Shown here: positions 1 through 64,000 of the stretch, piece by piece | Layout: every line of letters begins with the position of its first letter | Position numbering within the stretch: the stretch's first letter is position 1 | NCBI RefSeq assembly: GCF_031180975.1 | Contig: NZ_JAPSLI010000002.1 | Location: 1-64,000, forward strand | Direction of reading: 5' to 3' | DNA from: Microbacterium sp. | Lineage (GTDB): Bacteria; Actinomycetota; Actinomycetes; Actinomycetales; Microbacteriaceae | Length of the DNA: 64,000 bases | The notes under the pieces: generated by a model | Databases searched by the model: none | What the model was told of the DNA's origin: nothing | What the model saw: the letters and a program-made list of their open reading frames with translations, nothing else | Made by a program: the position numbers and the translations under genes

Positions 1-1
1 C

Positions 2-181
2 AAACAACGTGCCGAGTTCGTCGGAGGCTTCACGACTATGGATCGTGAACCATACCGATCCCCGTTCTACCGCGAAATCACGCGGCTAATACGAGAACCC
101 GTCCACACTTTCTTGCCGATAACCCCCCCACCGCCCCCTCTGCGTCCGCGAGGGCAAATCGACGTCAGAGATCATCCGTAA
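2..181 (+). CDS. possible C-terminal end of a gene entering from the left edge
   Basis: A frame is open from base 2 to a TAA at 179-181, giving about 59 residues rich in Arg, Pro and Tyr with a proline run near the end. I recognise no family. An internal ATG at 38 would make a 47-codon ORF on its own. Base composition is visibly more AT-rich here than in the following genes, and codon use is not clearly actinobacterial, so it may be a decayed or transferred remnant, or just an open frame. Bases 182-273 up to the end of the transporter gene hold nothing I can identify. Confidence 0.25.
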   Translation, partial: KQRAEFVGGFTTMDREPYRSPFYREITRLIREPVHTFLPITPPPPPLRPRGQIDVRDHP

Positions 182-273
182 TGAGGACTCGACCTCAGTG
201 GTTCGACTTGCTGCCCTGATCGAATACCTCGCCCAGTATCCGCGCGAGACGACTACCGCACCAGCCCCACGCC

Positions 274-936
274 TCAGTGTCCGTGCTCGTCGTCCCCTTC
301 GAGGATCATCCCCACCGAGGTCGCGCACGCATCGCCGCGCCACGCTTCGATGCCTTCGCGCACCGCGAATCCGGCGATGACGAGGCCGGCGACGGCATCC
401 GCCCACCACCAGCCGAACAGGCTGTTGACGACCAGCCCGACGAGCACTGCCGCGGACAGATACGTGCAGATCAGCGTCTGCTTCGAGTCGGCCACGGCGG
501 TCGCCGATCCGAGTTCCGTGCCGGCGCGCCGCTCGGCGAGCGACAGGAACGGCATGACCACCACGCTCAACGCGGTGATGGCGATCCCCGGCGGGGAGTG
601 CTCGACCTCGACCCGGCCCACGAGCGCCAGCAGCGACGTCGCCGAGACGTACGCCGCGAGCGCGAAGAACGCGACCGCGATGACCCGCAGCGTGCCCTTC
701 TCCCACCGCTCGGGGTCGCGGCGCGTGAACTGCCACGCGACCGCTGCCGCCGAGAGCACCTCGATGGTCGAATCAAGCCCGAATCCGATCAGCGCGGCCG
801 ACGATGCGGCCGTTCCCGCCGCGATCGCGACCACCGCCTCGACGAGGTTGTAAGCGATCGTCGCCGACACGATCCAGCGGATCCGGCGGTGCAGAGCGTG
901 CCTTCTGGCATCCGTCAGTGCAGTCGTCGTGGTCAT
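274..936 (-). CDS. cation efflux (CDF-like) transporter
   Basis: A 220-residue protein with six predicted membrane segments, roughly residues 20-40, 47-70, 85-107, 117-138, 150-172 and 176-197. The segment-2 motif GFGLDSTIE and segment-5 motif ADSKQT sit where cation diffusion facilitators carry their metal ligands, but the usual HxxxD of segment 5 is absent and the C-terminal cytoplasmic domain is very short. It probably exports a divalent metal across the membrane. The start ATG (934-936) overlaps the stop of the CmtR-like regulator gene by ATGA, so the two are one operon and the transporter is probably de-repressed by the metal that the regulator senses. Substrate is inferred only from the regulator. 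Confidence 0.8.
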   Translation of the reverse strand: MTTTTALTDARRHALHRRIRWIVSATIAYNLVEAVVAIAAGTAASSAALIGFGLDSTIEVLSAAAVAWQFTRRDPERWEKGTLRVIAVAFFALAAYVSATSLLALVGRVEVEHSPPGIAITALSVVVMPFLSLAERRAGTELGSATAVADSKQTLICTYLSAAVLVGLVVNSLFGWWWADAVAGLVIAGFAVREGIEAWRGDACATSVGMILEGDDEHGH

Positions 937-1277
937 GCGCAGGTGCACTCCTCTCCGGCGCAGCAGCCGGGATCGACCTCGAGCACGGTGCGGAGCATCT
1001 CCCCGAGAGCGGGCGCGATGTGGGGATCGGCCAGCCGGTACCAACTGCGCCGACCGTCCCGGACGGACTCGACAAGCCCGCAGCCGCGCAGGCACGCGAG
1101 CTGATTCGACATCACCTGCCGCGAGACACCGAGCGCATCCGCAAGATCGGAGGGTGTCGCCGGAGCCTGCCGCAGTGCGAGCAGGATGCCGGCGCGTGTG
1201 GCATCGGAAAGAGCATGTCCGAAGCGTGCCAGCGCCGCGATATGCGTGGCGGTCGCGATCGTCGTGGCGAGAGACAT
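933..1277 (-). CDS. cmtR: ArsR/SmtB repressor of the CmtR type (Cd/Pb sensor)
   Basis: A 114-residue winged-helix protein. The recognition-helix region carries CLRGC (Cys62 and Cys66), the same spacing as the alpha-R cysteines of mycobacterial CmtR, and the C-terminus ends in a cysteine cluster (Cys105, 106, 111, 113), matching the third CmtR ligand and adding more. CmtR proteins bind Cd(II) or Pb(II) and then release operator DNA. I chose the ATG at 1275-1277 because the fold begins just after it and a -10 box (TATACA, 1305-1300) lies close upstream. The frame stays open further upstream but without a plausible start. The stop overlaps the next gene's start. Confidence 0.85.
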   Translation of the reverse strand: MSLATTIATATHIAALARFGHALSDATRAGILLALRQAPATPSDLADALGVSRQVMSNQLACLRGCGLVESVRDGRRSWYRLADPHIAPALGEMLRTVLEVDPGCCAGEECTCA

Positions 1278-1280
1278 GCG

Positions 1281-1315
1281 AACAACGTACACGCTTCGCT
1301 GTATAAACGTGGAGC
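1281..1315 (-). promoter_or_regulatory. promoter and likely operator of the metal-sensor operon
   Basis: On the minus strand the region reads as an imperfect palindrome flanked by ACGT (fwd 1306-1309 and 1285-1288) with a TATACA -10 box at 1305-1300, about 23 bases before the start codon. An autoregulatory CmtR operator overlapping the -10 is the natural reading, but no footprint-quality match can be claimed. Confidence 0.4.
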
Positions 1316-1326
1316 GAGCGCGTGGC

Positions 1327-2211
1327 TCAACCCGACGCGTCGCCGAACACGTGCGCGAACGTCCGCCGGGCGTTCCGCAGATACGCTCCGCGCCCGACGG
1401 GATCCTCGACGCCGAAGGCCAGATCCTCCAGCCAGCGGCAGCGCGCATAGAACCGGATCCGGTGCCGCTCGTCATCGCCGACGGCATGTCCGAGCGACTC
1501 GCTCACCCGGTACGCCACGGCGGCTCCCAGGTCGCGATACAGCGAACCGGCGTCGCGGGCGGGGTCGGTGCGGGCGGCATCCGTCCAGTCGATGATCCCG
1601 GCGACCCTGCCGCGGCCATCGACGAGGATGTGCTCCGCGCCGAGGTCGTTGTGCTGCGGCATCCGCTCGGCGCGGGCGGGCGGCGGATCCTCGGCGAGGA
1701 ACGTCGCGACGGCGTCGGCATCCGCGGGGGAGAGGCGCGACCGCACCGCATTGAAGTCGCGGATCGCGTCGCGATGCCATTCCCGCTCGGGGTAGTCGTC
1801 GACGGGCAGGCGCGCCGCCTCGGGTACCGCCCGGAGCGCCCGCAGCACCTCGACGATCGCCGCCGTGACATCGGCGTCGTGGCTGAGCGGATGCTGGAGC
1901 AGCGGCGCACCGGGAAGCCGTCGGTAGGCGAACATCCCGAGATCCTCGGCGTGGAAGAGCGGGACGGGCACCGGCACCGCGGTGGCGTCCGCCAGCGCGC
2001 GCAGCAGGGCCACCTCGCGGCCGACCGCCTCGGCATCCACCCCGCGGCGGACGACGATGTCGCCGATCCGGAAGGTGGTGTTCTCGTCCCGCCTGGCGAG
2101 CACCTCGATGGCATCATCCGCGCGCCACAGGCCGTGTACGCTCCCGAACTCTGCGAGCGTCGACCGCTCGGCTTCGGTGACCATCTCCTCGCTGCCCATA
2201 GCGGACAGCAT
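1327..2211 (-). CDS. aminoglycoside/macrolide phosphotransferase-family kinase
   Basis: A 294-residue protein with the APH/choline-kinase fold. The catalytic-loop motif HNDLGAEHILVD sits near residue 190 and the metal-binding IIDWTDA follows about 20 residues later, as in macrolide and aminoglycoside phosphotransferases. The N-terminal lobe has TTFRIGDIVVRRG, where ATP-binding strands are expected. The family phosphorylates hydroxyls of antibiotics or small metabolites with ATP or GTP. The real substrate cannot be told. Alternative in-frame starts are ATG at 2199 and 2184, the last directly preceded by GCGAGGAG. It stands alone between the metal operon and a pseudogene. Confidence 0.75.
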   Translation of the reverse strand: MLSAMGSEEMVTEAERSTLAEFGSVHGLWRADDAIEVLARRDENTTFRIGDIVVRRGVDAEAVGREVALLRALADATAVPVPVPLFHAEDLGMFAYRRLPGAPLLQHPLSHDADVTAAIVEVLRALRAVPEAARLPVDDYPEREWHRDAIRDFNAVRSRLSPADADAVATFLAEDPPPARAERMPQHNDLGAEHILVDGRGRVAGIIDWTDAARTDPARDAGSLYRDLGAAVAYRVSESLGHAVGDDERHRIRFYARCRWLEDLAFGVEDPVGRGAYLRNARRTFAHVFGDASG

Positions 2212-2246
2212 TGCAGCGACAGGGGCTCACTGGCGAGCATGAGGGG

Positions 2247-2505
2247 GTGCCGCTTGATCTCGCCTTCCCGTTCACCGGACGTTGGCTCGTGCAGAACAGC
2301 CCGGCCGACCGGGTGCCCAGCCATGGCACGACCCTTTCGGCACGGCGTACGCGATCGAGTCGGGCGGTGCGGCAACTCCGGCAACAGCACCGAACCGCAT
2401 GTCCACGTCCAGGCGGTCGACAGCCGCGACATCGGCACGGCCCGCGCCGTGCCGATCCGCTTCAACGGGCGGATGCCGCGCAACGGCGAGATCGTCGACG
2501 TGTGA
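2247..2505 (+). pseudogene. M23-family metallopeptidase remnant (frameshift and internal deletion)
   Basis: Three short stretches in three frames read together as one M23 (lysostaphin-type) peptidase. From 2247 one frame encodes FPFTGRWLVQNSPADRVPSH, then GTT. A one-base deletion near 2335 moves the continuing FGTAYAIE into the next frame. From about 2372 a third frame encodes GNSGNSTEPHVHVQ and VPIRFNGRMPRNGEIVDV up to the stop at 2503-2505. The PHVHVQ block is the C-terminal zinc-ligand motif, but the core carrying the first His and Asp ligands, normally over a hundred residues, is gone. It cannot give active enzyme. The GTG at 2247 is the probable old start. Confidence 0.75.
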
Positions 2506-2535
2506 CCGGCCGCTGCCTGCTCAGCGGCACCCCGC

Positions 2536-3069
2536 TCAGCGCCGGTCGCGCCGCAACGGACCGCCGTCGTGGCCGTGCAGCTCGCTCGTCGTGTCGATGT
2601 GCGACCCCTCGCCGGCCGGGCGCTCCGTGATCACCTCTTCGCGCGTCAGCGGTCTGATGCCGTCGTCGCGCTCGGCCACGACGTACCGCTCCAGCCGCGC
2701 GCGACGGCGCGGTTCGTCATCGCGCGCGTCGTCGCGCTCTGCCACGGCATCCTCTCCGGTGCCGTGCTCGTAGTAGTCGTGGATGCCGTCGATCTCCTCG
2801 TCGGTGAGAGTGCCGTCGGCGTCGATGCGCGGCGCGTGCTTGATCGTGTCCTTGTCGTACTGCACGTGCAGGACCTCGCCGTCGAAGTCCGCGTCTCCCA
2901 GCGGGACGAACGACTCGGCCGTGCCGAAGAGCCCAGTAGGGACGCCGACGAACAGCGGGTGGCCGCCGTCGGGGTCGACGTACACGTGCTTCACGGTGCC
3001 GATCTTCGACCCGTCCGGCGCGACGACGGGTGCGCCGAACAGGCTGTTGACGTTGTGCGAATCGATCAT
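2536..3069 (-). CDS. PRC-barrel domain protein
   Basis: A 177-residue soluble protein. Residues 8-75 contain a PRC-barrel-like beta domain (GAPVVAPDGSKIGTVKHVYVD, then PLFVGVPTGLFGTAESFVPL), followed by a charged region rich in Asp, Arg and Glu and a C-terminal segment VVAERDDGIRPLTREEVIT. Such proteins are common in actinobacteria with stress or envelope-associated genes. The start at 3069 follows AGGAAGGG at a good distance; the frame is open upstream without need. It lies just downstream of a small membrane-protein gene on the same strand, probably co-transcribed. No specific function can be given. Confidence 0.75.
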   Translation of the reverse strand: MIDSHNVNSLFGAPVVAPDGSKIGTVKHVYVDPDGGHPLFVGVPTGLFGTAESFVPLGDADFDGEVLHVQYDKDTIKHAPRIDADGTLTDEEIDGIHDYYEHGTGEDAVAERDDARDDEPRRRARLERYVVAERDDGIRPLTREEVITERPAGEGSHIDTTSELHGHDGGPLRRDRR

Positions 3070-3097
3070 CGGGGTGCCCTTCCTGTCGCGCGGGCGC

Positions 3098-3733
3098 TCA
3101 TCGTCCGAGCCCGACCCGGTCGACGCGCCGGTGGTACCGCATGCCACCCATCCCGCCGAGCACCGCGCCGCCCAGGCTGACGAGCGCGACCACGATCGCC
3201 GTGACGATGCCGGTCACCGTGAGCGTGCCTTCGTCGACGGGGATCCGCGGGAAGCTGTTGAGCTGTCCGAGCACGTTGAACTGCGAGCCGGCGACCGCCG
3301 CGATGATGGCGACGACGATCGCAATGACCACCGCCCAGAGCCAGACCGCGACACCCTGTTTGGCGCCCGAGAATCGAGCCATCCGCCCGGCGACATAACC
3401 GCCGCAGTAGTAGGCGATGAACAGCACGAGCGCCAGGGCGATCGCCCCGATGATGGTGACCGTGTCCGCGTTGGCGGCGATGTCGTCCGCCGCTTCATCC
3501 ACATCGCCCTCCGTCACGCCCAGTCCGAGCCCGGCCCCGACGGCGCTGAGCAGGGCCGTGAGCAGGACCGCCGTGCCGGTCGCGGTCAGCCAGCCGAAGA
3601 ACGCGGAACCCCACTTGAATCCGCCGAACCGCTCCTGTTCGCGATCCAGCACCTCCTCGCGCTGCGTCGGGCCGCGCTCGGCGGACACGGCGGCGGGCTC
3701 GCGGTCATGAGGATCAGAACTGTGTGTGCTCAT
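3098..3733 (-). CDS. four-helix integral membrane protein, unknown function
   Basis: A 211-residue protein with a charged 40-residue N-terminal tail and four predicted membrane helices, near residues 44-72, 89-118, 127-150 and 170-196, all rich in Gly, Ala and Val. The second helix is followed by YVAGRMARFSGAKQG, a cytoplasmic loop. It resembles the YrzE-like small membrane proteins found beside PRC-barrel or general-stress genes. The ATG at 3731-3733 has an AGGAG SD sequence eight bases upstream. The next gene, PRC-barrel, begins 28 bases downstream, so they probably form an operon. Function unknown. Confidence 0.75.
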   Translation of the reverse strand: MSTHSSDPHDREPAAVSAERGPTQREEVLDREQERFGGFKWGSAFFGWLTATGTAVLLTALLSAVGAGLGLGVTEGDVDEAADDIAANADTVTIIGAIALALVLFIAYYCGGYVAGRMARFSGAKQGVAVWLWAVVIAIVVAIIAAVAGSQFNVLGQLNSFPRIPVDEGTLTVTGIVTAIVVALVSLGGAVLGGMGGMRYHRRVDRVGLGR

Positions 3734-3953
3734 CTCGACTCCTGACGTCTGGTGGGCGGACGCCCACGTGATCAGTTCCAGGCTGTGCTCTCCGGCACGG
3801 GATCAGGAGGGGGTTGACCTCCGCGCCGGGGAAGTGCCACGCGGGCGCGCTGAAATGCGACGCTGACATGCGCGGTGACGCGCCGAGTGCCACACGCCCG
3901 CCGTGATTGCAAGCCCCTGCAGCGCTCTCAGGTCGTTTTTCTACCCTGCCGGG

Positions 3954-4244
3954 ATGGTGACGCTGCAGACGATGAATCGCACATTACTGGGGGTCGACGG
4001 CACCACCTTTCCGCTCGCACAGGGAGTGGACGTCGACGATCTGAAACGGCGGATCGAAGAGGCGGTCGAGACGTCCGGACGCTTCGTGAACTTCGTGGTG
4101 GTCGGCAACCGGCCGGTGAGCGTGCTCTTCACGCCGCACTCCTCGGTGCACATCACGGACGAGACGGTGCAGTTCGACCCCAGAGACACGGGTGAGGAGT
4201 CCGCGCCGTTCGGCGGATTCTTCGATCACGACCTGCTCGGCTGA
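3954..4244 (+). CDS. conserved-looking small protein, unknown function
   Basis: A 96-residue soluble protein. It has an alpha helix around residues 27-40 (DDLKRRIEEAVETSG) followed by strands FVNFVVVGNRPVSVLFTPHS and a C-terminal PFGGFFDHDLLG. I recognise no named family. The ATG at 3954 is preceded by TACCCT (3942-3947) with exactly six bases between, the layout of a leaderless transcript. An internal ATG at 3972 is possible. The gene stands alone between the leftward membrane-protein gene and the treX promoter. The 220 bases upstream (3734-3953) hold two promoters and no other gene. Confidence 0.65.
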   Translation: MVTLQTMNRTLLGVDGTTFPLAQGVDVDDLKRRIEEAVETSGRFVNFVVVGNRPVSVLFTPHSSVHITDETVQFDPRDTGEESAPFGGFFDHDLLG

Positions 4245-4292
4245 CGCGCTCCGGGGGTCCTATAGCAGATGACGCCCGAGCTCCGCACGCGT

Positions 4293-4323
4293 TTGCCTTC
4301 GATTCCGGCACCCCCGCTAAGGT
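4293..4323 (+). promoter_or_regulatory. candidate promoter of the treXYZ operon
   Basis: TTGCCT at 4293-4298 and TAAGGT at 4318-4323 are separated by 19 bases, slightly longer than ideal. The predicted transcript would start about 20 bases before the ATG at 4351 and include the AGAGGGG SD at 4338-4344. Confidence 0.4.
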
Positions 4324-4350
4324 GAAGTTCTTCCGACAGAGGGGATGCCC

Positions 4351-6819
4351 ATGCAGGCATGGCCAGGATCCGCGTACCCCCTGGGCGCGACGTTCGACGG
4401 CAGCGGCACCAACTTCGCACTGTTCAGCGAAGGAGCCGACAAGGTGGAGCTCTGCCTCTTCGACGAGGACGGTGCCGAGTCCCGAGTGCCGCTCATAGAC
4501 GTCGACGCGTTCGTGTGGCATGCGTACCTTCCCGGCGTCGGGCCCGGCCAGCGCTACGGCTACCGCGTGCACGGGTCGAACGACCCCACCGAGGGGCAGC
4601 GCTTCAACCCGAACAAGCTGCTTCTCGACCCCTACGCGAAGGCGGTGGACGGGCAGATCGAGTGGGGTCAGTCCGTGTTCGGCTACGACTTCGGCGACCC
4701 CGACTCCCGCAACGACGAGGACTCGGCTGCCGCGATGATGAAGGGCGTCGTCGTCAACCCGTTCTTCGACTGGGACGGCGACCGACGGCCGAAGACGCCG
4801 TACGCGGAGTCGTTCATCTACGAGACGCACGTCAAGGGGATGACGCGGCTGCACCCCGACATCCCGGAGGAGATCCGGGGCACGTACGGCGCGATGGCAC
4901 ATCCCGCCGTCGTCGAGCATCTCAAGAAGCTCGGCGTCACCGCCGTGGAACTCATGCCGGTGCACCAGTTCGTCAACGACTCCACCCTGCAGGACAAGGG
5001 GCTGTCGAACTACTGGGGCTACAACACCATCGCCTTCTTCGCCCCGCAGAACACCTACGCCGCCACCGGCCAGCGCGGGCAGCAGGTGCAGGAGTTCAAG
5101 AGCATGGTGAAGGCGCTGCACGCCGAGGGCATCGAGGTCATCCTCGACGTCGTCTACAACCACACCGCCGAGGGGAACCATCTCGGCCCGACACTGTCGA
5201 TGCGCGGGATCGACAACGCGGCCTACTACCGGCTCGAGGCGAACGACAAGCGGTACTACACCGACTACACCGGTACGGGCAACAGCCTGAACGTCGGAGA
5301 CCCGCACACGCTGCAGCTCATCATGGACTCGCTGCGCTACTGGGTGCTGGAGATGCACGTCGACGGGTTCCGGTTCGACCTCGCCGCCACCCTCGCCCGC
5401 GAGTTCTACGACGTCGACCGCCTGTCCACCTTCTTCGAGCTGGTCCAGCAGGATCCGGTGGTCTCGCAAGTGAAGCTGATCGCCGAGCCGTGGGACATCG
5501 GCCCGGGTGGCTACCAGGTGGGCAACTTCCCGCCGCAGTGGACGGAGTGGAACGGCAAGTACCGCGACACCGTGCGGGACTTCTGGCGCGGCGAGCCGCA
5601 GGCCCTCGGTGAGTTCGCCTCCCGGCTCACCGGTTCGGCCGACCTGTACGAGCACTCCGGCCGCCGACCGGTCGCCTCGATCAACTTCGTCACCGCGCAC
5701 GACGGTTTCACCCTGCGCGATCTGGTGTCGTACAACGAGAAGCACAACGACGCGAACGGCGAGGACGGCCGCGACGGCGAGTCGCACAACCGCTCCTGGA
5801 ACTGCGGGGTCGAAGGTCCGACCGACGATCCGGAGGTGCGCACGCTGCGCGCCCGCCAGCAGCGCAACTTCCTCGCCACCCTCCTGCTCTCGCAGGGGGT
5901 GCCGATGCTCTCGCACGGCGACGAACTCGGCCGCACGCAGCAGGGCAACAACAACGGCTACGCCCAGGACAACGAGCTGACCTGGATCCATTGGGATGCC
6001 GTCGACCAGCCGCTCGTGGAGTTCACGGCCGCCCTTTCGCGGCTGCGCCGAGAGCACCCTGCCTTCCGCCGCAGCCGGTTCTTCGACGGCCGCCCGGTGC
6101 GGCGCGAGGAGGGGGCGCCGCTGCCCGACATCGCGTGGCTGCGCCCGGACGGCAGCCTGATGCAGCCCGAGGACTGGGAGTCCGGCTTCGGTCGCGCGAT
6201 CGGCGTGTTCCTGAACGGCGACGGCATCCGCGAGCGGGACACCCGCGGGCAGGAGGTGCGGGATCAGCACTTCGTGATCCTGTTCAACGCCGGCGCGGAA
6301 CCGGTGGACTTCTCGTTCCCCGACGTGGCGATCGCCCAGGAGTGGGAGATCCTGGTCGACACCGAGGGCAAGCGCGCCGGCAGCGGCCTCGTCGCCCCCG
6401 CGGAGGGGCTGACCCTCGCGGCACGCTCGCTCGTCGTGCTCACGGAGCACCACGGTGTGCAGCCGGAGATCGACCACTCGGTGGCCGCGTCGCTCGCCGC
6501 TCACGTCGCCGACGAGACCGAGCGCGCCGCCCGAGCCGAGACACCGGTCGCCCCTGCCTCGGACGCCGTCGCCTTGGACACCGCGCCGGATGCCGACACG
6601 GGTGCCGAACCGGATGCCGGAACGGGCGCTGAATCGGGTGCCGGAACGGGCCCTGAATCGGATGCCGCCGAATCGGATGCCGCCGAATCGGATACCGGTA
6701 CCGGCGCCGCACGCGTTGCCGCGCCGGCCCCGGAACAGCCCGCCGACTCCGGCACGTCCGACTTCGGTACGGCCGATCCTGTCGGGCCCGAGTCAGGGAA
6801 GCCCCGCTACGGGAAGTAG
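4351..6819 (+). CDS. glgX: glycogen debranching enzyme (TreX/GlgX)
   Basis: An 822-residue GH13 isoamylase-type enzyme that cuts alpha-1,6 branches of glycogen, giving linear malto-oligosaccharides for TreY. An N-terminal CBM48-like domain is followed by the catalytic barrel, with DVVYNHTAEG, nucleophile Asp343 in GFRFDLA, acid Glu379 in AEPWD, and Asp451 in VTAHDGF. I prefer the ATG at 4351 because AGAGGGG (4338-4344) ends six bases before it but abuts the alternative ATG at 4345. The last 110 residues or so are a low-complexity Asp/Ala/Glu/Gly/Thr tail that normal family members of about 700 residues lack; it is encoded by short tandem repeats. It is first of three genes for trehalose synthesis. 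Confidence 0.95.
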   Translation: MQAWPGSAYPLGATFDGSGTNFALFSEGADKVELCLFDEDGAESRVPLIDVDAFVWHAYLPGVGPGQRYGYRVHGSNDPTEGQRFNPNKLLLDPYAKAVDGQIEWGQSVFGYDFGDPDSRNDEDSAAAMMKGVVVNPFFDWDGDRRPKTPYAESFIYETHVKGMTRLHPDIPEEIRGTYGAMAHPAVVEHLKKLGVTAVELMPVHQFVNDSTLQDKGLSNYWGYNTIAFFAPQNTYAATGQRGQQVQEFKSMVKALHAEGIEVILDVVYNHTAEGNHLGPTLSMRGIDNAAYYRLEANDKRYYTDYTGTGNSLNVGDPHTLQLIMDSLRYWVLEMHVDGFRFDLAATLAREFYDVDRLSTFFELVQQDPVVSQVKLIAEPWDIGPGGYQVGNFPPQWTEWNGKYRDTVRDFWRGEPQALGEFASRLTGSADLYEHSGRRPVASINFVTAHDGFTLRDLVSYNEKHNDANGEDGRDGESHNRSWNCGVEGPTDDPEVRTLRARQQRNFLATLLLSQGVPMLSHGDELGRTQQGNNNGYAQDNELTWIHWDAVDQPLVEFTAALSRLRREHPAFRRSRFFDGRPVRREEGAPLPDIAWLRPDGSLMQPEDWESGFGRAIGVFLNGDGIRERDTRGQEVRDQHFVILFNAGAEPVDFSFPDVAIAQEWEILVDTEGKRAGSGLVAPAEGLTLAARSLVVLTEHHGVQPEIDHSVAASLAAHVADETERAARAETPVAPASDAVALDTAPDADTGAEPDAGTGAESGAGTGPESDAAESDAAESDTGTGAARVAAPAPEQPADSGTSDFGTADPVGPESGKPRYGK
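6607..6693 (+). repeat. tandem repeats inside the 3' end of glgX
   Basis: Two 24-base units (6607-6630 and 6631-6654) of the type GAAyCGGrTGCCGGAACGGG are followed by two 15-base units GAATCGGATGCCGCC (6655-6669 and 6670-6684) and a partial third. All units are multiples of three, so copy changes keep the frame and only lengthen or shorten the acidic tail. Confidence 0.85.
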
Positions 6820-6854
6820 CACGGCGCCCGAACCCGCTCCAGGAAGAGGTCACG

Positions 6855-9221
6855 ATGACTCCGCGCTCCACCTACCGCCTGCAGATCCGGCAGTCCTTCG
6901 ACCTCGACGACGCGGCGGCCGTGACCGGCTATCTACGTGACCTGGGGGTCGACTGGGCGTACCTGTCGCCGCTCCTGCAGGCGACGGAGGGCTCCGACCA
7001 CGGTTACGACGTCGTCGACCCGACGCGGGTCGATCCCGCCAGAGGGGGAGCGGCCGGACTCGAGCACTTCGCGGCGGCGGCACGGGGCGCCGGACTCGGC
7101 ATCCTGGTCGACATCGTCCCCAACCACATGGGCATCTCCCGCCCCGAACAGAACGCCTGGTGGTGGGACGTGCTCACCCACGGCCGCGCGTCCGCCCACG
7201 CCGCCGCGTTCGACATCGACTGGGACTTCGGCGGCGGCAAGGTGTGCGTGCCGATCCTCGGCGACGAACCCGACGCCGTGCTCGCGCGCGGTGAGATCCG
7301 CATCGACACGACGGCGTCCGAGCACGCGCCAGCGGGCCTCGCCCGGTACTTCGACAACGCCCTGCCCCTCACGCCCGGCTCCGTGGGACCCGACGACGAT
7401 CTGGCGTCGGCCGACGGCATCCGCGCGGTCCTCGACCGCCAGCACTGGCGGCTGGAGTTCTGGCGCAACGAGAACGCGATCCTGAACTACCGCCGCTTCT
7501 TCGCGGTGACCACCCTCGCCGGTGTCCGCGTGGAGGACCCCGCGGTGTTCGACGCCACACACGTCGAGGTGCTGCGGTGGATCCGCGAAGGACTCGTCGA
7601 CGGTCTGCGCGTCGACCACCCGGACGGGCTCGCCGACCCGGGCGGGTATCTCGACCGCCTCGGCGACGCCACCGGCGATGCGTACGTGCTGGTGGAGAAG
7701 ATCCTCGAGCACAGCGCCACCGCACACCCCGAGCCGCTGCCGTCCTGGTGGCGCACAGCGGGCACCACAGGGTACGACGCGCTCGCCGAGATCGACCGGG
7801 TGCTCACCGACCCGGCGGGTGCCGAGACCCTCGACGCCCTCGACGTCCGCCTGCACGCCGAAAGCGGGCTCGACCACCTGTCCTGGCCCGACCTGATCCA
7901 CGCCACCAAGCGCCGGGCCGCTGAGCAGATGCTCACCGCCGAGGTCCGCCGGCTCGTGCGGTGCCTGCCCGCGCCGATCGAGCATGCCGAGGAGGCACTG
8001 GTCGAACTGCTGTCCTGCTATCCCGTCTACCGCTCGTACCTGCCCGCCGGGATCGGCTGGTTCCAGCAGGCGGCGACCGAGGCTTCCGCCCGCCGCCCCG
8101 AGCTGGCCGGTGCCATCGCCGCGCTGACCCCCGCGCTCACCGACCCCGACCGTGAAGTCGCCCGCCGCTTCGCCCAGACCGCAGGGCCGGTGATGGCGAA
8201 GGGGGTCGAGGACACCGCGTTCTACCGGTTCACCAGGCTCGGCTCCCTCACCGAGGTCGGTGGTGACCCGTCGGTCTTCGCGCTGCCCGTCGGTGGCTTC
8301 CATGACGCGCAGGCACGACACGCTTCCGCCTGGCCCGACGCGATGACGACGCTCAGCACGCACGACACCAAGCGCGGCGAGGACGTGCGCGCCCGGCTGG
8401 CCGTGCTCGCGGAGATCCCTGACCGCTGGGCCGACGTGCTCGACCGGCTGCGCGGCATCGCCTCCACGGGTCACGGCCCCTTCGACGCCCTGCTGTGGCA
8501 GGCGATCATCGGGGCCTGGCCGGCGACCCCGGAGCGGCTGCACGCTTACGCCGAGAAGGCTGCTCGGGAGGCCGGCGACCGCACCGACTGGTGGGATCCC
8601 GACCCCGCCTTCGAGGAGCGCATGCACGCCCTCGTCGACGCGGCCTTCGACACCGCCCGCCCGGTGATCGACGACTTCGTCACAGAGATCGCGCCCGCCG
8701 GCTGGTCGAACGGACTTTCCGCCAAGCTGCTGCAGCTCGCCGCACCTGGCGTCCCCGACGTGTATCAGGGTTCTGAACTGTGGGAGACGTCGCTGGTCGA
8801 CCCCGACAACCGGCGCCCCGTCGACTTCGACCTTCGCCGCCGGATGTTGGCAGAACTGGACGCGCCCGGCGCGGCCACGCCGACCATCGACGCGTCTGCC
8901 GCGGCCAAGCTGCTCGTCACCTCACGGGCGCTGCGCCTGCGCCGCGACCGGCCGGACCTGTACACCCGGTACCGCCCCCTGACCGTCGCCGGATCGGCGG
9001 CCGGCCACGCGGTCGCCTTCGACCGCGGCGGCGCGGTGGCCGTCGCCACCCGGTTGCCGATCGCCCTCGCCGCCCGCGGCGGGTGGGAGGACACCGAACT
9101 GCTCCTGCCCACCGGGGAGTGGCGCGAAGAGTTCACGGGTCGCCGGATCCACGGCGGGCGGGTGCGCCTCACCGAGCTGCTCGGCGACCTCCCCGTCGCA
9201 CTGTTGGCCCGCCCGCAGTGA
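6855..9221 (+). CDS. treY: malto-oligosyltrehalose synthase
   Basis: A 788-residue GH13 enzyme that turns the reducing-end alpha-1,4 bond of a malto-oligosaccharide into an alpha,alpha-1,1 bond, making maltooligosyltrehalose. The N-terminus [23 protein letters not shown] and the block [20 protein letters not shown] are family signatures. Catalytic residues are Asp254 in [12 protein letters not shown], Glu281 in VLVEKILE and Asp504 in [21 protein letters not shown] lies five bases before the ATG. Length is normal for the family (700-800). It is the middle gene of the operon, 35 bases after glgX and 31 before treZ. Confidence 0.97.
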
Positions 9222-9252
9222 GCCCCGAGACCACACCCGGAGGAGGAGAGCG

Positions 9253-11007
9253 ATGATCGAAGTCTGGGCACCTCGCGCGGAGCGGGTGCGGCTGCGCCGA
9301 GCGGATGCCGGGCCCGCGGGCGACACCGACATGACGGCATCCGTCGACGGATGGTGGCGGGCGGATGTGACCCTGGCGGAGGGCGACGCGTACGGCTTCC
9401 TGCTGGGCGACGCCGACGCCGTGCGGCCGGACCCCCGTTCGCGCCGCCAGCCGCACGGCGTGCACGGGCTCTCGGCCTGGTTCGACCCGCACGCGTTCGC
9501 GTGGACCGACGACGCCTGGACGGGACGTCAACTCGCCGGCGGCCTGATCTACGAACTGCACATCGGCACGTTCACGCCAGAGGGCACGCTGGACGCCGCG
9601 ATCGGACGGCTGCCGCACCTCGTCGAGCTCGGCGTGACGCACGTCGAGCTGCTGCCCGTGAACGCCTTCAACGGGGAATGGAACTGGGGCTACGACGGCG
9701 TGCTCTGGTACGTGGTGCACGAGGCGTACGGCGGACCCGCCGCCTATCAGCGGTTCGTCGACGCCGCCCACGCCGCCGGGCTCGCCGTCATCCAGGACGT
9801 CGTCTACAACCATCTCGGGCCGTCAGGCAACTATCTGCCGGAGTTCGGTCCTTACCTGCGTGACGGGTCACGCAACACGTGGGGCGACAGCGTCGATCTC
9901 GATCAGCCGCCGGTGCGTTCGTTCATCGTCGACAACGCGCTGATGTGGCTGCGCGACCACCACGTCGACGGGCTGCGGCTCGACGCCGTGCACGCCCTGC
10001 ACGACGAGCAGCCGGTGCATATCCTTCGCGAACTGGCGGAGGCGGTGGATGCGCTGTCGGCTCACCTGCGCCGGCCGCTCACACTCATCGCCGAATCCGA
10101 CCTGAACGACCCCACGCTGATCCTTCCGCGCGAGGCGGGCGGTCACGGGTTGAGCGCCCAATGGAGCGACGACCACCACCACGCCGTGCACGTCGCGCTG
10201 ACCGGGGAGGTCGCCGGCTACTACGCCGACTTCGCCGCTCCTGACGCACTCACGAAGACCTGGACCAGGGGCTTCTTCCACGACGGCACCTACTCGTCGT
10301 TCCGTGGCCGGGACCACGGCTTCCCGATCCCGGGCGAGGTGCCCGCGTGGCGGCTGGTCACGTTCGCACAGGACCACGACCAGATCGGCAACAGGGCGGC
10401 GGGGGACCGGCTGTCCGCTTCGCTGCCCTTCGGCCGCCTCGCCGTGGCCGCCGTGCTCACCCTTACCGCCCCTGGCACGCCGATGCTGTTCCAGGGCGAG
10501 GAGTGGGGCGCGTCCACGCCCTGGCAGTTCTTCACCTCGCATCCGGAGGACTGGCTCGGCGAGGCGACGGCGAAGGGGCGTGTCGCGGAGTTCGAGCGGA
10601 TGGGCTGGGACCCGGACGTCGTGCCCGACCCGCAGGACCCGCAGACCTTTCACCGTTCGAAGCTGCGGTGGGAGGAGGCGCAGGCGGGTGAGCACGCCCG
10701 ACTGCTCGCGCTGTACCGTGCGCTCGCCGCGCTGCGCCGCACGCACCCCGAGCTCACGGACCCCTCGTTCGGCTCGCTGTCGGCGTGGACGGATGCCGCC
10801 GCCGATCCTGCCGGGCGGGTGTTCGTCCTCGGCCGTGGGCGCGTCAGCGTGATCGTGAACCTCGGAACCGAGCAGTTCCGGAGCCCCGTCGCGGACGACG
10901 AGGAGCTGCTGCTCGCAACCGACCCCGGCATCGCCCTGGTCGAGGGGGCGCTTGTCGTGCCGCCGGACGCCGCGGCGGTGATCGGTCCGCCCCCGCGCGC
11001 GTCCTGA
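9253..11007 (+). CDS. treZ: malto-oligosyltrehalose trehalohydrolase
   Basis: A 584-residue GH13 enzyme that releases trehalose from maltooligosyltrehalose made by TreY. The N-terminal beta domain (residues 1-85, [13 protein letters not shown]) is followed by [19 protein letters not shown], and the barrel carries nucleophile Asp244 in [10 protein letters not shown], acid Glu281 in LIAESDLND and Asp376 in [10 protein letters not shown]. The SD GGAGGAGGAG is seven or so bases from the ATG, one of the strongest in the window. The operon end lies 12 bases from the end of the convergent CoA-transferase gene, with no obvious terminator hairpin between them. Confidence 0.97.
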
Positions 11008-11019
11008 CCCGCGCCGGGT

Positions 11020-12450
11020 TCAGCTCGCCCAGACCGGCCGATCCGTGCCCCATGGGTGGATCGCCTGCGGATAGTCCGCAGGAGCGTCGGGGTAGGCGAG
11101 AACGGGCGGTGCGCACTCCACCACTCCGGAGGCCGGGGCGCCGTCCGCGGCCACCGGCACGGACACCGTGGGCAGAGCGGCACCGTCGTCGCTCGCGGAG
11201 TCCGGTGCGTCGCGCGCCGCGAGCAGGGCGTGCGCGACACCGGCCAGGCTGATCTGCACTTCGTACGATCCGCCGTCGTGCCGCTGCCGCCGCACGGCCG
11301 TAGCAATCGCCGCCGCAAGGAAATGCCCGGCGGAGTGGTCGAGCGCCTGAACGGGCAGCGCACCGGGCGTCTCCCCGCCGTCGCGGCTCTCGCGCATCGC
11401 GATACCGGATGCCGCCTGCACCAGGCTGTCGAAGCCCCGCCGGCGCCCCCACGGCCCGTCGGTTCCCCATGCCGACAGCTGCGCGACGATGATCCCCGGA
11501 TGCCGTTCGTGCAGCGTGCCCGCGTCGAGTCCGTACTTCGCCAGGGCGCCGGGACGGTAGCCGTGGACGACGACGTCGGCATCCGCCAGCAGGTCGTCGA
11601 GGCGCTGGCGCTCGGCGGCGACGTCGAGATCGAGGAGGGTGCTGCGCTTGCCCTGACCGGTGTCGAAGTGTTGCCAACTGGGTTCCGGCAGCCGGGGCGA
11701 GTCGACCCGGAGCACGTCCGCTCCAGCGAGGGCGAGATCGCGTGTCGCGACGGGCCCCGCGATCACCCGGGTCAGATCCAGCACCCGCAGCCCGCTCAGC
11801 GGGCGGGCGCCGCGCGGCCGCATCGGACGGGGAGGGGCGCCGTCGCGGTCACGCAGCAGGACCAGCGGGGCGCCGTCGATGTGCGGATGCTGGGGGTGCT
11901 CCCGCCACTCGTGCGGTGTGCGCACGGCGAGCACGAGGGCGCCGCCGGCGGCCGCGCCGTCCTCCAGCTCGAAACGCGAGCGCTCCCGCAGCGCGGTCTG
12001 GAACCTGTCCCTGTCGGCATCCGGCGGCAGACCGAGCAGGGCGACCAGCCGCCGGGCGTGATGCGGGTAGTTTCCGTGCGTGCGCACCCACCCGTCGGCG
12101 ACGCGCCAGAAGCCCGAGAGCGGGGCCCACACCGTCGGGGCCTCGCCGTCGACGCGCAGCACGCGATCGCTGCCGAACGAGGCCTGCACGCGGACCGGGT
12201 CGACCTCGACCCGAGTCGCCGCCCGCGCACGTTCGCCATCATGAGAGGAGAGCGCGATGGCGAGGGACGCGAGGGCGACGCTGTCCATGGCCAGAGCGCC
12301 GACGGGCAGAGCCGACCGCCAGTTCGGCAGGCGGGCCGGCCGCACGACGGCATCCGGTTCCTCCGGTGCCAGCCGCAGCTCCTGCGCGACCCGGCGTCCC
12401 ACCTCGTGCAGCCCGGCCCGCACGGCACCGTCCTCGGCACTGTCACTCAT
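11020..12450 (-). CDS. CaiB/BaiF-type CoA transferase (family III)
   Basis: A 476-residue family III CoA transferase. The block LSGLRVLDLTRVIAGPVATR followed by LALAGADVLRVDSP is the usual start of the CoA-binding domain, here near residue 225, and the catalytic aspartate is Asp341 in RRGFDSLVQAASG. The first 220 residues form an extra N-terminal domain, so the protein is a two-lobed form in which the first lobe seems to lack a catalytic Asp. The family moves CoA between carboxylic acids, or acts as a racemase. The ATG at 12448-12450 has GGGGAG just upstream. It stands alone, so the substrate is unknown. Confidence 0.85.
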   Translation of the reverse strand: MSDSAEDGAVRAGLHEVGRRVAQELRLAPEEPDAVVRPARLPNWRSALPVGALAMDSVALASLAIALSSHDGERARAATRVEVDPVRVQASFGSDRVLRVDGEAPTVWAPLSGFWRVADGWVRTHGNYPHHARRLVALLGLPPDADRDRFQTALRERSRFELEDGAAAGGALVLAVRTPHEWREHPQHPHIDGAPLVLLRDRDGAPPRPMRPRGARPLSGLRVLDLTRVIAGPVATRDLALAGADVLRVDSPRLPEPSWQHFDTGQGKRSTLLDLDVAAERQRLDDLLADADVVVHGYRPGALAKYGLDAGTLHERHPGIIVAQLSAWGTDGPWGRRRGFDSLVQAASGIAMRESRDGGETPGALPVQALDHSAGHFLAAAIATAVRRQRHDGGSYEVQISLAGVAHALLAARDAPDSASDDGAALPTVSVPVAADGAPASGVVECAPPVLAYPDAPADYPQAIHPWGTDRPVWAS

Positions 12451-12513
12451 GTGCTCCCCGCTTCGTCTCACCGCCATCCTGCCCTGATCCCGGCCGCGCG
12501 GGGAGGAGAGGTT

Positions 12514-12882
12514 TCACGCCCAGATCGGTGCCCAGACGATGAGCACGCAGGTGAGCATCCCCACGAACGCGACCAGCGCCATCGCCAGCATGCACACCGC
12601 CAGCAGACGAAGCCGCCGAGAACCGGGGAACACCGTGTGATGCACCGTGATCATCGCGCCGAAGAGGCCGACGAGCAGGACGGCCGTGATCGCGGCGACC
12701 GCCGCCGCGGCGCCGCCGGTCCAGATGATCCCGATCAGCGGTGCCAGGCAGACCGCTGTGAAAACGCCGGCGGAGACGATCCAGATCCGACCGTTCGAGG
12801 TGCGCAGCGCGGGCTGGTTCAGAACGCGCGTCGGATCGGTGTGAGAGCCGGCCACCGGGTGCTCGGGTGCATTGTTCGACAT
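12514..12882 (-). CDS. small integral membrane protein, unknown function
   Basis: A 122-residue protein with a hydrophilic N-terminus of about 35 residues and three predicted helices, near residues 38-56, 58-80 and 93-118. It ends in a tryptophan-containing hydrophobic tail. No conserved motif is recognised. The ATG at 12880-12882 follows GGAGGCG at a good distance. It is a monocistronic leftward gene, with 63 bases to the upstream start of the CoA transferase gene and 185 bases to the divergent permease gene. That gap contains a short palindrome GCGCTATAAGCGC (12961-12973). Confidence 0.65.
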   Translation of the reverse strand: MSNNAPEHPVAGSHTDPTRVLNQPALRTSNGRIWIVSAGVFTAVCLAPLIGIIWTGGAAAAVAAITAVLLVGLFGAMITVHHTVFPGSRRLRLLAVCMLAMALVAFVGMLTCVLIVWAPIWA

Positions 12883-13067
12883 GGTGACGCCTCCTGCATC
12901 GCCCCCATCTTCGATCCGGAGGAATCCGCACGACAAAGGGCTGGATACCGGGCCGAGGACGCGCTATAAGCGCGGAATCGGCCCGTGCGCGGGCCCTTTG
13001 ATACGGGCGGCGGCACTCGGTGTCAAGGCTCCTGCGACGGCATCCGATCGCTGCCTAGTCTCCTCGA

Positions 13068-14414
13068 GTGAGCATCGACGAACAGAGCACGACGACATCA
13101 GCCACAGATTCCCCGTCCCGGCTCCGCCGGGCGATCACAGGGCCGCTGCTCTACGCGTTCATCCTCGGCGACGTGCTCGGCGCGGGCATCTACGCACTGA
13201 TGGGGGTGCTGTCCGGCGAGGTCGGTGGTGCGCTCTGGGCGCCGTTGCTCGTCGCGCTGCTGCTGGCGCTGCTCACCGCGGGTTCGTACGCCGAGCTCGT
13301 CACGAAGTACCCGCGTGCCGGGGGCGCGGCCGTGTTCGCGGAACGGGCGTTCCGCAACCCGCTGCTGTCGTTCCTGGTCGGTTTCAGCATGCTCGCTGCC
13401 GGAGTGGTCAGTGCGGCGGGCCTTGCCATCGCGTTCTCGGGGGACTACCTCGCCACCTTCATCGACGTGCCCGTCATTCCCGCAGCCATGGTCTTCCTCG
13501 CGCTGATCGCGGCGCTGAACGCCCGGGGCATCCGCGAATCGATGGGCAGCAACCTCGTGATGACCGCCATCGAACTGAGCGGCCTGGTGATCGTCGTCGC
13601 TGTGGTCGCGGTGTTCGTGGGCGGAGGCGGCGGGGACGTCTCCCGCGTCACGCAGCTGCCGCACGGGGTCAGTGCGGCGGGTGCGGTGCTCGGCGGTGCC
13701 ATCATCGCCTACTACTCGTTCGTCGGATTCGAGACCTCCGCGAACGTGATCGAGGAGGTGAAGAACCCCCGGAGGACCTATCCGCGTGCGCTGTTCGCCG
13801 CGCTCGTCACGGCGGGAGCGATGTACGTGCTGGTCGGACTCGCCAGCTCGGCGGCGCTTCCTCCGGGGAAGCTGCAGGACTCCAGTGGCCCGCTGCTGGC
13901 GGTCGTCGAAGCCACCGGTGTGCATGTGCCGTCCTGGCTGTTCAGCCTTATCGCGCTCATCGCCGTGGCCAACGGCGCCCTGCTGACGATGATCATGGCC
14001 AGCCGCCTGGCGTTCGGAATGGCCGAGCAGGGGCTGCTCCCGCCTGTGCTCGCCCGGGTGCTGCCGCGTCGCCGCACCCCGTGGGTGGCCATTCTCGTCA
14101 CCACGGCTGTCGCGATGATCCTCACGCTCATCGGCGACCTCGCCACGCTCGCCGAGACAGTGGTGCTCCTGCTGCTGTTCGTCTTCATCAGCGCGAACGT
14201 CTCCGTGCTCGTGCTGCGCCGAGACAGGGTCGAGCACGACCACTTCCGCGTCTGGACGTTCGTGCCGGTGCTCGGCATCCTCTCCTGCATCCTGCTGCTC
14301 ACCCAGCAGCGCCCGATCGTGTGGCTGTTCGGCGGCCTGCTGCTCGCCGCCGGCGCGCTGCTGTACCTGGTGAGCAGGATCGTCACCACCCGCATCGGAA
14401 GGAGAACCGCATGA
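13068..14414 (+). CDS. APC-family amino-acid permease
   Basis: A 448-residue transporter of the amino acid-polyamine-organocation superfamily with about twelve predicted helices. Helix 1 has LGDVLGAGIYALMG, the broken-helix substrate site typical of the family, and helix 6 has YYSFVGFETSANVIEEVKNP. It imports an amino acid or related cationic compound by proton symport; substrate unknown. The GTG at 13068 is preceded by TAGTCT (13056-13061) plus six bases and no SD, so translation is probably leaderless. Its stop overlaps the start of the next small gene by ATGA. Confidence 0.85.
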   Translation: MSIDEQSTTTSATDSPSRLRRAITGPLLYAFILGDVLGAGIYALMGVLSGEVGGALWAPLLVALLLALLTAGSYAELVTKYPRAGGAAVFAERAFRNPLLSFLVGFSMLAAGVVSAAGLAIAFSGDYLATFIDVPVIPAAMVFLALIAALNARGIRESMGSNLVMTAIELSGLVIVVAVVAVFVGGGGGDVSRVTQLPHGVSAAGAVLGGAIIAYYSFVGFETSANVIEEVKNPRRTYPRALFAALVTAGAMYVLVGLASSAALPPGKLQDSSGPLLAVVEATGVHVPSWLFSLIALIAVANGALLTMIMASRLAFGMAEQGLLPPVLARVLPRRRTPWVAILVTTAVAMILTLIGDLATLAETVVLLLLFVFISANVSVLVLRRDRVEHDHFRVWTFVPVLGILSCILLLTQQRPIVWLFGGLLLAAGALLYLVSRIVTTRIGRRTA

Positions 14415-14758
14415 CCGTCAGACTCAACAAGGACGCCCTCGCGCACGCGCGCCGCCTGATCCGCGACGGCAAGGTGGCGCGCGACGAGCGCGACGACTGG
14501 AGCGAGCACGCGCCGAGCACCGACGCCGAGAACGACTTCATCGACGCGCACGGCATGGCCGAGTTCGCGAAATGGCACCTCGGCGAGGACACCGAGGCCA
14601 CGGAGGGGACCAAGGGTCGCTGCAAGTTCCCGTACGGCGATTTCCGTCGCGTGCACCGGTGCGCGGTGATCTCAGCGGAGAGCCGTGCGGGCCAGTACGA
14701 CCACGACGAGATCGAGAAGGCGTTCAAGGAACTGCTCGAGCTGATCGACGCCGAGTGA
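14411..14758 (+). CDS. conserved small hydrophilic protein, unknown function
   Basis: A 115-residue charged, soluble protein. Residues 10-35 form a helix-rich start (ALAHARRLIRDGKVARDERDDW), then AENDFIDAHGMAEFAKWHLG and a C-terminal helix IEKAFKELLELIDAE. A single Cys-Lys-Phe-Pro-Tyr segment and RVHRCAV are notable. I do not recognise a characterised family. AAGGAGAACC precedes the ATG, which overlaps the permease stop (ATGA), so it is translationally coupled to the transporter, perhaps acting with it. It ends 13 bases before the end of the convergent Lrp-type gene. Confidence 0.7.
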   Translation: MTVRLNKDALAHARRLIRDGKVARDERDDWSEHAPSTDAENDFIDAHGMAEFAKWHLGEDTEATEGTKGRCKFPYGDFRRVHRCAVISAESRAGQYDHDEIEKAFKELLELIDAE

Positions 14759-14770
14759 ACCGTGTCGCGA

Positions 14771-15256
14771 TCACGGCCGCGGCACGGCGCCGACACCATC
14801 GCGGAGTTCGAACACGAGCTGCGTCTCGGTGGCCCGCACGACGTCGTGCACGGTGATGTGCTCGAGGACGATGTCGCGCAGCGCCGCGGCATCCGCCACC
14901 GCCACATGCACGAGGAAGTCGTCCGCGCCGGCGATGTGGAACACCTGCAGCACGCCGGGCGTGGCGACGAGCGCATCGAAGAGCGCCTCGACCCCGCCCT
15001 TGCTGTGGTTGGCGAGCCGCACCCTGATCATCGCCTGCACGGGTGCGCCGACCGCGGCCGGATCGATCACCAGCCGGACGCCGACGATCACGCCGCGCGC
15101 CCGAAGCGAGCGCAACCGGAAGGCACAGGTGGAGGCGGGGATGCCGAGTCGCGCGGCGACCTGCTTGACCGGCAGGTCGGGGCTGTCGACGAGCGCGGCG
15201 AGGATGCGCAGGTCGAGTTCGTCGACCGCGCCGGCGGTGCCCTGCGCTGACACCAA
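14771..15256 (-). CDS. Lrp/AsnC-family transcriptional regulator
   Basis: A 161-residue regulator. Residues 12-60 are the helix-turn-helix (LDLRILAALVDSPDLPVKQV, then AARLGIPASTCAFRLRSLRARG) and residues 75-150 are the RAM ligand-binding domain (RVRLANHSKGGVEALFDAL, LQVFHIAGADDFLVHVAV). It probably senses an amino acid. The start is TTG at 15254-15256 or GTG at 15251-15253; GAGGAG upstream fits both. It is divergent from a gamma-lyase-type gene across 113 bases, the same arrangement as mdeR-mdeA of pseudomonads, where the Lrp-type protein activates methionine gamma-lyase. It probably controls that neighbour and itself. Confidence 0.88.
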   Translation of the reverse strand: MVSAQGTAGAVDELDLRILAALVDSPDLPVKQVAARLGIPASTCAFRLRSLRARGVIVGVRLVIDPAAVGAPVQAMIRVRLANHSKGGVEALFDALVATPGVLQVFHIAGADDFLVHVAVADAAALRDIVLEHITVHDVVRATETQLVFELRDGVGAVPRP

Positions 15257-15369
15257 TGTGAACTCCTCGGGACGGCCTGTGACTGCTTGCTGAACAACCT
15301 ACTGGCTTCAGATAAGCACCTGCGACAACGCATCTGGAATTCAATGGTCGCGGGGCGCAAGCTGGCGAC
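15257..15369. promoter_or_regulatory. divergent promoter region between Lrp-type regulator and lyase
   Basis: The 113-base gap is less GC-rich than its flanks. It contains TTGCTGAACAA (15287-15297), an imperfect palindrome of the sort Lrp proteins bind, and TGGAATTCAA around 15331. No confident -10/-35 pair could be assigned for either direction. Confidence 0.35.
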
Positions 15370-16575
15370 ATGCCTGATCTGCCGCTGCATCCCGACACCG
15401 TCGCCGTCCACGCCGGCCGTTCCGACTTCGGAGCGCTCGGCGTGCATGCCGCGCCCATCGACCTGTCGTCGACGAACCCGCTGCCGGACATCCTGCACGG
15501 CGGCGACTCGTACGAGTCGATGGCGACCGGCGGACACCCGCTGCCCGAGGGCGGCAACGTCTACGCCCGGCTGTGGAATCCGACCGTGGCCCGCTTCGAG
15601 GACGCACTGGCCGAGCTGGAGCACGCCGAGGCGTCAGTCGCGTTCGGTTCGGGCATGGCGGCGATGACCGCCGCGATCCTCGCGCACACCACCGGCAGCG
15701 GCGCCCGCCACATCGTCGCCGTCCGTCCGCTCTACGGCGGCACCGACCACCTGCTCGATTCCGGCCTGCTCGGCGCCGAGGTCACCTTCTGCGACGAGAA
15801 TGCCGTCGCCCGCAGCATCCGGCCCGACACCGGACTGGTCGTCCTCGAGACCCCCGCGAACCCGACCCTCGATCTGGTCGACATCGCGGCCGTCGTGGCG
15901 CAGGCGGGCGACGTGCCCGTCCTGGTGGACAACACGTTCGCCACTCCCGTGCTGCAGAACCCGATCGACCTCGGCGCCGCGATGTCGCTGCACAGCGCGA
16001 CGAAGTACATCGGCGGGCACGGCGACGTCGTCGCCGGGGTCATCGCGTGCTCGGAGGCCACGGCTCAGGCGCTGCGGCGTGTCAGAGCCATCACCGGCGC
16101 CGTGCTGCACCCCCTCGGCGCGTATCTGCTGCACCGCGGCCTGGCCACGCTGCCGCTGCGCGTGCGCGCCCAGCAGGCCGCCGCTCGGTTGCTCGCCGAA
16201 CGACTGCGCGAGCATGCGGCGGTGGCGGAGGTGCTCCATCCCGAGTTCTCCGACCCGCGGGGCCTGGTGGGCAGGCAGATGTCCGGGGGAGGGGCCATGA
16301 TCGCGCTGCGCCTGGCGGGCGGCTACGCCGCCGCGGAGTTGATGACCGGATCTGTACGCCTGTTCACCCACGCGGTCTCGCTGGGCGGTGTCGACTCGCT
16401 CATCCAGCATCCCGCCGCTCTGACGCACCGCCCGGTCGCACCCGACGCGCGGCCGGGGGCCGACATCGTGCGCCTGTCGATCGGGCTGGAGAACGTCGAG
16501 GACCTGTACGCCGATCTCGATCACGCACTGACGAGGGCGCAGGCGCAGGCGCCGGCGATGCGCTCCGGCGCCTGA
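15370..16575 (+). CDS. PLP-dependent trans-sulfuration enzyme (gamma-lyase type)
   Basis: A 401-residue Cys/Met-metabolism PLP enzyme. The cofactor lysine is Lys212 in HSATKYIGGHGD, with ETPANPTLDLVDI and VLVDNTFATPVLQNP before it and the C-terminal GGVDSLIQHPAALTH and RLSIGLENVEDL. The family includes cystathionine gamma-lyase, cystathionine gamma-synthase and methionine gamma-lyase, which sequence reading alone cannot separate. The divergent Lrp-type gene favours a degradative role such as methionine gamma-lyase, by analogy with mdeR-mdeA. The ATG at 15370 lacks a clear SD, so the transcript may have a very short leader. Confidence 0.85.
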   Translation: MPDLPLHPDTVAVHAGRSDFGALGVHAAPIDLSSTNPLPDILHGGDSYESMATGGHPLPEGGNVYARLWNPTVARFEDALAELEHAEASVAFGSGMAAMTAAILAHTTGSGARHIVAVRPLYGGTDHLLDSGLLGAEVTFCDENAVARSIRPDTGLVVLETPANPTLDLVDIAAVVAQAGDVPVLVDNTFATPVLQNPIDLGAAMSLHSATKYIGGHGDVVAGVIACSEATAQALRRVRAITGAVLHPLGAYLLHRGLATLPLRVRAQQAAARLLAERLREHAAVAEVLHPEFSDPRGLVGRQMSGGGAMIALRLAGGYAAAELMTGSVRLFTHAVSLGGVDSLIQHPAALTHRPVAPDARPGADIVRLSIGLENVEDLYADLDHALTRAQAQAPAMRSGA

Positions 16576-16649
16576 GCCCTCGAGCGAGACGGCATCCGAC
16601 ACCTCGGCCCGGAAGGAGCCGACGGCGCGCGCATGACACGATGGGACGC

Positions 16650-19148
16650 ATGAACTCAGCCAACCTGACGCGTGAGGAGACGGCGGCGCGATCCGCGGCC
16701 GTCACCGCGCGCAGCATCCGCGTGGAACTCGACCTGACCGGGGCCCCGGAGCATGACCGGTCCGGCTTCCCGACGATCTCTACCGTCGAGTTCGACAGCG
16801 AGGTCGACGAGACGTGGCTCGACTTCATCGGAGAGTCGGTCGACCGGCTCGTCGTGAACGGCGAGGAGCGCGAGGTGCGCTGGGACGGTGCCCGGATCGC
16901 GCTCGAGGGGCTGACGGCGCACAACACGGTCCGTGTGGAGGCGGTCGGCGCGTACAGCCGTTCCGGCGAGGGTCTGCACCGCTTCCACGACCCGGCCGAC
17001 GGCGAGACGTACCTGTACACGCAGTACGAGCCCGCCGACGCCCGGCGCGTGATGGCGTGCTTCGAGCAGCCCGACATGAAAGCGGCCTACGCCTTCGACG
17101 TGACGGCACCCGCGGGCTGGCACGTCCTGTCGAATCAGCGACCCTCGGCGGTGCACAAGGGGATCGGCATCGTGCGCGTCGAGTTCGAGCCGACCCTGCC
17201 GATCTCCAGCTACATCACCGCGGTGGCCGCCGGGCCGTACGCCCGCATCGACGCGGAATGGACCAGGGGGGACCAGCGCGTGGACCTCGCCGTGCTGTGC
17301 CGGGCGTCGCTGGCTGAGCACCTCGAGGCCGACGAGGTCATCGAGGTCACCCGCCAGGGGCTGGACTTCTTCTCGGAGGCGTTCGCCTATCCGTACCCGT
17401 GGGGCAAATACGACCAGATCTTCGTGCCCGAGTACAACCTGGGCGCGATGGAGAACCCGGGCCTGGTGACCTTCACCGAGTCGTACATCACGCGCGGCGC
17501 CGCCACCGACGCGCAGCGGGGAAGCCGCGCCAACACGATCCTGCACGAGATGGCGCACATGTGGTTCGGCGACCTGGTCACGATGAAGTGGTGGGACGAC
17601 CTGTGGCTGAAGGAGTCGTTCGCCGACTACATGGGCACGCACGCGTCGGCCGCGGCCACCCGCTTCACCGACGCGTGGGCCCGGTTCGCGAACAGTCGCA
17701 AGACCTGGGCGTACCGCCAGGACCAGCTGGCGACCACCCATCCGATCGTCGCCGACATCCCCGACCTGGAGGCGGCGAAGCTGAACTTCGACGGCATCAC
17801 CTACGCCAAGGGTGCGGCGGTGCTCAAGCAGCTCGTCGCGTTCGTCGGCGAGGACGCCTTCTTCGAAGGTGCCCGGCGGTACTTCGTCGCCCACGCCTTC
17901 GGCAACACCACCCTGTCCGACCTCCTCGACACGCTCGAGGAGGTCTCCGGTCACGACATGCGCGAGTGGTCCCGCGCGTGGCTGCAGACGAGTGGGGTCG
18001 CGGCACTGCACCTCGAGACGGATGCCGAGGGCAGGCGCGTGCTCGTGCAGGACGGCGGCGACGCGGGCCCGCGCCCGCAGCGGTTGCGGGTCGGCCTGTA
18101 CGACCGCGCCGAGAGCGGCCTGGCGCTGCGGGAGCGGCTCGAGTTCGGCATCCGCGACGAGCGCACCGAGGTCGAGATCCCGGATGCCGATCTCACGCTG
18201 CTCAATGACGACGACCTGACGTACGCGAAGGCGCGTCTCGACGAGCGCTCCCTCGACACAGTGGAGGACGCGCTGACCGCGCTCGCCGACGACCTCCCGC
18301 GCGGGCTGGTGTGGTCGGCGCTGTGGAACATGACCCGCGACGGCGAGCTCCCGGTCGCCCGCTACCTGCGCATCGTGCGCAGCCACGCGCGGCGCGAGCC
18401 GAACGTTGGCCTTCTCACCGCCGTGCTGGCCAACGCCGCATACGCAGTGCAGCACTACACGCCGCACGCCGAACGCCCGGGCGAGCGCACCGCCTGGGTC
18501 GACGCGACCTGGGACGGCCTCCAGGCCGCTGATGCCGGCAGCGACGCGCAGCTGGCGTGGGCGCGGGCGTTCGCGACGGCATCCGCCTACGACGACTCCC
18601 GCGCCGAGCGGCTGGCCGCGATCCTGGACGGCGACGCCCCGCAGGGGCTGCCGATGGACGCCGACCTGCGCTGGTTGATGCTCACCTCGCTCGCCACCAC
18701 AGGTCACGCCGACGCGGCCAGGATCGCCGAGGAGAACCGGACCGACGACACCGCGGCCGGGCGCACCGCCGCGGTGCGGGCCCTGGCGTCCCGTCCGGAT
18801 GGGCAGGTGCGCGCGGACGCGTGGGCCAGCGCCTGGAACGACCGCACACTCAGCAACGACCACCTCGACGCCACCATCGCCGGGTTCCGCGCCGGCGGGC
18901 GGCGCGACCTCACGGAATTCTTTGATGCGGAGTACTTCGTCCGCATCCGCGACGCGTGGGCGCAGCGCAGCATCGAGATCGCGAAGCGGCTCGTGGTGGG
19001 GCTGTTCCCTGCCACCGAGACCACCGCGCTCGTCGACGAGTGGTTGGCGGCGAACCAGGACGCGCCGTCCGCGCTGCGCCGGCTCGTGATCGAGCAGCGC
19101 GACGACCTCGCCCGCGACATCCGGGTGCGCGCCGCCCAGCCCGCCTGA
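16650..19148 (+). CDS. pepN: aminopeptidase N (M1 family)
   Basis: An 832-residue zinc aminopeptidase removing N-terminal residues from peptides in the cytoplasm. The exopeptidase motif LGAMENPG lies near residue 265, and the zinc site is His299-Glu300-x-x-His303 in HEMAHMWFGD, with Glu322 in LKESFADYMG. The C-terminal 400 residues are the helical ERAP1-like domain (ARSHARREPN, NRTDDTAAGRTAAV). Length is typical for actinobacterial PepN (about 850). The ATG at 16650 is followed directly by the family's usual N-terminus NLTREEAxxR; an in-frame ATG at 16641 is the alternative. There is little SD sequence. It is monocistronic and ends 43 bases from the convergent kinase-like gene. Confidence 0.95.
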   Translation: MNSANLTREETAARSAAVTARSIRVELDLTGAPEHDRSGFPTISTVEFDSEVDETWLDFIGESVDRLVVNGEEREVRWDGARIALEGLTAHNTVRVEAVGAYSRSGEGLHRFHDPADGETYLYTQYEPADARRVMACFEQPDMKAAYAFDVTAPAGWHVLSNQRPSAVHKGIGIVRVEFEPTLPISSYITAVAAGPYARIDAEWTRGDQRVDLAVLCRASLAEHLEADEVIEVTRQGLDFFSEAFAYPYPWGKYDQIFVPEYNLGAMENPGLVTFTESYITRGAATDAQRGSRANTILHEMAHMWFGDLVTMKWWDDLWLKESFADYMGTHASAAATRFTDAWARFANSRKTWAYRQDQLATTHPIVADIPDLEAAKLNFDGITYAKGAAVLKQLVAFVGEDAFFEGARRYFVAHAFGNTTLSDLLDTLEEVSGHDMREWSRAWLQTSGVAALHLETDAEGRRVLVQDGGDAGPRPQRLRVGLYDRAESGLALRERLEFGIRDERTEVEIPDADLTLLNDDDLTYAKARLDERSLDTVEDALTALADDLPRGLVWSALWNMTRDGELPVARYLRIVRSHARREPNVGLLTAVLANAAYAVQHYTPHAERPGERTAWVDATWDGLQAADAGSDAQLAWARAFATASAYDDSRAERLAAILDGDAPQGLPMDADLRWLMLTSLATTGHADAARIAEENRTDDTAAGRTAAVRALASRPDGQVRADAWASAWNDRTLSNDHLDATIAGFRAGGRRDLTEFFDAEYFVRIRDAWAQRSIEIAKRLVVGLFPATETTALVDEWLAANQDAPSALRRLVIEQRDDLARDIRVRAAQPA

Positions 19149-19191
19149 CCGGGGTCCGGCCGGCGACCCGCGCGGTCGTCGGCCGCCTGGG

Positions 19192-20082
19192 TCAGCGGTC
19201 GGCCATGAGCTCCGCCGCGGTGCTCGCACCCAGCGCGCGGAAGGTGGGCAGGTCGTCGCTCGCGTGCAGCAGGATCGCCGCGAGCGCCGCCGCCCAACCG
19301 CGCGCCCGCGTCCAGGTGGCGGCGTCGTACCGGTCGCCGGTCTCCGTCCGGAAGGCGTGCCGGCCGTCGGCGTCGAACGCCAGCCACATGCCGGCGATGT
19401 CGTAGGCGGGATCGCCCGCGGTGACGTCGCCGAAGTCGATCATCGCCCGCAGCCGGCCGTCCGCGACGAGCAGGTTGCCGGGGTGCAGGTCGCCGTGGGT
19501 CCACACCCGTTCGGTGGCCGCCGGTGCCGCGAGTCCGGCATCCCACGCAGCGCGGAGGCACTCCACCACGCGGACCGGACCGATCCCGTCCAGTCGCGCT
19601 CGGATGGCCCTGTCGCGCTGCGCGAGCGGCACCCCCCGCACGGGGTTCGGTGGGGCGTCCGCCGGCGCCGGCCGATGCAGATGCCGGAGCGCCCGCGCGA
19701 GCTGCGCCGCCCAGGCGGTCCGCTCCGCGCGCGGCGTCTCGATCGCCGGTATCCCGGGCAGCCACGGCACGATCGACCAGTTCCACGGATAGCTGCCGTC
19801 CGGTGCACCGACGAGCACCGGCTCGGGAACGCGGACGCCCGCGGCGGCCAGCGCCCGGGCGATGGCGGGCAGCGCCTGCTGCTCATGTGCGATGAGCCGC
19901 GCGGCGGCCTCCCGGCGCGGCATCCGCACCGCCAGGTCGGCGCCCAGACGCCACAGCTCGTTGTCCCACCCCGCGGCGGCGCGTCGCAGCGGCAGGTCGG
20001 CGAGATCCGGCGCACTGCGGTGCAGCAGAGCACGGACGGTCGCCTCGTCGAGCACCACCTCGGATGCCGGGGAGTGCGCCAC
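19192..20082 (-). CDS. aminoglycoside phosphotransferase-family protein
   Basis: A 296-residue APH-fold kinase. The catalytic loop is THGDLHPGNLLV near residue 205 and the metal-binding MIDFGDVTAGDPAYDIAGMW follows, both complete. The N-lobe has RMPRREAAARLIAHEQQALP. The family phosphorylates antibiotics or small metabolites such as homoserine or choline; this member is of the fructosamine/macrolide-kinase-like branch and could be metabolic. The GTG at 20080-20082 comes two bases after the stop of the metallo-hydrolase gene, so the two are one operon and the kinase is probably translated by coupling. Confidence 0.8.
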   Translation of the reverse strand: MAHSPASEVVLDEATVRALLHRSAPDLADLPLRRAAAGWDNELWRLGADLAVRMPRREAAARLIAHEQQALPAIARALAAAGVRVPEPVLVGAPDGSYPWNWSIVPWLPGIPAIETPRAERTAWAAQLARALRHLHRPAPADAPPNPVRGVPLAQRDRAIRARLDGIGPVRVVECLRAAWDAGLAAPAATERVWTHGDLHPGNLLVADGRLRAMIDFGDVTAGDPAYDIAGMWLAFDADGRHAFRTETGDRYDAATWTRARGWAAALAAILLHASDDLPTFRALGASTAAELMADR

Positions 20083-20084
20083 CG

Positions 20085-20723
20085 TCAGAGGTCGAGCGAG
20101 TCGCCGGGGTCGAGGTCGAAGAACTCGCCCCCGTTCTGCTCGGTCGCCCACCGCAGCCGCTGCCGGTGCATGTCGCGGCCGATCGTCGACAGGGTCATGT
20201 CGTGCGTGCCGAACGCCCGCCGCGGCTTGACCGCGAGCACGAAGTCCATCGCGTCACCGATCCGCAGCCACGGCGCGCCGAGCGGTGCCGCCAGCGTGCC
20301 CACCTCGACATCCTCCGGCACCGCGTAGGAGTCGCCGGGGTAGTACAACTCGTCGTCGACGAGCACGCCCACGTTCGCGATGCGCGGCAGGCTGGAATGG
20401 ATGATCTGGTGCTCGCCGCCGAAGAACCGCAACGAGAAGGATCCGGCGGCGACCGCCTCGCCAGGCGCCACCGGCGTGATCGGGTACCCGCTCGCCAGGT
20501 CGACGACGCTCCGCGGTGCGAAGACCGCCACGTCCGGCGACTCGCGCAGGATCCGGTCGAGGTGTGCGGGCGTCCAGTGATCGGGATGCTCGTGCGTGAT
20601 CATCACCGCGACGACGTCCGCGAGATCGTCCGGGGGAGTGGTGAACGACCCCGGATCGATCAGCAGCGATTCGCCGGCCCGCTCCGCACGCAGGGCGGCG
20701 TGTTCGTATTTCGTGACGCGCAT
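20085..20723 (-). CDS. metallo-beta-lactamase-fold hydrolase (UlaG-like)
   Basis: A 212-residue MBL-fold protein with the metal motif THEHPDHW near residue 48, the downstream DDELYYPGDSY segment supplying the bridging aspartate, and GTHDM near residue 175 supplying a C-terminal His. The short form with KYEHAALRAERAGESLLIDPG at the N-terminus resembles UlaG/YtnP-like small-molecule hydrolases rather than beta-lactamases. Substrate unknown. The ATG at 20721-20723 is preceded by TTGACT and six bases, a possible leaderless start. It is first of a two-gene operon with the kinase-like gene. Confidence 0.8.
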   Translation of the reverse strand: MRVTKYEHAALRAERAGESLLIDPGSFTTPPDDLADVVAVMITHEHPDHWTPAHLDRILRESPDVAVFAPRSVVDLASGYPITPVAPGEAVAAGSFSLRFFGGEHQIIHSSLPRIANVGVLVDDELYYPGDSYAVPEDVEVGTLAAPLGAPWLRIGDAMDFVLAVKPRRAFGTHDMTLSTIGRDMHRQRLRWATEQNGGEFFDLDPGDSLDL

Positions 20724-20874
20724 GCTCCGAGTCAACTCGCCGGATCGCCACGGTGGCAACCCCCGTGCGGACGCGACACGCCCGTGATCCACGTCGGGCC
20801 CCGGCCGATTTGGCGTCGCCGGAATCACCATGCCATACTTGAACGGTTGCAAGGACGGCCTGAAAAGGCCGGAC

Positions 20875-20947
20875 GGCCCCATCGTATAGCGGCCTAGTAC
20901 GCCGCCCTCTCACGGCGGTAACGCGGGTTCGAATCCCGCTGGGGTCA
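20875..20947 (+). tRNA. tRNA-Glu (anticodon CUC)
   Basis: A 73-base cloverleaf. The acceptor stem GGCCCCA pairs with TGGGGTC, with one G-T wobble, followed by discriminator A73. The anticodon arm is CCGCC-CTCTCAC-GGCGG, putting CUC at positions 34-36. The T arm GCGGG-TTCGAAT-CCCGC is perfect. CCA is not encoded. The 5' leader contains a small hairpin GGCCtgaaaaGGCC (20857-20870), and CATACT at 20834-20839 may be the -10 box. A strong terminator follows. Confidence 0.97.
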
Positions 20948-20956
20948 CAACACCGC

Positions 20957-20987
20957 GAAGGCCCTCCGATCCATTCGGAGGGCCTTC
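20957..20987. terminator. terminator of tRNA-Glu, shared with the convergent MFS gene
   Basis: A perfect 13-bp stem GAAGGCCCTCCGA / TCGGAGGGCCTTC with a five-base loop begins nine bases after the tRNA and ends 17 bases before the end of the leftward MFS gene. There is a short pyrimidine run downstream rather than a true U tract. It should serve both strands. Confidence 0.85.
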
Positions 20988-21003
20988 ATCGTCCCCGCCG
21001 CGG

Positions 21004-22260
21004 TCACTCGGACGCGCCCTGGCCGGAACGCAGCCGGATCGCCCGCAACCTTGGATTGCGCAGCGGGACGATCATCAGCAGCGCCAGCGCGCCGCCGTAG
21101 AGCGCGAACGGCGTCCACAGCGGCAGCACCGCCGCCAGCGCCCCGAAAGCGGCCATCGCCAGAGGCATCAGGCAATCGTCGCCGAGACGGGTGATCGACG
21201 ACATGCGGCCGAGATACTCCGGTGCGACGGTGGCCGCGAAGGTCGCGCCGAGCAGCACGGAGGCGAACCCGGCGGTCAGGCCGATCACCAGGCATCCGGC
21301 GGCGACCACCACGGGAACGCCGACCCCGAGCGCGACGATTCCGAAGCCCTGCACGATCAGCGCCCAGAACGCGCCGACCGCCTCGCGAGACGGTCGCCAG
21401 CGCACGACGACGAGCGCACCGGCCATCGCCCCGCCACCGACGAGCGCTTCGAACAGCCCCACGGCGCCGGCGCCCCACCCGCGTTCGCTGGCCTGCAGGG
21501 CGAGGCCGATCGCGAGCGCAGGGGCCACCGCCAGGTTCAGGCCCGACAGCGACACGACCAGCGTGCGTGTGGCGGAGTCGTCCCGCAGATGGCGGAAACC
21601 GGATGCCACCCCGCGCAGCACTGACTCGTCGCGCGCCGCGCGGGGCAGGGCGAACCGGGGTCGCAACCAGATCGCGATGAAGGCGATCACCACCGCGAAG
21701 GTCACCGCGTCCGTCGCCGCGCTGCCCGGCATCCCCAGCCAGGCGACGAGGAACCCGCCGACCGCCGCGCCCGCCATGGTGCCCAGCCTGCTGAGCGTCT
21801 GGCTCAGCGCCGAGTACGCCGGCAGATCGGCGGGTCGCACCAGCTGACGGGCGATGGTGCCGGCGGCCGGCTCGTAGAACGCGTCGCACAGTCCGAACGC
21901 GATCGTCGCTGCCAGCAGCACCGCCACGCCGGGCCCCGTGCTCAGGATCCACAGCGCGGTCGCGACCAGTACGGCGACGCGGATGCCGTTGAACAGCAGC
22001 ATCATCCGCCGTGCGTCGACCCGGTCGGCGATCGCGCCGCCGATCAGCAGCACCATAGCCCTCGGCACCGTCCCCGCCGCGACCACCAGGCCGGCGACCG
22101 CAGGGGAGGCCACCTGCACCGCGGTCCAGGCCACCGCGATGGTCCACACCGCGTCCCCCGCGTCGGACAGCGCCTTCACGACCAGCCACGACTGCACCAT
22201 GGCGTCGCGGCGGAACGGGGGAGGGGTGCGCAGCACGAGCGGTTCGGCGGACGTCGACAT
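21004..22260 (-). CDS. MFS transporter
   Basis: A 418-residue major-facilitator protein with about twelve predicted helices. The loop between helices 2 and 3 has GGAIADRVDARRMML, the usual MFS motif A, and AFGLCDAFYEPAAGTIARQL marks helix 4-5. It resembles drug-efflux or MFS_3-type exporters of actinobacteria. The ATG at 22258-22260 shares its A with the preceding TGA (TGATG), so it is coupled to the ArsR-like regulator gene upstream. That pairing suggests that the pump is induced by its own substrate. An in-frame GTG at 22263 is the alternative start. Confidence 0.85.
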   Translation of the reverse strand: MSTSAEPLVLRTPPPFRRDAMVQSWLVVKALSDAGDAVWTIAVAWTAVQVASPAVAGLVVAAGTVPRAMVLLIGGAIADRVDARRMMLLFNGIRVAVLVATALWILSTGPGVAVLLAATIAFGLCDAFYEPAAGTIARQLVRPADLPAYSALSQTLSRLGTMAGAAVGGFLVAWLGMPGSAATDAVTFAVVIAFIAIWLRPRFALPRAARDESVLRGVASGFRHLRDDSATRTLVVSLSGLNLAVAPALAIGLALQASERGWGAGAVGLFEALVGGGAMAGALVVVRWRPSREAVGAFWALIVQGFGIVALGVGVPVVVAAGCLVIGLTAGFASVLLGATFAATVAPEYLGRMSSITRLGDDCLMPLAMAAFGALAAVLPLWTPFALYGGALALLMIVPLRNPRLRAIRLRSGQGASE

Positions 22261-22808
22261 CACGGCTGCGTCGGGAAGGCGTGCGAGAAGAAGAACACCG
22301 GCACCCGCTGCTGCCCGTCATCGGTGTCGATGCCGTCGCGCCAGGTGTCCAGCGTCTCGCGCAGCATCCGCGACAGCTCGTTCAGCTCCTCGGGCGTCGC
22401 CCAGCCGAGCGTCTCGGTGTTGAACGCGTCGAAGTCGGCGTAGCGCGGCTGCGTGCGCGTGCGGTGCCAGCGCTGCAACCGGTCGATCTGCGCGCGGATG
22501 CCCTGGCGTTCCGCCTCCCTGGCCAGCAGCGCATCGCCCGGCGAATCGGCGAAGTCGTCCGCCGACCAGCTGAACCCCCGGCGCGCCAGGCGCCACCAGC
22601 TGGTCCGCCGGTCACCGGTCTCGTCGGGCGCACGCTCCACCACGCCGGCACGCTCCAGCATCCGCAGATGATGACTGACGCTGCCCACCTGGATGTCGAG
22701 GGCGCGGGACAGGGCGGTGACCTGGCTGGTGCCGTAGAGCAGCAGGTAGTCGAAGATGCGGCGGCGCACCGGGTGGTGCACGGCCGTGATGACGGAGATG
22801 TCTTCCAC
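22260..22808 (-). CDS. ArsR-like winged-helix transcriptional regulator
   Basis: A 182-residue regulator. Residues 5-70 are the winged helix (HHPVRRRIFDYLLLYGTSQV, SRALDIQVGSVSHHLRMLERAGVVERAP); the rest is a C-terminal extension of about 110 residues rich in Arg and Trp, longer than in classic ArsR sensors and without metal-binding cysteines, so a small-molecule or drug ligand is likely. I prefer the GTG at 22806-22808 since TAGCGT and seven bases precede it; a GTG at 22815-22817 is possible. It probably represses itself and the coupled MFS pump. Confidence 0.85.
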   Translation of the reverse strand: MEDISVITAVHHPVRRRIFDYLLLYGTSQVTALSRALDIQVGSVSHHLRMLERAGVVERAPDETGDRRTSWWRLARRGFSWSADDFADSPGDALLAREAERQGIRAQIDRLQRWHRTRTQPRYADFDAFNTETLGWATPEELNELSRMLRETLDTWRDGIDTDDGQQRVPVFFFSHAFPTQP

Positions 22809-22815
22809 CCGCAGC

Positions 22816-22853
22816 ACGCTAGATGCGTCGCCGCATCTTCACAAGAGTTCTTG
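22816..22853 (-). promoter_or_regulatory. promoter with two overlapping palindromes ahead of the regulator-MFS operon
   Basis: On the minus strand TTGTGA (fwd 22839-22844) and TAGCGT (fwd 22816-22821) are separated by exactly 17 bases. The spacer is filled by a perfect inverted repeat AGATGCG-TCGC-CGCATCT (22821-22838), and ACAAGA-GT-TCTTGT (22840-22853) overlaps the -35. Both are good operator candidates for autoregulation. Confidence 0.6.
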
Positions 22854-22867
22854 TATACCCCGGAAGA

Positions 22868-23950
22868 TCAACGATCTGCGGCCGCGGAGGTGCGTCGTCG
22901 GTCGGCTCGGCGGCGCACCAGCCACCACACCAGCAGCACGAGCGCCACCGGCACGAGCCAGGGGAGCACGAAGCCGAGCGCGACCACGACGGCGTTCAGG
23001 GCGGCGATGAGTCCGTTCCAGCCGGCGAGCAGTCCGTCGGTGAACCCGGCCGGGTCGGCCTTCGCCGTGGCGGCGCGTTCGGCGAGTTCGACGGTCACCG
23101 TCGACATCGCCACCTGCTCGTCCAGCCGCTTGAGCTCCTGCTCGTACGCCTCCAACTGGGCCTGACGCTCGTTCAGTGCGGTCTCCGCCGCGATCAGATC
23201 GGACAGCGAGCCCGATTTCGACATCAACTCGGTCAGCCGCGCCACGGACGCCCGCGCCGCGTCGACCCTCGCGCGCAGGTCCACGGCGACCGACGTGACA
23301 TCCTCGCGGGACACCGACGACCGCAGCACCTCGCCGTGGTCTCCGAGCGCGCCGAGCACCTCCTCGAGCGATTCGGCCGGGATGCGGATGGCCACCCGCC
23401 CCGTCCCGCTCTCCGGGGCCTCTGGGGCCGGCACCGTCGTCTCCACAGAGTCGGAAGATCCCACCGACGCGGATTCCACGTACCCGTCGTGCTCCTCGGC
23501 CAGCCGGCCGACGGCATCGGCCGCGTCCTGCACGTCGGAGACCTGCAGGACGACGACCGCCGTGGTGATGATGTCGCGCTGTGCCGTTTCGTCGGCACCC
23601 GGCACAGGGGGGACGGCCGTGTCGACCTGCCCTCCCGCGCTGCGGTCCGCCTCCGTGACCGGCTTGTCGGCCGTGTACGCCCCGGCGTCGCTCCCGCCGA
23701 CGGAATCCGGCGCGGACTCGGATGCGGACGTCCCGACCTGCACGATCGACGACAGCAGCGGCGGGGAGACGACGACTCCGATGACGAACGCCGCCGCGAC
23801 GGCGAGCACGATCGGCCACTTCCGCCTATGGGGGACGGATGTCGTGGCGCGCGGCGCGTCGTCGGCGATCTCGTCGAACACCGCGCGCTCGATGCGCGTC
23901 ACCGCCTCGTCCCCGAGCGGGGGCAGCGCGATTCCCGTGGTGTCGTTCAT
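22868..23950 (-). CDS. DUF4349-type membrane protein (partner of ECF sigma factor)
   Basis: A 360-residue protein with a cytoplasmic N-terminus of about 40 residues, a membrane helix at 41-62 (WPIVLAVAAAFVIGVVVSPP), a Ser/Asp-rich linker, and a DUF4349 domain (IITTAVVVLQVSDVQDAADAV, EEHDGYVES, GRVAIRIPAESLEEVLGAL). A coiled coil follows near 240-290 and two C-terminal helices (GLLAGWNGLIAALNAVVVAL, LVPVALVLLVWWLV) near 305-350. Such proteins often lie beside sigma factors. The ATG overlaps the sigma stop by ATGA, so it may act as an anti-sigma or as the main target. Both roles are inferred. Confidence 0.8.
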   Translation of the reverse strand: MNDTTGIALPPLGDEAVTRIERAVFDEIADDAPRATTSVPHRRKWPIVLAVAAAFVIGVVVSPPLLSSIVQVGTSASESAPDSVGGSDAGAYTADKPVTEADRSAGGQVDTAVPPVPGADETAQRDIITTAVVVLQVSDVQDAADAVGRLAEEHDGYVESASVGSSDSVETTVPAPEAPESGTGRVAIRIPAESLEEVLGALGDHGEVLRSSVSREDVTSVAVDLRARVDAARASVARLTELMSKSGSLSDLIAAETALNERQAQLEAYEQELKRLDEQVAMSTVTVELAERAATAKADPAGFTDGLLAGWNGLIAALNAVVVALGFVLPWLVPVALVLLVWWLVRRRADRRRTSAAADR

Positions 23951-24504
23951 GCGTCTCTCACTTCCCTCACGGCGCCGCGCAACCGCGTGCGCACCCTGGA
24001 GAGACGGTTGCGGACCACCGCGTGGCTGACCCCGAGGCGTTCGGCGGCGGCCTGATACGCGTAGCCCTCCACGACGCACAGCCGGAACACCTCGGCGTCC
24101 AACTCCCCGAGCGAACCGACCTCGAGGGCGATCCGTTCGGCGAGGGCGGCGGAGATCACCTGGTCCTCCACGCTCACGGTGTCGGCCACCTCGTCCTGGA
24201 CGGCGTCGGCGGTGTTGGCTCGGTCACGGCGGATCACGCGCAGGCGGTTCGCGGCCTGGAACCGGCAGATCGTCGCGAGCCACGGCAGCAGGGAAGCGCC
24301 GACCAGTTCCAGCCCGGGGAGTTTCCGCCAGGCGACGACGAACGTCTCCTGCGTGACGTCCTCGGCGTCCGCGGTCGAGCCGAGGATGCCGTGCGCGATC
24401 CAGTACACCGGTCGCACGTAGTCGCGATAGATCGTGCGGAAGGCCTCCTGGTCCCCGCTCGCGGCGCGTTCGGCCCGCTCCTGGTCTTCGCTGCGCATCG
24501 GCAT
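23947..24504 (-). CDS. ECF-type RNA polymerase sigma factor
   Basis: A 185-residue group IV sigma factor. Region 2 covers residues 15-85 (DQEAFRTIYRDYVRPVYWIA, TADAEDVTQETFVVAWRKL) and region 4 covers 125-175 (LGELDAEVFRLCVVEGYAYQ, AAAERLGVSHAVVRNRLSRV). It directs RNA polymerase to its own set of promoters. The start is ATG at 24502-24504 or 24496-24498; AGAGGCGG precedes both. It is coupled to the DUF4349 membrane-protein gene, which suggests envelope-linked control of the sigma factor. Confidence 0.9.
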   Translation of the reverse strand: MPMRSEDQERAERAASGDQEAFRTIYRDYVRPVYWIAHGILGSTADAEDVTQETFVVAWRKLPGLELVGASLLPWLATICRFQAANRLRVIRRDRANTADAVQDEVADTVSVEDQVISAALAERIALEVGSLGELDAEVFRLCVVEGYAYQAAAERLGVSHAVVRNRLSRVRTRLRGAVREVRDA

Positions 24505-24745
24505 CCGCCTCTGTCCTGTCTCTCGCTGGAGAGTGTCGAAGGATGCCCCATCGTCTCAGACTCCGGCGGTTTCACCACGGCATGACGGCTCCGATAGGAT
24601 GGCAGTCGCGAGAGGGAGTATCCCGCTTCCGCGCGTTTCGTCATCACGAGCACCGCCATCGCTGCTCCGGACGCGCGACGCACACACCGTGCGGGGGAGA
24701 GACTTTCGGTTCTCATCAACCCTTTCGAAAGGTGCTGGTACGCCC

Positions 24746-25753
24746 TTGACCATCCCCATCTGGTTCGAGATCACCTCGATGATCGTCCTCACGGTCATCC
24801 TCATCGCGGATCTGCTGCTCATCAAGCTGCGCCCGCACATCCCGTCCACCAAGGAGTCCACCCTGTGGGTGGTGTTCTACGTCGCCCTGGCGATGCTGTT
24901 CGCGGTGCTGCTGGGCAGTGTGGGCGGCTGGACCAACGCCGGGGACTTCATCACCGGCTGGGCGCTGGAGTACAGCCTGTCCATCGACAACCTGTTCGTC
25001 TTCGTGCTGATCATGGCCCAGTTCTCGGTGCCACGCCGCCTGCAGCAGCAGGTGCTGATGGTCGGCATCATCATCGCCCTGATCCTGCGCGGGCTGTTCA
25101 TCCTGGTCGGCGTCGCCGTGATCGAGAACTTCTCGCCGATCTTCTACATCTTCGGTGCGTTCCTGATCTGGACGGCCATCCGTCAGGCGATGCCCGACGA
25201 GGAGCACCACGAGGACGAGGTCAAGCGCGAGACGTTCATCGTCCGCGTGCTGCGCCGCCGCATCGACATCAGTGACGGCTACGACGGGGCACGACTGCGC
25301 ACCACCGTCGACGGCAAGCGGATGTGGACGCCGATGATCATCGTGTTCATCACGATCGGCATCACCGACCTCATGTTCGCGATCGACTCCATCCCGGCGA
25401 TCTTCGAGATCACCACGAACGGCTTCCTGGTCTTCACCGCGAACATCTTCGCGCTGATGGGCCTTCGCCAGCTGTACTTCCTGCTGGGCGACCTGCTCGA
25501 CCGCCTGCGCTACCTGCACTACGGCATCGCGGTCATCCTCGGGTTCATCGGCGTGAAGCTGATCCTGCACGCCCTGCACGTAAACGAGCTGCCGTTCATC
25601 AATGGCGGTCACCACGTCGAATGGGTGCCTGACATCAACAACATGGTCTCGCTCGGTGTCATCCTGACGTCCATGCTGGTCGCCACCGCCGCCAGCCTGA
25701 TCGCGTCCGGCCGCGAGAAGAAGCAGGCGGCGGCCGCCACCCGGGTGGAGTGA
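24746..25753 (+). CDS. TerC-family membrane protein
   Basis: A 335-residue protein with eight to nine predicted helices. The acidic-residue signatures of TerC occur as EYSLSIDNLFVF near residue 73 and DLMFAIDSIPAIFEITT near residue 207. The family binds or exports metal ions, with manganese export in Alx/MeeF-type members; tellurite resistance is a historical name. I chose the TTG at 24746 because no ATG or GTG occurs in frame before the first helix and GAAAGGTG lies 11 bases upstream. It is monocistronic and converges on metY. Confidence 0.88.
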   Translation: MTIPIWFEITSMIVLTVILIADLLLIKLRPHIPSTKESTLWVVFYVALAMLFAVLLGSVGGWTNAGDFITGWALEYSLSIDNLFVFVLIMAQFSVPRRLQQQVLMVGIIIALILRGLFILVGVAVIENFSPIFYIFGAFLIWTAIRQAMPDEEHHEDEVKRETFIVRVLRRRIDISDGYDGARLRTTVDGKRMWTPMIIVFITIGITDLMFAIDSIPAIFEITTNGFLVFTANIFALMGLRQLYFLLGDLLDRLRYLHYGIAVILGFIGVKLILHALHVNELPFINGGHHVEWVPDINNMVSLGVILTSMLVATAASLIASGREKKQAAAATRVE

Positions 25754-25757
25754 CGCA

Positions 25758-25799
25758 CGACGTGCGCGCGGGGTGTCTCAGGCCTCCGCGCGCACGTCG
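25758..25799. terminator. long hairpin shared by terC and metY ends
   Basis: Perfect 14-bp arms CGACGTGCGCGCGG (25758-25771) and CCGCGCGCACGTCG (25786-25799) enclose a 14-base loop. The left arm starts five bases after the terC stop, and the right arm is coding sequence for the last residues of MetY. It has no U tract, so it may block exonucleases or act bidirectionally. Confidence 0.7.
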
Positions 25800-27076
25800 G
25801 CCACAGCCAGGGTGCGCTCGAGATCCTCGAGCAGGTCGGCGACGTCCTCGATGCCGATCGACAGCCGCAGCGTCCCCTCCGCCACCCCGAGCGCGGCGCG
25901 CTCGTCGTCGGTCCGCTGGCTGTGGCTGGTGGTCCCCGGGTGAAGGACGAGCGAGCGCACATCGCCGATATGCGTCATGTGCGTGAACACCTGCACCGCC
26001 TCCACGAAGCGGCGCGCCGCCGCGAGGCCCCCGCGGAGCGTGAACGTGAAGATCGACCCGTACCCGCCCTGCAGGTACTGCTCGGCGAGCGCGTGGTGCG
26101 GGTGCGACTCGAGGCCCGCGTAGTCGACCGACTCCACCGCGTCGTGCGCGTTCAGCCAGCGCGCCACGGCCAGGGCGTTCTGCGACTGGCGCTCGACGCG
26201 CAGCCCGAGCGTCTCGGCGCCTTGACCGATCAGGAACGCGTTCAGCGGCGACGGCGTGGCGCCGAACCGGGGCGCGATCGTCTCCCGTGCGTACGCGATC
26301 CTGGCCAGGCCGCCGTGGCGTTCGGCGAAGCTCGGGGCGCCGTTGCGGCCCGGCAGCACGAGATGCGGTGCGAGGTGCCCGGATCGTGCGGCGTCGAAGC
26401 GACCGTCGTCGACGATCACGCCGCCGAGCACGGAGCCCTGGCCGGCCAGGAACTTCGACGCCGAGTGCACGACGATCGCGGCGCCGTGCTCGAGCGGCCG
26501 CAGCAGGAACGGCGTAGCGAGGGTGCTGTCCACCACCAGCGGCGCACCGATCTCGGCGGCGACGTCGCTGACGGCGCGCACGTCGAGGATGTCGTTTCGG
26601 GCGTTCGCGATCGACTCCGCGAAGAACGCGGTGGTGCGCGGCGTGATCGCGGCGCGCCACGCGTCGGGGTCGGCGATGTCGTCGACGAACGTCGTCTCGA
26701 CGCCGAGGCGCGCGAGGCTGTCCAGCAGCAGACCGCGGGTGCCCTCGTAGATATGAGTGGAACACACGATGTGATCCCCGCCACCGGCGACGGTCAGCAG
26801 CGCGGTGGCGACGGCGGCCTGCCCGCTGCCCAGCAGCACGGCATCCGCACCGGACTCCAGCGCGGCGAGCTGATGCTCCACCGCCCGCACCGTGGGGTTT
26901 CCCGAGCGGGTGTACCCGTATCCGCTGCCCGTGCCGAAGTGGTCGGCGGCCTGATCGAAGTCGTCGAACTCGAACCCGGCGGTGAGGTAGATGGGTGTGG
27001 CGCGGCTGCGTGCCGCAGTGCGCTCGCGTCCGGCATGGACCGCTTTCGTGGCGAAGCGTGCGGTGTTCGCGGGCAT
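25778..27076 (-). CDS. metY: O-acetylhomoserine sulfhydrylase/aminocarboxypropyltransferase
   Basis: A 432-residue PLP enzyme that makes homocysteine from O-acetylhomoserine and sulfide, giving direct sulfhydrylation in methionine synthesis. It opens with FATKAVHAGRE and ATPIYLTAGFEFDD, as in MetY. The cofactor lysine is Lys208 in HSASKFLAGQGSVLGGVIVD. The insert between GRNGAPSFAERHGGL and APRFGATPSPLNAFL is typical of the longer MetY branch (about 430 residues) as against 380-400 for gamma-lyases. The end FTHMTHIGDVRSLVLHPGTT is conserved. GGAGAG precedes the ATG. It is a single leftward gene; I saw no SAM riboswitch in the 145 bases upstream. Confidence 0.9.
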   Translation of the reverse strand: MPANTARFATKAVHAGRERTAARSRATPIYLTAGFEFDDFDQAADHFGTGSGYGYTRSGNPTVRAVEHQLAALESGADAVLLGSGQAAVATALLTVAGGGDHIVCSTHIYEGTRGLLLDSLARLGVETTFVDDIADPDAWRAAITPRTTAFFAESIANARNDILDVRAVSDVAAEIGAPLVVDSTLATPFLLRPLEHGAAIVVHSASKFLAGQGSVLGGVIVDDGRFDAARSGHLAPHLVLPGRNGAPSFAERHGGLARIAYARETIAPRFGATPSPLNAFLIGQGAETLGLRVERQSQNALAVARWLNAHDAVESVDYAGLESHPHHALAEQYLQGGYGSIFTFTLRGGLAAARRFVEAVQVFTHMTHIGDVRSLVLHPGTTSHSQRTDDERAALGVAEGTLRLSIGIEDVADLLEDLERTLAVADVRAEA

Positions 27077-27209
27077 CGGTCTCTCCGGGGATCTGGCGGA
27101 ACGGAACGACCTGAGGTTGCCACGCGCACGGCCGTCTCCGCGCGAATGCGACTTCCTGTTACGCGGAGGTGCAGCCCGGGCTCCGACCGTCCCCGTCCCG
27201 CGGCAGTGG

Positions 27210-27287
27210 TAATCTGACGGAATGCGAACGGTCCTTCTCCTTAGCGGCCGCGGCGAGACCTCGATCTAAGGCCTTCCTCGTCGCGGC
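27210..27287 (+). promoter_or_regulatory. candidate leucine attenuator leader of leuCD
   Basis: A -10 box TAATCT (27210-27215) lies six bases before the ATG of a 15-residue leader peptide. An 11-bp stem with one G-T pair, GCCGCGGCGAG (27247-27257) with CTCGTCGCGGC (27277-27287), overlaps the end of the peptide. A ribosome stalled on the leucine codons would cover the left arm. No terminator U tract was seen, so the mechanism (attenuation, or control of translation or RNA stability) is open. Confidence 0.6.
27222..27269 (+). CDS. leucine leader peptide, leaderless
   Basis: A 15-residue peptide [15 protein letters not shown] encoded 58 bases before leuC. It holds Val-Leu-Leu-Leu as GTC CTT CTC CTT, two of them the CTT codon that is rare in this DNA. 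Translation would begin at the 5' end of the transcript, as the -10 box ends six bases upstream. The gene product downstream is for leucine synthesis, so leucyl-tRNA supply is the natural signal. It is too short to be caught by ordinary gene finders. Confidence 0.65.
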
Positions 27288-27327
27288 GTCACGCATGGGC
27301 CGGATCGAAACCCAGGAGACAGCGACC

Positions 27328-28824
27328 ATGACCACCGCACAGACCGACACGCCCACCCGTCCCCGCACCCTTGCCGAGAAGGTCTGGGACGACCACCTCG
27401 TCGTCAAGGGCGAGAACGGCGAACCCGACCTGATCTACATCGACCTGCACCTGGTGCACGAGGTGACGAGCCCGCAGGCCTTCGACGGCCTCCGCGCAGA
27501 GGGCCGTCCCCTGCGCCGCGTCGACCTCACGATCGCGACCGAGGATCACAACACGCCGACGCTCGCGATCGACAAGCCGATCGCGGACCTGACCAGCCGC
27601 ACTCAGATCGAGACGCTGCGCCGCAACGCCGCCGAGTTCGGTGTGCGCATCCACTCCCTGGGTGATGCGGAGCAGGGTATCGTGCACGTCGTCGGCCCCC
27701 AGCTGGGGCTCACCATGCCCGGCATCACCGTGGTGTGCGGCGACTCCCACACCTCGACGCACGGCGCGTTCGGCGCGATGGCGTTCGGCATCGGCACCAG
27801 CGAGGTCGAGCATGTCATGGCCACCCAGACGCTGCCGCTGAAGCCGTTCAAGACCATGGCCATCAACGTCGAGGGCGAGCTGAAGCCCGGGGTCACCGCG
27901 AAGGACATCATCCTCGCCGTGATCGCGAAGATCGGCACCGGCGGCGGACAGGGCTACGTGCTCGAGTACCGCGGCAGCGCGATCCGCGCGCTCTCCATGG
28001 AGGGCCGCATGACCATCTGCAACATGTCGATCGAGGCGGGTGCGCGCGCCGGCATGGTCGCCCCCGACGAGACCACCTTCGCGTACCTCAAGGGGCGTCC
28101 GCACGCCCCGCAGGGGCAGGACTGGGACGACGCTGTCGCGTACTGGCGCACCCTCCCCACCGACGAGGGCGCGACCTTCGACGCGGAGGTGTTCATCGAC
28201 GCGAACGAGCTCGAGCCGTTCGTCACCTGGGGCACCAACCCCGGTCAGGGCGTGTCGCTGTCGGCATCCGTCCCCGACCCGGCCGACTTCACCGACCCGA
28301 GCGAGCGCGCCGCCGCCGAGCGCGCGCTGCAGTACATGGACCTCACCCCCGGCACGCCGCTGAAGGAGGTCCGGGTCGACGCGGTGTTCATGGGCTCCTG
28401 CACCAACAGCCGCATCGAGGACCTGCGCGCCTTCGCGTCGATCATCAACGGCAAGAAGAAGGCCGAGGGCGTCCGTGTCATGGTCGTCCCCGGCTCCGCC
28501 CGCGTGCGGCTGGAGGCCGAGGCGGAGGGCATCGACAGGATCGTCGAGGACTTCGGGGCCGAATGGCGCTTCGCCGGCTGCTCGATGTGCCTGGGCATGA
28601 ACCCCGACCAGCTCGCACCGGGGGAGCGTTGCGCGTCGACCTCGAACCGCAACTTCGAGGGCAGGCAGGGCAAGGGCGGCCGCACCCACCTGGTCTCGCC
28701 GCTGGTCGCGGCTGCGACCGCGATCCGCGGCACGCTGTCCAGCCCGAGCGACCTCGTCGACCTGGATGCCGCTCCGGCGACATCCGAGCGAGGCGAAGCG
28801 ACGACCGAGAAGGTGGGAGCCTGA
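27328..28824 (+). CDS. leuC: 3-isopropylmalate dehydratase large subunit
   Basis: A 498-residue aconitase-family protein that with LeuD isomerises 2-isopropylmalate to 3-isopropylmalate in leucine synthesis. The 4Fe-4S ligands are Cys358 in [11 protein letters not shown] and Cys418 and Cys421 in [30 protein letters not shown] is the family signature. The ATG at 27328 has CAGGAGAC nine or so bases before it. Length is slightly above the usual 465-480 because of an N-terminal Thr-rich extension and a C-terminal tail after the last conserved block. It probably responds to leucine through the leader peptide upstream. LeuD follows two bases after the stop. Confidence 0.97.
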
Positions 28825-28826
28825 TC

Positions 28827-29444
28827 ATGGAGAAGTTCACCACGCACACCGGCATCGCCGCTCCGCTCAAGCGCTCGAACGTCGACACCGACCAGATCAT
28901 CCCCGCGGTCTTCCTGAAGCGGGTCACCAAGACCGGTTTCGACGACGCACTGTTCCACGGTTGGCGTCAAGACCCCGACTTCGTGCTCAACCAGGCGCCG
29001 TTCCAGGGGGCATCGGTGCTCGTTGCGGGCCCGGACTTCGGCACCGGCTCCAGCCGCGAGCACGCCGTCTGGGCGCTGCGCGACTTCGGCTTCAAGGTCG
29101 TGCTCAGCCCGCGCTTCGCCGACATCTTCCGCGGCAACGCGGGCAAGCAGGGACTGCTCGCGGCGACCGTCGATGAGGCCGACATCGAGCGGATCTGGAC
29201 GCTGATCGACGAGCAGCCGGGCCGCGAGATCACTGTCGACCTGGTCGAGCGGACCGCGTCCATCGGCCCTTCGACAGGCTCAGGGACCCTGTTTCAGGTG
29301 CCCATCGGGATCGACGATTACACTAGGTGGCGGCTCCTCGAAGGGCTCGACGACATCGGGCTCACGCTGCGCAACGAAGACAAGATCGCTCAGTTCGAGG
29401 CCCGCCGCGAGTCGTGGCGGCCACGTACGCTCCCCGTCCGCTAG
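28827..29444 (+). CDS. leuD: 3-isopropylmalate dehydratase small subunit
   Basis: A 205-residue partner of LeuC. Signatures are [20 protein letters not shown] near residue 18, [17 protein letters not shown] near 65, and [18 protein letters not shown] near the C-terminus. Before the last motif the protein carries [12 protein letters not shown], which looks like an insertion of several residues relative to usual LeuD; it is encoded by CCCTTCGACAGGCTCAGGG, a word familiar as a dispersed repeat in many actinobacterial genomes. The ATG is two bases after the leuC stop, with GGTGGGAG upstream, so the genes are co-translated. Confidence 0.96.
29265..29288. repeat. dispersed-repeat-like word embedded in leuD
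   Basis: The 24 bases contain CCCTTCGACAGGCTCAGGG in the coding frame of leuD. A diverged reverse-complement relative, GGTCCCCGAGCCGGTCGACGG, occurs at 33800-33820 after ddl, agreeing in about 19 of 24 positions. Only the leuD copy lies within a gene. Confidence 0.55.
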
Positions 29445-29552
29445 GACGAGGGCGGGGTGGGCCGAGGGCCACAAGCCCGGGCGGCACCCGACGCCAGAAC
29501 ACGAAGACCTCGCGGCGACCGCCGCGCACGTCCCGATGAAGAAGAGGCCCGC

Positions 29553-30917
29553 ATGACGACACCCCTGCGCGACGCAACCACCGACGAGACGTCGGCTCCG
29601 GCCGGCTCCGTCCTCGCGATCCGCGGGGGAAGGCCGCTGCGCGGCACCGTCGACGTGAAGGGTGCGAAGAACCTCGCCACGAAGGCGATGGTGGCTTCGC
29701 TGCTCGGGGAGACGACCAGCATCCTCCGCGATGTTCCGGCCATCAGCGACGTGGCAGTCGTCCGCTCCCTGCTCGAGGTGCACGGCGTGACCGTCTCCGA
29801 GGGCGATGAGCCCGGCTCGCTGATCCTGGACCCGAGCGCAGTCGAATCCGCGCACTACGAGGAGATCGACGCGCACGCCGGTGCCTCCCGCATTCCGATC
29901 CTGTTCTGCGGACCTCTGCTGCACCGGCTGGGGCAGGCGTTTATCCCGGACCTCGGCGGATGCCGCATCGGCGACCGCCCCATCGACTTCCACCTCGACG
30001 CGCTGCGCAAGTTCGGCGCGGTCGTCGAGAAGCAGCCCAGCGGCATCCGCCTCTCGGCGCCGAACGGACTCAAAGGCGCGAACATCCACCTGCCGTACCC
30101 GAGCGTGGGCGCCACCGAGCAGGTGCTGCTCACCGCGGTGCGCGCACAGGGCACCACCGAACTGCGCAACGCGGCCATCGAACCGGAGATCATGGATCTC
30201 ATCGCGGTGCTGCAGAAGATGGGCGCGATCATCTCCTACGAGCCCAACCGGGTGATCCTCATCGAGGGCGTCGAGCAGCTGCGCGGGTACGACCACCGCT
30301 GCATCTTCGACCGCAACGAGGCCGCCTCCTGGGCGTGCGCCGCCTTGGCGACCGACGGCGAGATCTTCGTCGCGGGCGCCCGTCAGCAGGAGATGCTGAC
30401 GTTCCTGAACGTGTTCCGCAAGGCCGGCGGCTGGTTCGACGTGCAGGAGGACGGCATCCTCTTCCGTCGCGACACCGAGCTCAAGCCGGTCATCGTCGAG
30501 ACCGACGTGCACCCCGGCTTCATGACCGACTGGCAGCAGCCGCTCATCGTGGCGCTGACCCAGGCGGCTGGCCGCTCGATCGTGCACGAGACCGTCTACG
30601 AGAACCGGTTCGGCTTCACGCAGGCGCTGGTGCAGATGGGCGCCGACATCGTCGTGCACCCGCACGGCCTGCAGGACGGCCCGCGTCGCGTGCCGCGCCG
30701 TGAGCTGGAGCAGGCCGCGGTGATCACCGGGCCCACGCCGCTGCACGCCGCGGACATCGTGGTGCCCGACCTCCGCGGCGGCTACAGCCACGTCATCGCC
30801 GCGCTGACCGCCGAGGGCGAGTCGAAGGTGTCGGGTGTCGACATCCTCAGCCGCGGCTACGAGAACTTCCTCGACAAGCTGCAGGCTCTGGGCGCGGACT
30901 TCGACGTCATCCGGTGA
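29553..30917 (+). CDS. murA: UDP-N-acetylglucosamine 1-carboxyvinyltransferase
   Basis: A 454-residue EPSP-synthase-fold enzyme that transfers enolpyruvate from PEP to UDP-GlcNAc, the first committed step of peptidoglycan synthesis. The substrate-binding KGAKNLATKAM lies near residue 36, and the cysteine that reacts with PEP and fosfomycin is Cys137 in GGCRIGDRPIDFH, so the enzyme should be fosfomycin-sensitive. VETDVHPGFMTDWQQPL and YENRF are conserved active-site blocks. The N-terminal extension of about 20 residues is dispensable. It follows leuD by 108 bases and is followed at four bases by plsC. Confidence 0.96.
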   Translation: MTTPLRDATTDETSAPAGSVLAIRGGRPLRGTVDVKGAKNLATKAMVASLLGETTSILRDVPAISDVAVVRSLLEVHGVTVSEGDEPGSLILDPSAVESAHYEEIDAHAGASRIPILFCGPLLHRLGQAFIPDLGGCRIGDRPIDFHLDALRKFGAVVEKQPSGIRLSAPNGLKGANIHLPYPSVGATEQVLLTAVRAQGTTELRNAAIEPEIMDLIAVLQKMGAIISYEPNRVILIEGVEQLRGYDHRCIFDRNEAASWACAALATDGEIFVAGARQQEMLTFLNVFRKAGGWFDVQEDGILFRRDTELKPVIVETDVHPGFMTDWQQPLIVALTQAAGRSIVHETVYENRFGFTQALVQMGADIVVHPHGLQDGPRRVPRRELEQAAVITGPTPLHAADIVVPDLRGGYSHVIAALTAEGESKVSGVDILSRGYENFLDKLQALGADFDVIR

Positions 30918-30921
30918 TCTG

Positions 30922-31671
30922 ATGGCACAGTCCGAACGGAGCCGGCCGAGCCTGTTCTGGCCGCTCGCCGCCCTCGTCCTGCCCGTGGTCTCGTACCTGT
31001 GCCGGATGACCATCGTCGGGCGGGAGAAGCTTCCCCGGGAGGGCGCCTACGTGCTTGCGCCGAACCACTACTCTGAGCTCGACCCGATCATCGTCGCGGT
31101 GGCGGTGTGGCGCATGAAGCGCTTGCCGCGCTTCATGGCGAAGGAGAGTCTGTTCCGGATCCCCGTGGTGGGCTGGATCCTGCGCCGCACCGGCATGGTG
31201 CCGGTCGCCAGAGCGTCGTCGGCGTCCGCCGCGAAGCAGACCATGACGCAGTCGCGGGACCTCGTCGAGCACGGCCGTGGGGTGATCGTGTACCCCGAGG
31301 GCACCCTCACCCGCGACCCTGACCTGTGGCCGATGCGCGGCAAGACCGGTGCGGTGCGCCTCGCGCTGACCGCCGACATCCCGCTCATCCCGATGGCCCA
31401 GTGGGGTACGCAGTGGATCATGGGCCGCTACCAGAAGGGGATCAGCTTCTGGCCGCCGCGCAAGCCCGTGCAGATCGTCGTCGGCGACCCGATCGACCTG
31501 TCCGACCTCCGCGGCCGTGCCGGTGATCAGGCCGCGCTCACCGAGGCCACCCGACGGCTGATGGACGCCATCACGGCGCTTCTCGAGCAGATCCGCGACG
31601 AGAAGGCGCCGCCGCAGCGCTGGAATCCGTCCGATCACGGTCAGAAGGAGACGGGGCGACTTGATTCATAA
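30922..31671 (+). CDS. plsC: 1-acyl-sn-glycerol-3-phosphate acyltransferase
   Basis: A 249-residue membrane-associated acyltransferase that converts lysophosphatidate to phosphatidate. The catalytic HX4D is present in PNHYSELDP near residue 49, the substrate-binding FRIPVVGWILRRTGMVPVAR near 83, and VYPEGTLTRDPDLWPMRGKTG near 120, a complete set of PlsC motifs. A hydrophobic N-terminal segment (FWPLAALVLPVVSYL) anchors it. It begins four bases after murA stops, and its last eleven bases overlap the TTG start of gpsA, so the envelope genes are tightly linked. Confidence 0.93.
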   Translation: MAQSERSRPSLFWPLAALVLPVVSYLCRMTIVGREKLPREGAYVLAPNHYSELDPIIVAVAVWRMKRLPRFMAKESLFRIPVVGWILRRTGMVPVARASSASAAKQTMTQSRDLVEHGRGVIVYPEGTLTRDPDLWPMRGKTGAVRLALTADIPLIPMAQWGTQWIMGRYQKGISFWPPRKPVQIVVGDPIDLSDLRGRAGDQAALTEATRRLMDAITALLEQIRDEKAPPQRWNPSDHGQKETGRLDS

Positions 31672-32803
31672 GCGGATGTCGACCCCGCCCGGACCACGTG
31701 TGGCCGTCATCGGCGCGGGCAGCTGGGGCACCACGTTCGGCAAGATCCTCGCCGACGGCGGTGCACAGGTCACGATGTGGGCGCGGCGCGCCGAGCTCGC
31801 GCACGAGATCGACGAAGCCAAGCGCAACTCGAAGTACCTGCCGGGCATCAACCTTCCCCGCACCATGCGCGCCACCCACGAGCTCGCGCGTGCGCTGGAC
31901 GGTGTGGAGCAGGTGTACCTGTCCGTTCCCAGCCAGTCACTGCGGGAGAACCTGAAGGCGCTGCGGCCGCTGCTGGAGGGCACGGACGGCCCGGTCGTCA
32001 GCCTGATGAAGGGCGTCGAACGCTCCACCGGCCTGCGCATGAGCCAGGTCATCGAGCAGGAACTGCGCTGTGACCCGGCGCGCATCGCGGTGGCATCCGG
32101 TCCGAACCTCGCCCTGGAGATCGCGCGCGAGCAGCCCACCGCCGCGGTGATCTCGTCGCGCAGCCAGGACACCGCCGACGCGGTCGCACGCACCGCGCGC
32201 AACCGCTACTTCCGCTCGTTCGTCAACACCGACGTCATCGGCACCGAGTTCGGCGGTGTGCTGAAGAACCTCATCGCGGTGGCGATCGGGATCGTCGACG
32301 GCGTCGGGTACGGCGAGAACACCAAGGCCTCCATCATCACGCGCGGGCTGGTCGAGATGACCGACTTCGCGGTGGCCAACGGCGCGCGCCCCGAGACGCT
32401 GCAGGGTCTGGCGGGGCTGGGCGACCTCATCGCCACGTGCCAGTCCCCGCTCAGCCGCAATAACACGGCCGGTCGGCTGCTCGGCCAGGGGTACAGCTTC
32501 CAGGACGTCGTCAAGCAGATGGAGCAGACCGCGGAGGGCCTGGCATCCGTCGCACCCGTGCTGCAGCTGGCGCGCGAAGCCGAGGTGGACATGCCGATCG
32601 TGGAGCAGGTGAAGATGGTGCTCGACGGGAAGATGGACCCCCGCGACATCGCGCCCCACCTGACCACGGACGACGACACGCCCCAGGAGGAGAGGACCAA
32701 TTTTGGACAGGCAGACGGTGGTGGTGCTCTTCGGCGGGCGTTCCAGCGAGCATTCGATCAGTTCCGCCACGGCGGGCGGGGTGCTGGCGGCGATCGATCG
32801 TGA
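31661..32803 (+). CDS. gpsA: glycerol-3-phosphate dehydrogenase [NAD(P)+]
   Basis: A 380-residue enzyme reducing dihydroxyacetone phosphate to glycerol-3-phosphate for phospholipids. VAVIGAGSWGTTFGKILADG is the Rossmann nucleotide site near residue 14; GTEFGGVLKNLIAVAIGIVDG carries the catalytic lysine; and YGENTKASIITRGLVEM and GLAGLGDLIATC follow. I took the TTG at 31661 with AAGGAG upstream; ATG at 31676 is the alternative without SD. The frame runs 101 bases into ddl, adding about 30 Gly/Arg/Phe-rich residues that normal GpsA (330-350 residues) lacks. Confidence 0.95.
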   Translation: MIHKRMSTPPGPRVAVIGAGSWGTTFGKILADGGAQVTMWARRAELAHEIDEAKRNSKYLPGINLPRTMRATHELARALDGVEQVYLSVPSQSLRENLKALRPLLEGTDGPVVSLMKGVERSTGLRMSQVIEQELRCDPARIAVASGPNLALEIAREQPTAAVISSRSQDTADAVARTARNRYFRSFVNTDVIGTEFGGVLKNLIAVAIGIVDGVGYGENTKASIITRGLVEMTDFAVANGARPETLQGLAGLGDLIATCQSPLSRNNTAGRLLGQGYSFQDVVKQMEQTAEGLASVAPVLQLAREAEVDMPIVEQVKMVLDGKMDPRDIAPHLTTDDDTPQEERTNFGQADGGGALRRAFQRAFDQFRHGGRGAGGDRS

Positions 32804-33785
32804 CCGCTATCGGGTGATCCCGGTCGGGCTCACCCGCGAGGGCGCGTTCGTGCTCGAGGAGGACGACCCGGGGAAGTTCGCCCTCGACGCCGAGCGTCTG
32901 CCCGAGGTGGCCGACAACGGCACCCGTGTCCGCTGGCCCGAGCCGGGAGGCGACCGCGTGCTGCGCGTCGTGCACGGCGACGGCTCCGTCGAGGAGTTCG
33001 GCGAGGTCGACGTGGTGCTGCCCATCCTGCACGGCACGCACGGTGAGGACGGCACCATCCAGGGGTTCTTCGACACCCTCGAGGTGCCCTACGCAGGGGG
33101 TGGGGTGCTCGACTCCGCGCTGTGCATGGACAAGCACTTCATGAAGGTCGCCCTGCAGGCGGCGGGCATCGCGGTCGCGCCATGGGTGACGGTGCGCCGC
33201 CGCGCCTGGGAGTCCGACGCATCGCCGCTGCGCGCCGCCATCGCCGAGCTCGGGCTGCCCGTGTTCGTCAAGCCCGCCAGGGCGGGATCCAGCGTGGGCG
33301 TGTCCAAGGTGACCGAACCGGGCGAACTCGACGACGCCCTCGCGATCGCGTTCGCGGAGGACGAGAAGGTGCTCGTCGAGACCGGCATAGTCGGCAGGGA
33401 GATCGAGGTGGCGATCCTCGAGGGGGCGGAGGGCGTCCGCGCCTCGCTGCCGGGAGAGATCGTGCTCACGTCTCGCGGCTTCTACGACTTCGAGGGCAAG
33501 TACCTCGGGGGCGACGGCGTCGACGTGGTCTGCCCCGCACAGCTCACCGACGACGAGATCGCCGCGGTGCAGGATGTCGGTGCGCGCGCCTTCGAGGCGG
33601 TGGACGGCCGCGGGCTGGCGCGCGTGGACATGTTCCTCACGCCGGCGGGCGAGCTCGTCGTCAACGAGCTGAACACCATGCCCGGGTTCACCCCGATCTC
33701 GATGTTCCCGAAGTGCTGGATCGCCTCCGGCCTGTCGTACAGCGAGCTGATCACCGAGCTGGTCGAGGCTGGCCTGCGCCGCTAG
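32703..33785 (+). CDS. ddl: D-alanine-D-alanine ligase
   Basis: A 360-residue ATP-grasp enzyme joining two D-Ala for peptidoglycan. VVVLFGGRSSEHSISSAT at the N-terminus, LPILHGTHGEDGTIQGFFD, LPVFVKPARAGSSVGVSKV and ELNTMPGFTPISMFPKCW are the family blocks, all intact. The TTG at 32703 is forced, since the first conserved strand begins at residue 4; a very strong SD, AGGAGGAGAGG, sits just upstream, within gpsA. The gene therefore overlaps the gpsA frame by 101 bases. A hairpin at 33801-33828 follows its stop. Confidence 0.96.
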   Translation: MDRQTVVVLFGGRSSEHSISSATAGGVLAAIDRDRYRVIPVGLTREGAFVLEEDDPGKFALDAERLPEVADNGTRVRWPEPGGDRVLRVVHGDGSVEEFGEVDVVLPILHGTHGEDGTIQGFFDTLEVPYAGGGVLDSALCMDKHFMKVALQAAGIAVAPWVTVRRRAWESDASPLRAAIAELGLPVFVKPARAGSSVGVSKVTEPGELDDALAIAFAEDEKVLVETGIVGREIEVAILEGAEGVRASLPGEIVLTSRGFYDFEGKYLGGDGVDVVCPAQLTDDEIAAVQDVGARAFEAVDGRGLARVDMFLTPAGELVVNELNTMPGFTPISMFPKCWIASGLSYSELITELVEAGLRR

Positions 33786-33800
33786 CGCGCCTGCGCCGAG

Positions 33801-33828
33801 GTCCCCGAGCCGGTCGACGGCCGGGGAC
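33801..33828 (+). terminator. hairpin after ddl
   Basis: GTCCCCG (33801-33807) pairs with CGGGGAC (33822-33828), with an inner GCCG/CGGC stem. It lies 15 bases after the ddl stop and could end the leuCD-ddl transcript. Part of it resembles the repeat word found in leuD. There is no U tract. Confidence 0.5.
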
Positions 33829-33913
33829 GACGGCTGTCATGGGAGGCGAACTCCGGTGGGAGGCGCCTCGGAGCAGATTTAGGATCCCATGACGCCGGCG
33901 TAACCCGTGTGTG

Positions 33914-34387
33914 CTACTGGACCAGCTCGTCCGGGGCGGTGCATTCGCCGTCGGCGGGGATCATCCGGATCGCGGATACCAGCGCGCTGCTGGTGAGCAC
34001 CTCGTTCGAACTCACTTCTGCGGTGTCGACGAACACCTGCACCGCCGGATCGCGGCCGTACGTGGTCATCCGCAGCATCGGTGATTCCGACTCGTCCACC
34101 AGCCAGTCCACGCCCTCGAGCGTCACGCACTGCAGGTCGCTGGTCGGGCCCGGCACGGCGACGCCGCACGAGATGATCACGGCCGTGGGGTCGCCGTACG
34201 CGCCGGTCGCCTGGGCATCCGTCCACCGGCGATCCTGCCCCGCGATGGAATCCGGAAGCCGCACGGTCACCTCGGCGCAGGCCGGGTTGTTCGCGTCCTG
34301 CGCCGGCTCGAGGTGCACGGTGCCCGCGCAACCGGTCAGCACCAGCAGTGTCAGCGCACCGACGAGGGCGGCGAAACGGCGGGGCAT
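33914..34387 (-). CDS. DUF3515-family lipoprotein
   Basis: A 157-residue protein with a lipoprotein signal: MPRRFAALVGALTLLVLTGC gives a lipobox LTGC with the acylated cysteine at 20. The mature part has two further conserved-type cysteine regions (NPACAEVTV, IISCGVAVPG, LQCVTLEGVDWLV, GECTAPDEL) and two aspartates, as in DUF3515. This family lies between ddl and thiL in many actinobacteria, as here, which supports the call. Function unknown. The ATG has TAGCCT six bases upstream and no SD, so it is probably leaderless; the promoter interlocks with that of thiL. Confidence 0.85.
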   Translation of the reverse strand: MPRRFAALVGALTLLVLTGCAGTVHLEPAQDANNPACAEVTVRLPDSIAGQDRRWTDAQATGAYGDPTAVIISCGVAVPGPTSDLQCVTLEGVDWLVDESESPMLRMTTYGRDPAVQVFVDTAEVSSNEVLTSSALVSAIRMIPADGECTAPDELVQ

Positions 34388-34410
34388 GCTTCCAGGCTAC
34401 CGTTGTCGGC
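34388..34410. promoter_or_regulatory. interlocked divergent leaderless promoters of DUF3515 gene and thiL
   Basis: Only 23 bases separate the two start codons. The minus-strand -10 TAGCCT occupies 34399-34394, six bases before its ATG; the plus-strand -10 TACCGT occupies 34398-34403, seven bases before its ATG. The two boxes share bases 34398-34399, so polymerase can use only one at a time. Confidence 0.6.
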
Positions 34411-35418
34411 ATGGCATCCGACCCACACGACGACCCGCGCATCGGCGACATTTCGGAGGGAACGGTGCTGCGCGAGATCCTGGCCCGCACGGCACCCGCC
34501 TCGCATGCATTGATCGGACCCGGTGACGACGCCGCCCTCGTCGCGGCGCCGTCCGGAACGGTGGTGGCCACCGCCGACACGCTGGTGCACGGGCCCGACT
34601 TCCGCCTGGCCTGGTCCAGCGGATACGACCTGGGCTGGAAGGCCGCCGCCGTCAACCTGGCCGACGTCGCCGCCATGGGCGCGACGCCGACAGCTCTGCT
34701 CGTCTCCCTCGCGGTCCCTCGCGACACGCGGCTGTCGTTCGTCGCGGCCATGGCGGACGGCTTCCGCGAGGCGTGCGCGGCTCTCGCGCCGGGCTGTGCC
34801 GTCGTCGGCGGTGACCTGACCGTCTCCGACCTGCTCATGATCGCGGTCACCGCGCTCGGCGACCTCGGCGGGCGGCCGGCGGTCACGCGGGCCGGCGCAC
34901 GACCGGGTGACGTGGTGGCGCTGGCGGGGGAGCTCGGCGCGGCGGCCGCCGGCTTGCAGGTGCTGTTCCGTCGCTTCCGCGACGGTGACACGCCGGTGCC
35001 GGTCGACAGGACCGTGCTGGATGCCGACCAGCGCCGCGCCCTGGACACGCAGCTGCGTCCCGCTCCGCCGATCGGACTCGGGCCGGTCGCCGCCGCGGCG
35101 GGCGCCAGCGCGCTGATGGACGTCTCGGACGGCCTGGCACTGGACGCCTCGCGCCTCGCGGAGGCATCCGGCGTGACGATCGACCTGGACGGCGCTGTGC
35201 TCGACGCGCTCGCGTTCGGCGGGGACCGAGCGCGCGCTCTCGCCGGGGGAGAGGATCACGGACTGCTCGCTGCGTTCCCCTCAGACGCGCTCCCGCCGGG
35301 GTTCCGGCGGATCGGCGCGGTGCGGGAGCGCGGTGCCGAGAGCCTGCTGGTCGACGGCGCCCCGGTCGCCCACGCCGGATGGGACCCGTACCGGGACTGG
35401 GACGGCGTCGCGTCCTGA
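34411..35418 (+). CDS. thiL: thiamine-monophosphate kinase
   Basis: A 335-residue PurM-fold ATP enzyme that phosphorylates thiamine monophosphate to thiamine pyrophosphate. Signatures are LIGPGDDAALVAAPSG near residue 30 (metal-binding Asp pair), TLVHGPDFRLAW, DLGWKAAAVNLADVAAMGA, and GGDLTVSD, plus the C-terminal GLALDASRLAEASG and GGEDHGLLAAFP. The ATG at 34411 follows TACCGT by seven bases with no SD. An in-frame upstream ATG at 34348 would overlap the divergent gene and is unlikely. It ends 49 bases before the convergent rsmD. Confidence 0.95.
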   Translation: MASDPHDDPRIGDISEGTVLREILARTAPASHALIGPGDDAALVAAPSGTVVATADTLVHGPDFRLAWSSGYDLGWKAAAVNLADVAAMGATPTALLVSLAVPRDTRLSFVAAMADGFREACAALAPGCAVVGGDLTVSDLLMIAVTALGDLGGRPAVTRAGARPGDVVALAGELGAAAAGLQVLFRRFRDGDTPVPVDRTVLDADQRRALDTQLRPAPPIGLGPVAAAAGASALMDVSDGLALDASRLAEASGVTIDLDGAVLDALAFGGDRARALAGGEDHGLLAAFPSDALPPGFRRIGAVRERGAESLLVDGAPVAHAGWDPYRDWDGVAS

Positions 35419-35467
35419 GCCCGGAATCCGCCGGCGCGGCGGGAGCGGGTCGGCACCGAGGATCGGG

Positions 35468-36046
35468 TCAGCGAGCGGGTTCCGCCCACCACACCGCGGT
35501 GTCGCCGTAGACCTTCTCGCGGAGCAGTTCGAGCCCGGCCGCGGTCAGGTCGGGGGCCGTGGAGCGCCGCGCACGCTCGACGACGACCACGGCGTCGGGA
35601 GAGAGCAGTGGAGCGAGCGCGGTCAGGTCCGCCGTCATCGCCGCGTCGGTCAGGTCGTAGGGCGGATCGGTGAACACCAGATCGTACGGTCCGGCGGCAC
35701 GCGCCAGAAACGCCTGCACCGTGCTCTGATGGACCTTCGCCGGCGACCGACCCGGCTGCGCACCTCCCAGTGCCTTCGCCACCAGAGCGGCGTTGCGCTC
35801 CACGATCTGCACCGCGGGCCGCGCGCGCTCGACCAGATCCACGGCGGCCGCGCCGCGGCTCCACGCCTCGAGGCCGAGCGCACCGCTGCCGGCGTAGAGA
35901 TCGAGCACGCGCGCGCCGTCGATCGCGTCCATCGACTCCAGTGCGCCGAACAGAGACTCGCGCACGCGATCGCTGGTCGGACGGGTGCCGGAACCAGGGA
36001 CGTCCAAGCGGGCACCTCGGGCGGCGCCGGCGATGATCCTCGTCAC
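35468..36046 (-). CDS. rsmD: 16S rRNA (guanine(966)-N(2))-methyltransferase
   Basis: A 192-residue SAM-dependent methyltransferase for G966 of 16S rRNA. RIIAGAARGARLDVPGSGTR and PTSDRVRESLFGALE are the RsmD start, ARVLDLYAGSGALGLEAWSRG is the SAM-binding loop, and LVFTDPPYDL carries the catalytic DPPY. I chose the GTG at 36044-36046, since TATCGT (36058-36053) and six bases precede it and the family starts there; an in-frame ATG at 36091 adds 15 non-conserved residues and would reach into the recG promoter. Confidence 0.93.
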   Translation of the reverse strand: MTRIIAGAARGARLDVPGSGTRPTSDRVRESLFGALESMDAIDGARVLDLYAGSGALGLEAWSRGAAAVDLVERARPAVQIVERNAALVAKALGGAQPGRSPAKVHQSTVQAFLARAAGPYDLVFTDPPYDLTDAAMTADLTALAPLLSPDAVVVVERARRSTAPDLTAAGLELLREKVYGDTAVWWAEPAR

Positions 36047-36102
36047 CCGTTCACGATACGACACCGACGCGCGACGTCCGACGGCATCCATAGACTCGGA
36101 GC
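36047..36102. promoter_or_regulatory. divergent leaderless promoters of rsmD and recG
   Basis: In a 56-base gap the minus strand has TATCGT (36058-36053) six bases before the rsmD GTG, and the plus strand has TAGACT (36091-36096) six bases before the recG ATG. Neither start has an SD sequence. Confidence 0.6.
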
Positions 36103-38274
36103 ATGCCCTTCGAGCTCGACACGCGCCTGAGCGAGGCGCTCGGCACGGGGAGCGCGCGCACCCTCGAGCGCGCGTTCGGGATGAAGACCGTCGGCGACCT
36201 GCTCGCGCACTACCCGCGCCGGTACGCCGACCCGGGTGAGCTCACGCCCATCCGCGATCTCCCGGTCGGCGAGACGGTCACGATCGTCGCGGAGGTGCTG
36301 TCGTCGACCGTGCGCACCATGCGGAACAGGCCGGGCGCGATGCTCGAGGTCATCATCGGCGACGGCGTGGGGCGCATGTCGCTGACCTTCTTCGCCAAAG
36401 GGACCCGCCAGGCCGAGTGGCGGCAGAACGAGCTGGCGGTCGGACGCCGCGGTGTGTTCTCCGGCAAAGTGGGGAAGTTCAACGAGGTCACGCAGTTCGC
36501 GCACCCGCAGTACGAGCTGTTCGACGACGAGGACGCGGCACGCCGCAGCGCCGACGCCAGGGCGAACATCCCGATCCCGATCTACCCGGCCACGTCGGCG
36601 ATGCAGAGCTGGCAGATCGCCAAGCTGACCTCGCACGTGCTCGACGACCTCGGCACGGTGCCCGACCCGCTGCCCGAGTCGCTGCGGGTCTCCGAAGGGC
36701 TGCTCACGGCCAGGGACGCGCTCAACGGCATCCATCGTCCCCGCCACCGCAACGACATCGACCCCGCGGTGCGCACCCTCCGGGCGCACGAGGCGCTCAC
36801 CCTGCAGGCGGCGCTGCTGCAGCAGCGCGAGCAGGTGCGCGCCCTCACCGCCACACCGCGCCCGGCATCCGCGGGTGGGCTGCTGGAGCGCTTCGACGCC
36901 ACGCTGCCGTTCACGCTCACGCCCGATCAGCGCGAGGTGGGCCACGACATCGCCGCGGATCTCGCCGGCGACCGGCCGATGAACCGGCTGGTGCAGGGCG
37001 AGGTCGGCTCAGGCAAGACGCTCGTCGCGCTGCGCGCGATGCTGCAGGTGGCCGAGAGCGGGGGGCAGGCGGCGCTGATCGCCCCGACCGAGGTGCTCGC
37101 GGGTCAGCATCTGCGCTCGATCGCGAAGATGCTCGGACCCGACCTGTCCGCGCGGCTCATGCCGACGCTGCTCACAGGGCAGATGCCCGCCGCCGACCGG
37201 CGCAAGGCGGCCCTGCGCGTGGCATCGGGGCAGGCGCTGATCGTGATCGGCACCCATGCTCTGCTGGCGGAGAAGACCACGTTCGCCGACCTCGCCCTGG
37301 TGGTCGTCGACGAGCAGCACCGGTTCGGCGTCGAGCAGCGCGAGGCGCTCCGGGCCAAGGGCACCAGTCCGCACGCGCTGGTGCTCACTGCGACGCCCAT
37401 CCCGCGCACCGTCGCGATGACGGTGTTCGGTGACCTCGACACCTCGGTGATCCGGTCGATGCCGGCGGGGCGGGCCGGCATCCAGTCGCACGTCGTGCCG
37501 CTCGCCGACCGCCCTCAGCTGTTCGTGCGGGCGTGGCAGCGGGCCGCCGAGGAGATCGCCGAGGGGCGGCAGGTGTTCGCGGTGTGCGCTGCCATCGACA
37601 CCACCAAGGACTCCGTCGAGGCCGGCGACGAGCCCCCGCCCGACACGGCCGGCACCGGCCCCCGCTGGGGGGTCGTGCAGCTCGACGAGCTGCTCGCCAC
37701 ACATCCGGATCTGTCCGCGGTGCGCCGCGCGGTGCTGCACGGCAAGATGCCCGCCGAGCAGAAGGATGCCGTGATGCAGGCGTTCGCGCGGGGCGAGATC
37801 GACCTGCTCATCGCGACCACCGTGATCGAGGTGGGTGTCGACGTGCCCAACGCGTCCACCATGGTGATCCTGGACGCCGACCGGTTCGGTGTCTCCCAGC
37901 TGCATCAGCTGCGCGGGCGGGTCGGCCGCGGCGAGCACGCCGGTCTCTGCCTGCTCGTCACCGAGGCCGAAGCGGGCACGCTCGCGCGTGAGCGCGTCGA
38001 GGCGGTTGCGGCGACGCTGGACGGCTTCGAACTCGCGGAGGTCGACCTCAGCCTGCGCGGCGAGGGTGACGTGCTGGGCGCCGCGCAGTCCGGCGTGAAG
38101 TCGTCGCTGCGGCTGTTGCGGGTCGTCAAGGACGCGGGACTCATCTCCCGGGCGCGGGAGCTCGCCGCCGGCATCCTGTCCGAGGATCCGACGCTGGAGC
38201 GGCATGCCGGGCTGCGTGCGGCCATCGAGCGGCGCGTCACCGACGCCGACCGCGCGGCCCTCGCAAAGAACTGA
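36103..38274 (+). CDS. recG: ATP-dependent DNA helicase RecG
   Basis: A 723-residue branch-migration helicase acting on stalled forks. The N-terminal wedge domain with OB fold covers about 1-220 ([18 protein letters not shown]). The helicase core begins with [18 protein letters not shown], Walker A is GEVGSGKT near residue 305, motif II is [15 protein letters not shown], motif III is TATPIPRT, and the RecG-specific C-terminal block is [18 protein letters not shown]. Length fits actinobacterial RecG (700-740). The ATG has TAGACT six bases upstream and is probably leaderless. Seventy-four bases separate it from coaD. Confidence 0.97.
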
Positions 38275-38304
38275 CCCGTTCAGGGGTGACACGCACGGGT
38301 GTCA

Positions 38305-38352
38305 TAGGCTGGCAGCATGTCACGTCCTCAGCGACAGAAGGAGTCGATGTGA
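38305..38352 (+). CDS. leaderless mini-ORF overlapping the coaD start
   Basis: A -10 box TAGGCT (38305-38310) lies six bases before ATG 38317, which opens an 11-codon frame [11 protein letters not shown] ending in TGA at 38350-38352. That stop overlaps the GTG of coaD (38349-38351). The SD AGAAGGAG for coaD lies inside the mini-ORF. Translation of the mini-ORF could therefore control access to coaD. It may be chance, though the leaderless geometry is exact. Confidence 0.45.
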
Positions 38353-38846
38353 ACAGCCGGATCGCCGTCGTCCCTGGCTCCTTCGACCCGCCCACCCTCG
38401 GCCACCTCGACGTGATCCGCCGAGCGGCGCGCCTCTATGACGAACTGCACGTGCTCGTCGTGCACAATCCGGGCAAGGAGGCGATGCTGCCGATCGCGCA
38501 GCGCCTCAGCCTGCTCGAGCAGTCCATCGCCGACGCCGGCATCGGCGGTCACATCATCGTCGGGTCGTGGAGCATGGGTCTGCTCGTCGACTACGCGCGC
38601 GACGTGAACGCGGGCGTGCTGGTGAAGGGCATCCGCTCGCAGGTGGACGTCGCGTACGAATCGCCGATGGCGATCGTCAACCGGCACCTCGCCGACATCG
38701 AGACGGTGTTCCTGCTGCCCGACCCCGCGCACGCGCTGGTGTCCAGCTCGCTGGTGCGGCAGGTGGCGTCGCTCGGCGGCGACGTGTCGCCGTTCGTGCC
38801 GCCGGCGGTGGCCGCGTTCCTCGACACCGGCGCGCGAGGGCTCTGA
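38349..38846 (+). CDS. coaD: phosphopantetheine adenylyltransferase
   Basis: A 165-residue nucleotidyltransferase making dephospho-CoA from 4'-phosphopantetheine and ATP in coenzyme A synthesis. [20 protein letters not shown] carries the (T/H)xGH motif near residue 18, [15 protein letters not shown] and [20 protein letters not shown] are the substrate blocks. The GTG at 38349 has AGAAGGAG six bases before it; the family starts exactly there. A leaderless 11-codon frame ends on this start codon, so coaD may be translated by reinitiation. Confidence 0.95.
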
Positions 38847-38905
38847 ACACCCCTCCGACGGCTCTTCCGGCCCTCGGACGCTGTGCCGGCGGGTAGCATG
38901 GCGGG

Positions 38906-39466
38906 GTGAAATCCCGAGTGAACGGCCCCTTCGTCCTGCCCGTGCGCGACATCGTCCGCAAGCCGGGGGAGATGCGCGAGCACCGCTTCCAGGTCACCCT
39001 TCCCGAGAAATGGGGGGAGGGGATCGTCGTGGTCGAGGAGGGCGAGACCGTCGACCTCGACGTGCGTCTGGAGTCCGTGCACGAGGGCATCCTGGTGTCC
39101 GGGACGGCGGATTCCGACTACACCGGAGTGTGCGGACGCTGCCTCACCGACATCACCGCGCCTGTCGAAGTCGAGTTCCAGGAGCTTTTCGCGTATCCTG
39201 GTGAGGAAGAAACTGACTTCGAGGTTCAAGACGACCACGTGGATCTTGAAACTCTCGTCAGGGATGCGATCGTGTTGTCGCTTCCATTTCAGCCGGTGTG
39301 TCAGCCGGACTGCCCGGGTCTCGACCCGAACACGGGCGAGAAGCTGACCGGAAGCGCCGGAGCAGAGAGCACCGCTCCCATCGATCCTCGGTGGAGCGCG
39401 CTCCGACAGATCACAGACCAGGACGGCGAGGCAGATGGCCGCGCCGCCGAGAAAGAAGAGAGCTAG
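38906..39466 (+). CDS. YceD/DUF177-family protein
   Basis: A 186-residue protein of the DUF177 family, which is linked to 23S rRNA or ribosome maturation and nearly always precedes rpmF. Two cysteine pairs, GVCGRCLTD near residue 72 and PVCQPDCPG near residue 131, could bind zinc. The strand DLDVRLESVHEGILVSGTA and EFQELFAYPGEEE are typical. The GTG at 38906 follows TAGCAT (38894-38899) and six bases without SD, so it is probably leaderless. Its stop lies two bases before rpmF ATG, so the two are one operon. Confidence 0.88.
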   Translation: MKSRVNGPFVLPVRDIVRKPGEMREHRFQVTLPEKWGEGIVVVEEGETVDLDVRLESVHEGILVSGTADSDYTGVCGRCLTDITAPVEVEFQELFAYPGEEETDFEVQDDHVDLETLVRDAIVLSLPFQPVCQPDCPGLDPNTGEKLTGSAGAESTAPIDPRWSALRQITDQDGEADGRAAEKEES

Positions 39467-39468
39467 TA

Positions 39469-39678
39469 ATGGCTGGTAACCCCCCGAAGCGCAAGGTCTC
39501 CCGTTCGAACACGCGCAGCCGTCGCGCCCAGTGGAAGGCCGAGGCACCCACTCTGGTGAAGACCGTCGAGAACGGCAAGGTCGTCTACAGCCGCCCCCAC
39601 CAGGCGAAGGTCGTCACCGACTCGCAGGGCACCGAGCTGTTCCTCGAGTACAAGGGCCGCAAGGTCGCCGACGTCTGA
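39469..39678 (+). CDS. rpmF: 50S ribosomal protein L32
   Basis: A 69-residue basic protein beginning [20 protein letters not shown], the bL32 N-terminus without the four zinc-binding cysteines, so it is the zinc-independent (C-minus) form. GAAAGAAGAGAG precedes the ATG. It is sandwiched between the DUF177 gene and rnc with gaps of 2 and 10 bases. The C- form is usually tied to zinc limitation when a C+ copy exists elsewhere; here its fixed place in the housekeeping operon suggests that it is the main L32, which is common in actinobacteria. Confidence 0.95.
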
Positions 39679-39688
39679 TCCGGCGATC

Positions 39689-40381
39689 GTGACGGAGGTC
39701 CCTGCGGGGGAGAGGCCTCTCACCGAGGAGCTCGGCGTCGACATCGACGAGCAGCTCCTCGAACGAGCTCTGACGCATCGTTCCTACGCGTACGAGCACG
39801 GCGGCATCCCGCACAACGAACGGTTGGAGTTCCTCGGCGACTCCGTGCTCGGGCTCGCGGTGACGGTGATGCTGTTCACGACGCACCCCGACCTCGACGA
39901 GGGGGAACTGGCGAAGCGGCGCGCGAGCGTCGTCTCGACCGTCGCCCTCGCCGAGGTCGCCCGCGGCATCGGGCTGGGCCGGCATCTCCGGCTCGGTCGC
40001 GGTGAAGAGCTCACCGGCGGCCGCGACAAGGACTCGATCCTCGCCGACACGATGGAGGCCGTCTTCGGTGCCGCCTTCCTGTCGGCCGGCCCGGACGCCG
40101 CCACCGAACTCGTGCTGCGGCTGACCGCACCGCTGCTGGCCGACCCGGAGCGGTACGGTGCGGCGATGGATCCCAAGACGAGCCTGCAGGAGCTCGCCGC
40201 CCGCCTGGGCTGCCCGCCGCCGATGTATTCGGTCGTGTCGGCCGGACCGGACCACGACCGGGTGTTCACCGCCACGGTCACCGTGGGCGAGCTCGCCTGC
40301 ACCGGACAGGGCAGCAGCAAGAAGACCGCCGAGATGTCGGCCGCTCTCACCGCATGGCGGCAGCTCAGCGACCGTGCCTGA
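39689..40381 (+). CDS. rnc: ribonuclease III
   Basis: A 230-residue double-strand-specific endonuclease for rRNA processing. The catalytic signature [14 protein letters not shown] lies near residue 47, with [13 protein letters not shown] before it and [19 protein letters not shown] carrying the second metal site. The C-terminal dsRNA-binding domain spans about 155-228 ([37 protein letters not shown]). The GTG at 39689 is ten bases after rpmF. Its stop overlaps the mutM start by eight bases, so mutM is probably translated by coupling. Confidence 0.96.
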
Positions 40382-41267
40382 GCTGCCCGAGGTCGAGGTC
40401 GTCCGCTCCGGTCTCGCACCCGCCGTCGTGGGTGCCAGGATCGCCGCGGTCGACGTCTTCGACGAGCGGGCCCTGACCCGACATCCCGGCGGCGCCGTCG
40501 ACTTCGTCGGCCGGCTGGAGGGGCGGTCGATCACCGCCGCCGCGCGCCGGGGCAAGTTCCTCTGGATGCCGCTGGACGGCGACGATGAGGCGATCATCGC
40601 CCACCTCGGCATGAGCGGGCAGATGCTGCTGCGGGCGCCGGATGCCGGAGCCGAGCGCCACGAGCGGGTCCGCGTGCACATCGAGCATCCGCAGCACGGC
40701 CGGCTCGCCGTGGTGTTCTCCGACCAGCGCACGTTCGGCTCCCTCGCCGTCGACCCGCTGCTGCCCACCGCCGACGGGGCGCCCGGCGGCTTCGGCAGCG
40801 ACGTGCCGCGTGCGCCGTCGCAGGTGGCGCACATCGCCAGGGACCCGCTCGACCCCGCCTTCGACGAGCGTCGATTCACGGATGCCGTCCGCGGCCGCTC
40901 CAGCGCGATCAAGCGCATCCTGCTCGACCAGACGCTGGTCAGCGGCATCGGCAACATCTACGCCGACGAGTCGTTGTGGGCCGCACGGATCCACCCCGAG
41001 ACCCACGGCCGCGCCCTCTCCGCCCAGGCGGTGCGCCGCCTGATGGGTGAGGTGCGACTCGTGCTGCAGAAGGCCCTCGCCGAGGGTGGCACCAGCTTCG
41101 ACGCCCAGTACGTGAACGTTAACGGGCAGGCCGGGTACTTCGCGCACTCGCTCAACGCGTACGGGCGCGGCGGCCGGCCGTGCCCGCGCTGCGGCGGCCC
41201 GATCCGCCGCGAGGCGTTCATGAACCGGTCGTCGCACTACTGCCCGCGCTGCCAGCGCCGCCGCTGA
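40374..41267 (+). CDS. mutM: formamidopyrimidine-DNA glycosylase
   Basis: A 297-residue base-excision repair enzyme for 8-oxoguanine and formamidopyrimidines. It begins [13 protein letters not shown] with catalytic Pro2 and Glu3, has [10 protein letters not shown], a helix-two-turn-helix block [18 protein letters not shown], and a C-terminal zinc finger [21 protein letters not shown] with CQRR. All expected catalytic residues are present. The GTG start at 40374 overlaps the rnc stop, which fixes it, since Pro2 must follow. It ends 24 bases before the dyad-symmetric repeat shared with the trmD-map gap. Confidence 0.96.
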
Positions 41268-41290
41268 CCCCGGCGTGCCGCCGGCCCGCC

Positions 41291-41372
41291 CGCCGAGTGC
41301 ACGGCATCGCGCCGAGTGCACGGCATGCCGGCGTCGGCAGACCGTGCACTCGGCGGCTTCCCGTGCGCTCGA
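41291..41372. repeat. 82-nt dyad-symmetric repeat, copy A
   Basis: CGAGTGCACGGCAT occurs twice in direct order (41295-41308 and 41313-41326) and then CCGTGCACTCG and CCGTGCGCTCG in inverted order, giving a long foldback. A second copy of the same length lies at 63352-63433, agreeing at about 67 of 82 positions. Both lie in convergent intergenic gaps, here between mutM and the GNAT gene. Confidence 0.85.
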
Positions 41373-41384
41373 CGAATCGACCGC

Positions 41385-42473
41385 TCAGTCCAGCCGCTTC
41401 TGCCAGGCCGCGGCGTAGGAGACGGGCACGAAGCCGATCGCCTCGTTGATGTCCAGCATCGGACGGTTCTCCTCGGCGTTGAACGTCAGCACCCGCGGCG
41501 ACTCCGGCGCGATCCCGCGCCAGCGCAGCAGGTTCGCGCACTTCACGATCGTCCCGATCCGGTGTCCGCGGTGCTCCTTAAGCACGAGCGTCCCGAACTG
41601 GTGGGTGACACCGGTCAGGTCGGAGCCGATCACCAGCTGGTTGTACGCCACCAGTGCCCCGGACGGGACGTGCTCCACCGCGGCGACCGACACGGTCTGC
41701 CCGCTGTCGGCGAACCGCTTGTCGCGGCGCTGCACGCGTTCGGCATCCCACTGCTCCTCGTCCACGGCGAGGTCACCGCTGGGAACGTCGGTCGCCAGCC
41801 GTGACAGCACACGCGCATAGCCGTCCTGCAGCTCGGGCGGCGTCGGCAGCGTCCACGACACGATCCGGTAGTCCGGCCCCGCCACGGCCAACGCGTCGGC
41901 GAGCCGCGCCTCGACCGGGGTCAGGTCTCCGCGCAGGTCGAACTCGCTGGTGCGCTCGACCTGCTCCAGCTGCATGCCCGCCGTCTCCAGCGCCGTGCTG
42001 AGCTCGGTTTCGTGCACCCGCCCCCACCCCGTCGCCGGGACCAGAGCGCGCCCGGTCCCACCGGGCCGGTGCAGCGTCCAGGTCTGCAGGCTTGTGCGTC
42101 CGAGCTGCCGAGCTTCGTCCTCCGCAAGTGCCAGCAGCGCCTCCTCGACGCCCTGGCCCCAGGCATCCGGCTCCACCAGCAGATCGAACTCGGCGGTCGT
42201 GGCGCCCTCCTCCTGCGGAAGCGACAGCGTCACGGTCCCGACGATCCTGCCCTGCAGGTGGGCGATGAAGCCGCTCTGCAGACGGTCGGTGGAATCCAGC
42301 CAGTCCGGCAGCAACTCCTGCGCCGGCGGCGCGAGCTCGGCGATGCCGGCATCGTGCTCGCACACGCGGCGGTTCAGCTCCGCGTACGCGAGGAAGTCCG
42401 CCGCGTCCGCCGCGTCCAGCGACGCGGGTACGGTGAGCGGGGTGATGGTGAGCTCGTCGGTGAGCGTCGTCAT
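41385..42473 (-). CDS. GNAT-family N-acetyltransferase, tandem paralogue 2
   Basis: A 362-residue protein made of two GNAT-like domains. The C-terminal one has LVLKEHRGHRIGTIVKCANL near residue 287, the acetyl-CoA loop (R/Q-x-x-G-x-G/A type), and RVLTFNAEENRPMLDINEAI GF-type ending typical of two-domain GNATs. The N-terminal domain is less conserved. It is clearly a paralogue of the preceding gene, sharing STDVP/ATDVP, ENRPML and INEAIGF blocks. ATGA overlap couples the two. Double-GNAT proteins include mycothiol synthase, but this pair lies elsewhere and its substrate is unknown. Confidence 0.85.
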   Translation of the reverse strand: MTTLTDELTITPLTVPASLDAADAADFLAYAELNRRVCEHDAGIAELAPPAQELLPDWLDSTDRLQSGFIAHLQGRIVGTVTLSLPQEEGATTAEFDLLVEPDAWGQGVEEALLALAEDEARQLGRTSLQTWTLHRPGGTGRALVPATGWGRVHETELSTALETAGMQLEQVERTSEFDLRGDLTPVEARLADALAVAGPDYRIVSWTLPTPPELQDGYARVLSRLATDVPSGDLAVDEEQWDAERVQRRDKRFADSGQTVSVAAVEHVPSGALVAYNQLVIGSDLTGVTHQFGTLVLKEHRGHRIGTIVKCANLLRWRGIAPESPRVLTFNAEENRPMLDINEAIGFVPVSYAAAWQKRLD

Positions 42474-43567
42474 GTCAGATCCTTCTTCCAGGCGCCTTCG
42501 TAGGCGACGGGGGTGAAGCCGATGGCCTCGTTGATGGAGAGCATGGGCCGGTTCTCCTCGGCGTTGTAGGTGATCACCTTCGGCGAAAGCGGATGCCGCT
42601 GCCGCCAGCCGAGCAGCCCGGCGGTCTTGACGAGCATCCCGAGCCGGTGGCCGCGGTGGTCGGCGAGCACGAGCGTGTCGTGCTGGTGGGTGGCGGATGC
42701 CGGATTCGCCGCCGTCATCGCCAGCTCGTTGAACGCGCACAGTTCGCCGGTGCCGACGTGCTGGGCGGCGGTGACGAGCACCGTCCACCCCTTCTGCGCG
42801 TAGCGTTCCTCGTGGCGGGCGACGCGGTCGGCATCCCAGACCTCCTCCGGAAGGCCGAGGTCGGCGTCCGGGACGTCCGTCGACATCCGCGACTTCATCC
42901 ACGCGTAGCCCTCCACCCACTCCGAAGGCGTGGGCAGCGTCCACTGCACGACGCGGTACTCCGTCGCATGGCGCGCGGCCTCATCCCGCAGTGCGGACAG
43001 GTGTGCGGCGGTGCCGTCGGTCCACACCAGCGCGCTGGCGCGCTCCACCTGCTCCAAGCGGTAGCCGTTGGCGGCCAGGAATCGGGCGGAACGGTCGGCG
43101 GGCACGGTGCCGAACCCGGTCGGCGAAGCCAGCGGCGTCCGCCCCGGGCCGTCGTCGTGGTGCTCGCTCCAGTGCAGCAGGCTGCGCACTCCGGCGTCAC
43201 GCGCGATGCGTTCCACATGCGCGTACGCGGCGGAGCCGATGCCGCGCCCGGCGACCTCGTCGAGCAGTGCGACGATGGCGAGCGCCATGCGTCCACCGTC
43301 GTCCTTGAGGATGTCCAGAGCACAGCATCCGACGATCCGGCCGTCGAGTTCGACGTACCACTGGCGCCGCTCCTGGTCCGGCGTGGTGTACAGCGTCGGC
43401 AGCAGCTCCTCGGCGGTGAGCGCGTCGTCGTCGCGGCCGGTGGACTCCAGGATCGTCGCGTTGCGCACGGCGGCGTACTCGCGGATCAGCGGGGAGGTCC
43501 CCGCATCCGCCCGGGCCGGAAGCTCGAGCGGATGCAGGGTCGCTCCTGCGGGAAGGGGGATCGACAT
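42470..43567 (-). CDS. GNAT-family N-acetyltransferase, tandem paralogue 1
   Basis: A 365-residue two-domain GNAT protein. The N-terminal domain has MALAIVALLDEVAGRGIGSA with an acetyl-CoA loop near residue 90, and the C-terminal one has LVLADHRGHRLGMLVKTAGL near residue 288 and KVITYNAEENRPMLSINEAI. GAGGAG precedes the ATG. The first domain loop is better preserved here than in the paralogue downstream. It follows the 97-residue gene by 13 bases, in an operon that begins at the promoter near 44250. Substrate unknown; antibiotic or amine acetylation are both possible. Confidence 0.85.
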   Translation of the reverse strand: MSIPLPAGATLHPLELPARADAGTSPLIREYAAVRNATILESTGRDDDALTAEELLPTLYTTPDQERRQWYVELDGRIVGCCALDILKDDGGRMALAIVALLDEVAGRGIGSAAYAHVERIARDAGVRSLLHWSEHHDDGPGRTPLASPTGFGTVPADRSARFLAANGYRLEQVERASALVWTDGTAAHLSALRDEAARHATEYRVVQWTLPTPSEWVEGYAWMKSRMSTDVPDADLGLPEEVWDADRVARHEERYAQKGWTVLVTAAQHVGTGELCAFNELAMTAANPASATHQHDTLVLADHRGHRLGMLVKTAGLLGWRQRHPLSPKVITYNAEENRPMLSINEAIGFTPVAYEGAWKKDLT

Positions 43568-43580
43568 GGCGTCTCCTCGG

Positions 43581-43874
43581 TCAGAGCAGCCGACGCTGCA
43601 GGTCGAACGTGAGCAGGGCCATGGCTTCGCGCCCGTCGATCCGGGGCCGTTCGGGCGGGGGCGCGAGGCGCTCCTCGCGTTCGACCGCGCGGATCCCGCG
43701 GTGCAGGAGCCACAGGCCGATGCGGAAGCTGAGACGCTCAGCCGGCGTCAGCCGGCGCTGCTCGTCCTGGGCGGGGATGGTGAGGATCTGTCGATCCCCG
43801 GTATCCGGCGGGTGCGCCGTGCTGCGGCCCGTCTCGGGGGTGCGTTCCATGGTGGTCGGCAGAGTCGTGTTCAC
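43581..43874 (-). CDS. small protein of unknown function ahead of GNAT pair
   Basis: A 97-residue protein, hydrophilic for the first 50 residues and then with a helix RRLTPAERLSFRIGLWLLHR and a C-terminal GREAMALLTFDLQRRLL. It is amphipathic rather than clearly membrane-spanning. I do not recognise a family. The GTG at 43872-43874 has AGAAAGAG eight or so bases upstream; the frame is open 100 bases further up without an SD. It is co-directional with and 13 bases before the GNAT genes, so it belongs to that operon. Confidence 0.55.
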   Translation of the reverse strand: MNTTLPTTMERTPETGRSTAHPPDTGDRQILTIPAQDEQRRLTPAERLSFRIGLWLLHRGIRAVEREERLAPPPERPRIDGREAMALLTFDLQRRLL

Positions 43875-44095
43875 GATCGTGCTCTTTCTGTCGGTTGATT
43901 CGGCGCGGAAAGGCGCGGACGGATGCCGGGACATCGCGTAGGCGATGCGCATCCGAGGGGAGGGCGCGTGCGGCACGGAAGGCGCGACGCGGCGAGGAGG
44001 CCCGAAGAGGGCGGAGGGCGACGCTCGGAGAGCGGACGCGGACCGTCACCGGAACAGGAGTCCGGTGTGCGGTCGGGCAGCGGCGAGTGCTGTTG
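43875..44095 (-). promoter_or_regulatory. structured 221-base region between the 36-codon ORF and its operon
   Basis: Shortly after the short ORF the RNA can form a perfect 7-bp hairpin CACCGGA-loop-TCCGGTG (fwd 44047-44067). Further on come CATCGC-CTAC-GCGATG and GGATGC...GCATCC pairs. The spacing and structures are those of a possible attenuator, but no U tract was found. No convincing gene is present. Confidence 0.35.
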
Positions 44096-44206
44096 CTAGC
44101 AGGCGCTGCGGACGCCGACGGAGGTCACCGAGAGGTGGCGGAGTGCCGTGTACACGGGCGACCCGTTCCAGCCGGTGTGGCGGGGGTCGAGCTTCGTGAT
44201 CATCAT
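44096..44206 (-). CDS. 36-residue small ORF with consensus promoter and SD
   Basis: A short frame starting MMITKLDPRHTGWNGSPVYT and ending in VRSAC. It has AAGGAGGT five bases before its ATG (44204-44206), the best SD in the window, and a TTGACG/TAACGT promoter just upstream. The last codon is Cys before TAG. It is neither basic like a ribosomal protein nor hydrophobic. It could be a functional small protein, a leader peptide sensing ribosome inhibitors (as uORFs before many resistance genes do), or a peptide acted on by the GNAT enzymes. These roles are guesses; that it is translated is likely. Confidence 0.55.
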   Translation of the reverse strand: MMITKLDPRHTGWNGSPVYTALRHLSVTSVGVRSAC

Positions 44207-44238
44207 CGGTTACCTCCTTTCAGGGCGATCGGTGAGTC

Positions 44239-44268
44239 ACGTTAGCGAGAGTTCTCAGCTCGCGTCAA
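44239..44268 (-). promoter_or_regulatory. strong promoter of the small-ORF/GNAT operon
   Basis: On the minus strand TTGACG (44268-44263) and TAACGT (44244-44239) are 18 bases apart, the closest match to consensus in the window. The spacer holds GCGAG...CTCGC and GAGAACTCTC, a palindromic stretch that could be an operator. Its strength and placement suggest regulated expression. Confidence 0.65.
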
Positions 44269-44353
44269 GCTTTTTCTTTCCGGCTCGGCGTGTCGCGCGG
44301 TTGTGAAGCGGATTTTCGCGGCGCGGGAGCCGAGCCGGCACAGCGCCTTCGGG

Positions 44354-44404
44354 TAGCGTAGGCGCGTGATCCACCCGACCCCGAAGGCGCCGTCATGCAT
44401 CTGA
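44354..44404 (+). CDS. leaderless mini-ORF overlapping the smc start
   Basis: TAGCGT (44354-44359) lies six bases before GTG 44366, opening a 12-codon frame (VIHPTPKAPSCI) that stops at TGA 44402-44404, seven bases past the first base of the smc ATG. GAAGG (44383-44387) inside it serves as the smc SD. Ribosomes reading the mini-ORF would run over the smc start. It may be accidental, but it mirrors the arrangement at coaD. Confidence 0.4.
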
Positions 44405-47400
44405 AGAGCCTGACGCTGAAGGGCTTCAAGTCGTTCGCGCAGCCGACCACCTTCGTGTTCGAGCCGGGGGTGACCTGCATCGTCGGCCCGAACGGCTCCG
44501 GCAAGTCGAACGTGGTCGACGCGCTCGCCTGGGTGATGGGGGAGCAGGGGGCGAAGACTCTCCGCGGCGGCAAGATGGAGGACGTCATCTTCGCGGGCAC
44601 CTCCACCCGCGGGCCGCTCGGCCGCGCCGAGGTGCAGCTCACCATCGACAACAGCGACGGGGCGCTGCCGATCGAATACTCCGAGGTGACGATAAGCCGT
44701 ACCCTGTTCCGCAACGGATCCAGCGAGTACGCGATCAACGGTTCCAGCTGCCGTCTGCTCGATGTGCAGGAGCTGCTGAGTGACTCAGGCCTGGGCCGAG
44801 AGATGCACGTCATCGTCGGTCAGGGCCGGCTGGACACCGTGCTTCAGGCGTCGCCCGAGGACCGGCGCGGGTTCATCGAGGAGGCGGCAGGCATCCTCAA
44901 GCACCGCCGGCGCAAGGAGAAGACCCTCCGCAAGCTGGACGCGATGGAGACCAACCTCACCCGGCTCAGCGACCTGGCCGGCGAGATCCGGCGTCAGCTG
45001 AAGCCACTGGGGCGGCAGGCCGAGATCGCCCGCGAGGCACAGACCATCGCCGCGGTCGTGCGCGACGCCAAGGCGCGGCTGTTCGCGGATGACGTCGTCG
45101 CACTCCGGACCGCCCTGGCCGACCACACCCGCACCGAGCACGAGCGGCACACCGAACGGCTGGTGCTGTCCGAGCAGCTCGATGCGGTGCGCGCGGGCAT
45201 CCAGCGCCTCGAGCAGCAGCAGAACTCGGCTGCGGTCGACGAGGCCCGTCGCGTCGCGTTCGGACTGGAGCAGGTGCAGGAGCGCACCAGGAGCCTGTTC
45301 ACACTCGCCAACCAGCGTCTCGCCCTGCTCGGCAACGAGGACGACGACGCGGTCACCGCGATCACCGTCACGCAGGACACCATCGACGAGGCGAAGGACG
45401 AGATCACGCGCATCTCCGAGGGCCTCGGCGACGCGCAGGATGCCGCCGCCGCTGCGAGCCGGGAGGTGGTGAACGCCCGCGCGGAGCTCGACACCCTCGA
45501 TGTCGACATCGCCGAACAGAGCGCCCTGGTGTCGGAGTACGACATGCGTCTCACGGCGCTGCGCGGGAACGCCGACGCCGCGGCATCCGCTCTGGCGGCG
45601 GTGCGCGGCGCAGTGCTGCGCCAGGAGAACGCGCTCGAGGCCGCGCACACGCGCCGCCGGGAGGCGGCCGAGGCGCTGGAGGCCATCGAGGACGCCGAGG
45701 CTCCAGACGGCTCCGCCGCCGAGTACGCCGCCGCCTACGAAGAGGCGCAGAAGCAGGTCGTCGCGGCGGAGGCCGACCGCGACGCGCTGCGCGAACGGCT
45801 GCACGACGCCGAACGCGAAGCCGACGCGTTGACCGCCAAGGCCGCCGCGCTGAGCAGTGCTCTCGCTCTCTCCGGCGGGGCCGCCGAGATCGTCGCCTCC
45901 GGCGCCGCCGGCGTGCGCGGCCTGGTCGGCGACTCGGTGCAGGTGCAGCCCGGCTACGAGGCCGCCGTCGCCGCCGTGCTGGGACCCCTCGCGGAGGGCG
46001 TGCTCGTCGACGGCCAGGACGAGGCGTTCAGGCTGGTCTCGACCGGAGGCGCGCGCGGGACCGTCGACTTCGTGATCGCCGAACCGCCGGCATCTGTGCC
46101 CGAGCCGGTGGCGGCCGTCGCCGGCACCGTGCCCGCGGTCGGCGTCGTCGACGCGCCGACCGGCGTCCGCGGCATCCTGGCCCACGTCCTCATCGCCGAC
46201 GACCTGCCGTCGGCGAGGGCGGCGCGGGCAGAGCTGGATGCCAGGAAGGACACCACCACGACCGTGGTGACCCGCACCGGCGAGGTAATCACCGCACACA
46301 CCGTGCGCGCCGGCTCCGGTGAGGCGTCACGGCTCGAGCTCGCCGCCGAACGGGATGCCGCGACCGAGCGTCTCGCGGAGGTCCGGGTCATCGTGGACAG
46401 CCTGCGTGAGGCGCGTGTGGACGCGACCGACCGCGTCGAGCACGCGCGACGCGCCTCGAAGGACGCGCTGCGGGCACTGCGCGAGCATGATGCCGCGCTC
46501 GCCACGCACACCGAGCAGGTCAACCGGGTCACCGTGCAGTTCGAGGCGGCATCCGCCGAGTGCGAGCGGCTGGAGGCGGGACTCGCGCAGGCGCAGGCGG
46601 CGGTCGCCGACGCCGAGCAGGCGGCCGCGCAGGCGAAGGCCGAGCTCGAGGATGCCGAATCCGCGCCGCGACCGGTTCTCGACGCGTCCGCCCGCGACGG
46701 CCTGCTGGAGGCGCTGGAGGCGGCCCGCGAAGGCGAGGTGCGTGCCCGGCTCGAGGTGGAGACGCTGCGCGAACGGGTGCGCGCCGCGCAGGCGCGCGTG
46801 GTCACCCTGGAGCGGCAGCGCGAGCAGGAGCGGGAGGCGGCCGCCGAGGCGGCGCGCCGCGCCGTCATCCGCCGTGCGCAGCGCGCCGCGGCATCCGCCG
46901 TCGCTGAGGAGCTGCCCCGTGTGCTCGACTCGATCGACCGATCCGTCACCGAGGCGAGGGTCGCGCTGGCCGAGGCCGAGGCGGAGCGCTCCGCCCACAA
47001 CGAGGAACTCGTCGCCCTCCGCGCTCAGGAGACCTCACTGCGCGAACGGCTGGCGGGGCTCACCGAGAGCGTGCACGGGCTGGAGCTGCAGATCCACGAG
47101 AAGAAGCTGCACCTGACGAGCCTGCTCGAGCGGGTGGCATCCGAACTCGCGCTCGACGAGGACGTACTGGTCGCCGAATACGGCCCCGACCAGCCGGTTC
47201 CGCGGGACCCCGGCGCGGAGGACGAATCCGAGGACACCGCGATCCCCTTCGATCGGCGCATTCAAGAGCGGCGTCTCAAGGATGCCGAGCGCAAGCTCGC
47301 CCAGCTGGGCCGGGTCAATCCGCTGGCGCTCGAGGAGTTCGCCGCGCTGGAGCAGCGGCACAAGTTCCTCACCGAGCAGCTCGCCGACCTCACCAAGACC

Positions 47401-47919
47401 CGCCAGGACCTGCTCACGATCATCGCCGAGCTCGACGAGCGGATGCAGACGATCTTCGCCGCCGCGTTCGAAGACACCAAGCAGGCGTTCGGCGAGGTGT
47501 TCCCGCTGCTGTTCCCCGGCGGATCCGGCAGCATCTCGCTCACCAACCCCGACGACATGCTGACGACGGGCATCGAGGTCGCGGTCCGGCCGGTCGGCAA
47601 GAAGATCGAGCGGCTGTCGCTGCTCTCCGGCGGCGAGCGGTCGCTGGCGGCGGTGGCACTGCTGGTCGCGATCTTCAAAGCCCGCCCCAGCCCGTTCTAC
47701 ATCCTCGACGAGGTCGAGGCGGCGCTCGACGACGCCAACCTGGGCCGATTGCTCACCGTGTTCGAACAGCTGCGGGAGAGCTCGCAGCTGCTGATCATCA
47801 CGCACCAGAAGCGCACCATGGAGATCGCGGACGCCCTGTACGGGGTGTCGATGCGCCAGGACGGCGTGTCCGCGGTGGTCGGTCAGCGGGTGGGGGAGCG
47901 CGCTGCGGCCGCGAGCTGA
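44395..47919 (+). CDS. smc: chromosome segregation protein SMC
   Basis: A 1174-residue condensin ATPase organising the chromosome with ScpA/ScpB. Walker A GPNGSGKSN has its lysine at residue 37. Coiled coil covers about 165-490 and 660-1000, interrupted by the hinge near 500-650 (GVRGLVGDSVQVQPGYEAAV). The C-terminal head holds the signature LLSGGERSLAAVALL and Walker B FYILDEVEAALDDANLGRL, then an ITHQKRTME switch. Length is normal. The -10 TAGCGT and GAAGG SD lie just upstream. A hairpin follows at 47983-48009, after which ftsY begins. Confidence 0.98.
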   Translation: MHLKSLTLKGFKSFAQPTTFVFEPGVTCIVGPNGSGKSNVVDALAWVMGEQGAKTLRGGKMEDVIFAGTSTRGPLGRAEVQLTIDNSDGALPIEYSEVTISRTLFRNGSSEYAINGSSCRLLDVQELLSDSGLGREMHVIVGQGRLDTVLQASPEDRRGFIEEAAGILKHRRRKEKTLRKLDAMETNLTRLSDLAGEIRRQLKPLGRQAEIAREAQTIAAVVRDAKARLFADDVVALRTALADHTRTEHERHTERLVLSEQLDAVRAGIQRLEQQQNSAAVDEARRVAFGLEQVQERTRSLFTLANQRLALLGNEDDDAVTAITVTQDTIDEAKDEITRISEGLGDAQDAAAAASREVVNARAELDTLDVDIAEQSALVSEYDMRLTALRGNADAAASALAAVRGAVLRQENALEAAHTRRREAAEALEAIEDAEAPDGSAAEYAAAYEEAQKQVVAAEADRDALRERLHDAEREADALTAKAAALSSALALSGGAAEIVASGAAGVRGLVGDSVQVQPGYEAAVAAVLGPLAEGVLVDGQDEAFRLVSTGGARGTVDFVIAEPPASVPEPVAAVAGTVPAVGVVDAPTGVRGILAHVLIADDLPSARAARAELDARKDTTTTVVTRTGEVITAHTVRAGSGEASRLELAAERDAATERLAEVRVIVDSLREARVDATDRVEHARRASKDALRALREHDAALATHTEQVNRVTVQFEAASAECERLEAGLAQAQAAVADAEQAAAQAKAELEDAESAPRPVLDASARDGLLEALEAAREGEVRARLEVETLRERVRAAQARVVTLERQREQEREAAAEAARRAVIRRAQRAAASAVAEELPRVLDSIDRSVTEARVALAEAEAERSAHNEELVALRAQETSLRERLAGLTESVHGLELQIHEKKLHLTSLLERVASELALDEDVLVAEYGPDQPVPRDPGAEDESEDTAIPFDRRIQERRLKDAERKLAQLGRVNPLALEEFAALEQRHKFLTEQLADLTKTRQDLLTIIAELDERMQTIFAAAFEDTKQAFGEVFPLLFPGGSGSISLTNPDDMLTTGIEVAVRPVGKKIERLSLLSGGERSLAAVALLVAIFKARPSPFYILDEVEAALDDANLGRLLTVFEQLRESSQLLIITHQKRTMEIADALYGVSMRQDGVSAVVGQRVGERAAAAS

Positions 47920-47982
47920 GGCCATCTGCGCGGGCCCCACCGCGTGCCGGCTCCGGAGAACCCCGGACCGTCCGGACTGTGT

Positions 47983-48009
47983 AAGGCGTGTCGTGTCGCG
48001 ACACGCCTT
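47983..48009 (+). terminator. hairpin after smc
   Basis: Perfect 11-bp arms AAGGCGTGTCG (47983-47993) and CGACACGCCTT (47999-48009) enclose a five-base loop. The stem ends in TTG and then mixed sequence rather than a U tract. It lies 64 bases after the smc stop and before the ftsY promoter. Confidence 0.65.
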
Positions 48010-48077
48010 GCTTCGCGCCCATGATCCGGATTCTCCAGCGGTCAGGGGATGGCGGGCCCTGGCCGTAGGCTGGAGTC

Positions 48078-48953
48078 ATGGCGGAGAAGTCCTGGTCACT
48101 CGGTCGCGCACTGCGCGGCATGTTCGTCAAGCCCACGATCGACGAGACGACGTGGGAGGACCTGGAGACGGCGCTCATCACCGCGGACTTCGGTCCGTCG
48201 ATCACCGAGCAGCTGCTCGACGAGCTGCACGAGAAGGTCGACCGCTACCGCACCACCGACCCCCGCGACCTGCAGCGCATGCTGCGTGAATCGCTCGAGG
48301 AACGCTTCGCGAAGTTCGACACCACGCTGAAGCTGTCGGAGCGTCCGGCCGTGGTGCTGGTGGTCGGCGTGAACGGCGTGGGCAAGACCACCACGATCGG
48401 CAAGTTCACCAAGTTCCTGCGCGGCTACCAGCGCAGCGTGGTCGTCGGCGGGGCGGACACGTTCCGGGCTGCGGCCGTCGACCAGCTCGCCACCTGGGCG
48501 CAGCGCGCCGGCGCCGCGATGGTTCGGCCGCAGCATGAGGGCCAGGATCCGGCATCCGTCGCGTACCAGACGGTGGAATACGCCAAGCAGCAGGGCATCG
48601 AGATCGCCATCATCGACACCGCCGGCCGCCTGCACACCAAAGGCGGGCTCATGGACGAGCTGTCGAAGGTGCGCCGCGTCATCGAGAAACAGGCCCCGAT
48701 CAGTGAGGTGCTGCTCGTGCTCGACGCCACGACCGGTCAGAACGGCGTGCTCCAGGCGGAGGCGTTCCTGCAGCACGCGGGTGTGACGGGGCTCGTGATC
48801 ACCAAGCTCGACGGCTCCGCGAAGGGCGGTTTCGTGCTCGCCGTGCAGGAGCGCACCGGCATCCCGGTGAAGCTGCTCGGGCAGGGCGAGGGCATCGACG
48901 ACCTGACCGGTTTCACGCCCCACGTGTTCGTCCAGTCGCTCGTCGGCGCGTAG
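48078..48953 (+). CDS. ftsY: signal recognition particle receptor FtsY
   Basis: A 291-residue SRP-type GTPase that docks ribosome-nascent chain-SRP complexes at the membrane. It begins directly with the N domain (residues 1-90) and lacks the long acidic A domain of E. coli FtsY, though a short MAEKSWSLGRALRGMF helix could touch the membrane. G-domain motifs are GVNGVGKTTTIGKF, GADTFRAAAVDQLATWA, DTAGRLHTKGGLMDEL and TKLDGSAKGG. TAGGCT (48066-48071) plus six bases precede the ATG with no SD, so it is probably leaderless. Confidence 0.97.
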   Translation: MAEKSWSLGRALRGMFVKPTIDETTWEDLETALITADFGPSITEQLLDELHEKVDRYRTTDPRDLQRMLRESLEERFAKFDTTLKLSERPAVVLVVGVNGVGKTTTIGKFTKFLRGYQRSVVVGGADTFRAAAVDQLATWAQRAGAAMVRPQHEGQDPASVAYQTVEYAKQQGIEIAIIDTAGRLHTKGGLMDELSKVRRVIEKQAPISEVLLVLDATTGQNGVLQAEAFLQHAGVTGLVITKLDGSAKGGFVLAVQERTGIPVKLLGQGEGIDDLTGFTPHVFVQSLVGA

Positions 48954-48991
48954 GACTACCGTCCTGCCCCCTCGGCTGGTTTCATAGCGAT

Positions 48992-49492
48992 ATGGCGATC
49001 GAACACGACTACTTCGGGGTCCTCTCCGCAGGTCCCGACGGAGCGATCTTCTGGAGCGAGAGGGTCGATTTCGGTGACCAGTCCGTCACCGTCGACCTCA
49101 CCGCGCCCGATCAGGACGACGTGTCGATCGACGCCCTCGACGTCGCCGCCGCGCTGATCTCGGGTATCGAGAATCTGGATGCCAACGTGCGGCGCGCCAT
49201 GCTGGCGGAGGTCGACGACCGCACCAGCGAGGTGACGGAGTACATCCTGCAGCAGCAGGAGGCCTACGGCGACGAGCTGGAGCAGGTGCTGGTCGACATC
49301 AGCGGCGACGCTGCGGTCGACATCATCCGCTCGCTGCGGTTCGCGAGCATGACGATCCTCGCCGACGAGCACGGCGGGTCGGAGCCGTTCGCGGTTCTGG
49401 AGTACGCCCTCGATGCTGATGCCACCGACGACGTGCTCCTGGTCAACCTCGGCTCCGACGGCGCCGTGCTGTCGGTGATGAGCGCCGACTGA
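48992..49492 (+). CDS. DUF2004-type small protein, unknown function
   Basis: A 166-residue acidic soluble protein starting MAIEHDYFGVLSAGPDGAIF and continuing with DQSVTVDLTAPDQDDVSID, as in the DUF2004 group found in actinobacteria and some firmicutes. Residues 60-90 are helical (RRAMLAEVDDRTSEVTEYIL). No catalytic motif is visible. The ATG is close to a weak -10-like TTTCAT (48980-48985), six bases upstream, with no SD, so leaderless translation is possible. It is alone, ending 66 bases before the convergent lipA. Confidence 0.7.
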   Translation: MAIEHDYFGVLSAGPDGAIFWSERVDFGDQSVTVDLTAPDQDDVSIDALDVAAALISGIENLDANVRRAMLAEVDDRTSEVTEYILQQQEAYGDELEQVLVDISGDAAVDIIRSLRFASMTILADEHGGSEPFAVLEYALDADATDDVLLVNLGSDGAVLSVMSAD

Positions 49493-49518
49493 TCCCGCGC
49501 TCCGGGCTTGCCCGGTAG

Positions 49519-49537
49519 TCCGGCCGGCACCGCCGGA
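49519..49537. terminator. short hairpin between DUF2004 gene and lipA
   Basis: TCCGGC (49519-49524) pairs with GCCGGA (49532-49537) across a seven-base loop in the convergent gap. It is only 6 bp long and has no U tract, so it is a weak candidate. Confidence 0.35.
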
Positions 49538-49558
49538 GGCGAGCGGGACGAAGCGCCG

Positions 49559-50548
49559 TCAGACGGCCTGAGCGAAGCCCAGATCGGCGCTCTCGGCGAT
49601 GTGCGCCAGGTGCGGCGGGATCTCGCGCCCCTTGGAGAGCATGGACTGTGCCCAGAGACGACCGGCGCGGTACGAGGAGCGCACCAGGGGACCGGCGAGC
49701 ACGCCGAGGAACCCGATCCGCTCCGCCTCCTCCTTGAACTCCACGAACTCGGCCGGCTTCACCCAGCGCGCGACCGGCAGGTGCCGCGGCGACGGACGCA
49801 GGTACTGCGTGATCGTGATGATGTCGCAGCCGGCGTCGTGCAGGTCCTGCAGCGCCTGCACGACCTCCTCCGGCTCCTCGCCCATTCCGAGGATGAGGTT
49901 CGACTTGGTGATGAGCCCCGCCTGGTGCCCCTGGGTGATGACGTTGAGGGAGCGCTCGTACTTGAACGCGGGACGGATGCGCTTGAAGATGCGCGGCACC
50001 GTCTCGACGTTGTGCGCGAACACCTCGGGTCGGGCGTCGAAGATCTGACCCAGGAAGGCCGGGTCGGCGTTGTGCTCGTTGGCGAGCAGCTCGACGCCGG
50101 TGTTCGGGTTCAGCTCGTGGATCTTGCGCACCGTCTCGGCGTTCAGCCAGGCGCCGGTGTCGGGCAGATCGTCGCGGGCCACGCTGGTGACCGTGGCGTA
50201 GCGCAGGCCCATCCGCTGCACGCTCTCGGCGACGCGGCGGGGCTCGTCGGTGTCGTACTCGGCGGGCTTTCCGGTGTCGATCTGACAGAAGTCGCATCGG
50301 CGGGTGCACTGCGAGCCGCCGATGAGGAAGGTGGCCTCCTTGTCCTCCCAGCACTCGAAGATGTTCGGGCAGCCGGCCTCTTGGCAGACGGTGTGCAGCC
50401 CCTCGTCCTTCACCAGCGAATGCAGGGCGGTGTACTCCGGGCCCATCTTCGCCTTGGTCCGGATCCATTCCGGCTTGCGCTCGATGGGCGTCTCGGCGTT
50501 GCGGATCTCCAGGCGCAGCAGCTTGCGGCCCTCGGGCGCGGCGCTCAT
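49559..50548 (-). CDS. lipA: lipoyl synthase
   Basis: A 329-residue radical-SAM enzyme that inserts two sulfurs into octanoyl chains on lipoate-dependent proteins. The auxiliary cluster motif [12 protein letters not shown] lies near residue 56 and the radical-SAM motif CTRRCDFC near residue 86. The C-terminal RSSYRAG gives the serine ligand of the auxiliary cluster. The length is normal. The ATG overlaps the lipB stop (ATGA), so lipB-lipA is an operon with coupled translation. It converges on the DUF2004 gene. Confidence 0.97.
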
Positions 50549-51186
50549 GCGGCCACCTCCGTCGCGTACTCGGCCGTGAAGGCGTCGGACACGGCCTGCA
50601 CGATGTCGGAGGGCGAGACCGCACTTCCGGTCACCTCGCTGATCGTCGTGACGCCGGCATCGGTGATCCCGCACGGGATGATGCCGCGGAAGGCGGCCAG
50701 CGAGTTGTCGCAATTGATCGCGAAACCGTGCATCGTCACGCCCTGCTGCACCCGGACCCCGATCGCGGCCACCTTGTCCTCGGAGAGCGGACGGCGTACC
50801 CACACGCCGCTGCGGCCCTCGACCTGGTAGCCGTCGACGCCGAGCGGACGCAACACGTCGATGAGCAGGCGCTCCAGACGGCGCACATGCGCCACGACGT
50901 CCATCGGCTCCGGCAGGCGCACGATCGGGTACCCGACCAGCTGACCAGGGCCGTGCCAGGTGATCTTGCCGCCGCGGTCGACGTCGACCACGGGCGTGCC
51001 GTCCTTCGGACGCTCGTGCGGCTCGGTGCGCTTGCCCGCCGTGTAGACGGCCTCGTGCTCGAGCAGCAGCAGCGTGTCGGGGCGGGTGCCGGCGACCACC
51101 TCTCGGTGGACGCGACGCTGCAGCTCCCACCCCTCGAGGTACGGCACGAAGTCGGGCGCCAGGCCCGCGATCTGGATGTCCAGCAT
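50545..51186 (-). CDS. lipB: octanoyl-ACP:protein N-octanoyltransferase
   Basis: A 213-residue cytoplasmic enzyme moving octanoate from ACP to lipoyl domains, feeding Lip[35 protein letters not shown] and [20 protein letters not shown] followed by NCDN include the catalytic lysine (EDKVAAIG) and cysteine (INCDN). The start at 51186 is the first residue of the family fold. A -10-like TAATGT is at 51242-51237, giving a leader of about 45 bases in which TTGGA-TCGTG-TCCAA forms a palindrome. It is divergent from a TetR-type gene. Confidence 0.95.
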
Positions 51187-51292
51187 GAAAGTCCTTCGCG
51201 GTTGTTGGATCGTGTCCAAGAAAACGACTCGGGACAACATTACGCCTCCGGATGGGAGAGCGCGCGCATCCCGGCCCCGATACGCTGATCCC
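51187..51292. promoter_or_regulatory. divergent control region of lipB-lipA and tetR-type gene
   Basis: The lipB side has TAATGT (51242-51237) as -10 box, and the inverted repeat TTGGA-TCGTG-TCCAA (51207-51221) lies downstream of its predicted start. The tetR side has TACGCT (51281-51286) six bases before the ATG, a leaderless layout. The palindrome could be the TetR operator, but no evidence links the regulator to lipoate synthesis. Confidence 0.4.
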
Positions 51293-51877
51293 ATGGGAAC
51301 CGCTCCGAGAGCAGGACGGCCGCGCGTCTCGTCGCGCGAGACGCTCGCCGAGGCTGCGTGCGAGCTGTTCCTCGAGCAGGGGTACGACGCCACCTCCATC
51401 CTCGAGATCACCCGCCGCGCCGGCGTGAGCCGGTCCAGCTTCTTCAACTACTTCTCGTCGAAGAGCGACGTGCTGTGGTCGGGCTTCGACGAGCGGCTCG
51501 ACGCGGTGCTGCTCGCGCTGGCCGCGCTGGGGACGGATGCCACCGGCGACGGTGTCTGCGCGGCGCTCGACCTCCTCGTGCAGGATTTCGCGCCGGACCC
51601 GCTCGCCCTGGCGTTCCGCAACGCCCAGGCAATGGGACTGGAGGAGGAACTGCTGCGCGACGCCGGGCTGCGGCACGCTCGGATCGCCGCGGGTGTCGCG
51701 GCCGCCGCCCGATCCGCCGGCATCGGTGTGATCCGTGCGGACATCCTGGGCGCGGCCTACGCCGCCGCGGTCATGTCGTCGCTGCGGGTCTGGGCGGAGC
51801 AGGGGGCCGGACAGGCGTCGCTCGAGGAGCAGTTCCGCGGCGCGCTGCGCAGCATCCACGATCTTCCCTGGGGCTGA
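51293..51877 (+). CDS. TetR/AcrR-family transcriptional regulator
   Basis: A 194-residue regulator. Residues 10-60 form the TetR HTH ([40 protein letters not shown]), the remainder the ligand-binding and dimer domain with no conserved identity. The C-terminal domain is of the type TetR_C (MftR-like, [20 protein letters not shown]), which may bind acyl-type or cofactor ligands. Leaderless ATG at 51293 after TACGCT and six bases. It is divergent from lipB and followed at 72 bases by the membrane protein-sigma pair. Its target is unknown. Confidence 0.85.
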
Positions 51878-51949
51878 TCGCGCACCTGCGCGGACATTTC
51901 ACCCCGTGGCGGACAGGTACGGAGTGAACCCGCTCTGAAGGAGGCGCTC

Positions 51950-52585
51950 ATGTCCGACCCGCTGGATGACCTGCTCGACCGTTCCGCTCCGCCGCTGGCC
52001 GACCGCGGCGCCGGGCGAGATGCGGCGCTGCGCCTGATGGGGGTGGACGCCCGGGACACCGTGCGGCCCCGCCTGCCCGTCCGACGTCGAAGCGCCGTGC
52101 TGGGCGGCGTGCTCGCCGCGGTACTGGTGGGCGGTGCGGGGGTGGCGGCGGCGAACTCGGACTGGTCGTGGATCGCCGGTCTCGAGAACCCGCATCACAG
52201 CTACACGTACACGTCGCCGACCTGGGGGCAGTGCGAGCTCCGGTTCGCCTATGACACAGTGACGCCCTGGGAGCGCTCCGACGTCGATCGGATCGTCGAC
52301 GGCGTCTTCGCCGACCCTGACCTGCAGGTGAAAGCGGAGCCGCTGGTCGACAAGCATCTCGCTCGCATCGAGGCCGAGCAGGCCACCCGGCCGGATGAGA
52401 AGGCGGACCCGCGCACTCCCGACCTGAACGTCTGGCACGCGAGCGAGCAGGCCGTTTTCGAGCTCATGCACGACGCGCTGGCTGCGCACGGGTATCTCCC
52501 GGACAGCGGCGCAGGCATCGCCGGCGGCACGAGTCAGGTGCACTGCGAGCACGAGGACTGGGGCGGCGAAGGCGGCGAGCAGTGA
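51950..52585 (+). CDS. single-pass membrane protein, possible anti-sigma factor
   Basis: A 211-residue protein with a cytoplasmic N-terminus of about 46 residues (DPLDDLLDRSAPPLADRGAG), a membrane helix near 48-68 (AVLGGVLAAVLVGGAGVAAA), and an extracytoplasmic part with Cys near residues 88 and 201 that could form a disulfide. There is no ZAS zinc motif. GAAGGAGGCG precedes the ATG. Its TGA is contained in the GTGA that starts the sigma-factor gene, so the pair is co-translated. Unusually the membrane gene comes first. An anti-sigma role is inferred from the pairing only. Confidence 0.65.
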   Translation: MSDPLDDLLDRSAPPLADRGAGRDAALRLMGVDARDTVRPRLPVRRRSAVLGGVLAAVLVGGAGVAAANSDWSWIAGLENPHHSYTYTSPTWGQCELRFAYDTVTPWERSDVDRIVDGVFADPDLQVKAEPLVDKHLARIEAEQATRPDEKADPRTPDLNVWHASEQAVFELMHDALAAHGYLPDSGAGIAGGTSQVHCEHEDWGGEGGEQ

Positions 52586-53088
52586 CCCGCTCCGACGCCG
52601 ATCGGCGGCTCATCGCCGCCTTCGAGACCAACGCCGCCGATCTGCTCGCGTACCTGGAACGGCGCGTTGGACCGGATGACGCCGCCGACCTGCTCGGCGA
52701 GACCATGGTCGTCGCCTGGCGGCGGGTGAAGCACCTGCCCGGTGATCCCGAACCCGCTCGGATGTGGCTGTTCGGCATCGCACGCGGCACACTGCTGAAC
52801 CACGCGCGCGGGCAGCGACGGCGATGGGCCCTCGCCGACCGGATCCGTGTCCAGTCCCGGGAGTCGGCGGCATCCCCCGGCGCCGACGAGGGTGCCGACG
52901 TGCGTGACGCGATCGAACGGCTCGACGCGGAGCTCGCAGAATTGGTGCGCCTCGTGCACTGGGACGGGTTCTCGCTCGCGGATGCCGCCGCGCTGCACGG
53001 CATCCCGGCATCCACCGCCAGAGGACGCTACCAGCGCGCGAAGGAGCAGCTCCGCGCCGCGCTGAGAGCGGAGGCGCCGCTCGCGTAG
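52582..53088 (+). CDS. ECF-type RNA polymerase sigma factor
   Basis: A 168-residue sigma factor. Region 2 spans residues 8-75 (LIAAFETNAADLLAYLERRV, DDAADLLGETMVVAWRRVKH) and region 4 spans 108-160 (IERLDAELAELVRLVHWDGF, SLADAAALHGIPASTARGRY). The conserved (D/E)-(D/A)-x-(T/V)-Q-E of region 2.2 reads DLLGETMV, in the style of the ECF groups of actinobacteria. GTG start overlaps the membrane gene. Its stop TAG is part of the -10 box of ffh. Confidence 0.85.
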   Translation: MTRSDADRRLIAAFETNAADLLAYLERRVGPDDAADLLGETMVVAWRRVKHLPGDPEPARMWLFGIARGTLLNHARGQRRRWALADRIRVQSRESAASPGADEGADVRDAIERLDAELAELVRLVHWDGFSLADAAALHGIPASTARGRYQRAKEQLRAALRAEAPLA

Positions 53089-53091
53089 AAT
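53086..53091 (+). promoter_or_regulatory. -10 box of ffh inside the sigma-gene stop
   Basis: TAGAAT overlaps the TAG stop codon of the sigma gene (53086-53088), and the ATG of ffh follows after ten bases with GGAGG between. It therefore has a short SD-bearing leader rather than a leaderless start. Confidence 0.5.
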
Positions 53092-53101
53092 CGGAGGCAC
53101 C

Positions 53102-54652
53102 ATGGCTACCTTTGGCACGCTCTCCGACCGGCTCACCGAGACCTTCCGCAACCTCCGCACGAAGGGGAAGCTCACGCCGGCCGACGTCGACGGCACCGTC
53201 CGCGAGATCCGCCGGGCCCTGCTGGACGCCGACGTGGCTCTCGCCGTGGTGAAGGACTTCACCGCCAAGGTGCGCGAGCGTGCACTCGGTGACGAGGTCA
53301 GCAAGGCGCTCAACCCGGCGCAGCAGGTCGTGCAGATCGTCAACGAGGAGCTGGTGGGGATCCTCGGCGGCGAGCAGCGCCGCCTCGTCTTCGCGAAGAC
53401 CCCGCCGACGGTGATCATGCTCGCCGGTCTCCAGGGATCGGGTAAGACCACCTTCGCCGGGAAGCTGGCGAAGCAGCTGGAGTCGGAGGGGCACACCCCG
53501 CTGCTCGTGGCGGCAGACCTGCAGCGCCCGAACGCGGTCACCCAGTTGCAGGTGGTCGGTGAGCGCGCGGGTGCCGCGGTGTTCGCGCCGGAGCCGGGCA
53601 ACGGCGTCGGCGACCCGGTGCGCGTCGCGCAGGACGGCGTCGCATACGCCCGGCGCCAGCAGCACGACGTGGTCATCATCGACACCGCGGGACGTCTCGG
53701 CGTAGACGCCGAACTGATGAAGCAGGCCTCTGACATCCGCAAGGCCACCGACCCGGACGAGGTGCTCTTCGTCATCGACGCGATGATCGGACAGGACGCG
53801 GTCAACACCGCCAAAGCGTTCCAGGAGGGCGTCGACTTCACCGGTGTCGTGCTGTCGAAGCTCGACGGCGACGCCCGCGGCGGTGCTGCGCTGTCGGTGG
53901 CGTCGGTCACCGGTCGCCCCATCATCTTCGCGTCGACGGGCGAGAACCTCGAGGACCTCGAGCCGTTCCACCCCGACCGCATGGCGAGCCGCATCCTCGA
54001 CCTCGGCGACATCCTCACCCTCATCGAGCAGGCCCAGCAGGCGTTCGACGAGGAGGAGGCGCGCAAGGTCGCCGAGAAGCTCGCGACCGAGGCCTTCACC
54101 CTCGAGGACTTCCTCGACCAGCTTCAGCAGATGAAGAAGATGGGCTCGATGAAGAAGATGCTCGGGATGCTGCCCGGCATGGGCCAGATGAAGCAGCAGC
54201 TCGAGGACTTCGACGAGCGCGAGATCGACCGCACAGAGGCGATCATCCGCTCGATGACACCCGCCGAGCGGCGCAACCCGAAGATCCTGAACGGCTCGCG
54301 CCGACTGCGCATCGCCCGAGGCTCGGGAATGACCGTCACCGACGTGAACCAGCTCGTGCAGCGGTTCGAGCAGGCCGCGAAGATGATGAAGACAGTGGCC
54401 CGCGGTGGCATGCCGAACATCCCCGGCATGGGCCCCGTGCCCGGCATGGGACGGCCCGGCGCGTCGGGCAAGCGCGGCAAGAAGGGCAAGGCGAAGGGCG
54501 GATCGCGCTCGGGCAACCCCGCGAAGCGGGCGGCCGAGAACGCCGGTCTCGCCACCACCGCCCCCACAGGGTCCGGCTTCGGCCTCGGCGGCCAGCAGGC
54601 TCCCAGCGAGGCCGACCTAGCCGAGATCCAGAAGCTGTTCGGCAAGGGCTGA
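53102..54652 (+). CDS. ffh: signal recognition particle protein Ffh
   Basis: A 516-residue SRP54 GTPase that binds signal sequences and 4.5S RNA. N domain covers 1-90, then the G domain with LQGSGKTTFAGKLAKQLESE, VAADLQRPNAVTQL, DTAGRLGVDAELMKQA and SKLDGDARGGAALSV. The methionine-rich M domain lies around 330-440 (MKKMGSMKKMLGMLPGMGQM), with RIARGSG for RNA contact. The C-terminal tail has Gly/Met/Pro, then Lys-rich low complexity as usual in actinobacteria. GGAGG lies five bases before the ATG. A tandem 23-base duplication and a terminator follow. Confidence 0.98.
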   Translation: MATFGTLSDRLTETFRNLRTKGKLTPADVDGTVREIRRALLDADVALAVVKDFTAKVRERALGDEVSKALNPAQQVVQIVNEELVGILGGEQRRLVFAKTPPTVIMLAGLQGSGKTTFAGKLAKQLESEGHTPLLVAADLQRPNAVTQLQVVGERAGAAVFAPEPGNGVGDPVRVAQDGVAYARRQQHDVVIIDTAGRLGVDAELMKQASDIRKATDPDEVLFVIDAMIGQDAVNTAKAFQEGVDFTGVVLSKLDGDARGGAALSVASVTGRPIIFASTGENLEDLEPFHPDRMASRILDLGDILTLIEQAQQAFDEEEARKVAEKLATEAFTLEDFLDQLQQMKKMGSMKKMLGMLPGMGQMKQQLEDFDEREIDRTEAIIRSMTPAERRNPKILNGSRRLRIARGSGMTVTDVNQLVQRFEQAAKMMKTVARGGMPNIPGMGPVPGMGRPGASGKRGKKGKAKGGSRSGNPAKRAAENAGLATTAPTGSGFGLGGQQAPSEADLAEIQKLFGKG

Positions 54653-54660
54653 CCCGGCCT

Positions 54661-54706
54661 CACCCGCACCGGAACGTGAGAGACACCCGCACCGGAACGT
54701 GAGAGA
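54661..54706. repeat. perfect tandem duplication of 23 bases after ffh
   Basis: CACCCGCACCGGAACGTGAG plus AGA occurs at 54661-54683 and again at 54684-54706 without mismatch, eight bases after the ffh stop and directly before the terminator. Confidence 0.9.
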
Positions 54707-54737
54707 GGCGGGCCCGGGGCACGACCCCGGACCCGCC
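54707..54737. terminator. bidirectional terminator between ffh and glpK
   Basis: GGCGGGCCCGGGG (54707-54719) pairs with CCCCGGACCCGCC (54725-54737) with one mismatch and a five-base loop. Convergent genes end on both sides (ffh and glpK). A short T-poor tail follows. Confidence 0.8.
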
Positions 54738-54753
54738 CCTCAGTGAAGCGAGA

Positions 54754-56268
54754 TCACTTCACGTCGTCGTCGACCCAGTCCATCGACTTCGTGACAGCCT
54801 TGCGCCACAGACGCAGCTGACGGTCGCGCTCGGCCTCGTCCATGCTCGGCTCCCAACGCTTGTCCTCCTGCCAGTTCTCGCGCAGGTCGTCCAGGCCGTT
54901 CCAGAAGCCGACCGCCAGACCGGCGGCGTAGGCCGCGCCCAGCGCGGTGGTCTCGGCGACGACCGGGCGCACCACCGGCACTCCCAGCACATCGGCCTGG
55001 AACTGCATGAGCGCGTCGTTGGCCACCATGCCGCCGTCGACCTTCAACTCGGTGAGGTCGACTCCGGCATCCGCGTTCACCGCGTCGAGGACGTCGCGCG
55101 TCTGGAACGCGACCGCCTCGAGAGCGGCACGGGCGATGTGGTTCTTGTTCGCGTAGCGGGTGAGGCCGACGATCGCACCCCGGGCGTCAGGTCGCCAGTA
55201 CGGTGCGAACAGGCCCGAGAAGGCCGGCACGATGTACACGCCGCCGTTGTCGTCCACCTGGCGCGCCAGCTCCTCGACCTCGGGGGCGGAGGAGATGATG
55301 CCCAGCTGGTCCCGCAGCCACTGAATCAGCGACCCCGTGACGGCGATCGAACCCTCCAGCGCGTAGTGCGTCGGGCCGTCGCCCAGCTTGTAGCCCACCG
55401 TGGTGAGCAGGCCGTTCTTCGACCGCACGATCTCCTCGCCGGTGTTGAAGATCAGGAAGCAGCCCGTGCCGTACGTGTTCTTGCTCTCGCCGGTGTTGAA
55501 CGCCGCCTGTCCGAATGTCGCCGCCTGCTGGTCTCCCAGGATGCCGGCGATGGGGGTCTCCCGCAGCAGGGAGGAGCTCTCCGCGGCGCCGTAGACCTCC
55601 GACGAGGAGCGGATCTCCGGCATCATCGAGCGCGGCACGCCGAACGCCTCCAGGATGTCGTCACGCCACTCCAGGGTCTCGAGGTCCATGAACATGGTGC
55701 GCGACGCGTTGGTCACGTCCGTGGCGTGCACGCCGCCCTCGATGCCGCCGGTCAGGTTCCACAGCACCCAGCAGTCGGTCGTGCCGAACAGCAGGTCCCC
55801 GGCCTCCGCCTTCTCTCTGGCGCCCTCCACGTTCTCCAGGATCCAGGTGATCTTGGTGCCCGAGAAGTACGTCGCCAGCGGCAGGCCGACGACATCCTTG
55901 AACCGGTCGCCGCCGCCGTCCGCCGCGAGGCGGTCGACGATCTCCTGCGTGCGCGTGTCCTGCCAGACGATCGCGTTGTAGACCGGTTTGCCGGTCGTCT
56001 TGTCCCAGACGACGGCGGTCTCGCGCTGGTTGGTGATGCCCACCGCCGCGATGTCGTGCCGGGTCAGATCGGCGCGGCTGAGGGCCAGCCCGATCACCTC
56101 CTGCACGTTCCGCCAGATCTCCAGCGGGTCGTGCTCCACCCAGCCGGCCTTCGGCAGGATCTGCTCGTGCTCCTTCTGTCCCGTGGCGACGATGCTGCCC
56201 TTGCGATCGAAGATGATCGCGCGGCTGGAGGTCGTGCCCTGGTCGATGGCGATGACGTAGTCGGCCAT
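54754..56268 (-). CDS. glpK: glycerol kinase
   Basis: A 504-residue FGGY-family kinase making glycerol-3-phosphate from glycerol and ATP. The phosphate motif [17 protein letters not shown] lies near residue 8, [14 protein letters not shown] and [10 protein letters not shown] near 78-105, [10 protein letters not shown]-type [16 protein letters not shown] near 265, and [20 protein letters not shown] near 400. All substrate residues are intact. It is the last gene of the leftward glpD-glpF-glpK set, 33 bases after glpF. Confidence 0.97.
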
Positions 56269-56301
56269 GTTCTTCTCCTTTGAATTCGGCTTCGGTGCGG
56301 A

Positions 56302-57054
56302 TCAGGCCAGCGAAAGCAGCGCGGGCGCGGCGAGAGCGGCGAGAGCTCCGCCGACGAGCGGGCCGACCACGGGGACCCAGGAGTACGCCCAATCGCTCGA
56401 GCCCTTGCCCTTGATCGGCAGGATGGCGTGCGCGATGCGGGGCCCGAGGTCACGCGCGGGGTTGATGGCGTATCCGGTGGGGCCACCGAGCGAGGCGCCG
56501 ATGCCGACCACGACGAGCGCGACAGGCAGCGCGGTCAGCGGGCCGAGGCCGCCGGGGGTGCCGACCTCGATGTCGCCGTAGTCGGCGAACGCGAAGATCG
56601 CGAACACCAGCACGAAGGTGCCGATGATCTCGGTGATCAGGTTGTGGCCGTAGGAGCGGATCGCCGGTCCGGTCGAGAAGACGCCCAGCTTGTTGGCAGG
56701 GTCCGCCTCGACGTCGAAGTGCTGGCGATACGCGGCCCAGGTGAGCACCGCGCCGAGAATCGCTCCGACCATCTCCGCGGCGAACGCCACGAGGAACATC
56801 GTGAAAGTGATCTTGCCGGCGATCAGCAGGCCGATGCCGACGGCGGGGTTGAGGATCGCTCCGGAGTAGGCGGAGACGAGGACACCGACGAAGACCGCCA
56901 GGCCCCATCCCCAGTTGACCATCAGGAACCCGCCGCCGAAGCCCTTGTTCTTCGCCAGCGCGACATTGGCCACCACGCCGCAACCGAGCAGGATGAGCAT
57001 CGCGGTGCCCACCATCTCGGAGAGGAAGTAGAGACCGAGATTGACGTCAGTCAT
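56302..57054 (-). CDS. glpF: glycerol uptake facilitator (aquaglyceroporin)
   Basis: A 250-residue MIP channel with six predicted helices and two half-helices. The NPA boxes are ILNPAVGIGLL near residue 68 and AINPARDLGPRIA near 199; the Asp after Arg in the second (NPARD) is a mark of glycerol channels as against aquaporins. It lets glycerol enter by diffusion, to be trapped by GlpK. AAAGGTCAATGAAGAC lies before the ATG. It is the middle gene, 84 bases after glpD, co-regulated with it. Confidence 0.95.
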   Translation of the reverse strand: MTDVNLGLYFLSEMVGTAMLILLGCGVVANVALAKNKGFGGGFLMVNWGWGLAVFVGVLVSAYSGAILNPAVGIGLLIAGKITFTMFLVAFAAEMVGAILGAVLTWAAYRQHFDVEADPANKLGVFSTGPAIRSYGHNLITEIIGTFVLVFAIFAFADYGDIEVGTPGGLGPLTALPVALVVVGIGASLGGPTGYAINPARDLGPRIAHAILPIKGKGSSDWAYSWVPVVGPLVGGALAALAAPALLSLA

Positions 57055-57138
57055 GTCTTCATTGACCTTTCTTCGCTCGCGGCGGGTGTCGCCGGAGCAT
57101 CTTCAACAGGATCCGCCCGGTAGGACGGACTGCGCCGC

Positions 57139-58851
57139 TCAGGGGCGGGCAGGCAGGGGGATCGACAGCCCGTGGGCGTCGTTCAGCAGTTCGATCGTGG
57201 TGCGCAGCTCGGATGCGCGCTGCTCGGCCGACCAGCCGAGGATCTCGCCGAGCGCGTCTGCGATCTCCTCGAGCACCGCCCCGTCGGCGTCTCCGACGAA
57301 CGCGATGCTGGTGCGGCGCAGCACGATGTCAGCGAGCCGGACCACCAGCTCGTGGTCGACCATCCACTGCAGTTCGCGCGTCGACAGCGCTCCGCCGGCG
57401 AGCGGGCGGTCCTCACCCTGCCGGACGAAGTCCCACACCTCGGCGGCGCGCGTGCCGTAGCGGACCAGCAGCTGGTCGCCCCGCTCCGCGGCGCCGGGGA
57501 GGTTGCTCTTCTTCCACGCCTCCCTGGCGCGGACGGTCCGGGGGAACCCGTGCCCGCCGCCGATCGGCATCCCGGCGGTGGACGTCTTCCGCGGGCGGTC
57601 GAGCAGACCCAGCACGCGGTCGGAGAGCGCCTCGCCGAGCGCGCGGAAGGTCGTCCACTTGCCCCCGACCAGGCTGAGCAGCGGCACCTCGCCGCTGTCG
57701 TCGAGTTCGACGCGGTAGTCGCGGGAGACGAAGCCGGGCGCGGTGTCCTCGTGGCGGGGGAGCGGGCGGATGCCGGAGAAGCGGAACACGATCTGCTCGC
57801 GGGACACCGGGATCTTCGGGAAGACGTGGTGGATGAGGTCGAAGAAGTAGTCGATCTCCTCCTCGGTGCAGCGGGCCGGCTGACGGGGGTCGGCGTCGAT
57901 GTCTGTGGTTCCGACGAGCACGCGGCCCTTGAGCGGGTAGATCAGCACGATGCGACCGTCGGAGTGCTCGAAGAAGATCTCCCTGCCCTGCGTCGCGGCG
58001 AGCAGCTCGGGGTGATCCAGGACGATGTGCGAACCCTTGGTGCCGCCCATGAAACGGGTCTCGGTGCCGAGCGCCTCGTTCGTGAGGTCGGTCCACGGGC
58101 CGGAGGTGTTCACCACCACGTCGGCGGCGACGGTGAACTCGTCGCCCGACTGGCGGTCGCGCAGCACGATCTCCCGGCCGCGTCGGCCGATGGCCTCGAC
58201 GTAGTTGACCGCGTAGGAGTCCTCGTTCGCGGAGCGCCCGTCCTGCAGCACGTCCAGGGCGAGCCGCTCCGGATCGTGCATGGAGGCGTCGTAGTACGTG
58301 GCGGTGTACTTGATGTCGGTGTCGAGCGCGGGAAGCTCCGCCAGCGACCTCCGGCGACCCAGGAAGCGGTGCCGCGGCACCGACCCGCCGTCGCGCGAGA
58401 AGGTGTCGTACAGCACGAGGCCGGCCTTGATGAGCACCGCCCCGCGCTCCTGCGGCTTGCCGCTGCGGTGGGTGAGGAAGCGCAGCGGGGCGGCGAGGAT
58501 GCCGGAGAAGGTGGAGTAGATCGGAATGGTCGTCTGCAGCGGCTTGACGTAGTGCGGTGCGATGCGCAGCAGCCCGTTGCGCTCCTGCACCGATTCCCGC
58601 ACCAGGCGGAACTCGCCGTTCTCCAGATAGCGGATGCCGCCGTGGATCATGTGGCTCGACGCGGCCGAGGCGCCGGAGGCGAAATCGTTGCGTTCCACGA
58701 GCACGGCGTCGACGCCCTGCAGGGACAGATCGCGGAACAGGGAGATGCCGTTGATGCCGCCGCCGATGATGAGGACTGTCGTCCTTCCGGCATCCTTCAC
58801 TGCTGCCAGCTGCGCGTCCCGGCGCGAGGTTCGTGTCGAATCGATCATCAT
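57139..58851 (-). CDS. glpD: glycerol-3-phosphate dehydrogenase (FAD)
   Basis: A 570-residue membrane-associated flavoprotein oxidising glycerol-3-phosphate to DHAP and passing electrons to quinone. The FAD motif LIIGGGINGISLFRDLSLQG lies near residue 27, VERNDFASGASAASSHMIHG near 53, and SLVGGKWTTFRALGEALSDR with FPKIPVSREQIVFRFSGIRPL later. The start ATG at 58849-58851 has GGGAGGGG at a good distance; a second ATG follows at 58848. It is first of glpD-glpF-glpK and divergent from the SorC-type regulator gene. Confidence 0.96.
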   Translation of the reverse strand: MMIDSTRTSRRDAQLAAVKDAGRTTVLIIGGGINGISLFRDLSLQGVDAVLVERNDFASGASAASSHMIHGGIRYLENGEFRLVRESVQERNGLLRIAPHYVKPLQTTIPIYSTFSGILAAPLRFLTHRSGKPQERGAVLIKAGLVLYDTFSRDGGSVPRHRFLGRRRSLAELPALDTDIKYTATYYDASMHDPERLALDVLQDGRSANEDSYAVNYVEAIGRRGREIVLRDRQSGDEFTVAADVVVNTSGPWTDLTNEALGTETRFMGGTKGSHIVLDHPELLAATQGREIFFEHSDGRIVLIYPLKGRVLVGTTDIDADPRQPARCTEEEIDYFFDLIHHVFPKIPVSREQIVFRFSGIRPLPRHEDTAPGFVSRDYRVELDDSGEVPLLSLVGGKWTTFRALGEALSDRVLGLLDRPRKTSTAGMPIGGGHGFPRTVRAREAWKKSNLPGAAERGDQLLVRYGTRAAEVWDFVRQGEDRPLAGGALSTRELQWMVDHELVVRLADIVLRRTSIAFVGDADGAVLEEIADALGEILGWSAEQRASELRTTIELLNDAHGLSIPLPARP

Positions 58852-58953
58852 CGACCCCTCCCTTTCGTTCCCGGCACCAGACTCGACCCGACCGAGTGTG
58901 GTGCGCAAGCACAGTGCACATATGTGCAAGGCTGTGGAGCGGGGAGGTCGGGG
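58852..58953. promoter_or_regulatory. glpD/regulator intergenic region with palindromic operator
   Basis: A perfect 14-bp palindrome TGCACATATGTGCA (58915-58928) lies midway, preceded by the related GTGC-GCAA-GCAC (58900-58911). A -35-like TTGCAC on the minus strand overlaps it. The nearby SorC-type regulator probably binds here and controls both directions. Confidence 0.55.
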
Positions 58954-59931
58954 ATGTCTGAGCACGATGAACGCCGGGTGCGTGACGGAAAGGTCATCGC
59001 GGCGCTGACGGCGGCGAAGCTCTACTACATGCAGGACATGACCATGGAGGCGATCGCGCGCGAGCTCGGCACGTCGCGGTCGTCGGTGTCACGGCTGCTG
59101 TCCTACGCCCGCGACACGGGGCTGGTGGACATCCGGGTCAACTCGCCGTTCGATCGGGCGGGATCTATCGAACAGCGCATCCGCGAGCGATTCCGGATCG
59201 TCGCGCACGTCGTCCCGATGCCCGCGGTCGTGAACGAGGTCGAGCGGATGGAGCGGGTGGCGCTCACGGCCGGCCGGCTGCTGTCACAGTTCATCGACTC
59301 GAACATGGTCGTCGGCATCGCCTGGGGCTCGACGCTGAGCATGGTGAGTCGGTCGCTGGTGCAGAAGGACACCCACAACACCACATTCGTGCAGCTCAAT
59401 GGCGCGGGAAACACGCAGACCAGCGGAGTGGAGTACTCCAGCGACATCCTGCAGCGCTTCGGCCAGGCGTTCGGCGCGCAGGTCGAGCAGTTCCCGGTGC
59501 CGGCGTTCTTCGACAACCCGGACACGCGTGAGGCGATGTGGCGCGAACGCAGCACGCTGCGTGTGCTGTCCTTCCAGGCGAAGATGGACATCGCGGTGTT
59601 CAGTCTCGGCTCGCCGTCCGCGGAGGTGCCGAGCCGCGTGTACGTGGGCGGGTACCTCAGCCGTGAGGACTACCGCAGCCTCAACGAGGACGGCGCGATC
59701 GGTGACGTCGCCACCGTGTTCTTCCGGGCCGACGGCAGCTGGCGCGACATCCGCCTGAACGCCCGTGCCACCGGGCCCGACCTCGACCGCCTGCGACGGG
59801 TGCCGCGCCGGGTGTGCATCGTCTCGGGCGCGGCCAAGCTGCCGTCCCTGCGCGCGGCGATCGCAGCGGACGCGATAACCGATGTCGTCCTCGACGAGAA
59901 CCTGGCGAGGATGCTGGCAGAGCAGCCCTGA
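58954..59931 (+). CDS. SorC/DeoR-type sugar-binding transcriptional regulator
   Basis: A 325-residue regulator. The N-terminal HTH is AAKLYYMQDMTMEAIARELG with TSRSSVSRLLSYARDTGLVD near 18-55, and the sugar-binding domain covers 60-320 with MVVGIAWGSTLSMVSRSLVQ and CIVSGAAKLPSLRAAI. Members of this family bind a phosphorylated sugar or polyol and release the operator. Its divergence from glpD across a 102-base gap with a palindrome makes glycerol or glycerol-3-phosphate the likely inducer. GGGGAGG lies just before the ATG at 58954. Confidence 0.9.
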   Translation: MSEHDERRVRDGKVIAALTAAKLYYMQDMTMEAIARELGTSRSSVSRLLSYARDTGLVDIRVNSPFDRAGSIEQRIRERFRIVAHVVPMPAVVNEVERMERVALTAGRLLSQFIDSNMVVGIAWGSTLSMVSRSLVQKDTHNTTFVQLNGAGNTQTSGVEYSSDILQRFGQAFGAQVEQFPVPAFFDNPDTREAMWRERSTLRVLSFQAKMDIAVFSLGSPSAEVPSRVYVGGYLSREDYRSLNEDGAIGDVATVFFRADGSWRDIRLNARATGPDLDRLRRVPRRVCIVSGAAKLPSLRAAIAADAITDVVLDENLARMLAEQP

Positions 59932-59957
59932 ACGCGGCCGCGAGCCTCAGCTGGGGC

Positions 59958-61103
59958 TCACCGGGCGGACGACGCCGGACCCTCGCGGAACTCCCGGATG
60001 AGGTGCTGCACGACCTGGCGCAGGTCGCCGTCGGCCGCGTCCGCCGCGGCCACCTGCCGGGCATAGCTCGCCCCGCCGGCGAGGATGTCCGAGATGCCAG
60101 CGAGCTCGGCGGAGCAGTCCAGTTCGCCGGCGATGGGGGAGAGGTCCTCCACGGCGGCGGCGATGTGGTCGCGCACCGGCACCTGCGACCCCGCGGCGTC
60201 GACGATCACCCGCGCGTCGAGGCCGTACCGGGCGGCCCGCCACTTGTTCTCGCGATGGAACCAGGGCGGCATCGTCGCCAGTGTGCGCCCCTGGTCCATC
60301 TCGCGGGAGAAATGCTCCACCAGGCACTGCGTGAACGCGGCGATCGAGGCCAGTTCGGTGAGGGTCGACATGCCGTCGCAGGCGCGAACCTCGACCGTCC
60401 CCCACCGTGGTGCGGGCCGGATGTCCCAGCGCACCTCGGAGACGTCGGCCATGACCCCGGTGCGGACCATGTCGTCGAGGTAGCGCTCGAAATCGGCCCA
60501 GGTGTGCAGCGCCCACGGCAGTCCGGCAGTGGGCAGCTGCTGGAACACCAGCGCACGGTTCGACGCGTAGCCGGTCCGCTCACCCGCCCAGTACGGGCTG
60601 GACGCCGACAGCGCCTGCAGATGCGGCAGGAAGTCCGACAGGGCACCGATGATCGGCAGCACCTTGTCGCGGTCCTCGACGCCGATGTGCACGTGGATGC
60701 CCCAGATCATCATGTTGCGACCCCACCACTGGGTGCGCTCGATGAGGGTGCGATAGCGGGTCTTGTCGGTGACGCGCTGATTGAACCACTGCGCGAACGG
60801 GTGGCTGCCGGCGGACAGCAGCTCGATTCCGGCGGGGTCGGTCGCCGCCCGCACCGCGGCGATGGCGGATGCCACGTCGCCGACGGCCTCTGCGACGGTG
60901 GCGCCCACGCCGCTGGTCACCTCGATCGTGTTCGTCAACAGCTCGCCGGTGACGGTGTAGCGCTCGTCGGCGCTCTGCGGCTCGAGCGCCGCCAGCAGCT
61001 CGGGTGCGCGGCCGACGAGATCACCGGTGGCGGGGTCGGCGAGCATGATCTCCCACTCGAGCCCGACGGTGGAGCGGGCGGAGGGCGCGAATTCCAGCGG
61101 CAC
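59958..61103 (-). CDS. carboxylate-amine ligase, GCS2 (YbdK/EgtA) type
   Basis: A 381-residue glutamate-cysteine ligase 2-type enzyme. STVGLEWEIMLADPATGDLV lies at the N-terminus, IWGIHVHIGVEDRDKVLPII near residue 132, and FVEVRACD-like VEVRACDGMSTLTELASIAA near 247. It joins a glutamate-like carboxylate to an amine using ATP; activity as a glutamate-cysteine ligase is only weak in YbdK, and in actinobacteria EgtA feeds ergothioneine. The GTG at 61101-61103 follows CAGACT and six bases without SD, so it may be leaderless. It is divergent from rpsP across 205 bases. Confidence 0.88.
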   Translation of the reverse strand: MPLEFAPSARSTVGLEWEIMLADPATGDLVGRAPELLAALEPQSADERYTVTGELLTNTIEVTSGVGATVAEAVGDVASAIAAVRAATDPAGIELLSAGSHPFAQWFNQRVTDKTRYRTLIERTQWWGRNMMIWGIHVHIGVEDRDKVLPIIGALSDFLPHLQALSASSPYWAGERTGYASNRALVFQQLPTAGLPWALHTWADFERYLDDMVRTGVMADVSEVRWDIRPAPRWGTVEVRACDGMSTLTELASIAAFTQCLVEHFSREMDQGRTLATMPPWFHRENKWRAARYGLDARVIVDAAGSQVPVRDHIAAAVEDLSPIAGELDCSAELAGISDILAGGASYARQVAAADAADGDLRQVVQHLIREFREGPASSAR

Positions 61104-61308
61104 GCGCTCAGTCTGACACGCGCGATCCCGCCCACGCACGGGGCGCGTGTCTCATTTCGCGCCGTGACCCGGCATCTGGCAGAATGGAGGGTCGGACGAC
61201 ATGCTCGACCCTCTATCCAGCATCCGTCCACCCTCAGAGCTTCCGCCGGGTGTGCACCCCACGCTCCAGGCGACCGGTTCGTTTCCTTCCACACCACTCA
61301 GGAGAATC
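61104..61308. promoter_or_regulatory. divergent region upstream of rpsP and the GCS2-type gene
   Basis: On the plus side an extended -10, TGGCAGAAT (61177-61185), would give a leader of about 115 bases to rpsP. The minus-side start has CAGACT six bases before its GTG. An in-frame ATG at 61201 runs into rpsP without a stop but is not its start. No riboswitch was recognised. Confidence 0.35.
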
Positions 61309-61743
61309 GTGGCTGTCAAGATCCGTCTCAAGCGCATGGGCAAGATCCGTGCGCCCTACTACCGCATCGTCGTCGCCGACTCGCGCACCAAGCGCGATGG
61401 TCGCGTGATCGAGGAGATCGGCAAGTACCACCCCACCGAGGAGCCCTCGTTCATCGAGGTCGACTCCGAGCGTGCGCAGTACTGGCTCTCCGTCGGTGCC
61501 CAGCCGACCGAGCAGGTCACCGCGCTGCTGAAGATCACCGGCGACTGGGGCAAGTTCAAGGGTGACAAGGACGCCAAGTCCACCCTGAAGACCGCCGAGC
61601 CGAAGCCGGCCTTCGAGATCGACTCCGCAAAGAAGTCGGTCATCAAGCCGAAGGCGGAGAAGAAGGAGGAGGCTCCCGCTGCGGAGGCCCCCGCCGACGC
61701 TCCCGCCGAGGACGCAGCCGAGGCTGCGGCCGACTCCGAGTAA
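61309..61743 (+). CDS. rpsP: 30S ribosomal protein S16
   Basis: A 144-residue bS16. [20 protein letters not shown] is the family start and [32 protein letters not shown] follow, giving the conserved first 85 residues. The last 60 or so form the Ala/Glu/Lys-rich tail usual in actinobacteria ([20 protein letters not shown]). The GTG at 61309 has CAGGAGAAT just before it. It opens the operon rpsP-khpA-rimM-trmD, with gaps of only 6, 1 and 11 bases. Confidence 0.97.
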
Positions 61744-61749
61744 TCCGTC

Positions 61750-61980
61750 GTGCTCGCCGCCGCGCTCGAACACGTCGTCAAGGGGATCGTCGATCACCCG
61801 GACGACGTCCGCATCACCGCATCCGCGTCGCCCCGTGGCGACCTCCTCGAGGTGCATGTGCACCCGGATGACCGTGGTCGCGTGATCGGGCGCGGCGGCC
61901 GCACCGCCAAAGCGCTGCGCACCCTCATCGCCGCCCTCGCCGATGGCCGTCGCGTCCGCGTCGACGTCGCGGACGACTGA
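61750..61980 (+). CDS. khpA: KH-domain RNA-binding protein KhpA
   Basis: A 76-residue single KH domain. The GxxG loop reads IGRGGRTAKALRTLIAAL near residue 46, preceded by the strand DLLEVHVHPDDRGRV. It binds RNA and is thought to act with KhpB in cell-division and envelope RNA control, though its molecular role in actinobacteria is not settled. The GTG at 61750 is six bases after rpsP. Its stop is followed after one base by the rimM GTG, so it is translationally coupled. Confidence 0.93.
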   Translation: MLAAALEHVVKGIVDHPDDVRITASASPRGDLLEVHVHPDDRGRVIGRGGRTAKALRTLIAALADGRRVRVDVADD

Positions 61981-61981
61981 C

Positions 61982-62605
61982 GTGGCGGCCGAGAAGAACC
62001 AGCTCCGCGTCGGCCGCCTGCTCAAGGCGCACGGCCTCAAGGGCGCGTTGAAGCTCGAGCTGTACACCGACAACCCGGAGCGGCGTTTCGTCCCCGGCGC
62101 CGAGTTCACCTTGCAGGTGCCCGAGGCGTCCGCCTGGCACGGCAAGACCGTGACCGTGCGCGAGTACCGGGTCATGAACGGCAACCCGGTGGTGTTCCTG
62201 GAGGGCGTCGAGGACCGCACCGCGGCCGAGTCGCTGGTCCGCGCCATCCTGTGGATCGACCAGGACGACGAGCCGGAGGACAACGCCTGGTACGACCATC
62301 AGCTGGTCGGCCTGGAGGTCGTCCGCGACGACGTCCCGGTCGGGCGGGTGGTGCGCGTCGAGCACCTGCCCGCGCAGGACCTGCTGATCGTCAAATCCGG
62401 GGACCGCGAGGTGATGGTCCCGTTCGTCGAGGCGATCGTCCCGACCGTCGATCCGGTGGCCGGCCGCATCGTCGTCACGCCCCCTGCCGGGCTCTTCGAG
62501 GAGATCTCCGGCGACGACGTCGCGGAGCCGGATGCCGCGGATGCCGCCCCCGGTGCGGACGCCGGCAGCGCCGACACGGACGAGGGGCGCCCCGCCTCCC
62601 AGTGA
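61982..62605 (+). CDS. rimM: ribosome maturation factor RimM
   Basis: A 207-residue 30S assembly factor that binds uS19. [20 protein letters not shown] is the N-terminal beta-barrel signature, and [20 protein letters not shown] with [20 protein letters not shown] is the PRC-barrel domain. The last 30 residues are an Asp/Ala-rich tail ([20 protein letters not shown]). The GTG at 61982 is one base after khpA. In-frame starts further upstream (61943) would overlap khpA without reason. Confidence 0.95.
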
Positions 62606-62616
62606 GGCCACGCATC

Positions 62617-63327
62617 ATGCGCGTCGACGTCGTCTCGATCTTCCCGTCGTACTTCGACGGACTCGCGCTCTCGCTGCTCGGCAAGGCGCGGGACGCCGGC
62701 ATCCTCGACCTCCGCGTCCACGACCTGCGCGACTGGACGCACGACCGGCACCGCACCGTCGACGACACACCCTACGGCGGCGGCGCCGGCATGGTGATGA
62801 AGCCGGAACCGTGGGGTCTCGCGCTCGACGAGCTCGTAGGCGTGTCCGCGGATGCGCCCGCCGTGACCGGCGAGCGCCCCACCATCATCTTCCCGTCACC
62901 CGCCGGCGAGTTGTTCACGCAGCGGACCGCGCGCGAACTCGCCATGCGTGAGCATCTGGTGTTCGGCTGCGGCCGCTACGAGGGCATCGACGAGCGGGTC
63001 TTCGAATACGCGGCCGAGCTCGGCGAGGTGCGCCTCATCAGCCTCGGCGACTACGTGCTGAACGGCGGAGAGGTCGCCGTGATGGCGATGGTCGAGGCCA
63101 TCGGCCGGCTGATCCCCGGCGTGGTCGGCAACCCGGAGAGCCTGGTCGAGGAATCGCACGAGGACGGGCTCCTCGAGTACCCGTCCTACACCAAGCCCTC
63201 CGTCTGGAGGGACCGCGCCGTGCCGGACGTGCTGCTGAGCGGCAACCACGGCGCGATCGCCGCGTGGCGTCGCGAGCAGCAGCTCGAGCGCACCCGCGCC
63301 CGGCGCCCCGACCTGCTCGGCGAGTAG
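62617..63327 (+). CDS. trmD: tRNA (guanine(37)-N(1))-methyltransferase
   Basis: A 236-residue SPOUT enzyme methylating G37 next to the anticodon to prevent frameshifts. [20 protein letters not shown] starts the protein, [20 protein letters not shown] follows near 50, and the knotted SAM site has [20 protein letters not shown] with [36 protein letters not shown] ends the core. The ATG at 62617 is 11 bases after rimM. It ends 24 bases before a copy of the dyad repeat and converges on map. Confidence 0.97.
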
Positions 63328-63351
63328 CCCCTCGCCCCTTCTTCGCCGGTT

Positions 63352-63433
63352 CGCCGAATGCACGGCATCCCGTCGAGTGCACGCCCTGCCCGCGCGGGTT
63401 GCCCGTCCACTCGGCGAGTTCCCGTGCACTCGA
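63352..63433. repeat. 82-nt dyad-symmetric repeat, copy B
   Basis: CGAATGCACGGCAT and TCGAGTGCACG in direct order are followed by CCCGTCCACTCGGCGA and CCCGTGCACTCGA inverted. It matches copy A (41291-41372) at about 67 of 82 positions with no length change; changes cluster in the central loop. It fills the gap between convergent trmD and map and could fold as a long hairpin. Confidence 0.85.
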
Positions 63434-63456
63434 GGAGGGGAGGCAGGGGAGCGCCG

Positions 63457-64000
63457 TCAGTCGACGCCCAGGAACGAGCGGTCGGTGAGGACGATCGGGC
63501 CGTCCTCGGTGACCGCCACGGTGTGCTCGGAATGCGCGCCGCGGGAGCCGTCGGCGCTGCGCAGCGTCCAACCGTCGGGGTCGGTGATGAGCTCGTCGGT
63601 GGTGGCCAGGAACCACGGCTCCAGCGCGAACACCAGGCCCGCGCGCAGCGGGAACCCGCGGCCGGCGCGGCCGTCGTTGGGCACGTGCGGGTCGCCGTGC
63701 ATGATCCGGCCGACGCCGTGGCCGCCGAAGTCGGTGTTGATCGAGTAGCCCTCACCGTGCGCGACGGCCGCGATCGCGGCGGAGATGTCGCCGATGCGGT
63801 TGCCGACGACGGATGCCGCAATGGCGGCATCCAGTGCCCGCTCGGTCGTCTCGATGAGCCGCAGGTCCTCGTCGCGGGGTGTCCCCACCACGAACGACAC
63901 GGCCGAGTCCGCCACCCAACCGTCGACCGACACGGCGAAGTCGAGGGAGACCAGATCGCCGTCCCGCAGCGTGTAGTCGTGGGGAAGGCCGTGCAGCACG
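63457..64000 (-). CDS. map: type I methionine aminopeptidase, 5' part cut by the window edge
   Basis: At least 181 residues of MAP; the N-terminal 80 or so lie beyond base 64000. Metal ligands are Asp in VSLDFAVSVDGWVADSAVSF (two Asp), His in GGHGVGRIMHGDPHVPND, Glu in FALEPWF and Glu in AHSEHTVAVTEDG, all present. It removes the initiator methionine from new proteins. The visible gene is convergent with trmD. Its start and its upstream partner (often adk and secY in actinobacteria) cannot be seen. Confidence 0.93.
   Translation of the reverse strand, partial: VLHGLPHDYTLRDGDLVSLDFAVSVDGWVADSAVSFVVGTPRDEDLRLIETTERALDAAIAASVVGNRIGDISAAIAAVAHGEGYSINTDFGGHGVGRIMHGDPHVPNDGRAGRGFPLRAGLVFALEPWFLATTDELITDPDGWTLRSADGSRGAHSEHTVAVTEDGPIVLTDRSFLGVD

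Follow-up and report, generated by a model that had tools for sequence, protein, structure and literature searches.

Among described bacterial systems, the nearest in organisation to the one reported here is the REPtron: a RAYT gene lies between inverted REPs, evolves in step with them and diverges more rapidly than the genes beside it (PMC2817692). REPs are hairpins of 20-40 bp (PMC3733652), and in some groups the RAYT protein reads imperfect palindromes (PMC8266576); the main text of PMC12306157 gives REP counts for a few Actinomycetota, with Microbacterium and Collinsella not among them. A second point of reference is AbiEi, of the AbiE type IV toxin-antitoxin systems, a protein that binds its own promoter at inverted repeats (PMC7319586).

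The arrangement that we describe in Microbacterium resembles a REPtron on several counts: a gene, here called X, is bracketed by two palindromes; the palindromes are dispersed in intergenic DNA and co-diverge with X, which changes faster than its neighbour; a close X goes with the presence of copies, although many copy-bearing genomes lack one; and the palindromes are imperfect, like those of some RAYT groups. It differs in that X is AbiEi-like, with no Y1/HUH (IS200/IS605-like) transposase match in Pfam among its orthologues, in the size and build of the unit (~84 bp, with four words in a 19-nt register), in a consensus of 76 copies that carries no GTAG head, in words that change almost completely between orthologues, and in a strong bias towards the replication origin. 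Since X is not a RAYT, the likeness is one of working and not of membership. The resemblance to AbiE is that X matches the PADLOC AbiEi models; however, no AbiEii-type gene was found among the scanned neighbours of X, X has an extra conserved C-terminal region of ~110 aa, and its repeats not only flank the gene on either side but also occur around the chromosome.

The window, a stretch of 64,000 nucleotides from Microbacterium sp. (contig NZ_JAPSLI010000002.1, positions 1 to 64,000), contains two such units, A and B. Their features, in window positions, are as follows:

40158..41267, forward strand: mutM ORF encoding formamidopyrimidine-DNA glycosylase (matched from residue 73), with its stop codon 23 nt ahead of element A
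41291..41374, no strand: element A, a four-word palindrome of 84 bp in the gap between the converging mutM and GNAT-domain ORFs
41294..41302, forward strand: element A word 1 (CGAGTGCAC)
41313..41321, forward strand: element A word 2, 19 nt past word 1
41344..41352, reverse strand: element A word 3, inverted, 31 nt past word 2
41363..41371, reverse strand: element A word 4, inverted, with one mismatch, 19 nt past word 3
41385..42944, reverse strand: GNAT acetyltransferase-domain ORF, right of A and converging, its stop 10 nt past element A
62251..63327, forward strand: trmD ORF (matched from residue 123), with its stop codon 24 nt ahead of element B
63352..63435, no strand: element B, a four-word palindrome of 84 bp in the gap between the converging trmD and map ORFs
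63355..63363, forward strand: element B word 1, with one mismatch
63374..63382, forward strand: element B word 2
63405..63413, reverse strand: element B word 3, inverted, with one mismatch
63424..63432, reverse strand: element B word 4, inverted
63457..63999, reverse strand: map ORF, right of B and converging, at the window end, its stop 21 nt past element B

A home-made gene caller puts the start of the GNAT-domain gene near 42473, and the map ORF is a type I methionyl aminopeptidase, the profile being matched from position 75. A first-pass annotation of the window had picked out these two units as a two-copy element in short gaps between converging genes, and both converging pairs are confirmed. 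Its hand count of 67 identical positions in 82 (41291-41372 against 63352-63433) is reproduced exactly, and becomes 68/84 over the full units (41291-41374 and 63352-63435); the direct pair and the inverted pair of CGAGTGCACG-type words lie where it placed them. The mismatches between A and B (positions 7, 19, 22, 33, 35, 40, 44, 45, 48, 49, 51, 56, 66, 67, 77 and 83) are commoner around the centre, as had been said, although they are not confined to it, and the suggestion that arm pairing is kept does not hold, pairing being only 35/42 and 32/42 and opposite arms being independent over 76 copies. The description 'two-copy' is true within the window but not beyond it: in the 3.23-Mb source genome (G000) a profile built from 15 copies finds 19 full-length members of a dispersed palindrome family, A and B among them, together with fragments.

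When the entire window is scanned for palindromes without reference to the words, A and B rank as the top two (27.6 and 23.8, with a third-best score of 18.4 and a block-shuffled maximum of 16.8), and the best internal lag is 19 in both; their folding z-scores are -5.8 and -2.7. At Rfam gathering thresholds only a tRNA matched in the window and no known RNA family at the elements. A single word of the DNA-uptake type was also considered and rejected, CGAGTGCACG with at most one mismatch occurring 17 times in the window against 18.4 expected by chance.

The unit of ~84 bp repeats one word, CGAGTGCAC (in a longer form of ~14 nt, CGCCGAGTGCACGG), as a direct pair, a centre and an inverted pair in a 19-31-19 register (>19>31<19<), with CG at the dyad axis in most units of the family. 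A MAFFT alignment of 76 copies from six genomes is gap-free; this set consists of 80 matches minus three truncated or partial ones (L134, L136 and the second in L126) and a duplicate (L142). A second set of 76 copies was collected by an ungapped scan, and gap-tolerant profile searches at ungapped-scan sites return matches of almost full model length. The register has exceptions, with a centre spacing of 29 or 32, and some units have three to four tandem words on one side; tandem 19-nt words in the combinations 3+2, 2+3 and 2+4 are seen at L116:2363-3710, L180:5277-5400, L168:5353-5450 and L198:7146-7250, a pattern suggestive of slippage or growth in steps of one word. An array of three full and further partial elements lies at L104:2566-3168 (G000 C16:134461-135064), and the orthologous place holds two copies in each of G033 and G211. 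Integron attC sites are likewise imperfect palindromes, in which two boxes pair, the spacers are mismatched and a terminal part is present, all of which the Microbacterium elements share; the latter, however, conserve all four words and stand mostly as isolated copies at gene ends.

The CGAGTGCAC family is present in 70 of 247 Microbacterium genomes (76-copy model, E<=1e-6), a search that scored few candidates in each genome, so that the match counts per genome are lower bounds and weak families may escape. Among 57 relatives besides G000, strong matches are confined to Microbacterium, two genomes of other genera giving a single match each (E 0.002-0.006), and an exact-pattern scan of named genomes returned 77 stretches, 74 from Microbacterium and three from 'Actinomycetota bacterium'. 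Five complete Microbacterium genomes carry 16-25 sites each. Several draft contigs start in or beside elements or the X locus (G166:C9:3-86, G100:C18:28-111, G234:C13:60-143, G150:C13:230-1318), so draft copy numbers may be underestimates; at the end of G033 contig C45, the element at L134:3719-3802 runs into what is presumably a Nextera transposase adapter, which we take to be an assembly artefact. Carriage by phages or plasmids was rejected, with matches in 0 of 50,697 phage records and in two of 72,556 plasmid records, both of which resemble chromosome pieces; 52 pattern matches in viral_contigs include no relative. The functional reading of the first-pass annotation was to fail if only two copies existed or if copies were randomly placed; a whole-genome search, as it had proposed, finds many, and their placement is not random.

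Gene X, which lies outside the window, was reached through a locus at which elements cluster:

contig C10:180486-181529: gene X, AbiEi-like, bracketed by two elements

X is ~320-350 aa long, adjoins a YqaJ-like core gene, Y, and rplJ/rplL, and has an element on both sides in six element-rich genomes. PADLOC AbiEi models match X orthologues in 28 of 28 cases; Pfam at E<=0.5 gives AbiEi_4 in nine and AbiEi_1 in seven of the 28, those fully inspected falling below the curated cut-off. The C-terminal part, which extends beyond AbiEi, carries an invariant D..ExDGxxKY..EKxRED..RG pattern that is putatively DUF559/Vsr-like. Pfam gave no nuclease match in X, an hhalign comparison to E. coli Vsr was negative and Vsr homology was set aside; a profile search of solved structures returned no match to X, and structure predictions of X are of poor quality. 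At four X-family loci the eight nearest called neighbours include no AbiEii (DUF1814) toxin gene, and an AbiEii-type gene is likewise missing among the neighbours scanned at L090 and L116.

Homologues of X (E<=1e-30) occur in 161 of the 247 genomes, one to four in each, and the source genome has two further ones. Elements are present in every one of the 23 genomes that match X best (against 70/247 overall; Fisher 1.2e-14); the next-ranked, G238 and G085, score as negative. A close X (>=329 bits) is missing from 47 of the 70 element-positive genomes, and at 1e-30 X finds no match in the element-rich G083, G100 and G234, so that X as an absolute requirement is rejected, and either the elements persist without X or another protein serves them. 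The YqaJ/lambda-exonuclease-like gene Y (L090:3958-4635 in the source genome) was ruled out as the partner because it is nearly universal (243 of 247 genomes, single in most).

The geometry extends to loci with other words. Twenty X/Y loci were fetched, 13 with X from genomes in which the CGAGTGCAC family has no match at 1e-6; the other seven come from G100, G063, G261, G082, G092, G034 and G204, where G100 and G034 have Y without X and G204 has a partial X. At the 13 loci a palindrome scoring at least 17 stands on both sides of X in 11 and on one side in two (L342, L343), and the words, of which GAGACCCACC, CGACGCCCCTG, CGACCCACCCCTT and ATCATGTCCTCTCG are examples, bear no relation to CGAGTGCAC. 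Length and the 19-nt lag are kept at most of them, L341 and L342 fitting least (lag 19 is not the best there). At these two loci (L341:4088-4177, L342:2459-2543) the flanking palindrome overlaps the 3' end of X, and the X frame runs into it. Over 23 X loci, CGAGTGCAC ones included, 38/46 flanks score at least 17 against 4/138 control windows; lag 19 is the best of 14 tested in 36/39 X-flanking elements, and the axis dinucleotide is CG in 30/39. The centre of the unit upstream of X lies in most cases 140-190 nt ahead of the start codon, and the downstream unit is nearly as regular.

Twenty further X-family loci were taken, and at the 17 that lie away from Y, 30/34 flanks score at least 17, with lag 19 best in 27/30; three that hold Y (L371, L373, L376), counted apart, give 5/6 flanks and lag 19 in all five. 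The words differ between X-family loci, and of the modules one lies between flagellar genes and others between metabolic genes. A second AbiEi-like locus in the source genome (L360:2300-3610, G000 C14) is bracketed by elements with ACACCCCGG-type words.

The dispersed families of G203, G063, G002 and G261 were predicted from the X locus alone, and they were found: a model built from seven X-flanking elements gave 49 strand-hits in G203, 46 in G063, 32 in G002 and 20 in G261 (training sites included), none in G211, G240, G219 and G005, two in G000 and, in G172, which has similar words of its own, 32 weaker ones. G092 and G261 have dispersed CGAGTGCAC copies, yet their X locus carries other words; the CGAGTGCAC copies are possibly relics of an X since replaced.

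Over 22 genomes the identity of X tracks the similarity of its flanks (Mantel rho 0.61, with 0 of 5000 permutations as high), whereas for the neighbour Y rho is 0.16, and the partial correlation of X and element given Y is 0.60. G005 and G063, for instance, are 95% identical in Y and 44% in X, and their element similarity is 0.40 against a shuffled 95th percentile of 0.42. Judged by these comparisons, X and its elements diverge as one module at a fixed site while the core neighbour Y stays conserved, and every palindrome family apparently belongs to a single gene of DNA-binding type, which it brackets and with which it changes.

The best explanation, to which we assign a probability of roughly 0.6, is a REPtron-like system built on a non-HUH protein, X. 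We infer from the arrangement of gene and repeats that X would bind the words through its N-terminal winged-helix (AbiEi-like) domain, which is plausible because AbiEi proteins bind promoter inverted repeats, and that the upstream unit would be its operator, through which X would regulate itself. X, possibly with nuclease activity in its C-terminal domain, would act at the unit centre, presumably by cleavage, and, now or in the past, would have spread solitary units chromosome-wide, as TnpA-REP/RAYT is thought to do for REPs. Such units would survive just past stop codons, where they would do least harm, and mostly near the origin; their spacers would stay mismatched perhaps because a perfect 84-bp palindrome is unstable, or because the protein reads the mismatch. 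One point against spread by X is that the origin bias is no obvious consequence of transposition.

That bias was measured in five complete genomes (G004, G240, G189, G211 and G199) in which dnaA and dif were located, and whose 96 sites become 76 after collapsing those within 10 kb. By tenths of the way from origin to dif, the collapsed sites number 17, 13, 12, 11, 7, 9, 5, 0, 1 and 1; the origin half holds 60/76 (binomial 3.9e-7, with gene-content gradients uncontrolled), and the last 30% before dif only 2/76, a depletion near the terminus. Taken singly, the collapsed sites give KS values below 0.05 in G004, G240 and G189, 0.056 in G211 and 0.12 in G199. The unrelated word family of G203 has all 23 sites (18/18 collapsed) in the origin half, its terminus being assumed to lie opposite dnaA. 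A first guess from G004, that sites centre on the terminus, was dropped once dnaA and dif were placed.

The nucleoid-occlusion sites of Noc (NBS) and SlmA (SBS), which number in the tens, are likewise dispersed and scarce near the terminus, and an alternative is that the elements are chromosome-domain marks of this kind, fixed arrays on the origin-proximal chromosome bound by X or another protein and depleted at the terminus because a function demands it. The origin bias in two unrelated families, words conserved regardless of pairing and a nearly fixed geometry would all suit such marks. The elements differ from Noc and SlmA sites, however, in being ~84-bp palindromes with a bracketed partner gene and in varying within one genus: the CGAGTGCAC family is unmatched in 177 of 247 genomes, another family at the X locus having been seen for the few loci fetched. 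Moreover, sites turn over between species, the collapsed bias is non-significant alone in two of the five genomes, and the figures, that for G203 with its assumed terminus included, stand without other intergenic features as a control for gene-content gradients. We consider this alternative unlikely.

The copies sit chiefly at gene ends. A gene 3' end lies within 60 nt of 106 of the 131 non-overlapping copies, and a 5' end within 60 nt of 36; the median distances are 24 nt to flanking 3' ends and 80 nt to 5' ends. By the home-made gene caller, the 130 copies with clear neighbours fall into 46 convergent, 70 tandem and 14 divergent gaps, against 19, 105 and 75 respectively of the element-free gaps of at least 84 nt. 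Convergent gaps are enriched (46/130 against 19/199; Fisher 1.5e-8), a bias that the first-pass annotation had proposed looking for, and divergent gaps are depleted (Fisher 3.1e-8). These counts omit the 21 of 152 copies that overlap a called gene and one copy without a neighbour, the background gaps were drawn from the fetched stretches and the window rather than from whole genomes, and the caller sets some genes wrongly (mutM was overlooked in L092, and X was called incorrectly in L090). Fitting the orientation of the copies yields a polar consensus; a tie between polarity and transcription was discarded after a by-eye count over tandem contexts gave no clear link. Some element sites are common to several species and a few orthologous gaps are element-less, one of them being shorter, at 38-44 nt in G211 where G004 and G029 have 111-134 nt, the other gaps less clear.

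This placement bears on a second alternative, in which X would be a solitary AbiEi-type autoregulator, its flanking units operators, and the dispersed copies immobile sites serving either regulation or passive titration. The binding of AbiEi to inverted repeats in its own promoter (PMC7319586) is a precedent, and the position of the upstream unit before the start codon would be apt for an operator. The prevalence of gene 3' ends over 5' ends among the dispersed copies speaks against it, as do the regularity of the unit after X, which nearly equals that of the unit before it, and the differences between species in the copies at orthologous gaps; we rate it as distinctly improbable.

The same placement, at 3' ends and in convergent gaps, favours a third alternative, that the elements are bidirectional terminators or 3'-end stabilisers of converging genes, selected as hairpins, and the strong folds predicted at both window copies agree with it. 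Covariation of the arms, which the first-pass annotation had named as support, was not found: opposite arms vary no more jointly than independent arms. The fraction of word positions that pair is 0.899 in the first 76-copy set against 0.901 when arms are shuffled between copies within a genome, and 0.867 against 0.870 in the second, and an earlier count on 15 copies agrees with independent arms. Spacers pair less than expected, with z of -4.0 and -5.6 under two nulls in the first set and of -2.4 and -2.8, again below expectation, in the second. RNAalifold over 76 copies returns no long consensus stem, only five pairs at -2.55 kcal/mol. Under the tool's own shuffle of the 76-copy alignment, which was oriented for maximal agreement and which the shuffle mixes across genomes, the covariation score is slightly high (13/500 shuffles as high) and pair types show no excess (265/500). 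A scan for intrinsic terminators (GC stem and T run) found 0 sites at both window copies.

Independent arms and under-pairing spacers speak against selection for an RNA hairpin; each word behaves like a unit conserved on its own, as would be expected of protein sites, and perfect palindromy is, to judge from the spacers, avoided in the element family. With one element also upstream of X, and words that switch wholly with X as no terminator would need, a hairpin-selected terminator or stabiliser is very doubtful and was rejected as the selected object, although the elements may cause incidental termination or mRNA protection. Of the three readings that the first-pass annotation had offered, the REP/MITE-like repeat is thus largely upheld, by the many copies, the 3'-end and convergent bias, the element-less orthologous gaps and the bracketed partner gene; the protein-binding site gains indirect support from the independent words, the fixed register and the co-divergence with an AbiEi-like gene; and the terminator or RNA-stability element, lacking covariation, consensus hairpin and T-run, is not sustained as the main function.

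Beyond Microbacterium, an X-like gene of Collinsella (30% identical) is bracketed by arrays of another palindrome with an exact word spacing of 42 nt. Over three 49-kb stretches this palindrome occurs at three further places in the gene-bearing one, at one in another and at none in the third. The Collinsella protein has no PADLOC model match, which makes its link to the X system weaker. The record concerned (L357-L359, Collinsella aerofaciens NZ_OY725717.1) was deposited as a plasmid and has trmD, rpsP, rplU, obgE and similar genes; with such chromosomal-type genes it looks like a chromosome piece, and a Tsukamurella record is equally suspected. The X homologue of Tsukamurella has no clear flanking palindromes (13.4 and 12.6).

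Returning to the REPtron-like reading, a broader proposal is that AbiEi-like proteins of Actinomycetota (in Microbacterium and, probably, Collinsella) would each use a separate palindrome code in a 19-nt register, would swap at fixed loci along with their palindromes and would seed cognate origin-proximal sites, forming a class of protein-palindrome systems; on this we would lay even odds. The open-access texts searched pointed to no such system for Microbacterium or with AbiEi. If the proposal is true, the class would represent a non-HUH route for spreading REP-like elements, or else protein-specific marks of the origin half of the chromosome. REP-like seeding of genomes would then have had two or more separate origins involving unrelated proteins, and an antitoxin-like family of DNA-binding proteins would have a second life in keeping a genome-wide palindrome code. 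Dozens of natural pairs of protein and word would become available for studies of recognition, and the origin bias in two unrelated word families would offer a testable link between palindromes and chromosome layout in Actinomycetota.
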